Notes under the pieces: model-generated
Database searches by the model: none
What the model saw: only the letters and a program-made list of their open reading frames with translations
What the model was told of the DNA's origin: nothing
Translations under genes and position numbers: made by a program
Shown here: one piece after another, positions 1-38,536 of the stretch
How positions within the stretch are numbered: the first letter of the stretch is position 1
How the letters are laid out: each line of letters opens with the position of its first letter
Origin: a bacterium
Lineage (GTDB): Bacteria; CSSED10-310; JAJRTK01
Assembly (NCBI GenBank): GCA_024278345.1
Contig: JAJRTK010000138.1
Location: forward strand, 1-38,536
DNA: 38,536 nt
Reading direction: 5' to 3'

Positions 1-168
1 CCAAGGGAAAGGCAAGTCCGCGGGGTCTCAGAAGAGTGCCGTCCAAGGGAAAGGCAAGTCCGCGGGGTCTCAGAAGAGTGCCGTCCAAGGGAAAGGCAAG
101 TCCGCGGGGTCTCAGAAGAGTGCCGTCCAAGGGAAAGGCAAGTCCGCCGGGTCTCAGAAGAGTGCGAG
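1..168 (+). repeat. 42-bp in-frame tandem repeat, four copies
   Basis: Copies at 1-42, 43-84 and 85-126 are identical. The copy at 127-168 differs by a few bases, and a fifth begins at 169 and degenerates after 10 bases. Each copy encodes 14 residues, so copy number can change without breaking the frame. There are no spacers, so this is not a CRISPR array. The array runs off the left edge, so the true copy number is unknown. Confidence 0.95.
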
Positions 169-1159
169 CCAAGGCAAAGTGAAACCCGCGATCCCTCTGA
201 AAAGATCGGGCCAGGAACAAACAAAACCCACCCAACAGCAGGATGCACCTGCTCCAGCACGGGCAAAATCAACCGGCCCGGGGAAGAAAAGCAGCCCTCA
301 AGGTTTGGCATCAACTTCAAGACCGCCGCCGAAGAAGCCTTCTTCCAACGCTGTCTCCCCTGCGACTGTTGTCAAGGCTTCTTCAGCCGTTGTTTCTCCC
401 ACGGGCGCAGTCCAGCCCCGGTCTCAGAAAACGGGTTTGCCAGAAGGATCCATCCCGGAACTGTTACCACGGCTCGCGGCGGGGCAGCCTGAGGCGGGCA
501 GTGGAGGCCAACTCCCGCGAATCGTTGAGGATGGCCGCCCGGCGACGTTGTCAATGGAGACGGTGGTGAAGGGGCCGAGAAAGATCCGGGATGAGATTTC
601 CGGGTCAATGCCTGGCAAGGAGATCCGCCTTTCCCCGGGAACCCGGCCCGCTCTCAATCCACTCCATGCAGTTCCCCCCGAAGACATCGCCTGGGTGGCC
701 CTCGGAACGGTGGGGCTCCTTTTGGGTCTTGTGGTCATCGTCCTGGCTTACTTCCTGCTCAAACTTTTGAAACGCCAGCACGATTGCAGCATCCAGGGGC
801 ATGTCCAACAGTTTCCATTGTCCGATCTCTTCCAGTTTTTGGCCACGGGTTTCAAAACAGGTGTGCTCACCGTCATGATCGGTGACAAGAATAGCCAGGT
901 CCGCTTTTCCCACGGAATGATTGACGGGGCGATCTCCGCCGACCTTTCGCCAAGGGAAGCGATCCACGCCATTCTCAGCACGGAGGAAGGGAACTTCATT
1001 TTTGAAGAGGGAAGCGTGGGAGAACACCTGGATCAGAGTCTGAGGCTGGATGTCCCGGGGACGCTCATGGCGTGGGCGTGCAGGATCGATCACGAAAGAA
1101 GGGATCGCGAGCAAGCAGCGGTGGCGCAGGGAAAGCTCCACCGCCTGAGTGCTAGTTAA
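2..1159 (+). CDS. Membrane-anchored DUF4388 protein with N-terminal tandem repeats (5' partial)
   Basis: The reading frame is open from base 2 and the start lies upstream of the window, so about 385 C-terminal residues are seen. The first 56 residues are four copies of a 14-residue Lys/Ser/Gly repeat (QGKGKSAGSQKSAV). A Pro/Ala/Ser-rich, probably disordered region follows, then one transmembrane helix at about residues 231-253 and a C-terminal DUF4388 (PATAN-like) domain at about 262-345. DUF4388 occurs in bacterial signalling proteins, often fused to response regulators, and its molecular role is poorly known. The predicted layout is an extended repetitive tail and a small globular domain on opposite sides of one membrane helix. 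A GTG at 179 could be taken for a start, but the upstream in-frame repeat continues without a stop, so the gene is longer. The gene is convergent with the OmpW-like gene. A second DUF4388 protein lies at 28054-28821. Confidence 0.75.
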   Translation, partial: QGKGKSAGSQKSAVQGKGKSAGSQKSAVQGKGKSAGSQKSAVQGKGKSAGSQKSASQGKVKPAIPLKRSGQEQTKPTQQQDAPAPARAKSTGPGKKSSPQGLASTSRPPPKKPSSNAVSPATVVKASSAVVSPTGAVQPRSQKTGLPEGSIPELLPRLAAGQPEAGSGGQLPRIVEDGRPATLSMETVVKGPRKIRDEISGSMPGKEIRLSPGTRPALNPLHAVPPEDIAWVALGTVGLLLGLVVIVLAYFLLKLLKRQHDCSIQGHVQQFPLSDLFQFLATGFKTGVLTVMIGDKNSQVRFSHGMIDGAISADLSPREAIHAILSTEEGNFIFEEGSVGEHLDQSLRLDVPGTLMAWACRIDHERRDREQAAVAQGKLHRLSAS

Positions 1160-1246
1160 ACTTCTTTGCCGCCTTGCGGAATCCGGGATCGTGCTCTTCG
1201 TGGAGGGCAGGCCGGAGGGCCTCCAAATTTCGCGGCCAAAACCGGA

Positions 1247-1816
1247 CTAGCGGAAGTGATACGAGATGTTGAAGCCAACGGAAACCGTGGGGCCATCGAG
1301 ATTTTGATCGAGAGGGATGGTGTCAGTGCCGCAACAGCCCTCATAGTACTCGCTCGTGTAGATAATATAACGCATGGTCACTTCACCTCCCACCGCCAAG
1401 CCGGGAACCAGGAAGAAATCGATGCCACCGCCAAAATTGAATCCCGGGCCGGTCAGACCGTCACTGAATCCGTCTTCAGAGAGGAAGTAGGCTCCAAGGC
1501 CCAGTTTCCCCCAGGGCTGCAACCGGCTTTCGGGAAGCGGCGAAAACCTGGTGTTTACGCTGAATCCACCGAGCGAACCGTCGATCTCGGGGTTCCCAAA
1601 ATCACTGAGAAAACCTGCGAACTCCAAGGCCCACCGGGGTGTAAAGAAATAGCCCAGGGAGATTTCGGCTCCCTCTCCGTCACCAAGGATGTCGGACTCG
1701 GTGGTGGTCTCTGAGCGCTGCAGGCTCACCGACAGGTAGGGGTTGCCAGCCAAGGCGCTTGCCGGAAGCAAGCCCAAAAGGCCGGTAAGAATTGCCGCTG
1801 CAATCGTTCGGCGCAT
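1247..1816 (-). CDS. Outer-membrane beta-barrel protein, OmpW-like
   Basis: This 189-residue exported protein has an N-terminal signal peptide (MRRTIAAAILTGLLG, cleavage probably after ASALA). The mature part has alternating hydrophobic and polar strands rich in Gly and aromatic residues, such as SLGYFFTPRWALEFAGF, and ends in aromatic YHF-R, as expected of a small outer-membrane barrel. The length and the first strands resemble the OmpW/porin-like family. The start is set at 1816 because GGAG sits 7 bases upstream; an upstream in-frame ATG at 1858 would put extra residues before the signal peptide. A CC pair lies in a loop near residue 161. The ligand or transported substrate cannot be told from sequence. 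The gene is divergent from the candidate RNA and XPB region. Confidence 0.7.
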   Translation of the reverse strand: MRRTIAAAILTGLLGLLPASALAGNPYLSVSLQRSETTTESDILGDGEGAEISLGYFFTPRWALEFAGFLSDFGNPEIDGSLGGFSVNTRFSPLPESRLQPWGKLGLGAYFLSEDGFSDGLTGPGFNFGGGIDFFLVPGLAVGGEVTMRYIIYTSEYYEGCCGTDTIPLDQNLDGPTVSVGFNISYHFR

Positions 1817-1905
1817 GATCGATCTCCTACACGATGACGAAAACTGGTTGGATGCCAATGCTCGATGCCTTGCCCAAAAGCAAGTTCCGGACCACTGCCG
1901 CGATC

Positions 1906-1934
1906 TTGGCTTCCACCTCTCCTTGCCCTATAAC
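1906..1934 (+). promoter_or_regulatory. Candidate sigma70-type promoter for the intergenic RNA
   Basis: TTGGCT (1906-1911), a 17-base spacer and TATAAC (1929-1934). The -10 lies inside an inverted repeat, CCTATA-ACG-TATAGG (1927-1941), which could be an operator. The -35 matches the consensus only partly, so this is a candidate. Confidence 0.4.
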
Positions 1935-1940
1935 GTATAG

Positions 1941-2199
1941 GCCCGGTGATTCAAGGCATCACCAGATTTTTTGGGACCCTTTTGCCCTCCAGTGATGTTC
2001 TGGACTTTCTTGGACCGTTGCCCGAGCAAAGGGACAAAGCGTCCAAGAAACAGAACATACCAGAACGGCTTCGGTGGCATCTTTAGCCCTGCAAGGGGCC
2101 GGGGAAGACAAAAGAGCGCGGCTTCCCTTCTTTGTGCCAAACTGGCCCTGCCTTGTGCATCGGCCCACTGAAGGGAACGCGAAGACCCTTCAGTTTTTC
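1941..2199 (+). ncRNA. Candidate structured small RNA or leader upstream of XPB
   Basis: This roughly 390-bp gap has no convincing gene but strong RNA-like structure. An 18-bp hairpin spans 1995-2058: ATGTTCTG pairs with CAGAACAT, then after a 3-base bulge (GAC) TTTCTTGGAC (2006-2015) pairs with GTCCAAGAAA (2041-2050). Smaller hairpins follow (GGGGAAG with CTTCCC near 2100-2140). The region ends in a classic intrinsic terminator at 2167-2198, and a plausible promoter lies upstream. A transcript of about 258 nt is therefore predicted. It could be a free small RNA or an attenuating leader of the helicase-lspA operon, because the terminator ends only 7 bases before the helicase start. I recognise no known family: it lacks tmRNA, RNase P, SRP and 6S hallmarks. 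An imperfect DNA inverted repeat left by a small mobile element is an alternative. Confidence 0.45.
2167..2198 (+). terminator. Intrinsic terminator just before the XPB start
   Basis: Perfect stem ACTGAAGGG (2167-2175) with CCCTTCAGT (2186-2194), a 10-base loop and a run of T residues at 2194-2198. This is a textbook rho-independent terminator on the plus strand. Confidence 0.75.
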
Positions 2200-2204
2200 C
2201 CCGC

Positions 2205-3959
2205 TTGACGAAAGCTTTTACCTTGCACTCTCCGCTCATCGTTCAAAGTGACAAAACGCTGCTATTAGAAGTCGATCATCCCGACTACCCGGAGATCCGA
2301 AGCTTTCTTGGGCAGTTCGCCGAGTTGGTCAAGAGCCCGGAGCATATCCATACCTACCGTATTTCCCCGATATCCCTATGGAACGCCGCTTCCGCCGGCA
2401 TGGAAGCGGACCACCTTCTCGCTGGCCTCTCCCAATACAGCCGATACGATCTCCCGCAAAATCTTGTCTATGAAATCTCCACGGCCATGAGCCGCTACGG
2501 GTTGATCCAGCTCTTTCAAGAGGGGGGCGGCTATTACCTACAGACCAGCGAGGCCTATCTTTTCGAGGAGCTCCGTTCCCACAAACCCCTCCGGCCCCAT
2601 CTTTGGGACACCGCCGATCCCTCGCGCCTAGCCATCGGCAATTACTCCCGGGGCATAGTCAAACAGGAGCTTATCAAGCTTGGCTATCCCGTGGAAGACC
2701 TGGCCGGCTACAGCGAGGGCGAACCTTTGCCCATGGAGCTTCGGTGCCAGACCCTCCGCGGCAAACCCTTTGCCCTGCGCCCCTACCAGCGGGAGGCCGT
2801 GGACCACTTCTGGGCAGAGGGCCGCCCCGCTGGCGGAGCAGGCGTCATCGTGCTTCCGTGCGGAGCAGGCAAAACCGTGGTGGGGCTGGCCGTCATGGCA
2901 CGGCTCAAAATGCAGACGCTCATTCTCTCTCCCAATGTCGTCGGACTCCGCCAATGGAGAGAAGAGCTCCTGGACAAAACCACCCTGGAACCCGAGCAGA
3001 TCGGCGAATACTCGGGAGAGGCCAAGGAAATCCGCCCCGTCACCTTGACCACCTACCAGATGATGACCCATCGCACCGACAAGCGAAAAAACTTTCTTAA
3101 CGTCGATCTCCTCACCCGGCAGAGCTGGGGGCTCATCCTCTACGACGAGGTACACCTCTTGCCAGCGCCTGTCTTTCGCGTCACAGCGGAGATTCAGTCC
3201 CGCCGGCGGCTGGGCATGACCGCCACACTCATCCGCGAAGACGGCCGGGAAAGCGATGTTTTCGCTCTCATCGGGCCCAAGCGTTACGATATCCCCTGGC
3301 GAGAAATCGAGCGCTCCGGATACCTCGCCATAGCCACCTGCCACGAGCTCCGGACTCGCCTGGCAACAGGTCAGCGCCTTTCCTACGCCACGGCCTCCGC
3401 CAGATCCAAGATCCGGATCGCCGCGGAAAATCCCCTCAAAGATGATGTTGTCGAAGCCCTCGTCCGGCGCCACAAAAGTGATCGCGTCCTTGTTATCGGA
3501 CAGTATCTCAGGCAGCTTAAACGGGTGGCGGGAAGGATCGACGCTCCCCTCATCACCGGCGAAATGAAGAACCACGACCGACAACGCCTCTACCACCAGT
3601 TTAAAACTGGAGCCATTACGACACTCGTTGTCTCCAAGGTCGCGAATTTCGCTGTCGATCTCCCCGAAGCAAACGTGGCCATCCAGATTTCCGGCGCCTT
3701 CGGGTCCCGCCAGGAAGAGGCCCAACGCCTGGGACGCATCCTCAGGCCCAAGGCTTCGGGCTCCGAAGCGACTTTTTACACCGTGGTCACCCGCGAGACC
3801 CGAGACGAAGAGTTCTCCGAAAAACGCCAACTCTTCCTCACCGAACAGGGCTACCAGTACACGATCCACGACGCCGAGAGCTTTCTCCATGAACTACCTT
3901 CCGAGCACGGGGCCTCGATGCCTCCCCACCTTCAACTCATCCTTGGAGGCCGATCTTGA
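2205..3959 (+). CDS. XPB-type DNA helicase (superfamily 2)
   Basis: A 584-residue bacterial XPB homologue, an ATP-dependent 3'-5' helicase or translocase of the nucleotide-excision-repair type. The N-terminal region (about 1-180) carries the bacterial XPB hallmark PLIVQSDKTLLLEV. The helicase core has Walker A LPCGAGKT (217-224), motif Ia, the DEVH box (314-317), motif III MTATLIREDGRE, and a C-terminal lobe with motif VI QEEAQRLGRILRPK. It closely resembles the actinobacterial XPB proteins in order and spacing. The start is TTG at 2205; another in-frame TTG at 2223 is possible and neither has a strong ribosome-binding site, because the intrinsic terminator occupies that space. It overlaps lspA by four bases, so the two are translationally coupled. 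No Bax1-type nuclease partner is nearby. Confidence 0.92.
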   Translation: MTKAFTLHSPLIVQSDKTLLLEVDHPDYPEIRSFLGQFAELVKSPEHIHTYRISPISLWNAASAGMEADHLLAGLSQYSRYDLPQNLVYEISTAMSRYGLIQLFQEGGGYYLQTSEAYLFEELRSHKPLRPHLWDTADPSRLAIGNYSRGIVKQELIKLGYPVEDLAGYSEGEPLPMELRCQTLRGKPFALRPYQREAVDHFWAEGRPAGGAGVIVLPCGAGKTVVGLAVMARLKMQTLILSPNVVGLRQWREELLDKTTLEPEQIGEYSGEAKEIRPVTLTTYQMMTHRTDKRKNFLNVDLLTRQSWGLILYDEVHLLPAPVFRVTAEIQSRRRLGMTATLIREDGRESDVFALIGPKRYDIPWREIERSGYLAIATCHELRTRLATGQRLSYATASARSKIRIAAENPLKDDVVEALVRRHKSDRVLVIGQYLRQLKRVAGRIDAPLITGEMKNHDRQRLYHQFKTGAITTLVVSKVANFAVDLPEANVAIQISGAFGSRQEEAQRLGRILRPKASGSEATFYTVVTRETRDEEFSEKRQLFLTEQGYQYTIHDAESFLHELPSEHGASMPPHLQLILGGRS

Positions 3960-4555
3960 CTCACGCCGTTGATCCCCCAACCCCACAACTTGACGCCGTT
4001 TGCGGTCACCGCGGAAGAAAAAGGGTCTTTTTTGTCGTCGCTACTATCGCCATGGCAACCCTGATCATCGATGTTGGCACCAAAGAGCTCGTCCGACAAA
4101 GCATGAGCCTCCACCAGCGAATCGAGGTCATTCCCGGACTCTTGAACCTCCATTTCATCAAAAATCCCGGTGCCGCGTTCGGCCTGGGGGATACCTGGCC
4201 AGAAGCCGTGCGCTACCCCTTCTTCCTCATCGTCTTCGCCGTGGCGGCTTGGGTGCTTTTCAGTTTCTACCAGCGCTGCCGACCTCACCAGACCTGGCTC
4301 AAAATCAGCCTCGGCCTCGTCGCCGGAGGAGCCGTGGGGAACTTTGCCGACAGAATCGTTCACCGGAAGGTCACCGATTTCATCGACATCTACTACGGGA
4401 GCTATCACTGGCCCTTCTTCAACGCCGCGGATATCGCCATCACCGTGGGGGTGGCCATACTTTTCATCCATCTATGGTTCTTCGAGGAAGAGAAGCGCGG
4501 CGAAGTCGAACGGGGAAACCCCATCCTTTCCCAGCAAACACCGGAGAGCAGCTAG
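3956..4555 (+). CDS. lspA: Lipoprotein signal peptidase (signal peptidase II)
   Basis: LspA is the inner-membrane aspartic peptidase that removes signal peptides from diacylglyceryl-modified prolipoproteins. The 199-residue product has four hydrophobic segments (about 24-40, 86-104, 113-130, 159-175), the family motifs GNFADRI (catalytic Asp132) and FNAADIAI (catalytic Asp159), and the NPGAAFGLG motif. The start is TTG at 3956, overlapping the helicase stop as TTGA, with GGAGG six bases upstream. The N-terminus is about 20 residues longer than in typical LspA and the C-terminal tail is hydrophilic. It is followed by a pseudouridine synthase gene, a pairing also seen in Firmicutes. Confidence 0.95.
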   Translation: MTHAVDPPTPQLDAVCGHRGRKRVFFVVATIAMATLIIDVGTKELVRQSMSLHQRIEVIPGLLNLHFIKNPGAAFGLGDTWPEAVRYPFFLIVFAVAAWVLFSFYQRCRPHQTWLKISLGLVAGGAVGNFADRIVHRKVTDFIDIYYGSYHWPFFNAADIAITVGVAILFIHLWFFEEEKRGEVERGNPILSQQTPESS

Positions 4556-4557
4556 GT

Positions 4558-4640
4558 CCCGTTTTGGGTTGTGGTCCGCTCCCATCGCATGACCCACGCC
4601 TTCGGCGCGAGTTCCCCCCGCTCACGCTAGTCGCCCGGTG
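4558..4640 (+). repeat. Dispersed intergenic palindromic repeat, copy C
   Basis: Fills most of the lspA-rluD gap. It begins GGGTTGTGGTCCGCTCCC and matches the start of copies A (21061) and D (23911-23963, minus), then diverges. The internal segment GCGAG...CTCACGC can pair weakly. It is a degenerate member. Confidence 0.5.
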
Positions 4641-4675
4641 GCCGCCGGGACCGGGCTTTAAGCCGGGAAGAGAAA

Positions 4676-5641
4676 ATGTCCCCCGAAACCCTTCATACTT
4701 TCTTCGTCGGTCAGAAAACCGCCGGGCTGCGCCTCGATGTCGCCCTCTCCAAATTCCTGGAAATGTCCAGAGCCCAGGCTCACCGCCTCATCCGCCGCGG
4801 CTCGGTTGACCTCCCCGGTCTCCCCAAAAAAAAGATTAAGCCCTCCCTCAAGGTCCTGGAGGGGCAAGCCGTCAAGGTTCACCTGCCGCAGCCAGAGCCA
4901 CTTCTCTTGGAGCCAGAGGCGCTTCCCCTGGAAATTCTTTACCAGGACAGCGCTCTGGCCGTCGTCCACAAGCCCCGAGGAATCGTGGTTCATCCCTCCC
5001 CCGGACATTCTTCCGGAACCTTGGTCCACGCACTCCTCCATCATTTGGATAGCCTTTCGGGGATCGGCGGCGTGCTCCGCCCGGGAATCGTCCACCGCCT
5101 GGATTTGACGACTTCCGGGCTCCTCGTCGTGGCCAAGACTGATGCCGCCCACCAGCATCTGTCCGAGCAGTTCCGCCAAAGAACCGCGGGCCGTATCTAT
5201 ACGGCGCTTTGCTGGGGAGGCGTGCGGGACGTGATCCGCGTCGATGAGCCCATCGGCCGCCACCCCAAGGAGAGGAAACGGATGGCCGTCGTTCTTGGAG
5301 GCAAGCCGGCGCGCACCACCTTTTTTCCCCTGGAGCCGTTGGGGCCGGCAACCCTATTGGAGGCCCGCCTGGAGACGGGACGGACCCACCAGATCCGAGT
5401 CCATCTCGCCCACCTCCGCCGACCCGTGGTGGGGGATCGGGTTTACGGGGCACCCCGGCTGCCGCGACGGCTCCCAGGGAGTGTTCGGGAAGCCATCGAG
5501 CTCCTGGGAGGATGCGCGCTCCATGCCCGGGTCCTGCGGTTCCTTCACCCCCGGACTGGCCAGGAGCAGCAATTCGAGGCACCCTTGCCCAAGGATTTTG
5601 CGGCCCTCCTGGATCGTATGCGCGCCATCTACGGGAAATAG
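4676..5641 (+). CDS. rluD: RluA/RluD-family 23S rRNA pseudouridine synthase
   Basis: This enzyme converts uridine to pseudouridine in RNA, most likely in 23S rRNA helix 69 as RluD does. The 321-residue product has an N-terminal S4 RNA-binding domain (about 15-75, LRLDVALSKFLEMSRAQAHRLI) and a PseudoU_synth_2 domain with the catalytic motif HRLDLTTSG (catalytic Asp143), then the ETGRTHQIRVHLAH motif. ATG at 4676 is preceded by GGGAAGAG. The exact target uridine cannot be assigned: RluC, RluD and RluA-like members share these motifs, and RluD is chosen because an S4 domain is present and because of the lspA neighbourhood. It is convergent with the methyltransferase gene, with only 37 bases between. 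Confidence 0.88.
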   Translation: MSPETLHTFFVGQKTAGLRLDVALSKFLEMSRAQAHRLIRRGSVDLPGLPKKKIKPSLKVLEGQAVKVHLPQPEPLLLEPEALPLEILYQDSALAVVHKPRGIVVHPSPGHSSGTLVHALLHHLDSLSGIGGVLRPGIVHRLDLTTSGLLVVAKTDAAHQHLSEQFRQRTAGRIYTALCWGGVRDVIRVDEPIGRHPKERKRMAVVLGGKPARTTFFPLEPLGPATLLEARLETGRTHQIRVHLAHLRRPVVGDRVYGAPRLPRRLPGSVREAIELLGGCALHARVLRFLHPRTGQEQQFEAPLPKDFAALLDRMRAIYGK

Positions 5642-5678
5642 GGCGTTTCGCCGCCACACCACAGAGGAAAACGTCCGC

Positions 5679-6704
5679 CTACTTGTACGCCACGGCGGCG
5701 CTTGTGGGGCCTGCCAGGGGAATGATCTCAAAACGCCGAAATCCCGCTTCGGAACACCAATCGCGGAAATCGGATCCCGTATAATCGAACCCATCACCCA
5801 GCTCAATGAGCATGTTGAGCGACATCAGCAGGCCAAAGGCATTTTCCTTCCGGGAATCGTCGATGAGGTTTTCGATGGCGATGAAAGCGCCACCCTCGGG
5901 AAGGGCCGCATACGCTTTCTTGATCAGGAGCTTTTTTCCCTCAAGATTCCAGTCATGGAGGATATTTCCCATGGTTATGATCTCCGCCCCGGGAAGGTCG
6001 TCGGCGAAAAAATCCCCGGAAACCACTCTGATGCGACCCGACATGCCGGCGGCGTCGATTTCCTTTTGTGCGTGGGAGGCCACTGGCGGAAGATCGAAGG
6101 TCTGGAACGTGAGATGCGGGTGCCGGGCACCGATGATGAGCGAGAATAGAGCCAGTCCACCGCCGATGTCACTCACCGTCTGAGCCTTGGAAAAATCGAA
6201 TTTTTCGGCCAATTGCAGGAAGTTGCCCGCTTGAAAGGCACTCATGGCGCGAAGGAACTGACCAAGCCTTTTCTCGTCCCTGTACAAATCCTCGAAGAAC
6301 GGCTTGCCGTGGGTCTTGACCTCACTTTGCGGCTCTCCCGTCCGGAGCGCCACCCCCAAGTCGTTCCAGAAACCAAAAAGGCGGGAGTTGAGCATTTCCA
6401 GCATGCCGCCGATGTACTGGGGGCTCTTTTGGTCCAGAAAAAGCGCTGTCTCTGGACTGTTTTTGTACCTTCCGGCAACGCCTTCGCCATCTCGTTCCAG
6501 GAATCTCAATGCCACCAGCGCGTCAAAGAAGTCGTAAGTTCCTCGGGGATGGAGGTCGAGCTCTTCACCTAACTCCGCTGCTGTCATCGAGCCTTTTCCC
6601 AAGACCGAAAAGAGCCCGAACTCAGTGGCGGTGAGCAATGTCTTGGACGCCCAGAAGGCGGTGGCGGTTTGCAGGATGTGACTTGGATTGAGTGGCTGGG
6701 TCAT
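5679..6704 (-). CDS. SAM-dependent O-methyltransferase (acetylserotonin O-methyltransferase-like)
   Basis: The 341-residue class I methyltransferase resembles the plant and bacterial small-molecule O-methyltransferase family (Methyltransf_2). An N-terminal winged-helix dimerisation region (about 10-90) is followed by the SAM-binding motif VSDIGGG (177-183), the acidic loop ending motif II (TFDLP), and the catalytic motif ILHDW (His250, Asp251). The substrate is probably a phenolic or other small hydroxylated metabolite, but no biosynthetic neighbours point to one. The start is ATG at 6704 with GGAGG seven bases upstream. It appears to be a single-gene unit. Confidence 0.85.
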   Translation of the reverse strand: MTQPLNPSHILQTATAFWASKTLLTATEFGLFSVLGKGSMTAAELGEELDLHPRGTYDFFDALVALRFLERDGEGVAGRYKNSPETALFLDQKSPQYIGGMLEMLNSRLFGFWNDLGVALRTGEPQSEVKTHGKPFFEDLYRDEKRLGQFLRAMSAFQAGNFLQLAEKFDFSKAQTVSDIGGGLALFSLIIGARHPHLTFQTFDLPPVASHAQKEIDAAGMSGRIRVVSGDFFADDLPGAEIITMGNILHDWNLEGKKLLIKKAYAALPEGGAFIAIENLIDDSRKENAFGLLMSLNMLIELGDGFDYTGSDFRDWCSEAGFRRFEIIPLAGPTSAAVAYK

Positions 6705-7065
6705 GTGGCTTCCTCCAAATGCGCGGGAATCAGGGCTTGCAGTGGGCAGGTTGTCGTTCCGGAAAACCGAGGCTCGCCATGGCGGCTCCGCAGTCGGGGC
6801 GCCAATTTAGAACCTTAACCATTTGTTATCCGGTTTTTGTTTCTTTTTTTTGCAAGTGTGGCGAAGTTCGGGGGAAATCGGTGGAGCGTTTCGATCTGGC
6901 TTGTTTTGATGGGCGTTCGTGCTGTTGGGATTCCGTTGCTGAGTGTTGAGCGGCGCGGTTGCTGTTGGAGTTGCAACGGGGTTTCAAGGTCCTTTCGGGT
7001 CTGCAATGATGGGAGCGTGGCGGGTTCCGCGGAGTGTGACTACCATGGCGAATGCCTTGCGTCGT

Positions 7066-7093
7066 TTGACACTTCCGCTACGGAAGGTATAGA
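7066..7093 (+). promoter_or_regulatory. Sigma70-type promoter with palindrome in the spacer
   Basis: A perfect -35 TTGACA (7066-7071), a 16-base spacer and -10 TATAGA (7088-7093). The spacer holds an exact inverted repeat, CTTCCG-CTA-CGGAAG (7072-7086), exactly where a repressor or activator would bind between the two hexamers. Transcription would begin near 7100, giving a leader of about 185 bases. Confidence 0.6.
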
Positions 7094-7211
7094 AAAACCT
7101 TGCCTCGCGGTTTCGAATATGCGAAGTCGGGTTCAGGCCAGCAGGTCATGGCTAGTTTAGGGGGATCTCACCCGTGCATGGGATGGGGTTTTCACGAAAG
7201 GCTTTAGTTTT

Positions 7212-7264
7212 CCCGTAGTTGGCGTTGTCCCGTGCTCGGATCCGCACCTGCTAGCGACTACGGG
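7212..7264 (+). promoter_or_regulatory. Structured 5' leader hairpin before the exported-protein gene
   Basis: An exact 8-base inverted repeat, CCCGTAGT (7212-7219) and ACTACGGG (7257-7264), encloses an inner self-complementary segment with CGGATCCG. It ends a few bases before the ribosome-binding site GAGGA. It could modulate translation or mRNA stability. Confidence 0.4.
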
Positions 7265-7284
7265 CTACAAGAGGACACACAAGA

Positions 7285-8262
7285 ATGCTTCAAAGGCGAC
7301 TGTTTACCGGGGCTATTGTTCTGCTTGGCGCAATGGCCGCAGGCTCTGCCCTGGCCGGATCAGCCACTCAAACGCTTCCCGCCGATTCGAGTCTGGTTTT
7401 TCACCTTGACTTCTCGAGCCTTGCCGCCACTGATCTCTACAAGGTCTACGAGCCGCTACTCACCCAAAAGATTCCCAAGGAGGACCCGGAGTACAAAGAG
7501 TTTATGAATGCCACCGGGTTTGTCCCGGAGCGCGACATCCAATCGGCGACGTTTGCGATTGTTGGCGATTTTACGGGGCCTCCCGCCGTGTTTGGCGTCG
7601 TGAAAGGTCGCTTCGATCCGGCGAAGTTCGAGTCCTTTGCCCAGACGAAGGGCAAGATGACCATCGGCAATGTGAATGGCATCAAAACCTTTACCCCCGT
7701 GGACACGTCCAAGGACAAGCCTACCTTTGCTTTCCTTGATTCCAGCACCCTGCTTTTTGCCACGGCAAATCAATTCGTCAACCACCTGGAACGAGCCCAA
7801 GGGAAGGGCAAGAATGTCCACAGCTCACCCCTCTTGGGTCCCCTCCTTGCCAAGGGAATGAAGGGGCAGACTTGGCTGATCATGGCGCTTCCGGAGATGG
7901 CCAGGCAGGGGATGAAGGCGAACCCCCAGGCAGCTCCCCTGGCCTCCATTCAAACTCTTGCCGTCTCCGTGGATGGCAGTGCCGGCCTCGACGTGGGGAT
8001 CGACGCCAACACGGACAGCGCCGATAATGGCAAGGCGGCTTTTGATGCCCTCAATGCCTTCCTGGCCATCGGGAAGATGTCCCTGGGGAGCAATCCGGAC
8101 ATGGCGGCCGCCCTCAACAAGATGCAGCTCGAGCAGAACGGAGCCTCCGTCCATATCGGATGGAAGATGACGATTCCAGAGCTCCAGAAGGCTGTGGGCG
8201 CAGCGATGATGATGCAGGGTGGCGGTACCGCGCCTCCCCCGGGAGGAGCACCCCCGAAATAG
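7285..8262 (+). CDS. Exported protein of unknown function
   Basis: A 325-residue protein with a clear signal peptide (MLQRRLFTGAIVLLGAMAAGSALAG, cleavage near residue 24). The mature part resembles secreted proteins with two similar alpha/beta halves: segments such as FVPERDIQSATFAIVG and ILPADSSLVFHLDF-like strands recall DUF3352-type or planctomycete exported proteins, but I do not recognise the family. It contains no Cys, no catalytic motif and no second membrane segment, and ends in a short Met/Gly/Pro-rich tail. ATG at 7285 is preceded by GAGGA. It is monocistronic: it has its own promoter upstream, and a perfect hairpin follows 15 bases after the stop. Confidence 0.7.
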   Translation: MLQRRLFTGAIVLLGAMAAGSALAGSATQTLPADSSLVFHLDFSSLAATDLYKVYEPLLTQKIPKEDPEYKEFMNATGFVPERDIQSATFAIVGDFTGPPAVFGVVKGRFDPAKFESFAQTKGKMTIGNVNGIKTFTPVDTSKDKPTFAFLDSSTLLFATANQFVNHLERAQGKGKNVHSSPLLGPLLAKGMKGQTWLIMALPEMARQGMKANPQAAPLASIQTLAVSVDGSAGLDVGIDANTDSADNGKAAFDALNAFLAIGKMSLGSNPDMAAALNKMQLEQNGASVHIGWKMTIPELQKAVGAAMMMQGGGTAPPPGGAPPK

Positions 8263-8277
8263 CATCGTTCTTCTTGG

Positions 8278-8301
8278 TTGCGGCGGGCCTACCCGCCGCA
8301 A
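8278..8301. terminator. Perfect 10-bp hairpin between convergent genes
   Basis: TTGCGGCGGG (8278-8287), loop CCTA, CCCGCCGCAA (8292-8301). It lies between the stop of the exported-protein gene and the stop of dnaJ. No strict T run follows on either strand, so it may be a bidirectional stabilising or terminating hairpin rather than a canonical terminator. Confidence 0.55.
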
Positions 8302-8341
8302 CTGTCTTGTACTCCTGAGCGAAGGTCGGCGGTTCGAGGGT

Positions 8342-9298
8342 CTAGTCCACTGTTGACCGGAGCTCTTCGAAGAGCTCTCGCTGACGCTGGCTCAGCTTCG
8401 GCGGATTTTGGATTCTCACCTCGACCAACAGGTCGCCTCGCTTCTCCCCCTTTCCTAAACCACGGCCCCGGAGTCGCAACTGCTTGCCGCTTTGGGTGGC
8501 CGGCGGAATCTTGAGGCGCACCGAGCCGGCCAGTGTATCAACCGTCACTGAGCCTCCCAAGGCCGCTTCCCAGGGCAGCACGTCCACGGTGGAGATGAGA
8601 TTGCGCCCTTCCACTTGGAAGCGGGGGTGGGGGGCCAGGTGGATCTGGAGGTAAAGGTCTCCACGATCCGCCTGCCCGCCAGCGCCCCGGCCTGGTAGCC
8701 TTATCTTCGCACCATCGTAGACACCGGCCGGGATCTTGACTCGAACCGTCTCTTGTTCCGAGATGATCCCACGGCCAAGACAGCTCCCGCACAATCCAGC
8801 CTGGCCGTGACCCTGGCCGCGGCAGTGCCGGCAAGGCTGCTGAGTGCTCAGACTCAACCGAGTCGTTCCTCCGGAATAGGCGAGCTCCAGGGGAATCGTG
8901 ACTTCGCTCTCCGTATCTTCTGGTGGAGCGGCTCCTCGGCGACCGGAGGGACCTCGACTCTTCCCGAAAAGATCGCCAAATAGATCAGAAATATCCCCGA
9001 AACCGCCCGTTTCCGAGCCCGCGGCGCGGCGGCCACCAAAGTTGAAATCCCACCGGAGACCGTCTTCCATCCCGAAACCGCCTGCCATGGGATTGTCGTA
9101 GGCCTGGCGCTTTTCTTGGTCGCTCAGTACCTCGTAGGCCTCACTGATTTCCTTGAAGCGAGCTTCCGATTTCTTGTCGTTCTGATTGAGATCGGGATGA
9201 TACTTGCGCGCCAACCGGCGATACGCCCTGCGAATCTCTTTGTCCGGCGCCTTCTTGTCGATACCCAAGACACGATAGTAGTCCTTTTTCCCCTTCAT
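8342..9298 (-). CDS. dnaJ: DnaJ/CbpA-type Hsp40 co-chaperone with half zinc finger
   Basis: A 318-residue Hsp40 that would stimulate DnaK ATPase and deliver substrates. It has an N-terminal J domain (about 5-70) with the essential HPD motif in KYHPDLNQND, a Gly/Phe-rich linker, and C-terminal substrate-binding beta domains. Between linker and C-domain it has only two CxxCxGxG-type repeats (CRHCRGQG and CGSCLGRG) instead of the four in canonical DnaJ, so only one zinc site can form. It is shorter than DnaJ (about 375) and near CbpA length (about 305). The ATG at 9298 overlaps the grpE stop as ATGA, so the two are translationally coupled. It could equally be called cbpA. Confidence 0.88.
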   Translation of the reverse strand: MKGKKDYYRVLGIDKKAPDKEIRRAYRRLARKYHPDLNQNDKKSEARFKEISEAYEVLSDQEKRQAYDNPMAGGFGMEDGLRWDFNFGGRRAAGSETGGFGDISDLFGDLFGKSRGPSGRRGAAPPEDTESEVTIPLELAYSGGTTRLSLSTQQPCRHCRGQGHGQAGLCGSCLGRGIISEQETVRVKIPAGVYDGAKIRLPGRGAGGQADRGDLYLQIHLAPHPRFQVEGRNLISTVDVLPWEAALGGSVTVDTLAGSVRLKIPPATQSGKQLRLRGRGLGKGEKRGDLLVEVRIQNPPKLSQRQRELFEELRSTVD

Positions 9299-10161
9299 TT
9301 CGCTTCCTTTCCCATTGGAGGACGGGCCACGGTCACTTGGGCTGGCCGAAGCAACGTCCCATCGGCGCGGTAGCCGGGCCGGATGAGCTGAGCCACATCT
9401 CCTTCGGGGAGTTTGCCTGTTATCGTGACGCTGATTGCCTCGTGGATTTCGGGGTCGAAAGGGTCGCCCGATCCTGGAGCGATCCGTTCGACGCTCAGTT
9501 TTCTAAAGGCATCGGCCATTTGGGTTCGTATTGCGGCGAGGCCACTTAGAACAGCACTCCTGTTTTCGGTCGGGACTTGCTCCGCTCCATCAAAGGCATC
9601 CATCACTGGAAGAAACTGCTCCAACATCGCTTTTTTCGCCACGCGAAGGCGCCTATCGACTTCAATGGACTGACGACGGCGCAGGTTTTCGAGGTCGGCT
9701 CGAAGTCGCAGATAGCGCTGGCGAAGATCCAGGTCTTGGGACTGTTCTCCCGGGATTGGCACCAGGTCGTTTTCAGGTAGCAAAGAAGCTTCGGGGTGGG
9801 GCGAAATCCGGATCCCGGACTCTTCGATGCTGGGTTTCCGACCCCGGAGCCCTTCGCATTCGGTTTCCAACTCCTCGATCTTTTTTTCCAGAGTTTTGTT
9901 TTTCTCTTCCAGTCTGGTTTTCTTCTCCCTGAGGTTACGGGCTTCAGCTTCGAATGCCGACGCTCGCAACTGGAGACGCTGGGCGGCCGCCTGAGCGGCA
10001 AGCTGTTCCGCCTCGAGGCGCTGAACTTCGTTCCAGGCGGCCTGTCGATCAGCTTCCAGCCTCTGAATTAGGGCCTCTAGTCGCTGCTGGCGTTCCCGGA
10101 GCGCGGAACTTCGTCTGGGGTCCTGCCACCACTCTTCCAAGGCTCGATCATGGGGGAACAT
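9295..10161 (-). CDS. grpE: GrpE nucleotide exchange factor with long coiled-coil N-terminus
   Basis: GrpE is the DnaK nucleotide exchange factor. The C-terminal half (about 140-288) carries the GrpE signature: LRADLENLRRRQ, the helix with QFLPVMDAFDGAEQ, then the beta domain with DPEIHEAISV and the RPGYRADGTLLRPAQVTVA strand. The first 125 residues are a Glu/Arg/Leu-rich coiled coil (RLEALIQRLEADRQAA, EEKNKTLEKKIEELE), far longer than the usual N-terminal tail, giving 288 residues against about 190-200. The start is fixed at 10161 by GGAGGAG eight bases upstream and by the promoter at 10189-10217; an upstream extension to 10413 would cross that promoter. No dnaK is in the window. Confidence 0.9.
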   Translation of the reverse strand: MFPHDRALEEWWQDPRRSSALRERQQRLEALIQRLEADRQAAWNEVQRLEAEQLAAQAAAQRLQLRASAFEAEARNLREKKTRLEEKNKTLEKKIEELETECEGLRGRKPSIEESGIRISPHPEASLLPENDLVPIPGEQSQDLDLRQRYLRLRADLENLRRRQSIEVDRRLRVAKKAMLEQFLPVMDAFDGAEQVPTENRSAVLSGLAAIRTQMADAFRKLSVERIAPGSGDPFDPEIHEAISVTITGKLPEGDVAQLIRPGYRADGTLLRPAQVTVARPPMGKEAK

Positions 10162-10188
10162 GGCTGTCTCCTCCTTTAAGCTAATAGT

Positions 10189-10217
10189 ATCATAATATCT
10201 GAGCTTATTGTTGTCAA
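10189..10217 (-). promoter_or_regulatory. Consensus sigma70-type promoter of grpE-dnaJ
   Basis: On the minus strand: TTGACA (10217-10212), exactly 17 bases, TATGAT (10194-10189). The predicted start is near 10182, leaving a leader of about 20 bases before ATG 10161. No CIRCE (HrcA) or HspR box was recognised. Confidence 0.7.
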
Positions 10218-10267
10218 TTTTTGTGCGCTGCCCGCAAGGAGGATCGGCGGGAAACCCCCTGCCTACA

Positions 10268-10738
10268 ATGATGTCCAGAAAAAAAACAGAGCAAAATCCC
10301 GGGCAAATGGCATCCGAACCGGATTCGGGGATCTGGCGGGGGCGAGCCATCGCGGTCCGATTCGTTTCGCCAGACGGAATGACGATTCTCGTGGGACAGA
10401 ATGCCAGAGACAATGACCTCTTGACCCTGCGCCTCGCCCGGCCCGGCGATTTCTGGTTTCACATTGCCAGCGGGCCAGGTTCCCACGTCGTCGTCCGAAA
10501 TCAAGAGGGCTTGGCGCGTCTTCCCCGTTCCACACGGAACCTGGCGGCTTCCTTGGCCGCAAGATTTTCCAAGGCCCGTAGGGGAGGCCGAGTCGCCGTA
10601 CACCTGGCCCGGTGCAAGGACGTCAGAAAACCCCGCGGCTACGCTCCTGGCAAGGTCGTTTTGAAGCGTTTTGAAACGGTCCACGCCGCGCCGTTGGATG
10701 AGGCTCGTCTGGAAGAGCTCCGAAAAGCGGGATGCTAG
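10268..10738 (+). CDS. Stand-alone NFACT-R (DUF814) RNA-binding domain protein
   Basis: The product (about 156 residues) is essentially one NFACT-R domain, the C-terminal RNA-binding domain of RqcH/Rqc2/NEMF/Tae2 ribosome quality-control proteins. Diagnostic features are ILVGQNARDNDLLTLRLA, DFWFHIASGPGSHVVVR, the helix LAASLAARFSKARRGG, and the CKDVRKPRGYAPGKV motif. The NFN, HhH and coiled-coil parts of full RqcH are absent. It may bind tRNA or rRNA on stalled ribosomes, but the stand-alone role is not established. The start is uncertain: ATG at 10268 or 10271 is used, with no good ribosome-binding site; an upstream TTG at 10208 would place the start in the divergent grpE promoter. The stop lies within four bases of the end of the convergent P-domain gene. 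Confidence 0.8.
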   Translation: MMSRKKTEQNPGQMASEPDSGIWRGRAIAVRFVSPDGMTILVGQNARDNDLLTLRLARPGDFWFHIASGPGSHVVVRNQEGLARLPRSTRNLAASLAARFSKARRGGRVAVHLARCKDVRKPRGYAPGKVVLKRFETVHAAPLDEARLEELRKAGC

Positions 10739-13700
10739 AACTTTTTGCGCCGGGCCTGTCGCCGCCAGCCCATGGAGAAGAGGAGGGCGAGGAGGGCGCT
10801 GAGAATCCAGGCTCGGCCCTGGGCACTGGAGCCAACGGGCTGAAAAACCTTGGCGTTCGGGCCTGTGAGGGAGAGAGTCTGGTTGACGGCGAAAAGGGTC
10901 TCTCCGGCGATGAGAGGCCGTTTCGCCGTGATATTGCCCTTGCCCGTGGCGTCCGACAGACTCGTACCCAATGAATTAGGCGCGATGCCGGTCGCGGTGA
11001 AGAGCTCGACGGAACTCCCGGGGGGGGAAGAATTGCTGAACTGGACCAGACTTTGGCCGGCGAGGAGAGGTTCCATGAGCACCGGTGCTCCAGGCAGGGC
11101 CGTGGGCGTGGCCGTGGGACTCGGCGAGGGAGTAGGAGTGGCTGGTCCACGAACCGGGATCAAACACCATTCATCCAGTGTTCCGTCAAAGAGAAACTCC
11201 TGATCCGAAACGGTGACCCTCCAAGTTCCCGCCAGGCTCTCGTGGTGAAAGGAGGCAAGAGGGTTGTTGGGAATATAATGGGCGTTGTTGTCCGGAGGAC
11301 AGGCATCTTCCACCGCGCCACTGGTTCCTTCGTCGTCGAGAATCGCATGGATCGTTGGCTGGTCGCAACCGAAGTCGGGGTTCAGTCCCGGTTTTCCGAT
11401 CTGGTCGAAAAGGAGCACGCTGGTTCCGGTATCGAGGTGTTCCAGGGTGAAGACAAGATCACCAACCCATGGGTGCGAGATCTTCACCGAAAGATCGAGG
11501 TCGGCGATCAGTCCAGAAGCCGCGGTTGAGAGGTTGTCGCTGATGCCGGCGGGGAGGTTGTCCGGGATGGCCAAGCCCGGCACGCTACAGAGGATGGCTG
11601 CCGTCTGGAAGCTGTAAGTGGTGGAGGCAGGACCTTGGCCACAGGCGTTTTGGGGTCGGACGCGCCAGTAGAAGGTAGAGCTCGATGCAAGAGGAGTGGT
11701 GGGGGTGTAGGTGGTGGCCCTGACTTCGGCGGAGTCGATGATGTTAGCGAAGTTCGGGTCGTTGGCGACCTCGAGCTTGTAGCCGGAGGAGTCGCTGGTG
11801 GCCGACCATTGAAATACCGGGGAGAGAGAGCTGTCCACTGTCCCGTCCGGCGGCAGCAACAAAACGGTTGTGCCGGTGACGGGCTCGTGGAGTGTCAGGA
11901 TCGCTTGGTCAGTAGCTTCCACGGTGGTTCCGGGATTGTTGGGGTCGGGGCCGGAAGCCGTAACGGAGAGAACGTAGCTACCCAGAGGCATGCCAGTGGT
12001 CTTGGAGATGGTCAGAACACTCGTGTCTGTAGGAGTCATGGGGTTGGGAAAAAAAGTGACGGCGGTTCCCGCCGGCTCTCCCACAAGACTTAGGGTGACC
12101 GTCTCAGAATAGCCGCCCAACGCAAGGACCTTTGCGCTATAGGTCGCATCGGATCCCCGGCAGATGTCGAGGTCGGATGGCTCCAGGTCAAGAGCCAGGC
12201 CAGGTGTTCCGCAGCTATCGAACCGAAACGCGGCGATGCGGGTGGCCCATTGGCTGGAAGGGCTGTACAGATGTGTGAACCAGAACGTGCAGTCATCAGT
12301 GGGATCAACGCTCATGGCACTGTAGTCGCCCCATCGGTTGACGCTATTGGCGGCCGCTCCCGCTGCGACGGTTACCTCGGGTTGGGGGAGGGTTCCGGGC
12401 GTGTCGCTGGCCAGCCGCCCGGTGTAGCCGATGCTTGGGAAGGTCGAAGAGCCGGAGATGCTGTAGCCCAGGGCAAGATTACCGCTTCCATCCATGGCGA
12501 TGCTGCCCATCCAGCGGTGATCGGTGTCGGGAGCATACGTCCCCTCCTGCTCCAGGGACCATGAACCGCCGCCACTCTTTCTGAGCTCGAACCAGCGAAC
12601 ACCGCCGTGATCGGCGCCGTTCACGTCGGTGACCAAGTTCCCCACCAGGGTTTCGTAAGCGCCGAAGTTACGATACTGGGCTCGCCACATGACGACTTCT
12701 CGCACCGGATCGAGGAGCACGATGGTACCGGGCATGGGAAAGCACTCGTAAGAGCTGAGGCCGCACAGATCGGAATCGAATTCGGTGACCGGTATCGAGG
12801 AAGCCAGGGCAAAGGTCGAATTGGCCGGCGTTGCCCAATCCACTGACATGGTCCAAACCTCAATAAAATCGCGGTTCGGGTCGTTGGTGCTGGCGTTGTG
12901 GACCTCGTCGTCACGATGGCGGACGAAGTAGGCAGGAGCTCCGGATGGCGGGGCCAAGGGGCCATCGTGATCTCCCGGTGTGAAGGCCTGAAACCCGAAG
13001 CCGGCGAGGACCGACCCAGTGAGGCGCTGCACGCTCATGGCCCCGCCGTTGAGCATCTGGGTTCGCTCCAGTGCGTAGACCGGGGGGGTCCCTTCGTTGC
13101 TGGAGATATAATAACCGTCGGGCCAGACAGCGTACTTGGGATAATCGGGGAAACCAGGGGCCTGGATGGAGTAGCCGTACCAACCGCCAGAAATCGGGTC
13201 GCCGGTTTTGGAGACGTAGACGCAGAGCCGGTTGTCCGTCGTTGAAAACTCGCTCAAGAGCCACCTGTCCGCCAGGTCGTCGTAGAGGACCACTGGATCG
13301 CCTAGTCCGTTGGCGCAGGCGCCGCCGGAAGTCCAGAGGCTTGACAGGAGCAGGGGGCCGGCGGCAAGAGTGCCATCGTTCTTATTGCGGATCGTCAGGC
13401 GTGCCCCCGACGAGCTGTTGAGCATCTGAATGTAGTAGTTGGCGCCGACGTCCCCCATGGTGTCTGGAGGGTCCGCACCGGAGTACCCCTGTCCCGCGAA
13501 ATTCAAAGAGGGCGTGGTGAAGGTGCGGTCCCGAACGGATCGACTCCGAGCTGCTTCCTGAAGAGGCAGGAGGCGGTCTCGGATCCAGGTGGTAGGGTTT
13601 GCCGGTGGCCCGGGAGGCTCGTAGTCTGTGCGCCGGTTTTTCCGGTCGCGCACCTGCTTGACGGGATCGCCCGCCTTCCAGACTGGAGCGGCGGGCAATC

Positions 13701-13896
13701 TTCTGAGATCGACTTCGAGGTCCGCTGCCCAAAAGAGGCCGAACGATTGGGCGCCGCGAAAGATGACCTCCTGTCCGCCTGCCGCCAACAAGGAAGGAGG
13801 CAAGAGGAAAAAGAGAGCTAGGAAAGCGGCGGCCAGAATGTGCGGCTTTCCCGCTCTTTTGCTTTTTCGGCTGGCGCCCTCGGAAAGTCGGTTCAT
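10735..13896 (-). CDS. Large exported surface protein with P-domain and C-terminal anchor
   Basis: A 1053-residue protein with a signal peptide (about residues 18-39, ILAAAFLALFFLLPPSLLAA). A large beta-rich region (about 100-560) with repeated Trp/Gly/Asp motifs looks like an extracellular propeller-type fold without recognised catalytic residues. Immunoglobulin- or Fn3-like domains follow (about 570-790, such as PVFQWSATSDSSGYKLEV), then a proprotein-convertase P-domain (about 795-930; AIPDNLPAGISDNLSTAA, GDLVFTLEHL, GTWRVTVSD), a Pro/Thr linker (PTPSPSPTATP), and a C-terminal hydrophobic helix followed by Arg/Lys (RRQARRKKF). The last part resembles bacterial C-terminal sorting signals of the MYXO/PEP-CTERM type. 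No protease domain is seen. It follows the SPFH gene by 21 bases, so co-transcription is likely. The start at 13896 has only a weak upstream GGAT. Confidence 0.7.
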   Translation of the reverse strand: MNRLSEGASRKSKRAGKPHILAAAFLALFFLLPPSLLAAGGQEVIFRGAQSFGLFWAADLEVDLRRLPAAPVWKAGDPVKQVRDRKNRRTDYEPPGPPANPTTWIRDRLLPLQEAARSRSVRDRTFTTPSLNFAGQGYSGADPPDTMGDVGANYYIQMLNSSSGARLTIRNKNDGTLAAGPLLLSSLWTSGGACANGLGDPVVLYDDLADRWLLSEFSTTDNRLCVYVSKTGDPISGGWYGYSIQAPGFPDYPKYAVWPDGYYISSNEGTPPVYALERTQMLNGGAMSVQRLTGSVLAGFGFQAFTPGDHDGPLAPPSGAPAYFVRHRDDEVHNASTNDPNRDFIEVWTMSVDWATPANSTFALASSIPVTEFDSDLCGLSSYECFPMPGTIVLLDPVREVVMWRAQYRNFGAYETLVGNLVTDVNGADHGGVRWFELRKSGGGSWSLEQEGTYAPDTDHRWMGSIAMDGSGNLALGYSISGSSTFPSIGYTGRLASDTPGTLPQPEVTVAAGAAANSVNRWGDYSAMSVDPTDDCTFWFTHLYSPSSQWATRIAAFRFDSCGTPGLALDLEPSDLDICRGSDATYSAKVLALGGYSETVTLSLVGEPAGTAVTFFPNPMTPTDTSVLTISKTTGMPLGSYVLSVTASGPDPNNPGTTVEATDQAILTLHEPVTGTTVLLLPPDGTVDSSLSPVFQWSATSDSSGYKLEVANDPNFANIIDSAEVRATTYTPTTPLASSSTFYWRVRPQNACGQGPASTTYSFQTAAILCSVPGLAIPDNLPAGISDNLSTAASGLIADLDLSVKISHPWVGDLVFTLEHLDTGTSVLLFDQIGKPGLNPDFGCDQPTIHAILDDEGTSGAVEDACPPDNNAHYIPNNPLASFHHESLAGTWRVTVSDQEFLFDGTLDEWCLIPVRGPATPTPSPSPTATPTALPGAPVLMEPLLAGQSLVQFSNSSPPGSSVELFTATGIAPNSLGTSLSDATGKGNITAKRPLIAGETLFAVNQTLSLTGPNAKVFQPVGSSAQGRAWILSALLALLFSMGWRRQARRKKF

Positions 13897-13917
13897 CGTA
13901 AATCCAGCATCCGGGTT

Positions 13918-15855
13918 TCAGGGGGATGGAGGACCCGGAGCCTGAACGAACGGCTTGGTTTCGAGGTTCCCGAGGTCAGAGTTGGCAAACCTTTCCAGCC
14001 GTTCGATGGCAAGGAGCTGTAGGATGAGCTCTTGTCCAGTCAGATCGCCTTGTCCGGCTCCGCCACCACCGCTAACCACAATTTTCGGCACCAGGTGTGG
14101 GTTGGAAGCCCAGATCTTCATGACATCGGTCCAAGCTCGGAGTTTCTTATCCAGTGCCCCGTCTGCCCGGATGAGTTGGTTTGCCTCATAGGCCTTGGCA
14201 TCGGCGATGGCTTTGATGCCTTGGGCCTCGAGTTTTTGTCTTGCCAGGATCTCCTCCTGTTTTTCCCGTTCGATGGCCGCGACTTCCTTGAGCTGCTCGG
14301 CCTTGATTTTGGCGACCTCCTTTTCCCGGTTCGCTTGGGTTTCCGCGACCTTTTTTTCCGTTTCCGCCTGCACCACTCTTCGCCGTTGCTCGATCTTTTC
14401 GTGTTCTTCGGCCAGCATGGCTTCCGATTCGGCTTGGCGCTGCTTTTCCTCGTTGGTCTTTTGCATCAAGAGCGCGACTTCCCGTTCTTTGAGAGGTTTG
14501 GCCACCTCTTCCGGGGGCTCGACTTCGCGAACGAGGGCCTTGTGGATGACGATCCCCTTTTCGGCGCAGACCTTTTTGAGCATGTCGGAGAAGTTTTGGA
14601 CGAACTGCTCCCGCTTGTCGCCCTTGATGAACTCTTCAGCCTTGAGTTTGGAGCCCTCTAGGCGACCGATAGCTCTGGCGTTGGGGCGAAGGACCTTCCG
14701 GACGATTTCGGGAGTGTTGCCGATGGAGGCGACGACTTCCGGAATGCGGTTGGTTTGGATTTGCCATTCGATGGAGGTATCGACCTTGATGGTGAAGCCA
14801 TCGGCGGAGGGGAAGGCAATCCGGTCGTCACCGGCCACTTCCCCGGTGTCGAGCGTCGTGTCCATTTGGGACATCTCGTACTTCTGGGTTCGTGTGTCCA
14901 CGCTGATGACTTTGAATTCATAGGGATTGATATAGTGGAGGCCGGCGGGGAGGGTGTAGGGTTGGACGCCTCGTTCACCGCGGGCCACCACGATGGCGTT
15001 GGCGACCTTGGGCGGCTTCCCGGTTCGCCGGACCACGACCCCGACGAAGCCCGCGTCGATTTGGACGGCGGGGTGGATGGCGACGGAATAGCCTTTGGTG
15101 TTCATGTAGTGCGTGCCGGGGCGAAGGACCTCGCGCCAGACGCCTCGTTCCCCTTTTTCCACCAGATCGTCGTTGGAAGGCCTTCCTGTCTTGGAGGTCA
15201 CGACGCCCATTTGTCCCGCGGGAATTTGGATGGCATCGACGATTTTCACTTTCTTGATGTAGGGATTCAGGAAAACGGCCCCCGGCGTGATGACCTCGCG
15301 CTGAATTCCACGTTCTCCCGTTTCCACGAGGATGTCGCCTGGGTTCTTGGGGTCCTTGCCCACCATGCGGGTGACGATGCCCATTTTGCCGGCCGGGATG
15401 GTGGTGATTGGGGTGACTTCAACGTCATACATGTAGGGGTTGAGAAAGTGGACGCCGGAGTTGAGGAATTTTCGTTGGATACCTCGTTCTCCATCCTCGA
15501 CGACGGTACTGTCAGGATTCTTGGGGGTCTTGCCCACTTTGAGCTTCAGGATGCCGATAGAACCCGCCGGAATTGTCGTAGCCGGAAGGATCTTGACGTC
15601 ATTGATGGGATTGATGATGTGGTAGCCGGTGGTGAGCACTTCGCGCTGCACGCCGGCATAGCCGGAGTCAGGGGCGACGATCTTGCCCTTGGGGAGGTTC
15701 TTGCCGGTCTTTTTGATGACAATTGCCACGTGATTCGCCGGAACGCTTACCAAGCACTTCATGAGAATCGACAAAAAGATGATACCGCCGATGGCAACAA
15801 GGACGGTCATCACCTTGACCTTGTTACTCACTCCGAAACTTTCGAGTTTTGCCAT
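13918..15855 (-). CDS. Membrane-anchored SPFH/band-7 protein with five tandem beta modules
   Basis: A 645-residue protein with one N-terminal membrane helix (about 14-36) followed by five repeats of 55-58 residues: about 38-94, 95-152, 153-210, 211-265 and 266-321. Each begins with IPAG-x-x-G(I/V)V and carries GERG(I/V)QREV and PG-x-HFLNPY. These look like repeats of the first strand-rich module of the SPFH domain. The last leads into a full SPFH domain (about 266-450) and then a long coiled coil (450-570, rich in Glu, Lys, Gln, Ala) with a Gly-rich C-terminus. SPFH proteins (flotillin, HflK/C, stomatin) assemble into membrane-attached cages, and the module-SPFH-coil order recalls major vault protein. 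The cellular role is unknown. ATG at 15855 has AAGGGA upstream; a longer start at 15951 is less likely. Confidence 0.82.
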   Translation of the reverse strand: MAKLESFGVSNKVKVMTVLVAIGGIIFLSILMKCLVSVPANHVAIVIKKTGKNLPKGKIVAPDSGYAGVQREVLTTGYHIINPINDVKILPATTIPAGSIGILKLKVGKTPKNPDSTVVEDGERGIQRKFLNSGVHFLNPYMYDVEVTPITTIPAGKMGIVTRMVGKDPKNPGDILVETGERGIQREVITPGAVFLNPYIKKVKIVDAIQIPAGQMGVVTSKTGRPSNDDLVEKGERGVWREVLRPGTHYMNTKGYSVAIHPAVQIDAGFVGVVVRRTGKPPKVANAIVVARGERGVQPYTLPAGLHYINPYEFKVISVDTRTQKYEMSQMDTTLDTGEVAGDDRIAFPSADGFTIKVDTSIEWQIQTNRIPEVVASIGNTPEIVRKVLRPNARAIGRLEGSKLKAEEFIKGDKREQFVQNFSDMLKKVCAEKGIVIHKALVREVEPPEEVAKPLKEREVALLMQKTNEEKQRQAESEAMLAEEHEKIEQRRRVVQAETEKKVAETQANREKEVAKIKAEQLKEVAAIEREKQEEILARQKLEAQGIKAIADAKAYEANQLIRADGALDKKLRAWTDVMKIWASNPHLVPKIVVSGGGGAGQGDLTGQELILQLLAIERLERFANSDLGNLETKPFVQAPGPPSP

Positions 15856-16131
15856 GTTGTTTCCCTTGCAGGATTGTGGAGCAGATTCGGGGCCGCTTGA
15901 ATGTCCAACCGCCGGGGCGGCCGATGGGGACGGGAGAGCAGGCCTTGACACCGCTTCCTGAAATAAAATCGGGTCTAGGCAACCTCAGTTCACCACAATG
16001 GCTTGCCCTCCTACAAGCGCATATCATTTCGGGTGAGCTTCTCTTCGCGGTTCGATCGTGCTATGGCTCGTTTTCAGAGGGGTTTCCATGAGGTGTGACG
16101 TGTCCTTCTTGGGGAAAGAGGTGGTGTCCTG

Positions 16132-16641
16132 ATGCCCGAGTCAATGGAGATCGTCCAGGTCCGAGAAAAACTTTACGAGCGCCGACGTTCCCAACGGCGC
16201 TGGGGGCTCGGCCTTGGGGGCCTTGGTTTTCTGACGATCATCGATTTTTGGTCACCGCTGCCGATCCCGCTTGTGGGCTTTCCCGCGCTGTTTTTGGGGA
16301 CGCTGGCGTTGGGAACCGGGCTTTTTTTCCTTTATCGCCAGCAAGAGCTTCCCATGAGCGAGGCTCTCGACATTGCTTCTCTTTACAACGGCTTTCTATC
16401 CGGGCCGCTCCTGATTCGAAGCCTCCACGTCACTCCTGACACGGCTGAACGCATTTTGGGGGAGCTTGTTGCCAGAGGATACGCCGTGCTCCGGGAGCGG
16501 GGTTTGGAGGAAGGAGAGCTCACCTACCGTGTCATGGGACTCGAGCCCCGAACAACGCCAGATTCGTCTCCTCGTTTGGAAGGGACGGAGCATGCCAGCC
16601 TGCCCTCCGTGGAACCGGAGAGCCCTGACGCAGGTGAATAG
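16132..16641 (+). CDS. Small two-TM membrane protein of unknown function
   Basis: A 169-residue protein with an Arg-rich N-terminus (YERRRSQRRW), two adjacent hydrophobic segments (about 24-44 and 49-68) and a cytoplasmic tail. Residues about 76-125 (alternating helices ending ERILGELVARGYAVLRERGLEEGELTYRV) look like a small winged-helix or helix-hairpin domain, but no family is recognised. ATG at 16132 is preceded by GAGGTGG. It is divergent from the SPFH gene and followed by an intergenic repeat and the interrupted kinase gene. The reading frame is supported by the ribosome-binding site, but similar proteins are not known to me. Confidence 0.6.
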   Translation: MPESMEIVQVREKLYERRRSQRRWGLGLGGLGFLTIIDFWSPLPIPLVGFPALFLGTLALGTGLFFLYRQQELPMSEALDIASLYNGFLSGPLLIRSLHVTPDTAERILGELVARGYAVLRERGLEEGELTYRVMGLEPRTTPDSSPRLEGTEHASLPSVEPESPDAGE

Positions 16642-16660
16642 CCTAGCCTCTTTCTTTTCT

Positions 16661-16740
16661 TTAGAGTTGCCTTCCGCTCGCGGCGGCACGACCCGCGCCA
16701 GCGGCACGAGTTTCCCTCGTCCGCCGCCACTCGACTTTCC
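16661..16740 (+). repeat. Dispersed intergenic palindromic repeat, copy B
   Basis: Begins GTTGCCTTCCGCTCGCGG like copies A and E. It contains an imperfect hairpin, GCGGCACGAG-TTTCC-CTCGTCCGCCGC, and ends CCGCCGCCACTCG as copy A does. Lies between the small membrane protein and the kinase. Confidence 0.6.
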
Positions 16741-16815
16741 ATGGCTCCAGGCCCAGTTCTCGTGCCCTGTTAGCGTAATACAATCCGGTTTTGAGCAGAG
16801 CAGGAGAATCGGACT

Positions 16816-18027
16816 TTGGGTTTTTTTGAATTCGTCGTCGCCATCACGGCAATATCCATTATGGGAAGTGTCATCAAGGCGATTTTCACCGAGCGCCGAG
16901 ACAAGCGGAGGCTCGAGCAGAAAATCAGACTGGCGCAGCTTCAGACAGGCTTGGCATTGCCCGAGGCCAGTGGCGGCGAGTTGAAACAGCTTCAGTCTAA
17001 GGTCGAGGTGATCGAAAGGGATCGCCGCACACTGGAGCGGCGGCTCGAGCAGGTGGAGACCATCGTGACCTCGCCCTCCAGAGAGCTGAACCTTCGCCTT
17101 GAACGACTTCTTTCCAGCCCCGCGGCACCGGCTTTCGCGGCCGGAGGTTCGGAAGTGGCCACATTGCCGCCCCATTCCCTCTTGTCCGGGCAGCTCGGGT
17201 TTGCCGCTCCCAGCCGCGTTGGAGAGCTCTTTGCCGATCGCTACCAGCTTCTTTCCGAGTTGGGGAGAGGCGGCATGGGGGTCGTCTATAAGGCTCGCGA
17301 TACCCGCTTGGACCAGATGGTGACCCTCAAAGTGCTTTCGCCTCTTGTGGCGAGTGATCCCAAGGCATGGGAACGCTTTCGCCACGAGGCCTCCGCCACC
17401 CGAAGCATCGATCACCCCAATGTCATCCGGATCTACGATCTGGGCGAGGAGGCGAACGAGCCGTACATCTCCATGGAGTTCTTCCCCAGCATCGACCTCA
17501 AGAGCCGGCTACAGCAACTTGGACCCTTGCCGCAGCCCGAGTGTCTTCGCATCGCGGAGGCAGTGGCCCGGGGGATCCAAGCGGCCCACGATCTCGGGGT
17601 CATCCACCGGGATCTCAAGCCCCAGAACATCCTTTTTGGACGGCAGGGCCGCATCAAGGTCATCGACTTTGGATTGGCCAAAAGCTCCCTCATGGCAGGG
17701 CTCACCATGTCTGGCTTCATCCTGGGGACGCCCCAATACATGAGCCCGGAGTAGGTGCAAGGCCAGGAGATCGACCGCCGGAGCGACATCTATTCCTTTG
17801 GCGTCGTTGCCTACGAGCTCCGGAGTAACCGGCTGCCGTTCGCCGGCACCACGGCGATTGAACTCGCCTTCAAGACCGTGCATCAAGAGCCATTGCCTTT
17901 GGAATCACTGGCTGGTGACACCACCAAGGAGTATGGGGATCTGGTGGAGCGGTGTCTGCAGAAAAAGCCTCAAGCTCGGTATCAGACCATGACCGAGGTT
18001 CTGAGCGCTCTTGAAATCAGCAACTAG
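16816..18027 (+). pseudogene. Ser/Thr protein kinase interrupted by in-frame TAG
   Basis: A PknB-type kinase gene of 403 codons broken by one amber codon at 17752-17754. The N-terminus has a membrane helix (about 5-22) and a coiled coil (30-90). The kinase domain (about 140-400) keeps the glycine loop (ELGRGGMGVVYKA), Lys172, HRDLKPQN (Asp266) and DFG (Asp284). The stop falls after PQYMSPE, where homologues have Gln, so it is a CAG-to-TAG change. Beyond it the same frame encodes an intact kinase C-lobe (RRSDIYSFGVVAYEL, then about 60 more conserved residues) to TAG at 18027. Without readthrough the 312-residue product lacks helices F to I and should be inactive. TTG at 16816 has AGGAG upstream. 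Amber suppression, a sequencing error or a recent nonsense mutation are all possible; other genes here end in TAG, so global recoding is unlikely. Confidence 0.85.
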
Positions 18028-18083
18028 GCCTTTTCTGGGCCGAAGTCCAATCAAATCGCCACTCAGTCAAGAAGGAGTTCATT

Positions 18084-18581
18084 ATGTCCATTGCCATGGT
18101 GATCTTGGCGCTGACTTCACCGAAGTTTCAGCACCAGGGGGAGATCCCCGAGCTCTACACCTGTGAGGGTGACAACATTTCTCCCCCCCTTTCCTGGCGC
18201 GATTTGCCGGATGGAACGAAAAGCCTCGTGCTCATCGTTGAGGATCCCGATGCACCGGATCCAAAGGCGCCCAAAATGACCTGGGTTCACTGGGTTCTTT
18301 ACAACCTACCTGTGGACTCCATGGGCCTTTCAGAAGCAGTTTCCGTGGAAGATTTGCCCGAAGGTACTCTCCAAGGGGTCAATAGCTGGAAAAAGACTGG
18401 TTATGGAGGTCCATGTCCCCCTGTGGGCCGCCACCGGTACTTCCACAAGCTCTATGCTCTGGAACTACGGCTTCCGGACCTGAATCAGCCCTCCGTGAAA
18501 AAACTCGAAAAGGCGATGGAAGGGCATGTCCTTGCCAAAACCGAGCTCATCGGCACTTATCAGAAGCGGAAGAAGCACTGA
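18084..18581 (+). CDS. YbhB/YbcL-type PEBP (Raf-kinase-inhibitor-like) protein
   Basis: A 165-residue phosphatidylethanolamine-binding-protein family member of the bacterial YbhB/YbcL type. It shows the CR1-like segment with DPDAPDP followed by MTWVHWVLYNLP, and the CR2-like segment GGPCPPVGRHRYFHKLYAL. These form the anion- or ligand-binding pocket in the family. The length is typical of the family (about 160), and there is no signal peptide. ATG at 18084 follows AAGGAG by six bases. It lies 56 bases after the kinase and is followed by ftsY on the same strand. The function of bacterial PEBPs is not well defined; the eukaryotic members can inhibit kinases, so the pairing with a kinase gene is suggestive only. 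Confidence 0.88.
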   Translation: MSIAMVILALTSPKFQHQGEIPELYTCEGDNISPPLSWRDLPDGTKSLVLIVEDPDAPDPKAPKMTWVHWVLYNLPVDSMGLSEAVSVEDLPEGTLQGVNSWKKTGYGGPCPPVGRHRYFHKLYALELRLPDLNQPSVKKLEKAMEGHVLAKTELIGTYQKRKKH

Positions 18582-18653
18582 GGTTTGCCGGCAGAAACCG
18601 CGGGGGGAATCGATTCTGCTTGTCCGCGGTTGGACGGGCTTTGGAGGAAGAGC

Positions 18654-21032
18654 GTGGGTTTATTTACCGGAATGCAGAGGCGGCGCCTGGAGAACAAGCT
18701 CCAGGCTGATCCGGAGAATCCGGAACACTACACAAGACTAGCGGACCTCCTTCGGAAGCAGGGAGACTTGGACGGGGCGGTGGCGGTCTTGGGTCGAGGC
18801 CTTCTCCGGCCAGTGCCGCCAGCCGCCGCCCAAGGATTGCTCTCCCTCCTCGACAACTGGGTTCGAATGGTGGGCGTGGATATTGAGGCGGCGGCGAAGA
18901 GACTGGGCGAGTCCCTATCGAAGGCAGAGCTTCCTCATGCCGCGGAACTCTTGGCTCGCTTGGAATCCCTGATGGTTCGTCAGTTCGCCTTGGATCCGGA
19001 TCGGGCAAACGATCATCGTCGCCGCCAATTGGAGTTTGCGGCGGAGGCCATGGCTTTTTCACAGCGGCCCTGGGTGCGCCTATTGCTGGCGCAGGCCGAG
19101 CTAGGCTCTCTTTCCAGCGGGCCCGAGATCGATATCGCCGCTTCCGCGCTCTCCGGGCTGGAGCCCATGGGCCAAGATCCCATCTTTGATGGGGACCTGC
19201 TCTTGGCCATCGGTGACCTCGAGAGACTTTCTGGCCGTGTCGCCGAGGCGTCCGCGGCGTACGAGCGGGCATCGCGAACATACCAGGATCCTCTTGGCCT
19301 TGCTGAATCCCGTATCCGCCTTGGGCGGGCACTCCAGAAAAAGGGCGATCCATCTCGGGCAATCGAGCAGTTTTCATCAGCCTTGAACTATCTGGGCAAT
19401 CGCCCGGAGGTGGCGTGGATTCATGCGGAGCTGGCTCGCCTCTACGCCTCCCGGAACCGAGTCGATGACGCGCGAAGGGAGATCAGCACCGCGCTTTCCA
19501 GCCCTTATCTCGGGCCACGGGAAAAGGTCGATCTCTCCCTTTTGGAGGCGGAAATCCTCCATACTCAGCACCAGCTCGATGCCTCCATCAGTGCCACCCG
19601 CAGATCCGTCGAGCTTGCCGACAAACCGCACCAGCGCCGAAAGGCGCACCGCTTCCTGGCTCATCTGCTCACCCTGAAGGATGGTGGCTTGGAGGAAGCC
19701 ATCGAGCTTTACCGAGCCATGCTGGAGGCGGTCGTTCCCGATGACGAGCGCCAGGTGAGGATTGGCCTTGGCCGGGCTCTCATCCTCAAGAACGACTACA
19801 AGGCCGCCATCGAGGTCTTCGAGCCTCTGGAACGGGACAGGCCCGTTCCGGGGATGTCGGTTCCCGACATCCATCTCTTGGTGGCCGAAGCTCAGTTCGG
19901 GTCCGGCTGTCCCCGCCGTGGTCTCGAGATTCTCGAAGAGCTCAAGAGGACGGATCCCGCCGCCGAAGAGGTCGTGGAAGAGCGTGCCCGGAAATTTCGC
20001 CGGGATCTCGATGCGGGGCGCGTCGAAGGCCTGATATCCCCCGACGTACGCAAGGACTTGGAAGAGAGTCTCTCCCGCCTTGTAGGGAAAGCGGCACTCC
20101 TAGAGAGGCTGCGCCTTCGGTTGGCCCGGTCCAGGGAATCCTTGGTGGGCCGCCTGGAGCGGCTGGTTTCCGGTGGCCGAGCCGTGGACGAAGATCTCCT
20201 GGACGACGTGGAAGAGCTCTTGATCACAGCCGACGTCGGTGTTCAGACTACTTTTGGAATGATGGAGCCACTTCGAAGAAAGGTCGCTCGTGGTCGGATC
20301 GAAAACTCCCAGGCTCTCTTCCAAGAGCTCAAAGGGTTGATGCTCGGCATCTTGCGGGGGAGCGCGGCCTCTCTGAAGCTCCGGCCCCAAGGTCCCACGT
20401 TCATCCTGGTCGTGGGCGTGAACGGTGCCGGCAAGACCACAACCATCGCCAAGCTGGCTCACCGGTTCAAGGAGGAGGAGAAGAAGGTCCTCCTGGTGGC
20501 TGGCGACACTTTTCGGGCGGGCGCCATCGAGCAGCTCCAGATTTGGGCCGATCGCGTGGGGGTTCCGCTCATCCGGCAGGCGGCGGGCTCCGATCCGGGC
20601 GCCGTCGTGTTCGACGGGGCAAAGGCCGCCCTCTCCAGGCGCGTCGATGTCGTCATCGTGGATACGGCGGGTCGGCTTCAGACCAAGGTCAACCTCATGG
20701 AAGAGCTCAAGAAGCTTGCGCGAATCCTGGGCCGGCAGGCCGAGGGTGCGCCCCACGAAGTCCTCCTGGTCCTGGACGGGACTACGGGGCAAAATGCCCT
20801 TTCGCAGGCGAAGCTCTTCTCCGAGGCGGTTCCTGTCACTGGTATCGTGCTCACCAAGCTCGACGGGTCATCCAAGGGGGGCACCATCCTTTCCATTGCC
20901 CATCAAATGGGTTTGCCCATCAAGCTCATCGGAATTGGCGAGCGGATGACCGACCTCCGGGACTTCGATCCCGATCTGTTCGTGGACGCCCTGTTCGGAG
21001 AACCAAACCGCCAATCGTCGGATGCTCCCTAA
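18654..21032 (+). CDS. ftsY: FtsY SRP receptor with large TPR N-terminal domain
   Basis: FtsY is the signal-recognition-particle receptor GTPase that docks Ffh-ribosome complexes at the membrane for co-translational insertion. The C-terminal NG domain (about 480-785) has all G-motifs: GVNGAGKTTT (588-597, the FtsY form), DTFRAGAIEQL, DTAGR, TKLDGSSKGG, and GIGERMTDLRDFDP. In place of the usual acidic A domain the protein has about 475 residues of tetratricopeptide-like helix repeats (for example HYTRLADLLRKQGDLDGAVAVL, RKAHRFLAHLLTLKDGGLEEA, and RIGLGRALILKNDYKAAIEVF). The start is set at GTG 18654, with GGAGG seven bases upstream; TTG 18585 has no ribosome-binding site. The protein is about 792 residues, against 300-500 in most bacteria. 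No Ffh gene is nearby. Confidence 0.92.
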   Translation: MGLFTGMQRRRLENKLQADPENPEHYTRLADLLRKQGDLDGAVAVLGRGLLRPVPPAAAQGLLSLLDNWVRMVGVDIEAAAKRLGESLSKAELPHAAELLARLESLMVRQFALDPDRANDHRRRQLEFAAEAMAFSQRPWVRLLLAQAELGSLSSGPEIDIAASALSGLEPMGQDPIFDGDLLLAIGDLERLSGRVAEASAAYERASRTYQDPLGLAESRIRLGRALQKKGDPSRAIEQFSSALNYLGNRPEVAWIHAELARLYASRNRVDDARREISTALSSPYLGPREKVDLSLLEAEILHTQHQLDASISATRRSVELADKPHQRRKAHRFLAHLLTLKDGGLEEAIELYRAMLEAVVPDDERQVRIGLGRALILKNDYKAAIEVFEPLERDRPVPGMSVPDIHLLVAEAQFGSGCPRRGLEILEELKRTDPAAEEVVEERARKFRRDLDAGRVEGLISPDVRKDLEESLSRLVGKAALLERLRLRLARSRESLVGRLERLVSGGRAVDEDLLDDVEELLITADVGVQTTFGMMEPLRRKVARGRIENSQALFQELKGLMLGILRGSAASLKLRPQGPTFILVVGVNGAGKTTTIAKLAHRFKEEEKKVLLVAGDTFRAGAIEQLQIWADRVGVPLIRQAAGSDPGAVVFDGAKAALSRRVDVVIVDTAGRLQTKVNLMEELKKLARILGRQAEGAPHEVLLVLDGTTGQNALSQAKLFSEAVPVTGIVLTKLDGSSKGGTILSIAHQMGLPIKLIGIGERMTDLRDFDPDLFVDALFGEPNRQSSDAP

Positions 21033-21060
21033 GTTCGATAGCCTCCCGAGACTGCTTTTT

Positions 21061-21125
21061 GGGGTTGGGTTCCGCTCGCGTCGGCGGCAGTCCGTCCGCC
21101 GCCACTCGCCACTGCTCGCTTTTCT
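21061..21125 (+). repeat. Dispersed intergenic palindromic repeat, copy A
   Basis: Begins GGGTTGGGTTCCGCTCGCG and includes a hairpin of GGCGGC (21083-21088) and GCCGCC (21098-21103) with a 9-base loop, then CACTCGCC. It lies in the gap between the ftsY stop and the MATE stop, so it may help end both transcripts. Confidence 0.65.
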
Positions 21126-21155
21126 TGGCGATCCATGCTGAGTCGGCCTATATCT

Positions 21156-22508
21156 TCAGCGCCGGAGAATTCGGCGTGTCCAGGCCAGGAAGAGGGCTGA
21201 TACGATGGTGGTGGCCAGAAGGAGCCCCAGGAGGAGGCCTTCGAAGGCGGAGGCCCCGAATCGCCTTCCCAGGCTCATGCCGGCCAGGGCCAGGGGCGGC
21301 GCCAGGAAGACGTATCTCAGAAGAGCGGCAATGACCACGGGGCGGCCTTGTTGAAGGCCTTCGAAGACCGGTCGACACAGAAGGAAGGGGATGGCGGCCA
21401 GTACCGCCACGGGCGTGATTTGCATGGCGAAGATTCCGTACGCCGTGGTCTCGGGTGCTTCCGCCAGGAACGCCAAGAGCGGTTTCGCCCCCAGCAGGCA
21501 GGCTGGCCCCACGATCAAAATGGTGTAGAGCGCCCCGGTTCCCAGTCCCTTCCTAAGGCCATCTCTCACGATTTCGAGGTTTCCTTCTCCCGCGTGTCGC
21601 GCCACGAAGGGGAGCATGGCGACGCCCACGGCGATGATGGGCATCACGCTGAACATTGAAACCCTGTAGTAGATGGAATAAGCGGCCAACGCCGCGGTAG
21701 AATGTTCCGAATTGGAGAGGAAGAGGTTGACCAGCCCCCCCTCGGTCGCCATGAGCAGATAGGCCATGGAGGAGGGAATGGCGAGCTTTAGTAGGAGCCA
21801 AATGCTCTTTTTTCCCACGGACTGGAAGCGGATGGCGGCTCCCAGGCTTGTGCCCCGTCGCGCTCGTTCCAGGGCCGCCGCTTTCCAAACGGCGTAAAGA
21901 AGGCCGCCCAACCGTCCCAGCACCGTGGAGAAGGCGATGCCGAAGATGCCCCAGTGGAAGGCGAAGAGAAAAAGGGTATTGAGGGTGACGTTGACGATGT
22001 TGGACAAGATTCCGGCGACCATGGTGGTGCGGGTGTCGTGGTGCGCCTTGATGATGGAATCGGGCAGAATCGACCAGAAACCCAGAGCGGCGGTGCCTCC
22101 GATGAGGATGGTGCCGTAGATTTGAAACTCCCGCATCGTCTGGAGCTCGAGACCCAGGCTGGGCGCCGCGAAATAGAGGCCGATAGCCATGAGGGCGAAG
22201 AGCGGGACCACCAGACAAAGGATCAGGCCGATGGCCACGAGGTGCCGGTCGAATCCCTCGTTGTCATTCTTTCCCATGGCCTTGGAGAGGTGAGAGGTGA
22301 GAGCGTTGCTCAGCCCCACCCAGGTAGCGATGAAGATGAATTCCAGGGGGATTGTGAGGCCGATAGCCGCGATGGCCGCGTCTGAGAGGGTCGCCGCGTA
22401 GAACGTATCGACAAAGGTGAAGAGGGAGCGCATCCAAAAGGAGACCACGAGGGGGGCCGCCAATCGCAAGAGCGAGCGCTGGGCGCCTTGGGCCGGAGCG
22501 GTGGACAT
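21156..22508 (-). CDS. MATE-family multidrug/toxin exporter
   Basis: A 450-residue inner-membrane protein with about 12 hydrophobic segments and the duplicated MATE fold. The family pattern is clear in the first half (PLVVSFWMRSLFTFVDTFY, helix with AAIGLTIPLEF) and repeated in the second half (AIPSSMAYLLMATEGGLVNLF, SIYYRVSMFSVMPIIAVGVA). MATE proteins export cationic compounds or other small molecules using Na+ or H+ gradients; the substrate here cannot be told. The start is set at ATG 22508 with AAGGA upstream, so a longer frame to 22682, which lacks membrane-protein character before this Met, is not used. It is divergent from ribD across 167 bases. Confidence 0.9.
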   Translation of the reverse strand: MSTAPAQGAQRSLLRLAAPLVVSFWMRSLFTFVDTFYAATLSDAAIAAIGLTIPLEFIFIATWVGLSNALTSHLSKAMGKNDNEGFDRHLVAIGLILCLVVPLFALMAIGLYFAAPSLGLELQTMREFQIYGTILIGGTAALGFWSILPDSIIKAHHDTRTTMVAGILSNIVNVTLNTLFLFAFHWGIFGIAFSTVLGRLGGLLYAVWKAAALERARRGTSLGAAIRFQSVGKKSIWLLLKLAIPSSMAYLLMATEGGLVNLFLSNSEHSTAALAAYSIYYRVSMFSVMPIIAVGVAMLPFVARHAGEGNLEIVRDGLRKGLGTGALYTILIVGPACLLGAKPLLAFLAEAPETTAYGIFAMQITPVAVLAAIPFLLCRPVFEGLQQGRPVVIAALLRYVFLAPPLALAGMSLGRRFGASAFEGLLLGLLLATTIVSALFLAWTRRILRR

Positions 22509-22636
22509 TCGTGGTTCCTTCTGGACGATGGGCCTCGGGGATGGATAGAATCGGCAAGCTCTCCACAACCCTCCGACCCAACCAGTTCCCGCCGGCATTC
22601 TGGGTGCTCCGGTCCGCCCGGGTCCAAGACTACCAG

Positions 22637-22650
22637 GAAAACCGGTTTTC
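22637..22650. promoter_or_regulatory. 14-base perfect palindrome upstream of ribD
   Basis: GAAAACCGGTTTTC (22637-22650) lies 25 bases before the ribD start in the ribD-MATE divergent region. It may be an operator. No FMN riboswitch is seen here. Confidence 0.35.
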
Positions 22651-22675
22651 GCTCCCCGAAAGAAAGAAGGGTATG

Positions 22676-23803
22676 ATGCCAATCTTTTCCTCGGACGACC
22701 ATCGTTTCATGCGCCTGGCCTTGAAACTGGCGGCGCGGGCCCTGCACGCCTGCCGGCCAAACCCCATGGTGGGAGCCGTTCTTGTCTGCCGGGGCAGCGT
22801 TGTGGGAGAGGGGTTCCATGGACGGGCGGGAGGTCCCCACGCTGAGATCGAGGCCCTTGCGGCGGCGGGCGCCGCCGCACGGGGGGCGACCCTTTACGTG
22901 ACCCTGGAACCCTGTTGTCACCACGGTCGGACGCCGCCCTGTACCCGTGCCCTGTTGGAGGCTGGAGTCGTTCGGGTGGTGGTGGCGACGCGGGATCCGA
23001 ATCCGGCGGTTTCCGGCGGCGGGATCGCGGAGCTCCGGCAGGCCGGTCTGTCGGTGGATGTGGGATTGCTTGGGACCTGCGCGCGGCGGATGAATGATGC
23101 CTTTGCCTGGCATACTGTCACGGGAAAACCCTTTACGACGTTGAAGCTAGCCATGACTCTCGATGGGAAAATCGCGGATTCTTGGGGAAGGAGCCAGTGG
23201 ATCACCGGTTCGGAGGCCCGCGGGAAGGTCCACGAGCTTCGTTCCCAGGTGGATGCGATTTTGATCGGTGCTGGAACCGCCAGGCAGGACAATCCGTTAT
23301 TGACTTGCAGGCATTCCGGATGGAGCGGTTCCCAGCCTCGGCGGATTATTCTTTCGTCGCGGGGCGATCTTGATCTGGAGTTGAGGCTGCTTCGGGAGTC
23401 GCCAGAGTTGACGTGGGTTTTCGTCGGGGAGGAGGCTGGGCGGGAGGCCCGTGAGCGGCTGGAGTCATTGGGCGCCTCTGTCGTTGCCTGCCCTGCCGAT
23501 GCGGGCGGGCTCGATCTTGGGTTCGTCGTGGCCAAGCTGGCGGAGCTTGGTGTCCAGCGGCTTCTCATTGAGGGTGGAGCTCGGGTAGCGGGAGATTTTT
23601 TGGAGGCGGGCCTGATCCAGCGTGTGTGGTTTTTCTATGCTCCCATGCTGTTGGGATCGGGGCGTTCGGGGATCTCTGGCAATGGGGAGCCCTTGTCCCT
23701 TGGGCGGGCCTTCGGTTTGACGCGAACGTCGGTGCGGCGTATTGGATCGGATCTCTGGGTGGAAGGGTTTTTGATGGACCCGTTGGATCTATGGGAAAGA
23801 TGA
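22676..23803 (+). CDS. ribD: Bifunctional riboflavin biosynthesis deaminase/reductase RibD
   Basis: RibD carries out the second and third steps of riboflavin synthesis: deamination of the pyrimidinone ring, then NADPH-dependent reduction of the ribosyl chain. The N-terminal cytidine-deaminase-like domain (about 1-145) has the zinc ligands His55 (in PHAEIEAL), Cys80 and Cys89 (in EPCCHHGRTPPC) and the proton-shuttling Glu57. The C-terminal reductase (about 150-370) has KLAMTLDGKIAD, the GAGTARQDNP turn and LIEGGARV. The length of 375 matches the family. Start codons at 22673 and 22676 are adjacent; 22676 has the better distance to AAGG. Other rib genes are not in the window, so the pathway is dispersed. 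Confidence 0.93.
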   Translation: MPIFSSDDHRFMRLALKLAARALHACRPNPMVGAVLVCRGSVVGEGFHGRAGGPHAEIEALAAAGAAARGATLYVTLEPCCHHGRTPPCTRALLEAGVVRVVVATRDPNPAVSGGGIAELRQAGLSVDVGLLGTCARRMNDAFAWHTVTGKPFTTLKLAMTLDGKIADSWGRSQWITGSEARGKVHELRSQVDAILIGAGTARQDNPLLTCRHSGWSGSQPRRIILSSRGDLDLELRLLRESPELTWVFVGEEAGREARERLESLGASVVACPADAGGLDLGFVVAKLAELGVQRLLIEGGARVAGDFLEAGLIQRVWFFYAPMLLGSGRSGISGNGEPLSLGRAFGLTRTSVRRIGSDLWVEGFLMDPLDLWER

Positions 23804-23904
23804 CAAACGTTCACGGTTTTTGGCAAAGATGCGAATTGACGTTGACGGGAGCGGCCCGGCGGCCTAGGGAAAACCGAGTATACGGGGCTTTTGCCATGGA
23901 TTTC

Positions 23905-23965
23905 GGGTGTGCTGGGCGAGTAGCGGCAGCAGGCCTGCTGCCGATGGGAGCGGAACTCAACCCAT
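23905..23965 (-). repeat. Dispersed intergenic palindromic repeat, copy D (minus orientation)
   Basis: On the minus strand it reads GGGTTGAGTTCCGCTCCC, matching copies A and C, then contains an 18-base perfect palindrome, GGCAGCAGGCCTGCTGCC (23925-23942). It ends CTACTCGCCCAGC like the CACTCGCC tail of copy A. It sits between ribD and the S9 peptidase gene. Confidence 0.65.
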
Positions 23966-24018
23966 GAAAAAGAAGCGCGAAAAATCAAACGGCTTGCTGA
24001 GGAAAAAAGGACGTCGAA

Positions 24019-26163
24019 ATGCGTGGGATCGGGATTGTTTTTGCTCTGATTTGTTCTTTGACTTTGGGTTGGTGCCGGTTGGCGGAAGGGGGTGAGCAAG
24101 TGTCCACGGCGGATGTGGCCGATCCTTGGATTTGGCTGGAAGATATCGATGGTGAGCGTGCTTTGGAGTGGGTGAGGGCGCGGAATGCGGAGACGACGCG
24201 GGAATTGGAGGCGGTAGCGGAGTTTGCGGAGATCCACCGGCGAAATCTGGAGATCGTCGATTCGAAGGAGAGGATTCCCTATGTGGCCATTAGGGGAGAC
24301 TGGCTTTATAATTTTTGGCGGGATTCAGAGCATATCCGGGGGCTCTGGCGGCGCACGACCTTGGGCTCTTATTTGAGCGAGGTGCCGAAGTGGGAGACGG
24401 TTCTCGACCTGGATGCTCTGGCCAAGAGTGAAGGGGAAAACTGGGTATGGAAGGGGTCGGTTTGCCTCCGGCCCGGTTGGCGGCGGTGCATGATTCGGCT
24501 TTCCCGTGGTGGGGGAGATGCCGTGGTGGCGCGGGAGTTCGATGCCGTAACGAAGCAGTTCGTTGATGGCGGCTTCGAGCTTTCCGAGGCGAAGCTAGAC
24601 TTGAGCTGGAAGGATGGCGACAGGCTGTGGGTGGGAACCGATTTTGGCAAGGGGTCGCTGACGAATTCGGGTTATCCGCGCCTGGCGAAGGAGTGGAAGC
24701 GGGGCACGCCGCTCAGTGCGGCGCGGCTTGTTTTCCAGGGGAAGGTTACCGATGTCAGCTCCGTGGCCTATAGTGTGCAAAGTCCGGAGGGCCGGTATGA
24801 TCTGGTGGAGCGGAGTCCGGCGTTCTACCGATCGGAGAGGTTCCTGATGTTGGGCGGACGGCTGGTGAAGCTCGACCTTCCGGAGGACGCGGAGCTTGAG
24901 AGGATTTTCAAAGAGCGGCTTGTGGTGTCACTCCGTTCCGATTGGACGGTGGGAGGCCGGGTCTATTCACGGGATGCCCTTCTGGCGATGGATCTCAACG
25001 CGTTTCTCCGGGGCGATCGCGATTTTGAGGTGTTGTTCGAGCCTTCGGACAGGGTCGTTCTCAGATCAGTTTCGGCGACGCGAAACAGCCTGTTGCTCTC
25101 GGTACTGGATAACGTCCATGGGCGGCTCTATCGGCTTTCGCCCGTTGGCGATGGCTGGAACCGGGAAGAAGTGGCATTGCCCGGCCCGGGAACGGCCAGC
25201 GTGCTTTCCGCAAGTGACATCGATGACACTTTTTTCTTCTATTACACGGATTTTCTTACGCCCACGACCCTTTATCTTTGGCAAGAGGAAGTGGTAACGA
25301 AGGTCAAGTCGGACCCCGCCTTCTTTGATGTCACGGGGATGGAGACGCTCCAATACGAGGCTACTTCCAAGGATGGGACGCGGATTCCCTATTTTGTTGT
25401 TCTGCCCAAGGGGTATGAGGGTCACGGGAAGAACCCGACGCTGCTCTATGGATATGGAGGTTTCGAGGTCTCCATGACTCCTCACTATTCCCCCATTACG
25501 GGTTCTGCCTGGATGGAGCGTGGTGGTGTTTACGTACTGGCGAACATTCGAGGCGGCGGGGAGTTTGGCGCCGCGTGGCACCAGGCTGGGCTCAAGTCCA
25601 AGCGCCACAAGGTGTTCGAAGACTTCATCGCCGTGGCCGAAGATCTCGTTGCGCGGCGGATTACCTCCCCCGAGCACTTGGGGATCATGGGAGGCTCCAA
25701 CGGTGGATTGCTGGTGGGGGCCGCCTTCACTCAGCGTCCCGATCTCTTCCGGGCCGTTGTTTGTGCCGTGCCTCTTTTGGATATGCGCCGGTATCACAGG
25801 TTGTCGGCTGGCGCCAGTTGGATGGCCGAGTATGGAGATCCGGACAAGCCGGAGGATTGGGCTTATATCAAGGCCTGGTCACCCTACCACAACCTGAAGA
25901 AGGGTGTGGAGTATCCGAAGGTCTTCATCAGGACATCGACCAGGGATGATCGTGTCCATCCCGGTCACGCCCGGAAAATGGCGGCGAAAATGCTCCAGAT
26001 GGGTTTCCCGGTTTACTACCATGAGAATATCGAAGGCGGGCATTCGGCCGCGGCGAATAATCAGCAACGGGCCTACGCTTCGGCGCTGGAGTTTGCCTAT
26101 CTATGGAAAATGCTTGGGCCCGCCGACGTGTCTGACAAGGCGGGAGAGCTGCCGCCTAGCTGA
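24019..26163 (+). CDS. Prolyl-oligopeptidase-type (S9A) serine peptidase, exported
   Basis: A 714-residue S9A-family peptidase that would cleave peptides after proline or similar residues. It starts with a signal-like segment (MRGIGIVFALICSLTLGWC; a Cys in this region could make it a lipoprotein, but the surrounding residues are not a standard lipobox). A beta-propeller of about 400 residues follows, then the alpha/beta-hydrolase domain. The catalytic residues are visible: Ser560 in GGSNGG, Asp644 in TSTRDDRVHP, His675 in EGGHSAAA. The motif LYGYGGFEVSMTPHYS is also typical. ATG at 24019 follows AAAAAAGGACG. The M3 peptidase gene starts 65 bases later; both would take part in peptide scavenging, one exported and one cytoplasmic. 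Confidence 0.9.
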   Translation: MRGIGIVFALICSLTLGWCRLAEGGEQVSTADVADPWIWLEDIDGERALEWVRARNAETTRELEAVAEFAEIHRRNLEIVDSKERIPYVAIRGDWLYNFWRDSEHIRGLWRRTTLGSYLSEVPKWETVLDLDALAKSEGENWVWKGSVCLRPGWRRCMIRLSRGGGDAVVAREFDAVTKQFVDGGFELSEAKLDLSWKDGDRLWVGTDFGKGSLTNSGYPRLAKEWKRGTPLSAARLVFQGKVTDVSSVAYSVQSPEGRYDLVERSPAFYRSERFLMLGGRLVKLDLPEDAELERIFKERLVVSLRSDWTVGGRVYSRDALLAMDLNAFLRGDRDFEVLFEPSDRVVLRSVSATRNSLLLSVLDNVHGRLYRLSPVGDGWNREEVALPGPGTASVLSASDIDDTFFFYYTDFLTPTTLYLWQEEVVTKVKSDPAFFDVTGMETLQYEATSKDGTRIPYFVVLPKGYEGHGKNPTLLYGYGGFEVSMTPHYSPITGSAWMERGGVYVLANIRGGGEFGAAWHQAGLKSKRHKVFEDFIAVAEDLVARRITSPEHLGIMGGSNGGLLVGAAFTQRPDLFRAVVCAVPLLDMRRYHRLSAGASWMAEYGDPDKPEDWAYIKAWSPYHNLKKGVEYPKVFIRTSTRDDRVHPGHARKMAAKMLQMGFPVYYHENIEGGHSAAANNQQRAYASALEFAYLWKMLGPADVSDKAGELPPS

Positions 26164-26228
26164 CGAATAAGCGCGTCGCTCAGGGAGGTGTGCGCCCCGA
26201 TGGATTCACTTCTAAGACAGGAACCGCG

Positions 26229-28079
26229 ATGCAGCCGAGTGCCAAGATCCAGCCCAACTGGGACATGACGCCCTATTTCCCCGATATTGAAGGGGAAGTT
26301 TATCACGAATTCTTTTCTGAATTGTCCAGGGAGCTTGCGGCCCTTGGTGCGCGGAGTGCGGATCTGCCGCCCATCGAGGTGGATACTGTCGGGGATTGGG
26401 CGGCTTTTTTGGCGTCGTGGGAGGCGGCCTCGTCGCGGCTGGGCCACGTTTCCTCGTACCTGGGGTGTTTGGGAGCCGCCGATGCCCGGAGCGACGCTAT
26501 TCGGGGTGAAACGGCTCGGTTGGCATGGCTTCGAGCGGCTCAGGAAAAGATTTGGGCCATGGCTTCCCATCGCTTTGGCGAAGCGTCCAGGGAGGCATTC
26601 GAAGTGTTGGTGGGCCAGCCAGATCTGGAGGGCATGGGCTACAGGCTTCGTCGCGCCCGGCAAGGCGCTCGCAAGAGCATGGCCCCGGAATTGGAGGGGT
26701 TGGCGGCGGATCTCAAAGTCACGGGGTTGGGAGCTTGGGCTCGGCTTTACGACCAGATTTCCGGCACGCTGACCTTTGAGCTCGCGGTGCCCGGCCAGCC
26801 GGTTCGCGAACTGCCCGTTTCCATGACCCGTTCACTCCTGGAAGATCGGGATCCTGAGGTGCGCCGTGCCGCTCTTACTGGAGCCAATGTTGCTTGGAGT
26901 CGCCACGCCGACAGCTTGGCGGCCTGTCTGAACAATATTTCCGGGAGCCGGTTGACGGTTTACCGTCGCCGTGGAGAGGAGCATTATCTCGATCCCGCCC
27001 TTTTTGGCGCGGCCATTGAGAGAAAGACGCTCAACACGATGATGGAGGTGGTGACCACCGCTCAGCCTTTGGTGCGGCGTTACCTTTGGAACAAGGCGCG
27101 GCTCCTGGGGAAAGAGCGTCTTGGGTTCCAGGATCTCAAAGCGCCTGTTGGGAAGGGGGATGGGGAAGGGCGAAGCTGGGGCGAGGGCGTTGCGCTGCTT
27201 TTTGAAGCGTTCGAGGCATTCCATCCGGAGCTGGCCGATTTCGCACGGCACGCCGTGGAACATCGCTGGATCGATTACGAACCTCGGCTGGGCAAGCGCC
27301 CGGGAGCTTTTTGTTCCAGCTCTTCGCTCATCAACCAGTCCAGGATCTTCCTTTCCTATCATGGAAAGCCGGGCGACCTTCTGACTCTGTCCCACGAGCT
27401 GGGGCACGGCTTCCACAACTGGGTAATGCGGGATCTCCGGCCCTGGGCGCGTGGTTATCCCATGACACTGGCTGAAACCGCATCCACATTTTGTGAGCAG
27501 GTGGTGACCGATCTTCTTTTGGAACGAGCTGCCTCCGTGGGGGAGCGTCTCGGTGTGCTGGATGAACGGCTTCAGGATGCGGCCACTTTTCTGTTGAACA
27601 TTCCCATGCGGTTCTGGTTCGAGTCTGCTCTTTACGATGAGCGTCGCGACGGAGAGGTGGGGGTCCATCGCCTTCAGGAGATGATGCTCGATGCTCAGCG
27701 CCGCGCGTATGGGGATGCCCTGGATCCCGACGAGCTCGATCCCTGGTTTTGGGCCTCGAAGCTCCATTTTTACATCTCTTCCGTGAGCTTCTACAATTTT
27801 CCCTACACGTTCGGTTACCTTTTCAGTTTTGGGCTTTTTGCCCGGGCCCTGAAAGAGGGCCGTGGTTTCTTGCCTCGCTACAAGGCGCTCCTCCGGGAGA
27901 CAGGCGGTGCGACAGCCGAAGAAGTGGCCGCCAGGAACTTGGGGGTCGATCTTCGGGCTCCCGCTTTCTGGGAGGAGTGCATTGGCCTGATTCAGGCCGA
28001 TTGCGCGGCGTTCGAAGACTTGGTGAACAGCGTCCTCGGCCCTCAAAACGAAGTCAGGACCGCCCACTTTCATCGATGA
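26229..28079 (+). CDS. pepF: M3-family oligoendopeptidase (PepF type)
   Basis: A 616-residue zinc metallopeptidase of the M3B oligoendopeptidase F family that hydrolyses medium-sized peptides in the cytoplasm. No signal peptide is seen. The catalytic site is HELGH (389-393) in SHELGHGFHNWVM with third ligand Glu416 in LAETASTFCEQ. The N-terminal helical region and the C-terminal YNFPYTFGYLFSFGLF segment are typical of the family. The start is set at ATG 26229 because AGGA lies six bases upstream; GTG 26190 abuts a GGAGG and is less suitable. The last 26 bases overlap the 3' end of the convergent response-regulator gene. Confidence 0.9.
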   Translation: MQPSAKIQPNWDMTPYFPDIEGEVYHEFFSELSRELAALGARSADLPPIEVDTVGDWAAFLASWEAASSRLGHVSSYLGCLGAADARSDAIRGETARLAWLRAAQEKIWAMASHRFGEASREAFEVLVGQPDLEGMGYRLRRARQGARKSMAPELEGLAADLKVTGLGAWARLYDQISGTLTFELAVPGQPVRELPVSMTRSLLEDRDPEVRRAALTGANVAWSRHADSLAACLNNISGSRLTVYRRRGEEHYLDPALFGAAIERKTLNTMMEVVTTAQPLVRRYLWNKARLLGKERLGFQDLKAPVGKGDGEGRSWGEGVALLFEAFEAFHPELADFARHAVEHRWIDYEPRLGKRPGAFCSSSSLINQSRIFLSYHGKPGDLLTLSHELGHGFHNWVMRDLRPWARGYPMTLAETASTFCEQVVTDLLLERAASVGERLGVLDERLQDAATFLLNIPMRFWFESALYDERRDGEVGVHRLQEMMLDAQRRAYGDALDPDELDPWFWASKLHFYISSVSFYNFPYTFGYLFSFGLFARALKEGRGFLPRYKALLRETGGATAEEVAARNLGVDLRAPAFWEECIGLIQADCAAFEDLVNSVLGPQNEVRTAHFHR

Positions 28080-28821
28080 GCCGCGCGGCTTCCAAAAGCA
28101 GATGGGTCGTCGTGGTTCGCATTTCGTCTTCAACCTCGACTTTGCCACCGGTGAAAGCGAACGTTCCCTTGGACCAGCCAAGAAGACGGGTGATGGCGTG
28201 CTGATTGGTCCAGGAGCTGTCGTCCATGAGCTTCGCGCTCATGACCCGACCGCCCCGGAAAAAGGCAATGGCTTTCCCATGTTCTGGCGCTTCGACTTTG
28301 AGGACGCCGCTTTTCTTCTCGCCTTCCAGCATGGTGAGGATGGAAGCAATCCCGAATTGCTCGATGGAGCCCCCAAGGCTGAATCCTGTGGCCAGGTTGC
28401 TCCCCGTGATCTGAGCTTCCAATTGTTTTCTTAAGACTTCCTGTCGTTCCAGGACCTTGTGGAGGCGTGCGCTGAGCTCTTTGGGGCGGAACGGCTTGGG
28501 CAGATAGTCGTCCGCCCCGAGATGGAAGCCTTTGACTTGATCGTCCGCGCTTCCCAGGGAAGTGAGAAAGACCACGGGCACGAATGCGAACTTGGAGTTC
28601 GAGCGGAGCTTCTTCAGCATCGTCCATCCGTCCATGACGGGCATCATAATGTCCAGGACGATAAGATCCGGTTGGGCGGACTGGAGGAGCTGGAGTGCCT
28701 CTTGGCCGTTGCTCGCCGTGAGGGTCTGGAATCCTTCGATTTCCAGCACCGTTTTCACTAAGTACCGCAGCTTGTCGTCGTCATCGACAAGGAGAACCAG
28801 TTTTTTCCCGGAATCGGCCAT
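28054..28821 (-). CDS. Response regulator with C-terminal DUF4388 domain
   Basis: A 255-residue protein with an N-terminal receiver domain (about 7-125): acidic pocket VLLVDDDD (Asp13-16), phosphorylation site Asp57 in DLIVLDIMMPVMDG, conserved Thr/Ser and Lys in LPKPF. A short coiled linker (KVLERQEVLRKQLEAQ) and a DUF4388 domain (about 145-250, GSIEQFGIASILTMLEGEKKSGVLKVE) follow. No DNA-binding domain is present, so it probably signals through protein contacts. The start is set at ATG 28821, with GAGGAG 11 bases upstream; the extension to 29031 is non-conserved. No sensor kinase gene is adjacent, so it is an orphan regulator. Its 3' end overlaps the M3 peptidase gene tail-to-tail. Confidence 0.88.
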   Translation of the reverse strand: MADSGKKLVLLVDDDDKLRYLVKTVLEIEGFQTLTASNGQEALQLLQSAQPDLIVLDIMMPVMDGWTMLKKLRSNSKFAFVPVVFLTSLGSADDQVKGFHLGADDYLPKPFRPKELSARLHKVLERQEVLRKQLEAQITGSNLATGFSLGGSIEQFGIASILTMLEGEKKSGVLKVEAPEHGKAIAFFRGGRVMSAKLMDDSSWTNQHAITRLLGWSKGTFAFTGGKVEVEDEMRTTTTHLLLEAARLIDESGRS

Positions 28822-29014
28822 GAAGTGAGTTACTCCTCTCGGAATCGTTGACCGGGTCTGGATACGGAATCCGACTCTATCGAGGAAAAACGGTACCAGG
28901 TAGAGTCCATTCCATCCAAACGATTGCCGGAGATTTTCCGTCCTGTTCTTCTTCGCGAGTGAAAAAAAAACGACGTGGTGGCCGGTAATGGCGATGGAGG
29001 GCCAAAGTCTATAG

Positions 29015-29065
29015 GTCAACGTTCTTTGCAACCATCATGCTTCGGGGTAACATAAAAGCGTTGAC
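29015..29065 (+). promoter_or_regulatory. Candidate promoter of the phosphorylase gene with flanking inverted repeats
   Basis: TTGCAA (29026-29031), 16 bases, TAACAT (29048-29053). The hexamers are framed by an exact 7-base inverted repeat, GTCAACG (29015-29021) and CGTTGAC (29059-29065), which might be an operator pair. The hexamers match the consensus only four of six. Confidence 0.3.
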
Positions 29066-29100
29066 GAGAATCGCCGGTTTCATCCTGAAGGAGTCACTCC

Positions 29101-30411
29101 ATGCGCGCAACCGATATCATCGCCAAGAAGAGGGACGGCAAGGCTCTATCCGGCGGGGAGATCCGGTGGTTCATTAATCAATACGTGGCCGAAGCTCTTC
29201 CGGATTACCAAATGGCGGCCCTTTTGATGGCCGTTTTTCTGAAGGGGATGAACGGCGGAGAACAGGCGGCCTTGACCGATGCGATGCTCCATTCGGGGCG
29301 CTCCTACAAGCCGGAGGTTTTCGGAGGGAGCGCCGCGGACAAGCACTCCACGGGAGGCGTGGGAGACAAGGTGAGTTTGATCCTCGCGCCGCTAGCAGCG
29401 GCAGCGGGCTTGAAGGTGCCCATGACCTCGGGGCGCGGACTGGGGCATACCGGGGGCACCTTGGACAAGCTGGAGAGTATTTCGGGGTTTCGGACCCGGC
29501 TGAGCGACGAGGAGTTTCTGGCTCAGATGGATGAGTTGGGAGTGGCGATGATCGGGCAAAGTCCTGACTTCGTTCCGGCGGACATGAAAATGTACCGGCT
29601 TCGGGACGTGACGGCGACGGTAGAGTCGATCCCGCTCATTGCCGCCTCCATCATGAGCAAGAAGATTGGCGAGGGGATTAGCTCGCTGGTGCTGGACGTG
29701 AAAACGGGGAGCGGAGCCTTCATGAAGAGTCTGGAGGATGCTCGTCGTCTTGCTGGGGCTATGGTGGATATCGGGGCGGCGCACGGAGTCCGCTGTAGGG
29801 CCTTGTTGACGGCCATGGACCAGCCGCTTGGCCGCGCTGTAGGCCATAGTCTGGAGATCCTGGAGTGCATCGAGATCCTGCGGACGGGGGAGGGGATGGC
29901 GGATCTCCTGGACCTCACGGTGGAGCTCACGGCTCAGATGCTCTTCCTGGAAGGGAAATACACCGATCTCGGGCAGGGGCGGGAGGTTTGCCGGGGGCTG
30001 TTGTCGGATGGGTCGGCCTATCAACGGTTTCGGCGAATGGTCCGGGCTCAGGGTGGGGATTTAGCCATGGTGGACGAGCCCTCAAGGTTGCCCCGTGCGG
30101 AGCGGCGGGAGGTGATTCGGGCTGGGACCTCCGGGTTTGTTCGGCGCCTCGATGCGCTGGCCATTGGGAAGCTGGTCCAAGGCCTGGGTGGCGGTCGCGC
30201 CGTCATCACGGACAGCATCGACTATGGCGTCGGAGTCTGGATCGAGCGGAAAATCGGGGATCGAGTCAAGGAGGGAGATCCGCTGGTCACGGTTCATCAC
30301 AATGGCCGGGGAGTGGAGGGGCTGGAGCGGCGTGTCGCCGATGCTTACGAAATCGGCGAGGCACCGGGGCCTCGCCGAGCGATCCTTGGTCAGGTGGATC
30401 CTTCCACCTAA
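29101..30411 (+). CDS. deoA: Pyrimidine-nucleoside/thymidine phosphorylase
   Basis: A 436-residue nucleoside phosphorylase that cleaves thymidine or uridine with phosphate to the free base and (deoxy)ribose-1-phosphate. It shows KHSTGGVGDK, the family signature SGRGLGHTGGTLDKLE, DVTATVESIPLIAASIMSKK, and DVKTGSGAFM, with an N-terminal alpha domain and a C-terminal biotin-like beta domain. The sequence is closer to the Bacillus Pdp type (broad pyrimidine specificity) than to E. coli DeoA, so pdp is an alternative name. ATG at 29101 follows AAGGAG by eight bases. It is divergent from the response regulator; no other deo genes are nearby. Confidence 0.93.
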   Translation: MRATDIIAKKRDGKALSGGEIRWFINQYVAEALPDYQMAALLMAVFLKGMNGGEQAALTDAMLHSGRSYKPEVFGGSAADKHSTGGVGDKVSLILAPLAAAAGLKVPMTSGRGLGHTGGTLDKLESISGFRTRLSDEEFLAQMDELGVAMIGQSPDFVPADMKMYRLRDVTATVESIPLIAASIMSKKIGEGISSLVLDVKTGSGAFMKSLEDARRLAGAMVDIGAAHGVRCRALLTAMDQPLGRAVGHSLEILECIEILRTGEGMADLLDLTVELTAQMLFLEGKYTDLGQGREVCRGLLSDGSAYQRFRRMVRAQGGDLAMVDEPSRLPRAERREVIRAGTSGFVRRLDALAIGKLVQGLGGGRAVITDSIDYGVGVWIERKIGDRVKEGDPLVTVHHNGRGVEGLERRVADAYEIGEAPGPRRAILGQVDPST

Positions 30412-30441
30412 ACGAAACCTGTTCGTGGGAATTTCCGGCTT

Positions 30442-30732
30442 TTACTTCTTGCCCTTGGAGCTGCCCCCACCCACGTGATTCTGCAAAAAGGGGGGAACAC
30501 AAATACAGCTATTCTTGTGGTCCCATCCTTTCGGGCAGCCAACATGTGTGAGTCTAGCAGTGCCCTTGAGAAACTGATCCACCAGGGCGCGGATTTTTGC
30601 CAGATTCTTCGGATCCGATGTGTAGCGCATGATCATTTCGTTTTCTATGATCCTGGCCGCCAGTTGGATCTCTAGAACATCGGCGAGTTCGCACTTGACC
30701 TTGCTCTTCTTCCTCTTGTTCTTCTTCGCCAT
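30442..30732 (-). CDS. Small Cys/His-containing hypothetical protein
   Basis: A 96-residue protein beginning with a very basic Lys-rich tail (MAKKNKRKKSKVK) and ending in a Gly/Ser/Lys tail. The central part is helical, and the C-terminal half has Cys and His residues (THVGCPKGWDHKNSCICVPP), so metal binding is possible but unproven. It has a good ribosome-binding site, GGGGAG, and begins 33 bases after the stop of the large kinase gene on the same strand, which supports it as a real gene and likely co-transcribed. No family is recognised. Confidence 0.55.
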   Translation of the reverse strand: MAKKNKRKKSKVKCELADVLEIQLAARIIENEMIMRYTSDPKNLAKIRALVDQFLKGTARLTHVGCPKGWDHKNSCICVPPFLQNHVGGGSSKGKK

Positions 30733-30765
30733 TTCGTCTCCCCTGGTAAAAGAAGAATTCCCGGC

Positions 30766-33720
30766 CTAGCGGCCAAATTCCAGAAGCCAGACGTCTTCGA
30801 TATTCCTCTGACGACTGCACAAAAGCTGACCGTTGGGCAGGAGTTGGAGGCCCGAAAAACCAGTCTCCTTGATCCTGCCCCTGGCCAATTGGCGGAAGCT
30901 CCCCTCTTTCAGAGAGAAAGCGGCAAGATATTGAAATCCAGCTTCCAGGTTCTCAACCGCAAGGTAGAGGATATCTCTCTGGAAGTCCAGCGCCACGGAG
31001 CCCACCGTGGAGTTTTCGATGGCGCTCAACGAGTACTGTTGCCCATCGATACCGATTTCCAGAAGCTGGCCCTGGCGCGAGGCCTCGCCCCCGTATTCTT
31101 CCTGTAGCACCAGAAAAGGGCGCCTCTCTTTCCACCAGCTCAACAGGCGCGGGGCAAGACTGAACTCATCCTCTTGTGTCCAGATCTTGGAGACCTTGCC
31201 TGTCTCGAGTTCGACGGTGTACAAGGCGGATTTATTGGCTTCGTTCTGGTGTGAAGCCACATAGGCAAGAGTCTTGCCGTCCAGGGAGTAGGCAAGAGAG
31301 CTCAGGTCGGTCTCCAGGTCTCCTTGGAACAAGCTCTTCGACTGGATTTCTCCCGATGCCAGATGAAGCTGGCGGATTTCCTGTATTTCCTTGCTGACGC
31401 GAGCGACGAAGGCCAGGCGGTGGCCGTCGGGACTCCAGGTACGGCGGCGACTGGCCCAGGAGAGAGGTGACATGATCAGGTTGGGAGGCCGGAAATTCTC
31501 CGCCACGAGGCGATCTTGTCTCGTTCCGATGTCCAGGATGTGAAGCTGGAAGGCCTGGTTTTCTTCCCGGATGTAAGCTAGAAGATCGCCTCCGGGGGAG
31601 AGAAGAGGAGCCGCCCCGTCTTTGACAACCACCTCAAGGTTTCTGATGCCATCTTCCGTGAGATCTCCCTCAAGAATCTGGCTGTCGAAGATAGAGGCGA
31701 TCTTTTCTCGAGCCGGTTTTCCCCTTTGAAAGGCCACCCGGGAACTCCTGCTGGTGGTGGGCCAGAGATCGGGGAGACTGTCGGCGGTGATCTGTTTTTG
31801 ACGCCCGGTTTTCGGGTCGATCAGGAAGAGGTTACTGCTTTCCTCGGTGTAGTGGATGACGGCTTTGGAACCGTCAGCCGAGGTCCCTTGGATCCACTCG
31901 CTTTCGAGGCTGAGGGTGAGCTGCGTCAGCTTGCCCGTCGTAGCGTCCAGGCGCCAGAGGTCGATCTGGCCACTTTTTTCCGACGAGAAGAGGAGCATTC
32001 GTCCATCGAGCCCTTGCCAGCAGGGGGAGGAAGCGTTCATGCCAGGTGGAGTCAAACGGCGCGGTGCGGATCCGTTGAGGCGGGCGAGCCAGAGAGCATC
32101 TCCATCCTTTCCGCGCAAAGAGTAGACCACGGCCTTTCCATCGGGGCGGATATCGATGCTCCCAGCGCTCATCCCAGCCCGTAAGGGAAACATTTCGTCC
32201 ATGCGGTCTTTCGAAAAATCGTATCGATAGAGAGCTCTTCCAGGTGTGACGAAATAGAGTTTGTTACCGATCCAGCGGACCAGCGTTGGGCCATAAGGGG
32301 AAGAGGGAAGTTGGAGGGTCCTTTTCGTGGGGCCTCCGAAAGCGGGCACGATTTTCAGGAGATGAGTCTCTCCTTGGAGGATAAGCAAGGCCAGCTCTTT
32401 GCCATCACTGGACCAGACGTGGCCGATGAGCTTTCCAGTTCCGGCAACGGGGATGCTCCGGGTTTCCCCGTCGCTGGTTGCCAAGAGCCAGAGCTGGGCT
32501 TTTCCGTCCCCGTCGGAGAGGAAGGAGATCCAATTCCCGTCCGGAGAGATACGCTCGTCAAATTCCGCGGCGGGCCCGGTGAACACTGGCTTCATCGAAA
32601 TGGGGGTTGCCGGTTTCGGTGTTGGGCCGGATGACCAAAAAAGAAGCCCCGTGGCGCTGACTAGAAGAATGAGAAGAATTCCTGAAAGCCATCCGAATCC
32701 ACGGGAAGGCCTCGAGATCGGCCCGGCCCCGGAATGGAAATCCGTCAAGGGGAACTGAGTCTCCCGGAGGGATTCGAGAGCACCGCGGATCTCGTTGGCG
32801 GAGCGGTATCTCTCCTCCACCGATTTGGCCAGGCATCGGTCGATGATCTGGATGAGCTCCTTCGGCAGGTCTGATCGGAGGCCCGGCAATGGAGGAGGAT
32901 CCTGTGTCAAGATACAAATTGCCAGATCTCCGATGTCTTTCCCGGTGAATGGGCGGACACCCACGGCCATTTCGTAGAAAATAGAACCTAGGGAAAAGAG
33001 GTCGGATCGGTGATCGAGGGGTTCTCTCCGGAGTTGCTCCGGCGACATATAGGGAACAGTGCCGGGGACTCGGCCCTTTCGGGTAAGCTCGGAGTCGTCC
33101 GCCGTGGCCGTATTCCCGGTGCCTACCTCGGTGGGAGGACTGGGGATGGTTTCTTCCAGAGAGCTGGATGGATCCAGCGGGACTGCCGGCCTGTCAGCAT
33201 CCGTGACTCTATCGCTCGGGGGATTGAAGGGCTCCGCCGCGTGATGGATTTTCGCCAGACCGAAGTCCAGAACCTTGACAGTGCCGCGACTACCGCACAT
33301 GATGTTGGCCGGCTTCAGATCCCGGTGGATGATCCCATTTTCGTGGGCCGCGGCCAGAGCGCTGGCCAGGGCGACGGAAAATCCCAAGAAACGGTGGATC
33401 TCCATGCCGTTGTTGGGAATCAGGTCGGCAAGTGTTTGCCCCTCCACCAATTCCATCGTCAGGAAGTGGAGTCCGCAATCTTCCTCCACGGAAAATATCT
33501 TGACGATGTTGGGATGGCTTACAGCGGCAAGAGCCCGTGCTTCCCGCTCAAAGCGACGCAGCCGCGACCGATCCGTCGCCAAGTGGCTTGGAAGCACTTT
33601 TAAGGCGATATCCCTCTCCAGCTTCAGATCCCGCGCCAGGAAGACCTCCCCCATCCCTCCAGCCCCGAGCTGGTAGGCGATCTCGTAGTGTCTGAGGCGA
33701 TCCCCCGCTTGAAGCGTCAT
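30766..33720 (-). CDS. Membrane Ser/Thr protein kinase with extracytoplasmic TolB/WD40-like propeller
   Basis: A 984-residue PknB-type kinase. The kinase domain (about 12-310) has the glycine loop QLGAGGMGEVFLA, Lys41, HRDLKPAN (Asp134), DFGLAK (Asp152) and GTVPYMSPEQL; all catalytic residues are present. Between DFG and GTVPYMSPE there is an insertion of about 60 Ser/Thr/Pro-rich residues (158-219), longer than usual. One membrane helix (about 345-367) follows, then about 600 residues of TolB-type beta-propeller repeats (SPDGNWISFLSDGDGK, SPDGHRLAFVAR, and RPDGKAVVYSLRGKDG). This layout is common in Acidobacteriota. The start is ATG 33720 with AAGGGG upstream; an ATG at 33747 has no ribosome-binding site. 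Ligand and substrates are unknown. Confidence 0.88.
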   Translation of the reverse strand: MTLQAGDRLRHYEIAYQLGAGGMGEVFLARDLKLERDIALKVLPSHLATDRSRLRRFEREARALAAVSHPNIVKIFSVEEDCGLHFLTMELVEGQTLADLIPNNGMEIHRFLGFSVALASALAAAHENGIIHRDLKPANIMCGSRGTVKVLDFGLAKIHHAAEPFNPPSDRVTDADRPAVPLDPSSSLEETIPSPPTEVGTGNTATADDSELTRKGRVPGTVPYMSPEQLRREPLDHRSDLFSLGSIFYEMAVGVRPFTGKDIGDLAICILTQDPPPLPGLRSDLPKELIQIIDRCLAKSVEERYRSANEIRGALESLRETQFPLTDFHSGAGPISRPSRGFGWLSGILLILLVSATGLLFWSSGPTPKPATPISMKPVFTGPAAEFDERISPDGNWISFLSDGDGKAQLWLLATSDGETRSIPVAGTGKLIGHVWSSDGKELALLILQGETHLLKIVPAFGGPTKRTLQLPSSPYGPTLVRWIGNKLYFVTPGRALYRYDFSKDRMDEMFPLRAGMSAGSIDIRPDGKAVVYSLRGKDGDALWLARLNGSAPRRLTPPGMNASSPCWQGLDGRMLLFSSEKSGQIDLWRLDATTGKLTQLTLSLESEWIQGTSADGSKAVIHYTEESSNLFLIDPKTGRQKQITADSLPDLWPTTSRSSRVAFQRGKPAREKIASIFDSQILEGDLTEDGIRNLEVVVKDGAAPLLSPGGDLLAYIREENQAFQLHILDIGTRQDRLVAENFRPPNLIMSPLSWASRRRTWSPDGHRLAFVARVSKEIQEIRQLHLASGEIQSKSLFQGDLETDLSSLAYSLDGKTLAYVASHQNEANKSALYTVELETGKVSKIWTQEDEFSLAPRLLSWWKERRPFLVLQEEYGGEASRQGQLLEIGIDGQQYSLSAIENSTVGSVALDFQRDILYLAVENLEAGFQYLAAFSLKEGSFRQLARGRIKETGFSGLQLLPNGQLLCSRQRNIEDVWLLEFGR

Positions 33721-33834
33721 TTCCCCTTCTCTCGTGGACAACCCCATCTAACACTCATGGGAGAATCGAACCACCCCAGAAGCATGAAAGGCTGGACGCC
33801 GCGGCCTCCGATGTTTTAGCCCCCCAATCTTTTC

Positions 33835-33860
33835 GCATGGAGGCCTTCCGGCCTCCATGC
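33835..33860. terminator. Perfect 11-bp hairpin downstream of the GH31 gene
   Basis: GCATGGAGGCC (33835-33845), loop TTCC, GGCCTCCATGC (33850-33860). It lies in the gap between the GH31 stop and the kinase start, both on the minus strand. No T run follows on either strand, so it could end or stabilise the GH31 transcript, or be a structured DNA site. Confidence 0.5.
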
Positions 33861-33989
33861 CGGCGTGTACTTTCACGGCAAGACAGATGTCTGCTTTGGG
33901 TGTAATCTCATCGTAACATAGCATGAATCGCCTTCGTTTTCACAAGCTGCCGCAGCCGTTCTTTCCTTTGTTCTCCAGTGCTTGTGGGT

Positions 33990-36656
33990 TCACACCTTCG
34001 CTTGTCTTGCCGTTTGCTTCCGCCGTCTTCCCTGTTTCATCCCCCCAAAAGCTGCCGCCGCCATCATGACTGTCCAGAGTGCCCCAAACAGTCCCCCGGG
34101 TCCAGAGGGAACCTCGGAACCCGGCATCCGAATCTTATGCGGTACCTGCAATCGAAAAGTGTAGTTTCGCTGGACCGATCCATCGACGGTCACTCGAAGA
34201 TCGGAGACCCCCGGAATCTTGGGCTGAACGCCGTAAACCGCGATCTCATCGTCCGCCGTAGTGATTCGAACCACCAGCTCCAGGCCGTCGAAGCTCCAAC
34301 TGTTGCTGCCTTCGTCTCCCTCAATGAGAATCCCATGTTTCCTGCTCTCAATTCGCATAGGAGGAAACCAGTTGGCTCCTGTGGAAGCGGTGAAGATTGT
34401 CTCATCGGCCAGCTCGAAGCTCGCCTCCCGCGCTTCGTCGGGGTAGACGTACAGCTCAAGGTCGTTCTGGCGGGCGTCAACATCGATGACATTCGGATCT
34501 TCAGCGGCCACCAGGGTTACGACATCAGGAGGCAGCTTGGGGATGATGGAACCGGAGCGGATGAAGACCGGAATCCGGCCAAGGGGCGCCGCGACCGTGA
34601 GGAAACCCGGTCCCTGATACCGCCGCCGCGTTTCCTGATCGATCCAGACCCCCGACGGCAGGTAGAGTCGCCGTTTTCGAGCCCCCTGCTCTACAACGGG
34701 AGCCACCAGCAGCTCATCGCCCAGAAGATACTCCGTGTCCAAACTGTACACTTCGGGGTCGTTGGGCTCGGCCAAAAATAGATGCCGCATCAGAGGCGCT
34801 CCCGTCTCCGTTGCCACCTTGGCATAAGCGTAGAGATAGGGCACGAGTTGCGTGTGCTCCCGGGTGTACCGGACGAATAGGTCTTGGGTCTCCCGGTCGC
34901 TCCACCACTGCCAACGAACCTTGGCGTCGGGGCCGTCAAGACCGTAGCCGTCGTTCTGATCGAACATGGTGGGCGAGTAGGCGGAAAACTCCATCCACCG
35001 GATGTAAAGCTCTTTGTCAGGTGGCGGGTTGAAGATCTGGTGGTAGCCGCCAATTTCACTTCCATAAAAAGGGAATCCGCTCAGCCCCAACGAAAGCCCC
35101 GCCGCCACTGCCGATGGCAGCCCGTTATGAAGACTCCAGCTCGAGTCCAAATCACCCGGCCATGCAAAGGTTACCCACTTCTGGCTGCCGGTGTAGCCCG
35201 AGCGCGCAAAGAAGAGAAAATCATCGCCCAGCCGCGCTCGAAGACGTTCAGCGGCTGCCTTCTGGTAGATCACCGGGTAGGGGTTGTGCATTTCATCGCC
35301 GCGACTGCCGTCGAAAAAAAACGCATCCCGAGGCGTGTACTCGGCGAAATCGTACATGAATCCCTTGAACCCCAGATCGATACTCTCGTCGATGAGCCCC
35401 TGGTACCATGCCACCGCAGCCGGATTCGTGTAGTCCACCTGAGAGACCGTAAAATCCATATAACGGAAAACGTAGGGACTGCCCCCGGGCTTCTTCACAA
35501 AATAGCCGTTCGCTTCCCCTTCCGGATAGACAGGCTCGTAACTCACCTCGATGAACGGGTTAAAATAGGCCAGCACCCGAAAACCCAGCCCCTCTAACCG
35601 CGCTGTCTCCCCACTCAACCAGTCAAGCTTGCTCAGATGGGACCCCTTGGGGATGAAGTGAAGCGCCGTATCCAGCCCCGTCACCGCCGCACCAATTTCC
35701 CTCACCTTTTCCGGGAGTCCGCCCCGGAGACTGGCACGGATGCGCGGGGCAAAGCACCATCTCGCCGGTAGCTTTGGCCGCCCCGTGAGCTCCGTGAACT
35801 GCTCGATCACGTCCAATGGCTTCGGACCGTAAAAGAAAACGAAATCCAACCCCTCTTCCTCGGTCTCCACCCGGAGCACCTCCTCTTTCTCCGATGCCAG
35901 CTCGAAGGTGGAGCGAACATCGGTCTCCAAGTAGAGCCCCCATCCCCGGCTGCTGACCAAAAACGGCACCGGCCAATTGGACATCGCCGGGCCATGGGGA
36001 AACGGATCGAAGGCCGTCTTCGGCTCCAGGCCGCCCAGCCCGAAACCGCCTTCCTCCACCCAGAGCGGAATCGTCCGACCTCGTTGCTCCACGTGGTAAA
36101 ATCTTTCTCCCAACCCGAAAAAACGCTCGTCAGCAGGCGTGTCAAAGGAAAGGCTCATGCGGTTCGCCACTCCACTCCGGCTGAGCCGTGCGCTGTACCG
36201 AAAGCTCTTCGACCCCAACATCTCAATTCTTACCAAGAGCCGTATGTCCCGATACAAATGATCCAAGGCATCCAGCTCAAACTCCAGCCAACCATCGCCC
36301 TCCGTACTGGAAAGAACCCGCGTCCCATGACTCCAGCGGCCCTGAACCCCCTGATACCAGTAATAACCGTAGTACGGTGGACTTCCCGCCGTCACGTCCC
36401 GATTCATGGAGTAGCCGATGGAACCCCAGGTCCGAAGACGGTCATAAGGCGCTTCCGAAAACGAAACCTCCCGCAGAAGCTCTTTCCCGCTGCTATCGAG
36501 CACAAGAAGCCGGTAAGGATCCACTTGCACTTCCACTCGAAGATCGCCCGTCTCCAAGACCAACTTTTCGGCCCAACCTCGATTCGCCAGAATCAGCGGA
36601 ATCAAGAGCACGAGCCAACCCCCTCGACAAAGCCGCCCACCTCCCGGTCGAATCAT
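33990..36656 (-). CDS. Exported glycoside hydrolase family 31 protein with C-terminal anchor
   Basis: An 888-residue alpha-glycosidase of family GH31. A signal peptide (about 13-29, WLVLLIPLILANRGWA) is followed by an N-terminal beta-sandwich (35-290), the catalytic barrel (295-690) and C-terminal beta domains. The nucleophile is Asp436 in GFMYDFAEY and the likely acid/base is Asp502 in WPGD; ARSGYTGSQ before it and SEIGGYHQIF after it are typical. The sequence is closer to YihQ-like and related bacterial GH31 than to classic alpha-glucosidases, but substrate specificity cannot be read. The C-terminus (about 850-888) is a hydrophobic helix followed by RRRKQTARQAKV, resembling a membrane or sorting anchor. 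ATG at 36656 follows GGAAGAG. Confidence 0.88.
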   Translation of the reverse strand: MIRPGGGRLCRGGWLVLLIPLILANRGWAEKLVLETGDLRVEVQVDPYRLLVLDSSGKELLREVSFSEAPYDRLRTWGSIGYSMNRDVTAGSPPYYGYYWYQGVQGRWSHGTRVLSSTEGDGWLEFELDALDHLYRDIRLLVRIEMLGSKSFRYSARLSRSGVANRMSLSFDTPADERFFGLGERFYHVEQRGRTIPLWVEEGGFGLGGLEPKTAFDPFPHGPAMSNWPVPFLVSSRGWGLYLETDVRSTFELASEKEEVLRVETEEEGLDFVFFYGPKPLDVIEQFTELTGRPKLPARWCFAPRIRASLRGGLPEKVREIGAAVTGLDTALHFIPKGSHLSKLDWLSGETARLEGLGFRVLAYFNPFIEVSYEPVYPEGEANGYFVKKPGGSPYVFRYMDFTVSQVDYTNPAAVAWYQGLIDESIDLGFKGFMYDFAEYTPRDAFFFDGSRGDEMHNPYPVIYQKAAAERLRARLGDDFLFFARSGYTGSQKWVTFAWPGDLDSSWSLHNGLPSAVAAGLSLGLSGFPFYGSEIGGYHQIFNPPPDKELYIRWMEFSAYSPTMFDQNDGYGLDGPDAKVRWQWWSDRETQDLFVRYTREHTQLVPYLYAYAKVATETGAPLMRHLFLAEPNDPEVYSLDTEYLLGDELLVAPVVEQGARKRRLYLPSGVWIDQETRRRYQGPGFLTVAAPLGRIPVFIRSGSIIPKLPPDVVTLVAAEDPNVIDVDARQNDLELYVYPDEAREASFELADETIFTASTGANWFPPMRIESRKHGILIEGDEGSNSWSFDGLELVVRITTADDEIAVYGVQPKIPGVSDLRVTVDGSVQRNYTFRLQVPHKIRMPGSEVPSGPGGLFGALWTVMMAAAAFGGMKQGRRRKQTARQAKV

Positions 36657-37348
36657 GTCTCTTCCTTTCTAACTCGCGGCGCCCTCTTGTAGACGTCTCC
36701 CCGGAACAGCCGATGATTTGGGGGCGTCCTCTCAATAGCCGCCGTCCACCTTTCGGTTTCTCTGACAAGATCGAAACCCTCTATACTAAACAGTGACTGA
36801 CCGGTCGTCAAAATATGACTCTCCAAAGAAGTCGGCGAGCCATCAAATCACCCAAGACTCATCCTGGCCGGGGCCGGATCTCCAAAAATCAATATCTGGT
36901 GATCAAAGCCTTCACGGTCCATCAGCTCCCAGAACAGTTCAGGTGGCCCAAAATGGCAATCACGACTCTTTCTCTTTTGGTTGACTTCCGTTCGCGTCGC
37001 TCGCATCCGCTGCGCGCCACTCACCTTTCAAGCCCCGACAAACGTTTTCCTCTACCCGGGGACTTCCAAGGCCCCAATCCGTGACCGCAGTGATCTTCGC
37101 TGCCGAGAATCTTCCGGCGCACGGGATCCAAGCCGCCCCATGGGCGAAGATAGGCTTGTTTTCGCATCCTGCTGCCGGCAGGGGATTCGTTGCCAAGGTC
37201 TTCTGAGCTTGAACTCTCCACTTCTTCATGGAAACCTTAAAGAGCGCTGAAGGGATGGCCCGCTGTTTTTTTCTACCGGCTGTGGCCGGAAAACCTCGTG
37301 GCACTTGCCCGATGCCTTCCGCCGGGGGGACAACACCGGGATAGGTCT
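36657..37348. other. 690-bp intergenic region, no convincing gene
   Basis: This gap separates the divergent GH31 and membrane-protein genes. Short open frames on both strands lack good ribosome-binding sites and have repeat-like composition. It holds copy E of the dispersed repeat (36969-37030), a 6-base inverted repeat (GGTTTC and GAAACC near 36754-36779) next to a TATACT hexamer at 36781-36786, and small palindromes such as CTGCCGGCAG near 37173. No tRNA or known RNA family is recognised. Confidence 0.55.
36969..37030 (+). repeat. Dispersed intergenic palindromic repeat, copy E
   Basis: Begins CTCTTTTGGTTGACTTCCGTTCG, matching the first 20 bases of copies A and B with substitutions, then TCGCTCGCATCCGCTGCGC and CGCCACTCACC. 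It is the most degenerate copy, but the order of core, variable middle and CACTC tail is kept. Confidence 0.5.
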
Positions 37349-38389
37349 ATGGCAAGAGGTTTTATTGCTAGCGAAATTCGGCGTACCGATGGCGTTTTGC
37401 TTCGCCGTGGTTTGTCCTTGGGGCTCCTCCTTGCTCTTCTTTGGGCAGGTGATACCGTCTATTGGGCCGACTTCTTTCAAGGCCCCACCAAGATCGATTC
37501 TGGCGTCCTGGCCGGCTTGGCTTCCCATGAGGCAGGGCCAAAATGGATCGAAGTGGACGTGGAACAGGGAATCCCCTTCGGAGTCCAGCGGCTGGAGGTT
37601 CCCTTATTGGCGCGGGAGGAGACTGGAGTCCCCACGGCCGAGGTTCGCGCCTTTCCGGTTGGCCACCGCCTGCTTCTCGCCTTGGTGCCCCTGGACTTTG
37701 AAGATACTCGGCTTCAGGGCTTCGTCGCTACGGTGCCTTCGGAGGTCCAGGAGAGGAAGCCGATCTTCCACCGCCAGCATCCGAGGCTCACCGGGAGCTT
37801 CTTCCCTCTTTATCTCAATGCAGTGGAGAATTTTAGGCGCGAGGGGTGGATCGTCTTGGCCGCGGCTTCTGTTTTGGCTCTTGCCATGCTGAGCTCATGC
37901 GCAGCCTGGATGGGGAGGAAGCTGCGCCCCTCCCGGCACCCCATTTTGGAGGCGCTCCGCAGATACGGCCCTCCGGAAGTCATCAGGGCCGAAATCGCGG
38001 GCGCCATCGCCGCTGAAAGTCTCCGGTTCGGAACCTTGTTTCGCAGGACTGCTTCCTGCCTCGTGACCAGGGGCTGGCTTTTTTTCCGAACCCGCTTCGA
38101 GTTGGACATGCTTCGGTTCGAGGAATTGGCCTGGGTCCATCTACAGGTGGAGAAGGGACGGCTGGATTTGCCGCGCCCGGGAAGGAAGTGGGTTGTGGTC
38201 TTCCACACCCTCAATCACAGAAAGCTGTCAGTTCCGTTACCCAAAAGGAAGGCGAAGGCCCTGCTAGGGGAGGTGGTTTCCCGAGCGCCATGGGCCATCG
38301 CCGGGACCTCGGATCGGCTGGCAAACCTCTGGCGTGCTTCTCCCGATCTTTTGTTCCAAGAAGTAGAGCAAAGAAAGGAGGGGCTCTAG
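37349..38389 (+). CDS. Two-TM membrane protein of unknown function
   Basis: A 346-residue protein with a membrane helix near the N-terminus (about 20-37), a soluble middle region (about 40-160) and a second helix (about 164-186) followed by a cytoplasmic domain. The C-terminal domain (about 195-346; HPILEALRRYGPPEVIRAEI, WVVVFHTLNHRKLSVPLPKRKAKALL, APWAIAG) resembles the tail of uncharacterised bacterial membrane proteins with a PH-like or DUF6709-like layout, recognised only by pattern. No catalytic residues are evident. The start is ATG 37349 with GGGATAGG upstream; an ATG at 37298 has none. It stands alone between two intergenic repeat regions. Confidence 0.65.
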   Translation: MARGFIASEIRRTDGVLLRRGLSLGLLLALLWAGDTVYWADFFQGPTKIDSGVLAGLASHEAGPKWIEVDVEQGIPFGVQRLEVPLLAREETGVPTAEVRAFPVGHRLLLALVPLDFEDTRLQGFVATVPSEVQERKPIFHRQHPRLTGSFFPLYLNAVENFRREGWIVLAAASVLALAMLSSCAAWMGRKLRPSRHPILEALRRYGPPEVIRAEIAGAIAAESLRFGTLFRRTASCLVTRGWLFFRTRFELDMLRFEELAWVHLQVEKGRLDLPRPGRKWVVVFHTLNHRKLSVPLPKRKAKALLGEVVSRAPWAIAGTSDRLANLWRASPDLLFQEVEQRKEGL

Positions 38390-38460
38390 CCGTGGAGGGG
38401 TATCAACGTAAGCCGGGACACCCGCCAAAACCAAGACGCAACGCGTCGTACATGAATGTG

Positions 38461-38536
38461 GGTCCAGGGAGCGAGCTCCCTGGTGGGTGCAGGGCAAAGC
38501 CCTGCCGGGGACCGGGGCCGGAGGCCCCGGACGACC
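38461..38536 (+). repeat. Triple-hairpin intergenic element at the right edge
   Basis: Three consecutive perfect hairpins: CCAGGGAG-CGAG-CTCCCTGG (38464-38483), GCAGGGC-AAA-GCCCTGC (38489-38505) and CCGGGGCC-GGA-GGCCCCGG (38512-38530). Such arrays are typical of dispersed REP-like elements in GC-rich bacteria. It runs to the end of the window and may continue. Confidence 0.75.

What the first reader, a model, noticed from the sequence alone, without database searches (positions are those of the whole stretch)
13918..15855. SPFH protein with five tandem beta-modules, a vault-like layout
The sequence directly shows five repeats of 55-58 residues, each with IPAG-x-x-G(I/V)V, GERG-(I/V)-QREV and PG-x-HFLNPY, before a single SPFH domain and a long coiled coil, all behind one membrane helix. 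SPFH proteins normally have one such module before the helical coil. Known SPFH assemblies form membrane cages, and major vault protein has repeat-SPFH-helix order. A stack of modules would predict a tall barrel on the membrane.
Basis: partly seen in the sequence, partly recalled or inferred. Interest (0 to 1): 0.78.

Follow-up and report, generated by a model that had tools for sequence, protein, structure and literature searches.

The report
Membrane-anchored, vault-like SPFH repeat protein
This bacterial gene encodes a protein that is held in the membrane and carries a stack of five copies of a small building block which, in predicted shape, matches the wall of the eukaryotic vault particle; it belongs to a large, unstudied group found in many bacteria and giant phages.

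Summary
The minus-strand ORF 15855-13918 (645 aa) has one membrane helix, five tandem 55-58-aa modules (aa 38-323), an SPFH core and a long coiled coil. One correction: module 5 is the SPFH1 half of the SPFH domain itself, so there are four extra copies. AlphaFold2 gives all five modules the same five-strand fold at high confidence. The best Foldseek hits in the PDB are major vault protein (MVP). The modules alone match the MVP R1-R7 crystals. The chain from module 2 to the coil aligns co-linearly with MVP 273-721. No sequence-level homology to MVP repeats was found. The protein is not a lone oddity: 549 pattern-matched stretches in sequenced genomes, 58 viral contigs (many from giant phages) and 11 of 290 sampled bacterial genomes encode relatives, usually with four modules and all with a hydrophobic segment in front (145/145). 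The window belongs to a smaller compact clade with 3 to 6 modules, where copy number changes by recent duplication. Papers I could search call MVP domains unique to the vault and do not mention this family. Best reading: a membrane-tethered half-vault-like SPFH cage subunit, about 23 per ring. Ring and function are inferred.

The parts
13918..15855 (-). Gene for a 645-aa multi-module SPFH protein (stop codon at 13918-13920)
   Evidence: ORF and translation; Pfam Band_7 3e-28
15862..15867 (-). Probable ribosome-binding site AAGGGA ahead of the ATG at 15855
   Evidence: sequence
15754..15828 (-). N-terminal membrane helix, aa 10-34
   Evidence: AF2 helix 10-34; Kyte-Doolittle mean 2.59 over 19 aa; all 145 proteins tested have one
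15574..15744 (-). Beta-module 1, aa 38-94
   Evidence: module HMM; pLDDT blocks 83-96
15400..15573 (-). Beta-module 2, aa 95-152
   Evidence: module HMM; pLDDT blocks mostly 76-96
15226..15399 (-). Beta-module 3, aa 153-210
   Evidence: module HMM; pLDDT blocks 77-97
15061..15225 (-). Beta-module 4, aa 211-265
   Evidence: module HMM; pLDDT blocks 87-97
14887..15060 (-). Beta-module 5, aa 266-323, which is also the SPFH1 subdomain of the SPFH domain
   Evidence: Band_7 hit begins at 265; stomatin SPFH domain aligns over aa 263-448; pLDDT blocks 81-96 in the second model
14512..14886 (-). SPFH2 subdomain, aa 324-448
   Evidence: Pfam Band_7 265-479; stomatin SPFH crystals Z 12-13, rmsd 1.9-2.7
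14293..14511 (-). CC1 long helix, aa 449-521 (73 residues)
   Evidence: AF2
13981..14256 (-). C-terminal cap region: helices aa 534-564, 570-584, 608-625 (low confidence)
   Evidence: AF2

Best explanation
This is a subunit of a membrane-anchored SPFH cage in which the SPFH1 beta-subdomain has been duplicated in tandem, so that four extra modules stand between the membrane helix and the SPFH ring. Laterally packed subunits would form a ring of stacked beta-modules (the wall), closed by the SPFH2/coiled-coil dome: a half-vault-like chamber standing on the membrane, where MVP instead pairs two halves. It would act as a diffusion barrier or sequestering chamber over a patch of membrane, with extra height for membrane proteins with large extramembrane parts. 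Shown: the repeats, their homology to each other, the SPFH domain, the hydrophobic segment, and the relatives with 3-6 modules. Predicted: the module fold, its identity with SPFH1 and likeness to MVP repeats, and co-linearity with MVP. Inferred only: ring assembly, about 23 subunits, and the chamber function.
For: Band_7 domain. Five modules well above chance and recovered by an independent HMM. AF2 gives the modules the same E3-E7-E7-E3-E7 pattern at high pLDDT. Foldseek top hits in the PDB are MVP at E 2e-16 to 1e-11. MVP R1-R7 crystals match the modules alone, E 7e-6 and Z 10.9 over 184 residues at rmsd 4.6. MVP 273-721 aligns with window aa 92-522, Z 12.3 over 353 residues. Module 5 + SPFH2 align with stomatin, prohibitin and erlin, which are known ring-formers, Z 12-16. 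A hydrophobic segment precedes module 1 in 145/145 proteins. The published relation between CC1 length and copy number (N = 0.1782 x length + 10.22, PMC12624060) gives about 23 for 73 residues. Module number varies 3-6 in the compact clade, with 56-69% identity between modules 3-5 of G242.
Against: No oligomer could be predicted; ring and copy number rest on analogy. rmsd over the MVP-length alignment is about 10 A, so wall curvature or module stacking differs. pTM is only 0.54-0.57 and the C-terminal cap is poorly predicted. Gene neighbours are not conserved, so nothing points to a specific cargo. The side of the membrane is unclear for this protein: net charge is +2 on both flanks.
Confidence: 0.6

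Rival explanations
1. Ordinary flotillin-like SPFH scaffold: the extra modules are a passive spacer or stalk that sets the distance from the membrane without forming a continuous wall, and the function is that of ordinary SPFH microdomain scaffolds.
For: The only Pfam domain is Band_7; relatives are annotated 'flotillin family protein'; module number varies within one family (5 and 6), as expected of a spacer.
Against: Modules are conserved and similar to the SPFH1 layer that packs laterally in known cages; the match to the MVP wall is co-linear.
Confidence: 0.22
2. A true relative of MVP: bacterial and phage multi-module SPFH proteins and the eukaryotic vault share a multi-module ancestor (this is about descent and can hold together with the best explanation).
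For: MVP is the best PDB fold match and the domain order is the same.
Against: No sequence-level match to MVP repeats: no Pfam vault model was hit, and MVP appears only through its coiled coil at E 4.7. Modules could have multiplied separately from SPFH1 in each lineage, as they visibly still do in G242.
Confidence: 0.25
3. A nucleotide- or NAD-linked cage: the stacked modules or shoulder bind ADP-ribose or NAD as the vault shoulder does, and phages use it with NAD salvage.
For: In a phage lineage the gene lies directly downstream of a NAMPT/NAPRTase gene and upstream of a deoxyribosyltransferase-like gene, with NADAR and PRPP synthetase-like genes near (27 of 58 loci hold the NAPRTase). The vault shoulder binds ADP-ribose and TEP1 is an NADase (PMC13174449).
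Against: The neighbourhood belongs largely to one phage lineage (13 of 40 clusters at 90% identity, 2 of 17 at 80%) and was not seen around bacterial copies. No binding residues were tested. Nothing of the kind lies next to the window gene.
Confidence: 0.08

Closest known systems
Four-module 'flotillin family' SPFH proteins of Bacteroidota, Rhizobium and giant phages (unnamed group; e.g. WP_012555099.1)
   Same: Same order: membrane segment, tandem modules, SPFH2, coiled coil; one module HMM finds all
   Different: Usually four modules of 60-75 aa with inserts; the window has five compact ones and shares only 22-34% identity
Major vault protein (MVP)
   Same: Repeat - SPFH - long helix order; predicted module fold matches MVP R domains; co-linear alignment with MVP 273-721
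   Different: MVP has nine repeats, no membrane helix, 39-fold half-shells joined at the N-terminus (PMC13100048, PMC12624060), and no detectable sequence homology in the repeats
Prohibitin, erlin, stomatin, HflK/C, QmcA cages
   Same: N-terminal membrane anchor, SPFH1+SPFH2, CC1 helix; Z 10-16
   Different: They have a single SPFH1 module
Predicted vault protein of Borg elements (PMC12660748)
   Same: Also a structure-predicted vault-like protein outside eukaryotes
   Different: Mentioned there only in passing; not compared here

Membership tests
SPFH / Band 7 superfamily | SPFH (Band_7) domain | tested here: met
   Pfam PF01145 E 3e-28, cutoff passed; stomatin SPFH crystals Z 12-13, rmsd 1.9-2.7
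SPFH / Band 7 superfamily | N-terminal membrane anchor | tested here: met
   hydrophobic aa 18-36 and AF2 helix 10-34
SPFH / Band 7 superfamily | C-terminal coiled coil after the SPFH domain | tested here: met
   helix 449-521
SPFH / Band 7 superfamily | assembly into a closed ring or cage | not testable with these tools
   no oligomer prediction was available; CC1 length suggests about 23 copies (PMC12624060)
Major vault protein | order: tandem beta-repeats, SPFH shoulder, long helix | tested here: met
   co-linear VIA alignment aa 92-522 with MVP 273-721, Z 12.3, 353 residues, rmsd 10.2
Major vault protein | fold of the MVP R repeats | tested here: met
   predicted modules against MVP R1-R7 crystals: Z 10.9, 184 residues, rmsd 4.6; Foldseek E 7e-6
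Major vault protein | sequence match to Pfam vault-repeat models | tested here: not met
   none at E up to 10 for modules 1-4 or E up to 1 for the whole protein
Major vault protein | soluble half-shells joined at the N-terminus (no membrane helix) | tested here: not met
   an N-terminal membrane helix is present
HflK/HflC | match to NCBIfam HflK/HflC models | tested here: not met
   no SPFH-family NCBIfam model at E up to 1
Flotillin (with C-terminal flotillin domain) or stomatin with NfeD partner | flotillin C-terminal Pfam domain; NfeD gene next door | tested here: not met
   only Band_7 in Pfam; neighbours are DnaJ, GrpE, NFACT-R, a secreted P-domain protein and a kinase

The most novel reading that the evidence does not exclude
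Multi-module SPFH proteins are a widespread prokaryotic and phage counterpart of the vault: membrane-tethered half-vaults that share ancestry with MVP and, as the phage gene clusters hint, a tie to NAD or ADP-ribose metabolism. The vault would then be the soluble, dimerised, eukaryotic member of an old family.
Probability: 0.15. Interest if true: 0.88.

Novelty: new variant of a known kind. Interest (0 to 1): 0.6.

Why it matters
The vault is large, abundant and of unknown function, and the recent literature calls its MVP domains unique to it and its lack of a membrane anchor exceptional (PMC13100048, PMC12624060). A large, unstudied bacterial and phage family combining vault-like module stacks with a membrane anchor would make the origin of the vault and its membrane association testable in culturable bacteria such as Chryseobacterium or Chitinophaga. 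It would also show that SPFH cages can grow in height by simple module duplication, which is visible in progress in the 5- and 6-module relatives.

Tried and rejected
Chance repeats: rejected by shuffles. Single-species oddity: rejected by genome, phage and viral-contig searches. Sequence proof that the modules equal SPFH1 of ordinary SPFH proteins: profile-profile comparison was weak (probability 9%, P 0.004), and the module HMM did not hit E. coli HflK or QmcA; that link rests on Pfam boundaries and structure. Sequence proof of MVP kinship: not found. Functional clues from neighbours: none conserved beyond genus level in bacteria, none in the compact clade. A viral-contig scan with the protein alone, and one with the modules alone, found nothing. 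The first AF2 model had a poor module 5 because four-module relatives were aligned to modules 1-4; re-registering the alignment fixed it. A split-fragment alignment failed.

Full report
WHAT IS THERE. The gene is on the minus strand, ATG at 15855, stop at 13918, 645 residues, with a plausible ribosome-binding site. Pfam finds only Band_7 (aa 265-479, E 3e-28); NCBIfam finds no SPFH model. Five modules of 55-58 aa lie at aa 38-323. The repeat signal is far beyond chance (score 185 against a shuffle maximum of -36). A module profile trained on other proteins only recovers all five. The fifth module coincides with the start of Band_7, and the model aligns aa 263-448 with the stomatin SPFH domain, so it is the protein's own SPFH1. 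The extra copies number four.

STRUCTURE. Two AlphaFold2 models were made. The first (full length) gives the membrane helix and modules 1-4 at high pLDDT. The second (aa 92-645, with the alignment in the right register) gives modules 2-5, SPFH2 and most of CC1 at high pLDDT. The modules show the same strand pattern. For the second model MVP is again first, with prohibitin close behind. With VIA-align, MVP 273-721 aligns co-linearly with aa 92-522 (353 residues, Z 12.3, rmsd 10.2), and modules 2-5 alone align with the MVP R1-R7 crystal (184 residues, Z 10.9, rmsd 4.6). By Z-score alone, prohibitin and erlin rank above MVP because they cover the SPFH part very well. The large rmsd over the whole MVP span shows that the overall curvature is not the same. 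Sequence profiles find SPFH proteins (QmcA, prohibitin, flotillin-2), not MVP repeats.

FAMILY. Searching outward from the window protein gave relatives in Rhizobium plasmids (annotated 'flotillin family protein'), in Ackermannviridae Vibrio phages and a 642-kb phage, in 57 IMG/VR contigs, many over 200 kb, and in at least 549 pattern-matched stretches of sequenced genomes, of which the best 80 are mostly Bacteroidota with Acidobacteriota, Armatimonadota, Pseudomonadota, Ignavibacteriota and Neomarinimicrobiota. In a broad sample of 290 bacterial genomes, 11 had a match. Of 149 ORFs hit by the module profile (the window gene counted in three overlapping loci), 137 have four modules. All 145 with three or more modules have a hydrophobic segment just before module 1. 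A tree of the SPFH core puts the window in a compact clade with G242 (six modules) and two pairs of adjacent three-module genes (L077, G279), support 96/80, though several branches there are long. Within the family of G242 the copy number is 5 (G291) or 6 (G242), and modules 3-5 of G242 are 56-69% identical, so duplication is recent. Within the window's own eight-genome phylum, one other genome has a four-module member (G006); no multi-module member was found in the rest.

HOW IT PROBABLY WORKS. Known SPFH proteins with this core assemble into membrane-standing cages (PMC12624060). Their published relation between CC1 length and copy number (N = 0.1782 x length + 10.22) gives about 23 subunits for a 73-residue CC1. 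In MVP the repeats form the wall. The simplest mechanism is therefore a membrane-tethered half-vault: membrane helix, five layers of beta-modules, SPFH2 ring, coiled-coil dome. It would enclose a membrane patch with more headroom than an ordinary SPFH cage. Everything from the ring onward is inference. Side of the membrane: over all 145 proteins (mostly four-module) flanking charges average -0.4 before and +1.2 after the helix, favouring a cytoplasmic body; for the window protein both sides are +2, so this is open.

A LEAD OUTSIDE THE WINDOW. In one group of large phages the four-module gene sits directly after a NAMPT/NAPRTase gene and before a deoxyribosyltransferase-like gene, with PRPP synthetase-like and NADAR genes near (27 of 58 loci hold the NAPRTase). 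It is largely one phage lineage (13 of 40 clusters at 90% identity, 2 of 17 at 80%) and was not seen near bacterial copies. The vault shoulder binds ADP-ribose and vaults contain an NADase, TEP1 (PMC13174449). The parallel is suggestive and no more.

WHAT IS KNOWN. A survey of prokaryotic SPFH proteins lists twelve subfamilies, and the passages I read mention no tandem modules (PMC2636767; its supplement was not readable). [quoted passage not shown] Borg elements carry a predicted vault protein (PMC12660748). A survey of phage NAD systems does not mention prohibitin, stomatin, flotillin or vault (PMC9503650). Only open-access papers were searchable, so prior description elsewhere cannot be excluded.

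VERDICT. Observation confirmed with one correction. The vault-like reading is supported at the level of predicted fold and domain order, not of sequence homology or assembly. The protein is a compact five-module member of a widespread, uncharacterised SPFH group.

Noticed in passing
L004 (own genome, C257), about aa 100-490 of a 759-aa ORF: Another SPFH protein in the same genome looks by eye to have about seven different short tandem modules (pattern G..GLL..DGK...L.PG.H..W) and no obvious membrane helix; the module profile of the window family does not detect it. A possible soluble vault-like protein.
   Followed up: partly
IMG/VR loci L026-L036, L044, L047, L057, L063-L065 and others: Phage gene order PRPP synthetase-like - HAD-like - NAMPT/NAPRTase - multi-module SPFH - deoxyribosyltransferase-like, with NADAR nearby.
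   Followed up: partly
window 16816-18027 (+): Ser/Thr kinase ORF interrupted by an in-frame TAG at 17752-17754, between Pkinase profile positions 167 and 170 (MSPE*VQGQ); nonsense mutation, assembly error or readthrough.
   Followed up: no
window 18651-21029 (+): FtsY-like SRP54 GTPase with a long N-terminal TPR region of almost 500 residues, an unusual fusion.
   Followed up: no
window 10735-13896 (-): A 1053-aa probable secreted protein (P-domain, C-terminal hydrophobic-plus-basic tail) starts 21 bases after the SPFH gene on the same strand and may be co-transcribed.
   Followed up: no
L077 292-2178 and 2175-3905; G279:C1 (L179 5021-8390): Pairs of adjacent or overlapping three-module SPFH genes, suggesting hetero-oligomers like HflK/HflC.
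   Followed up: partly
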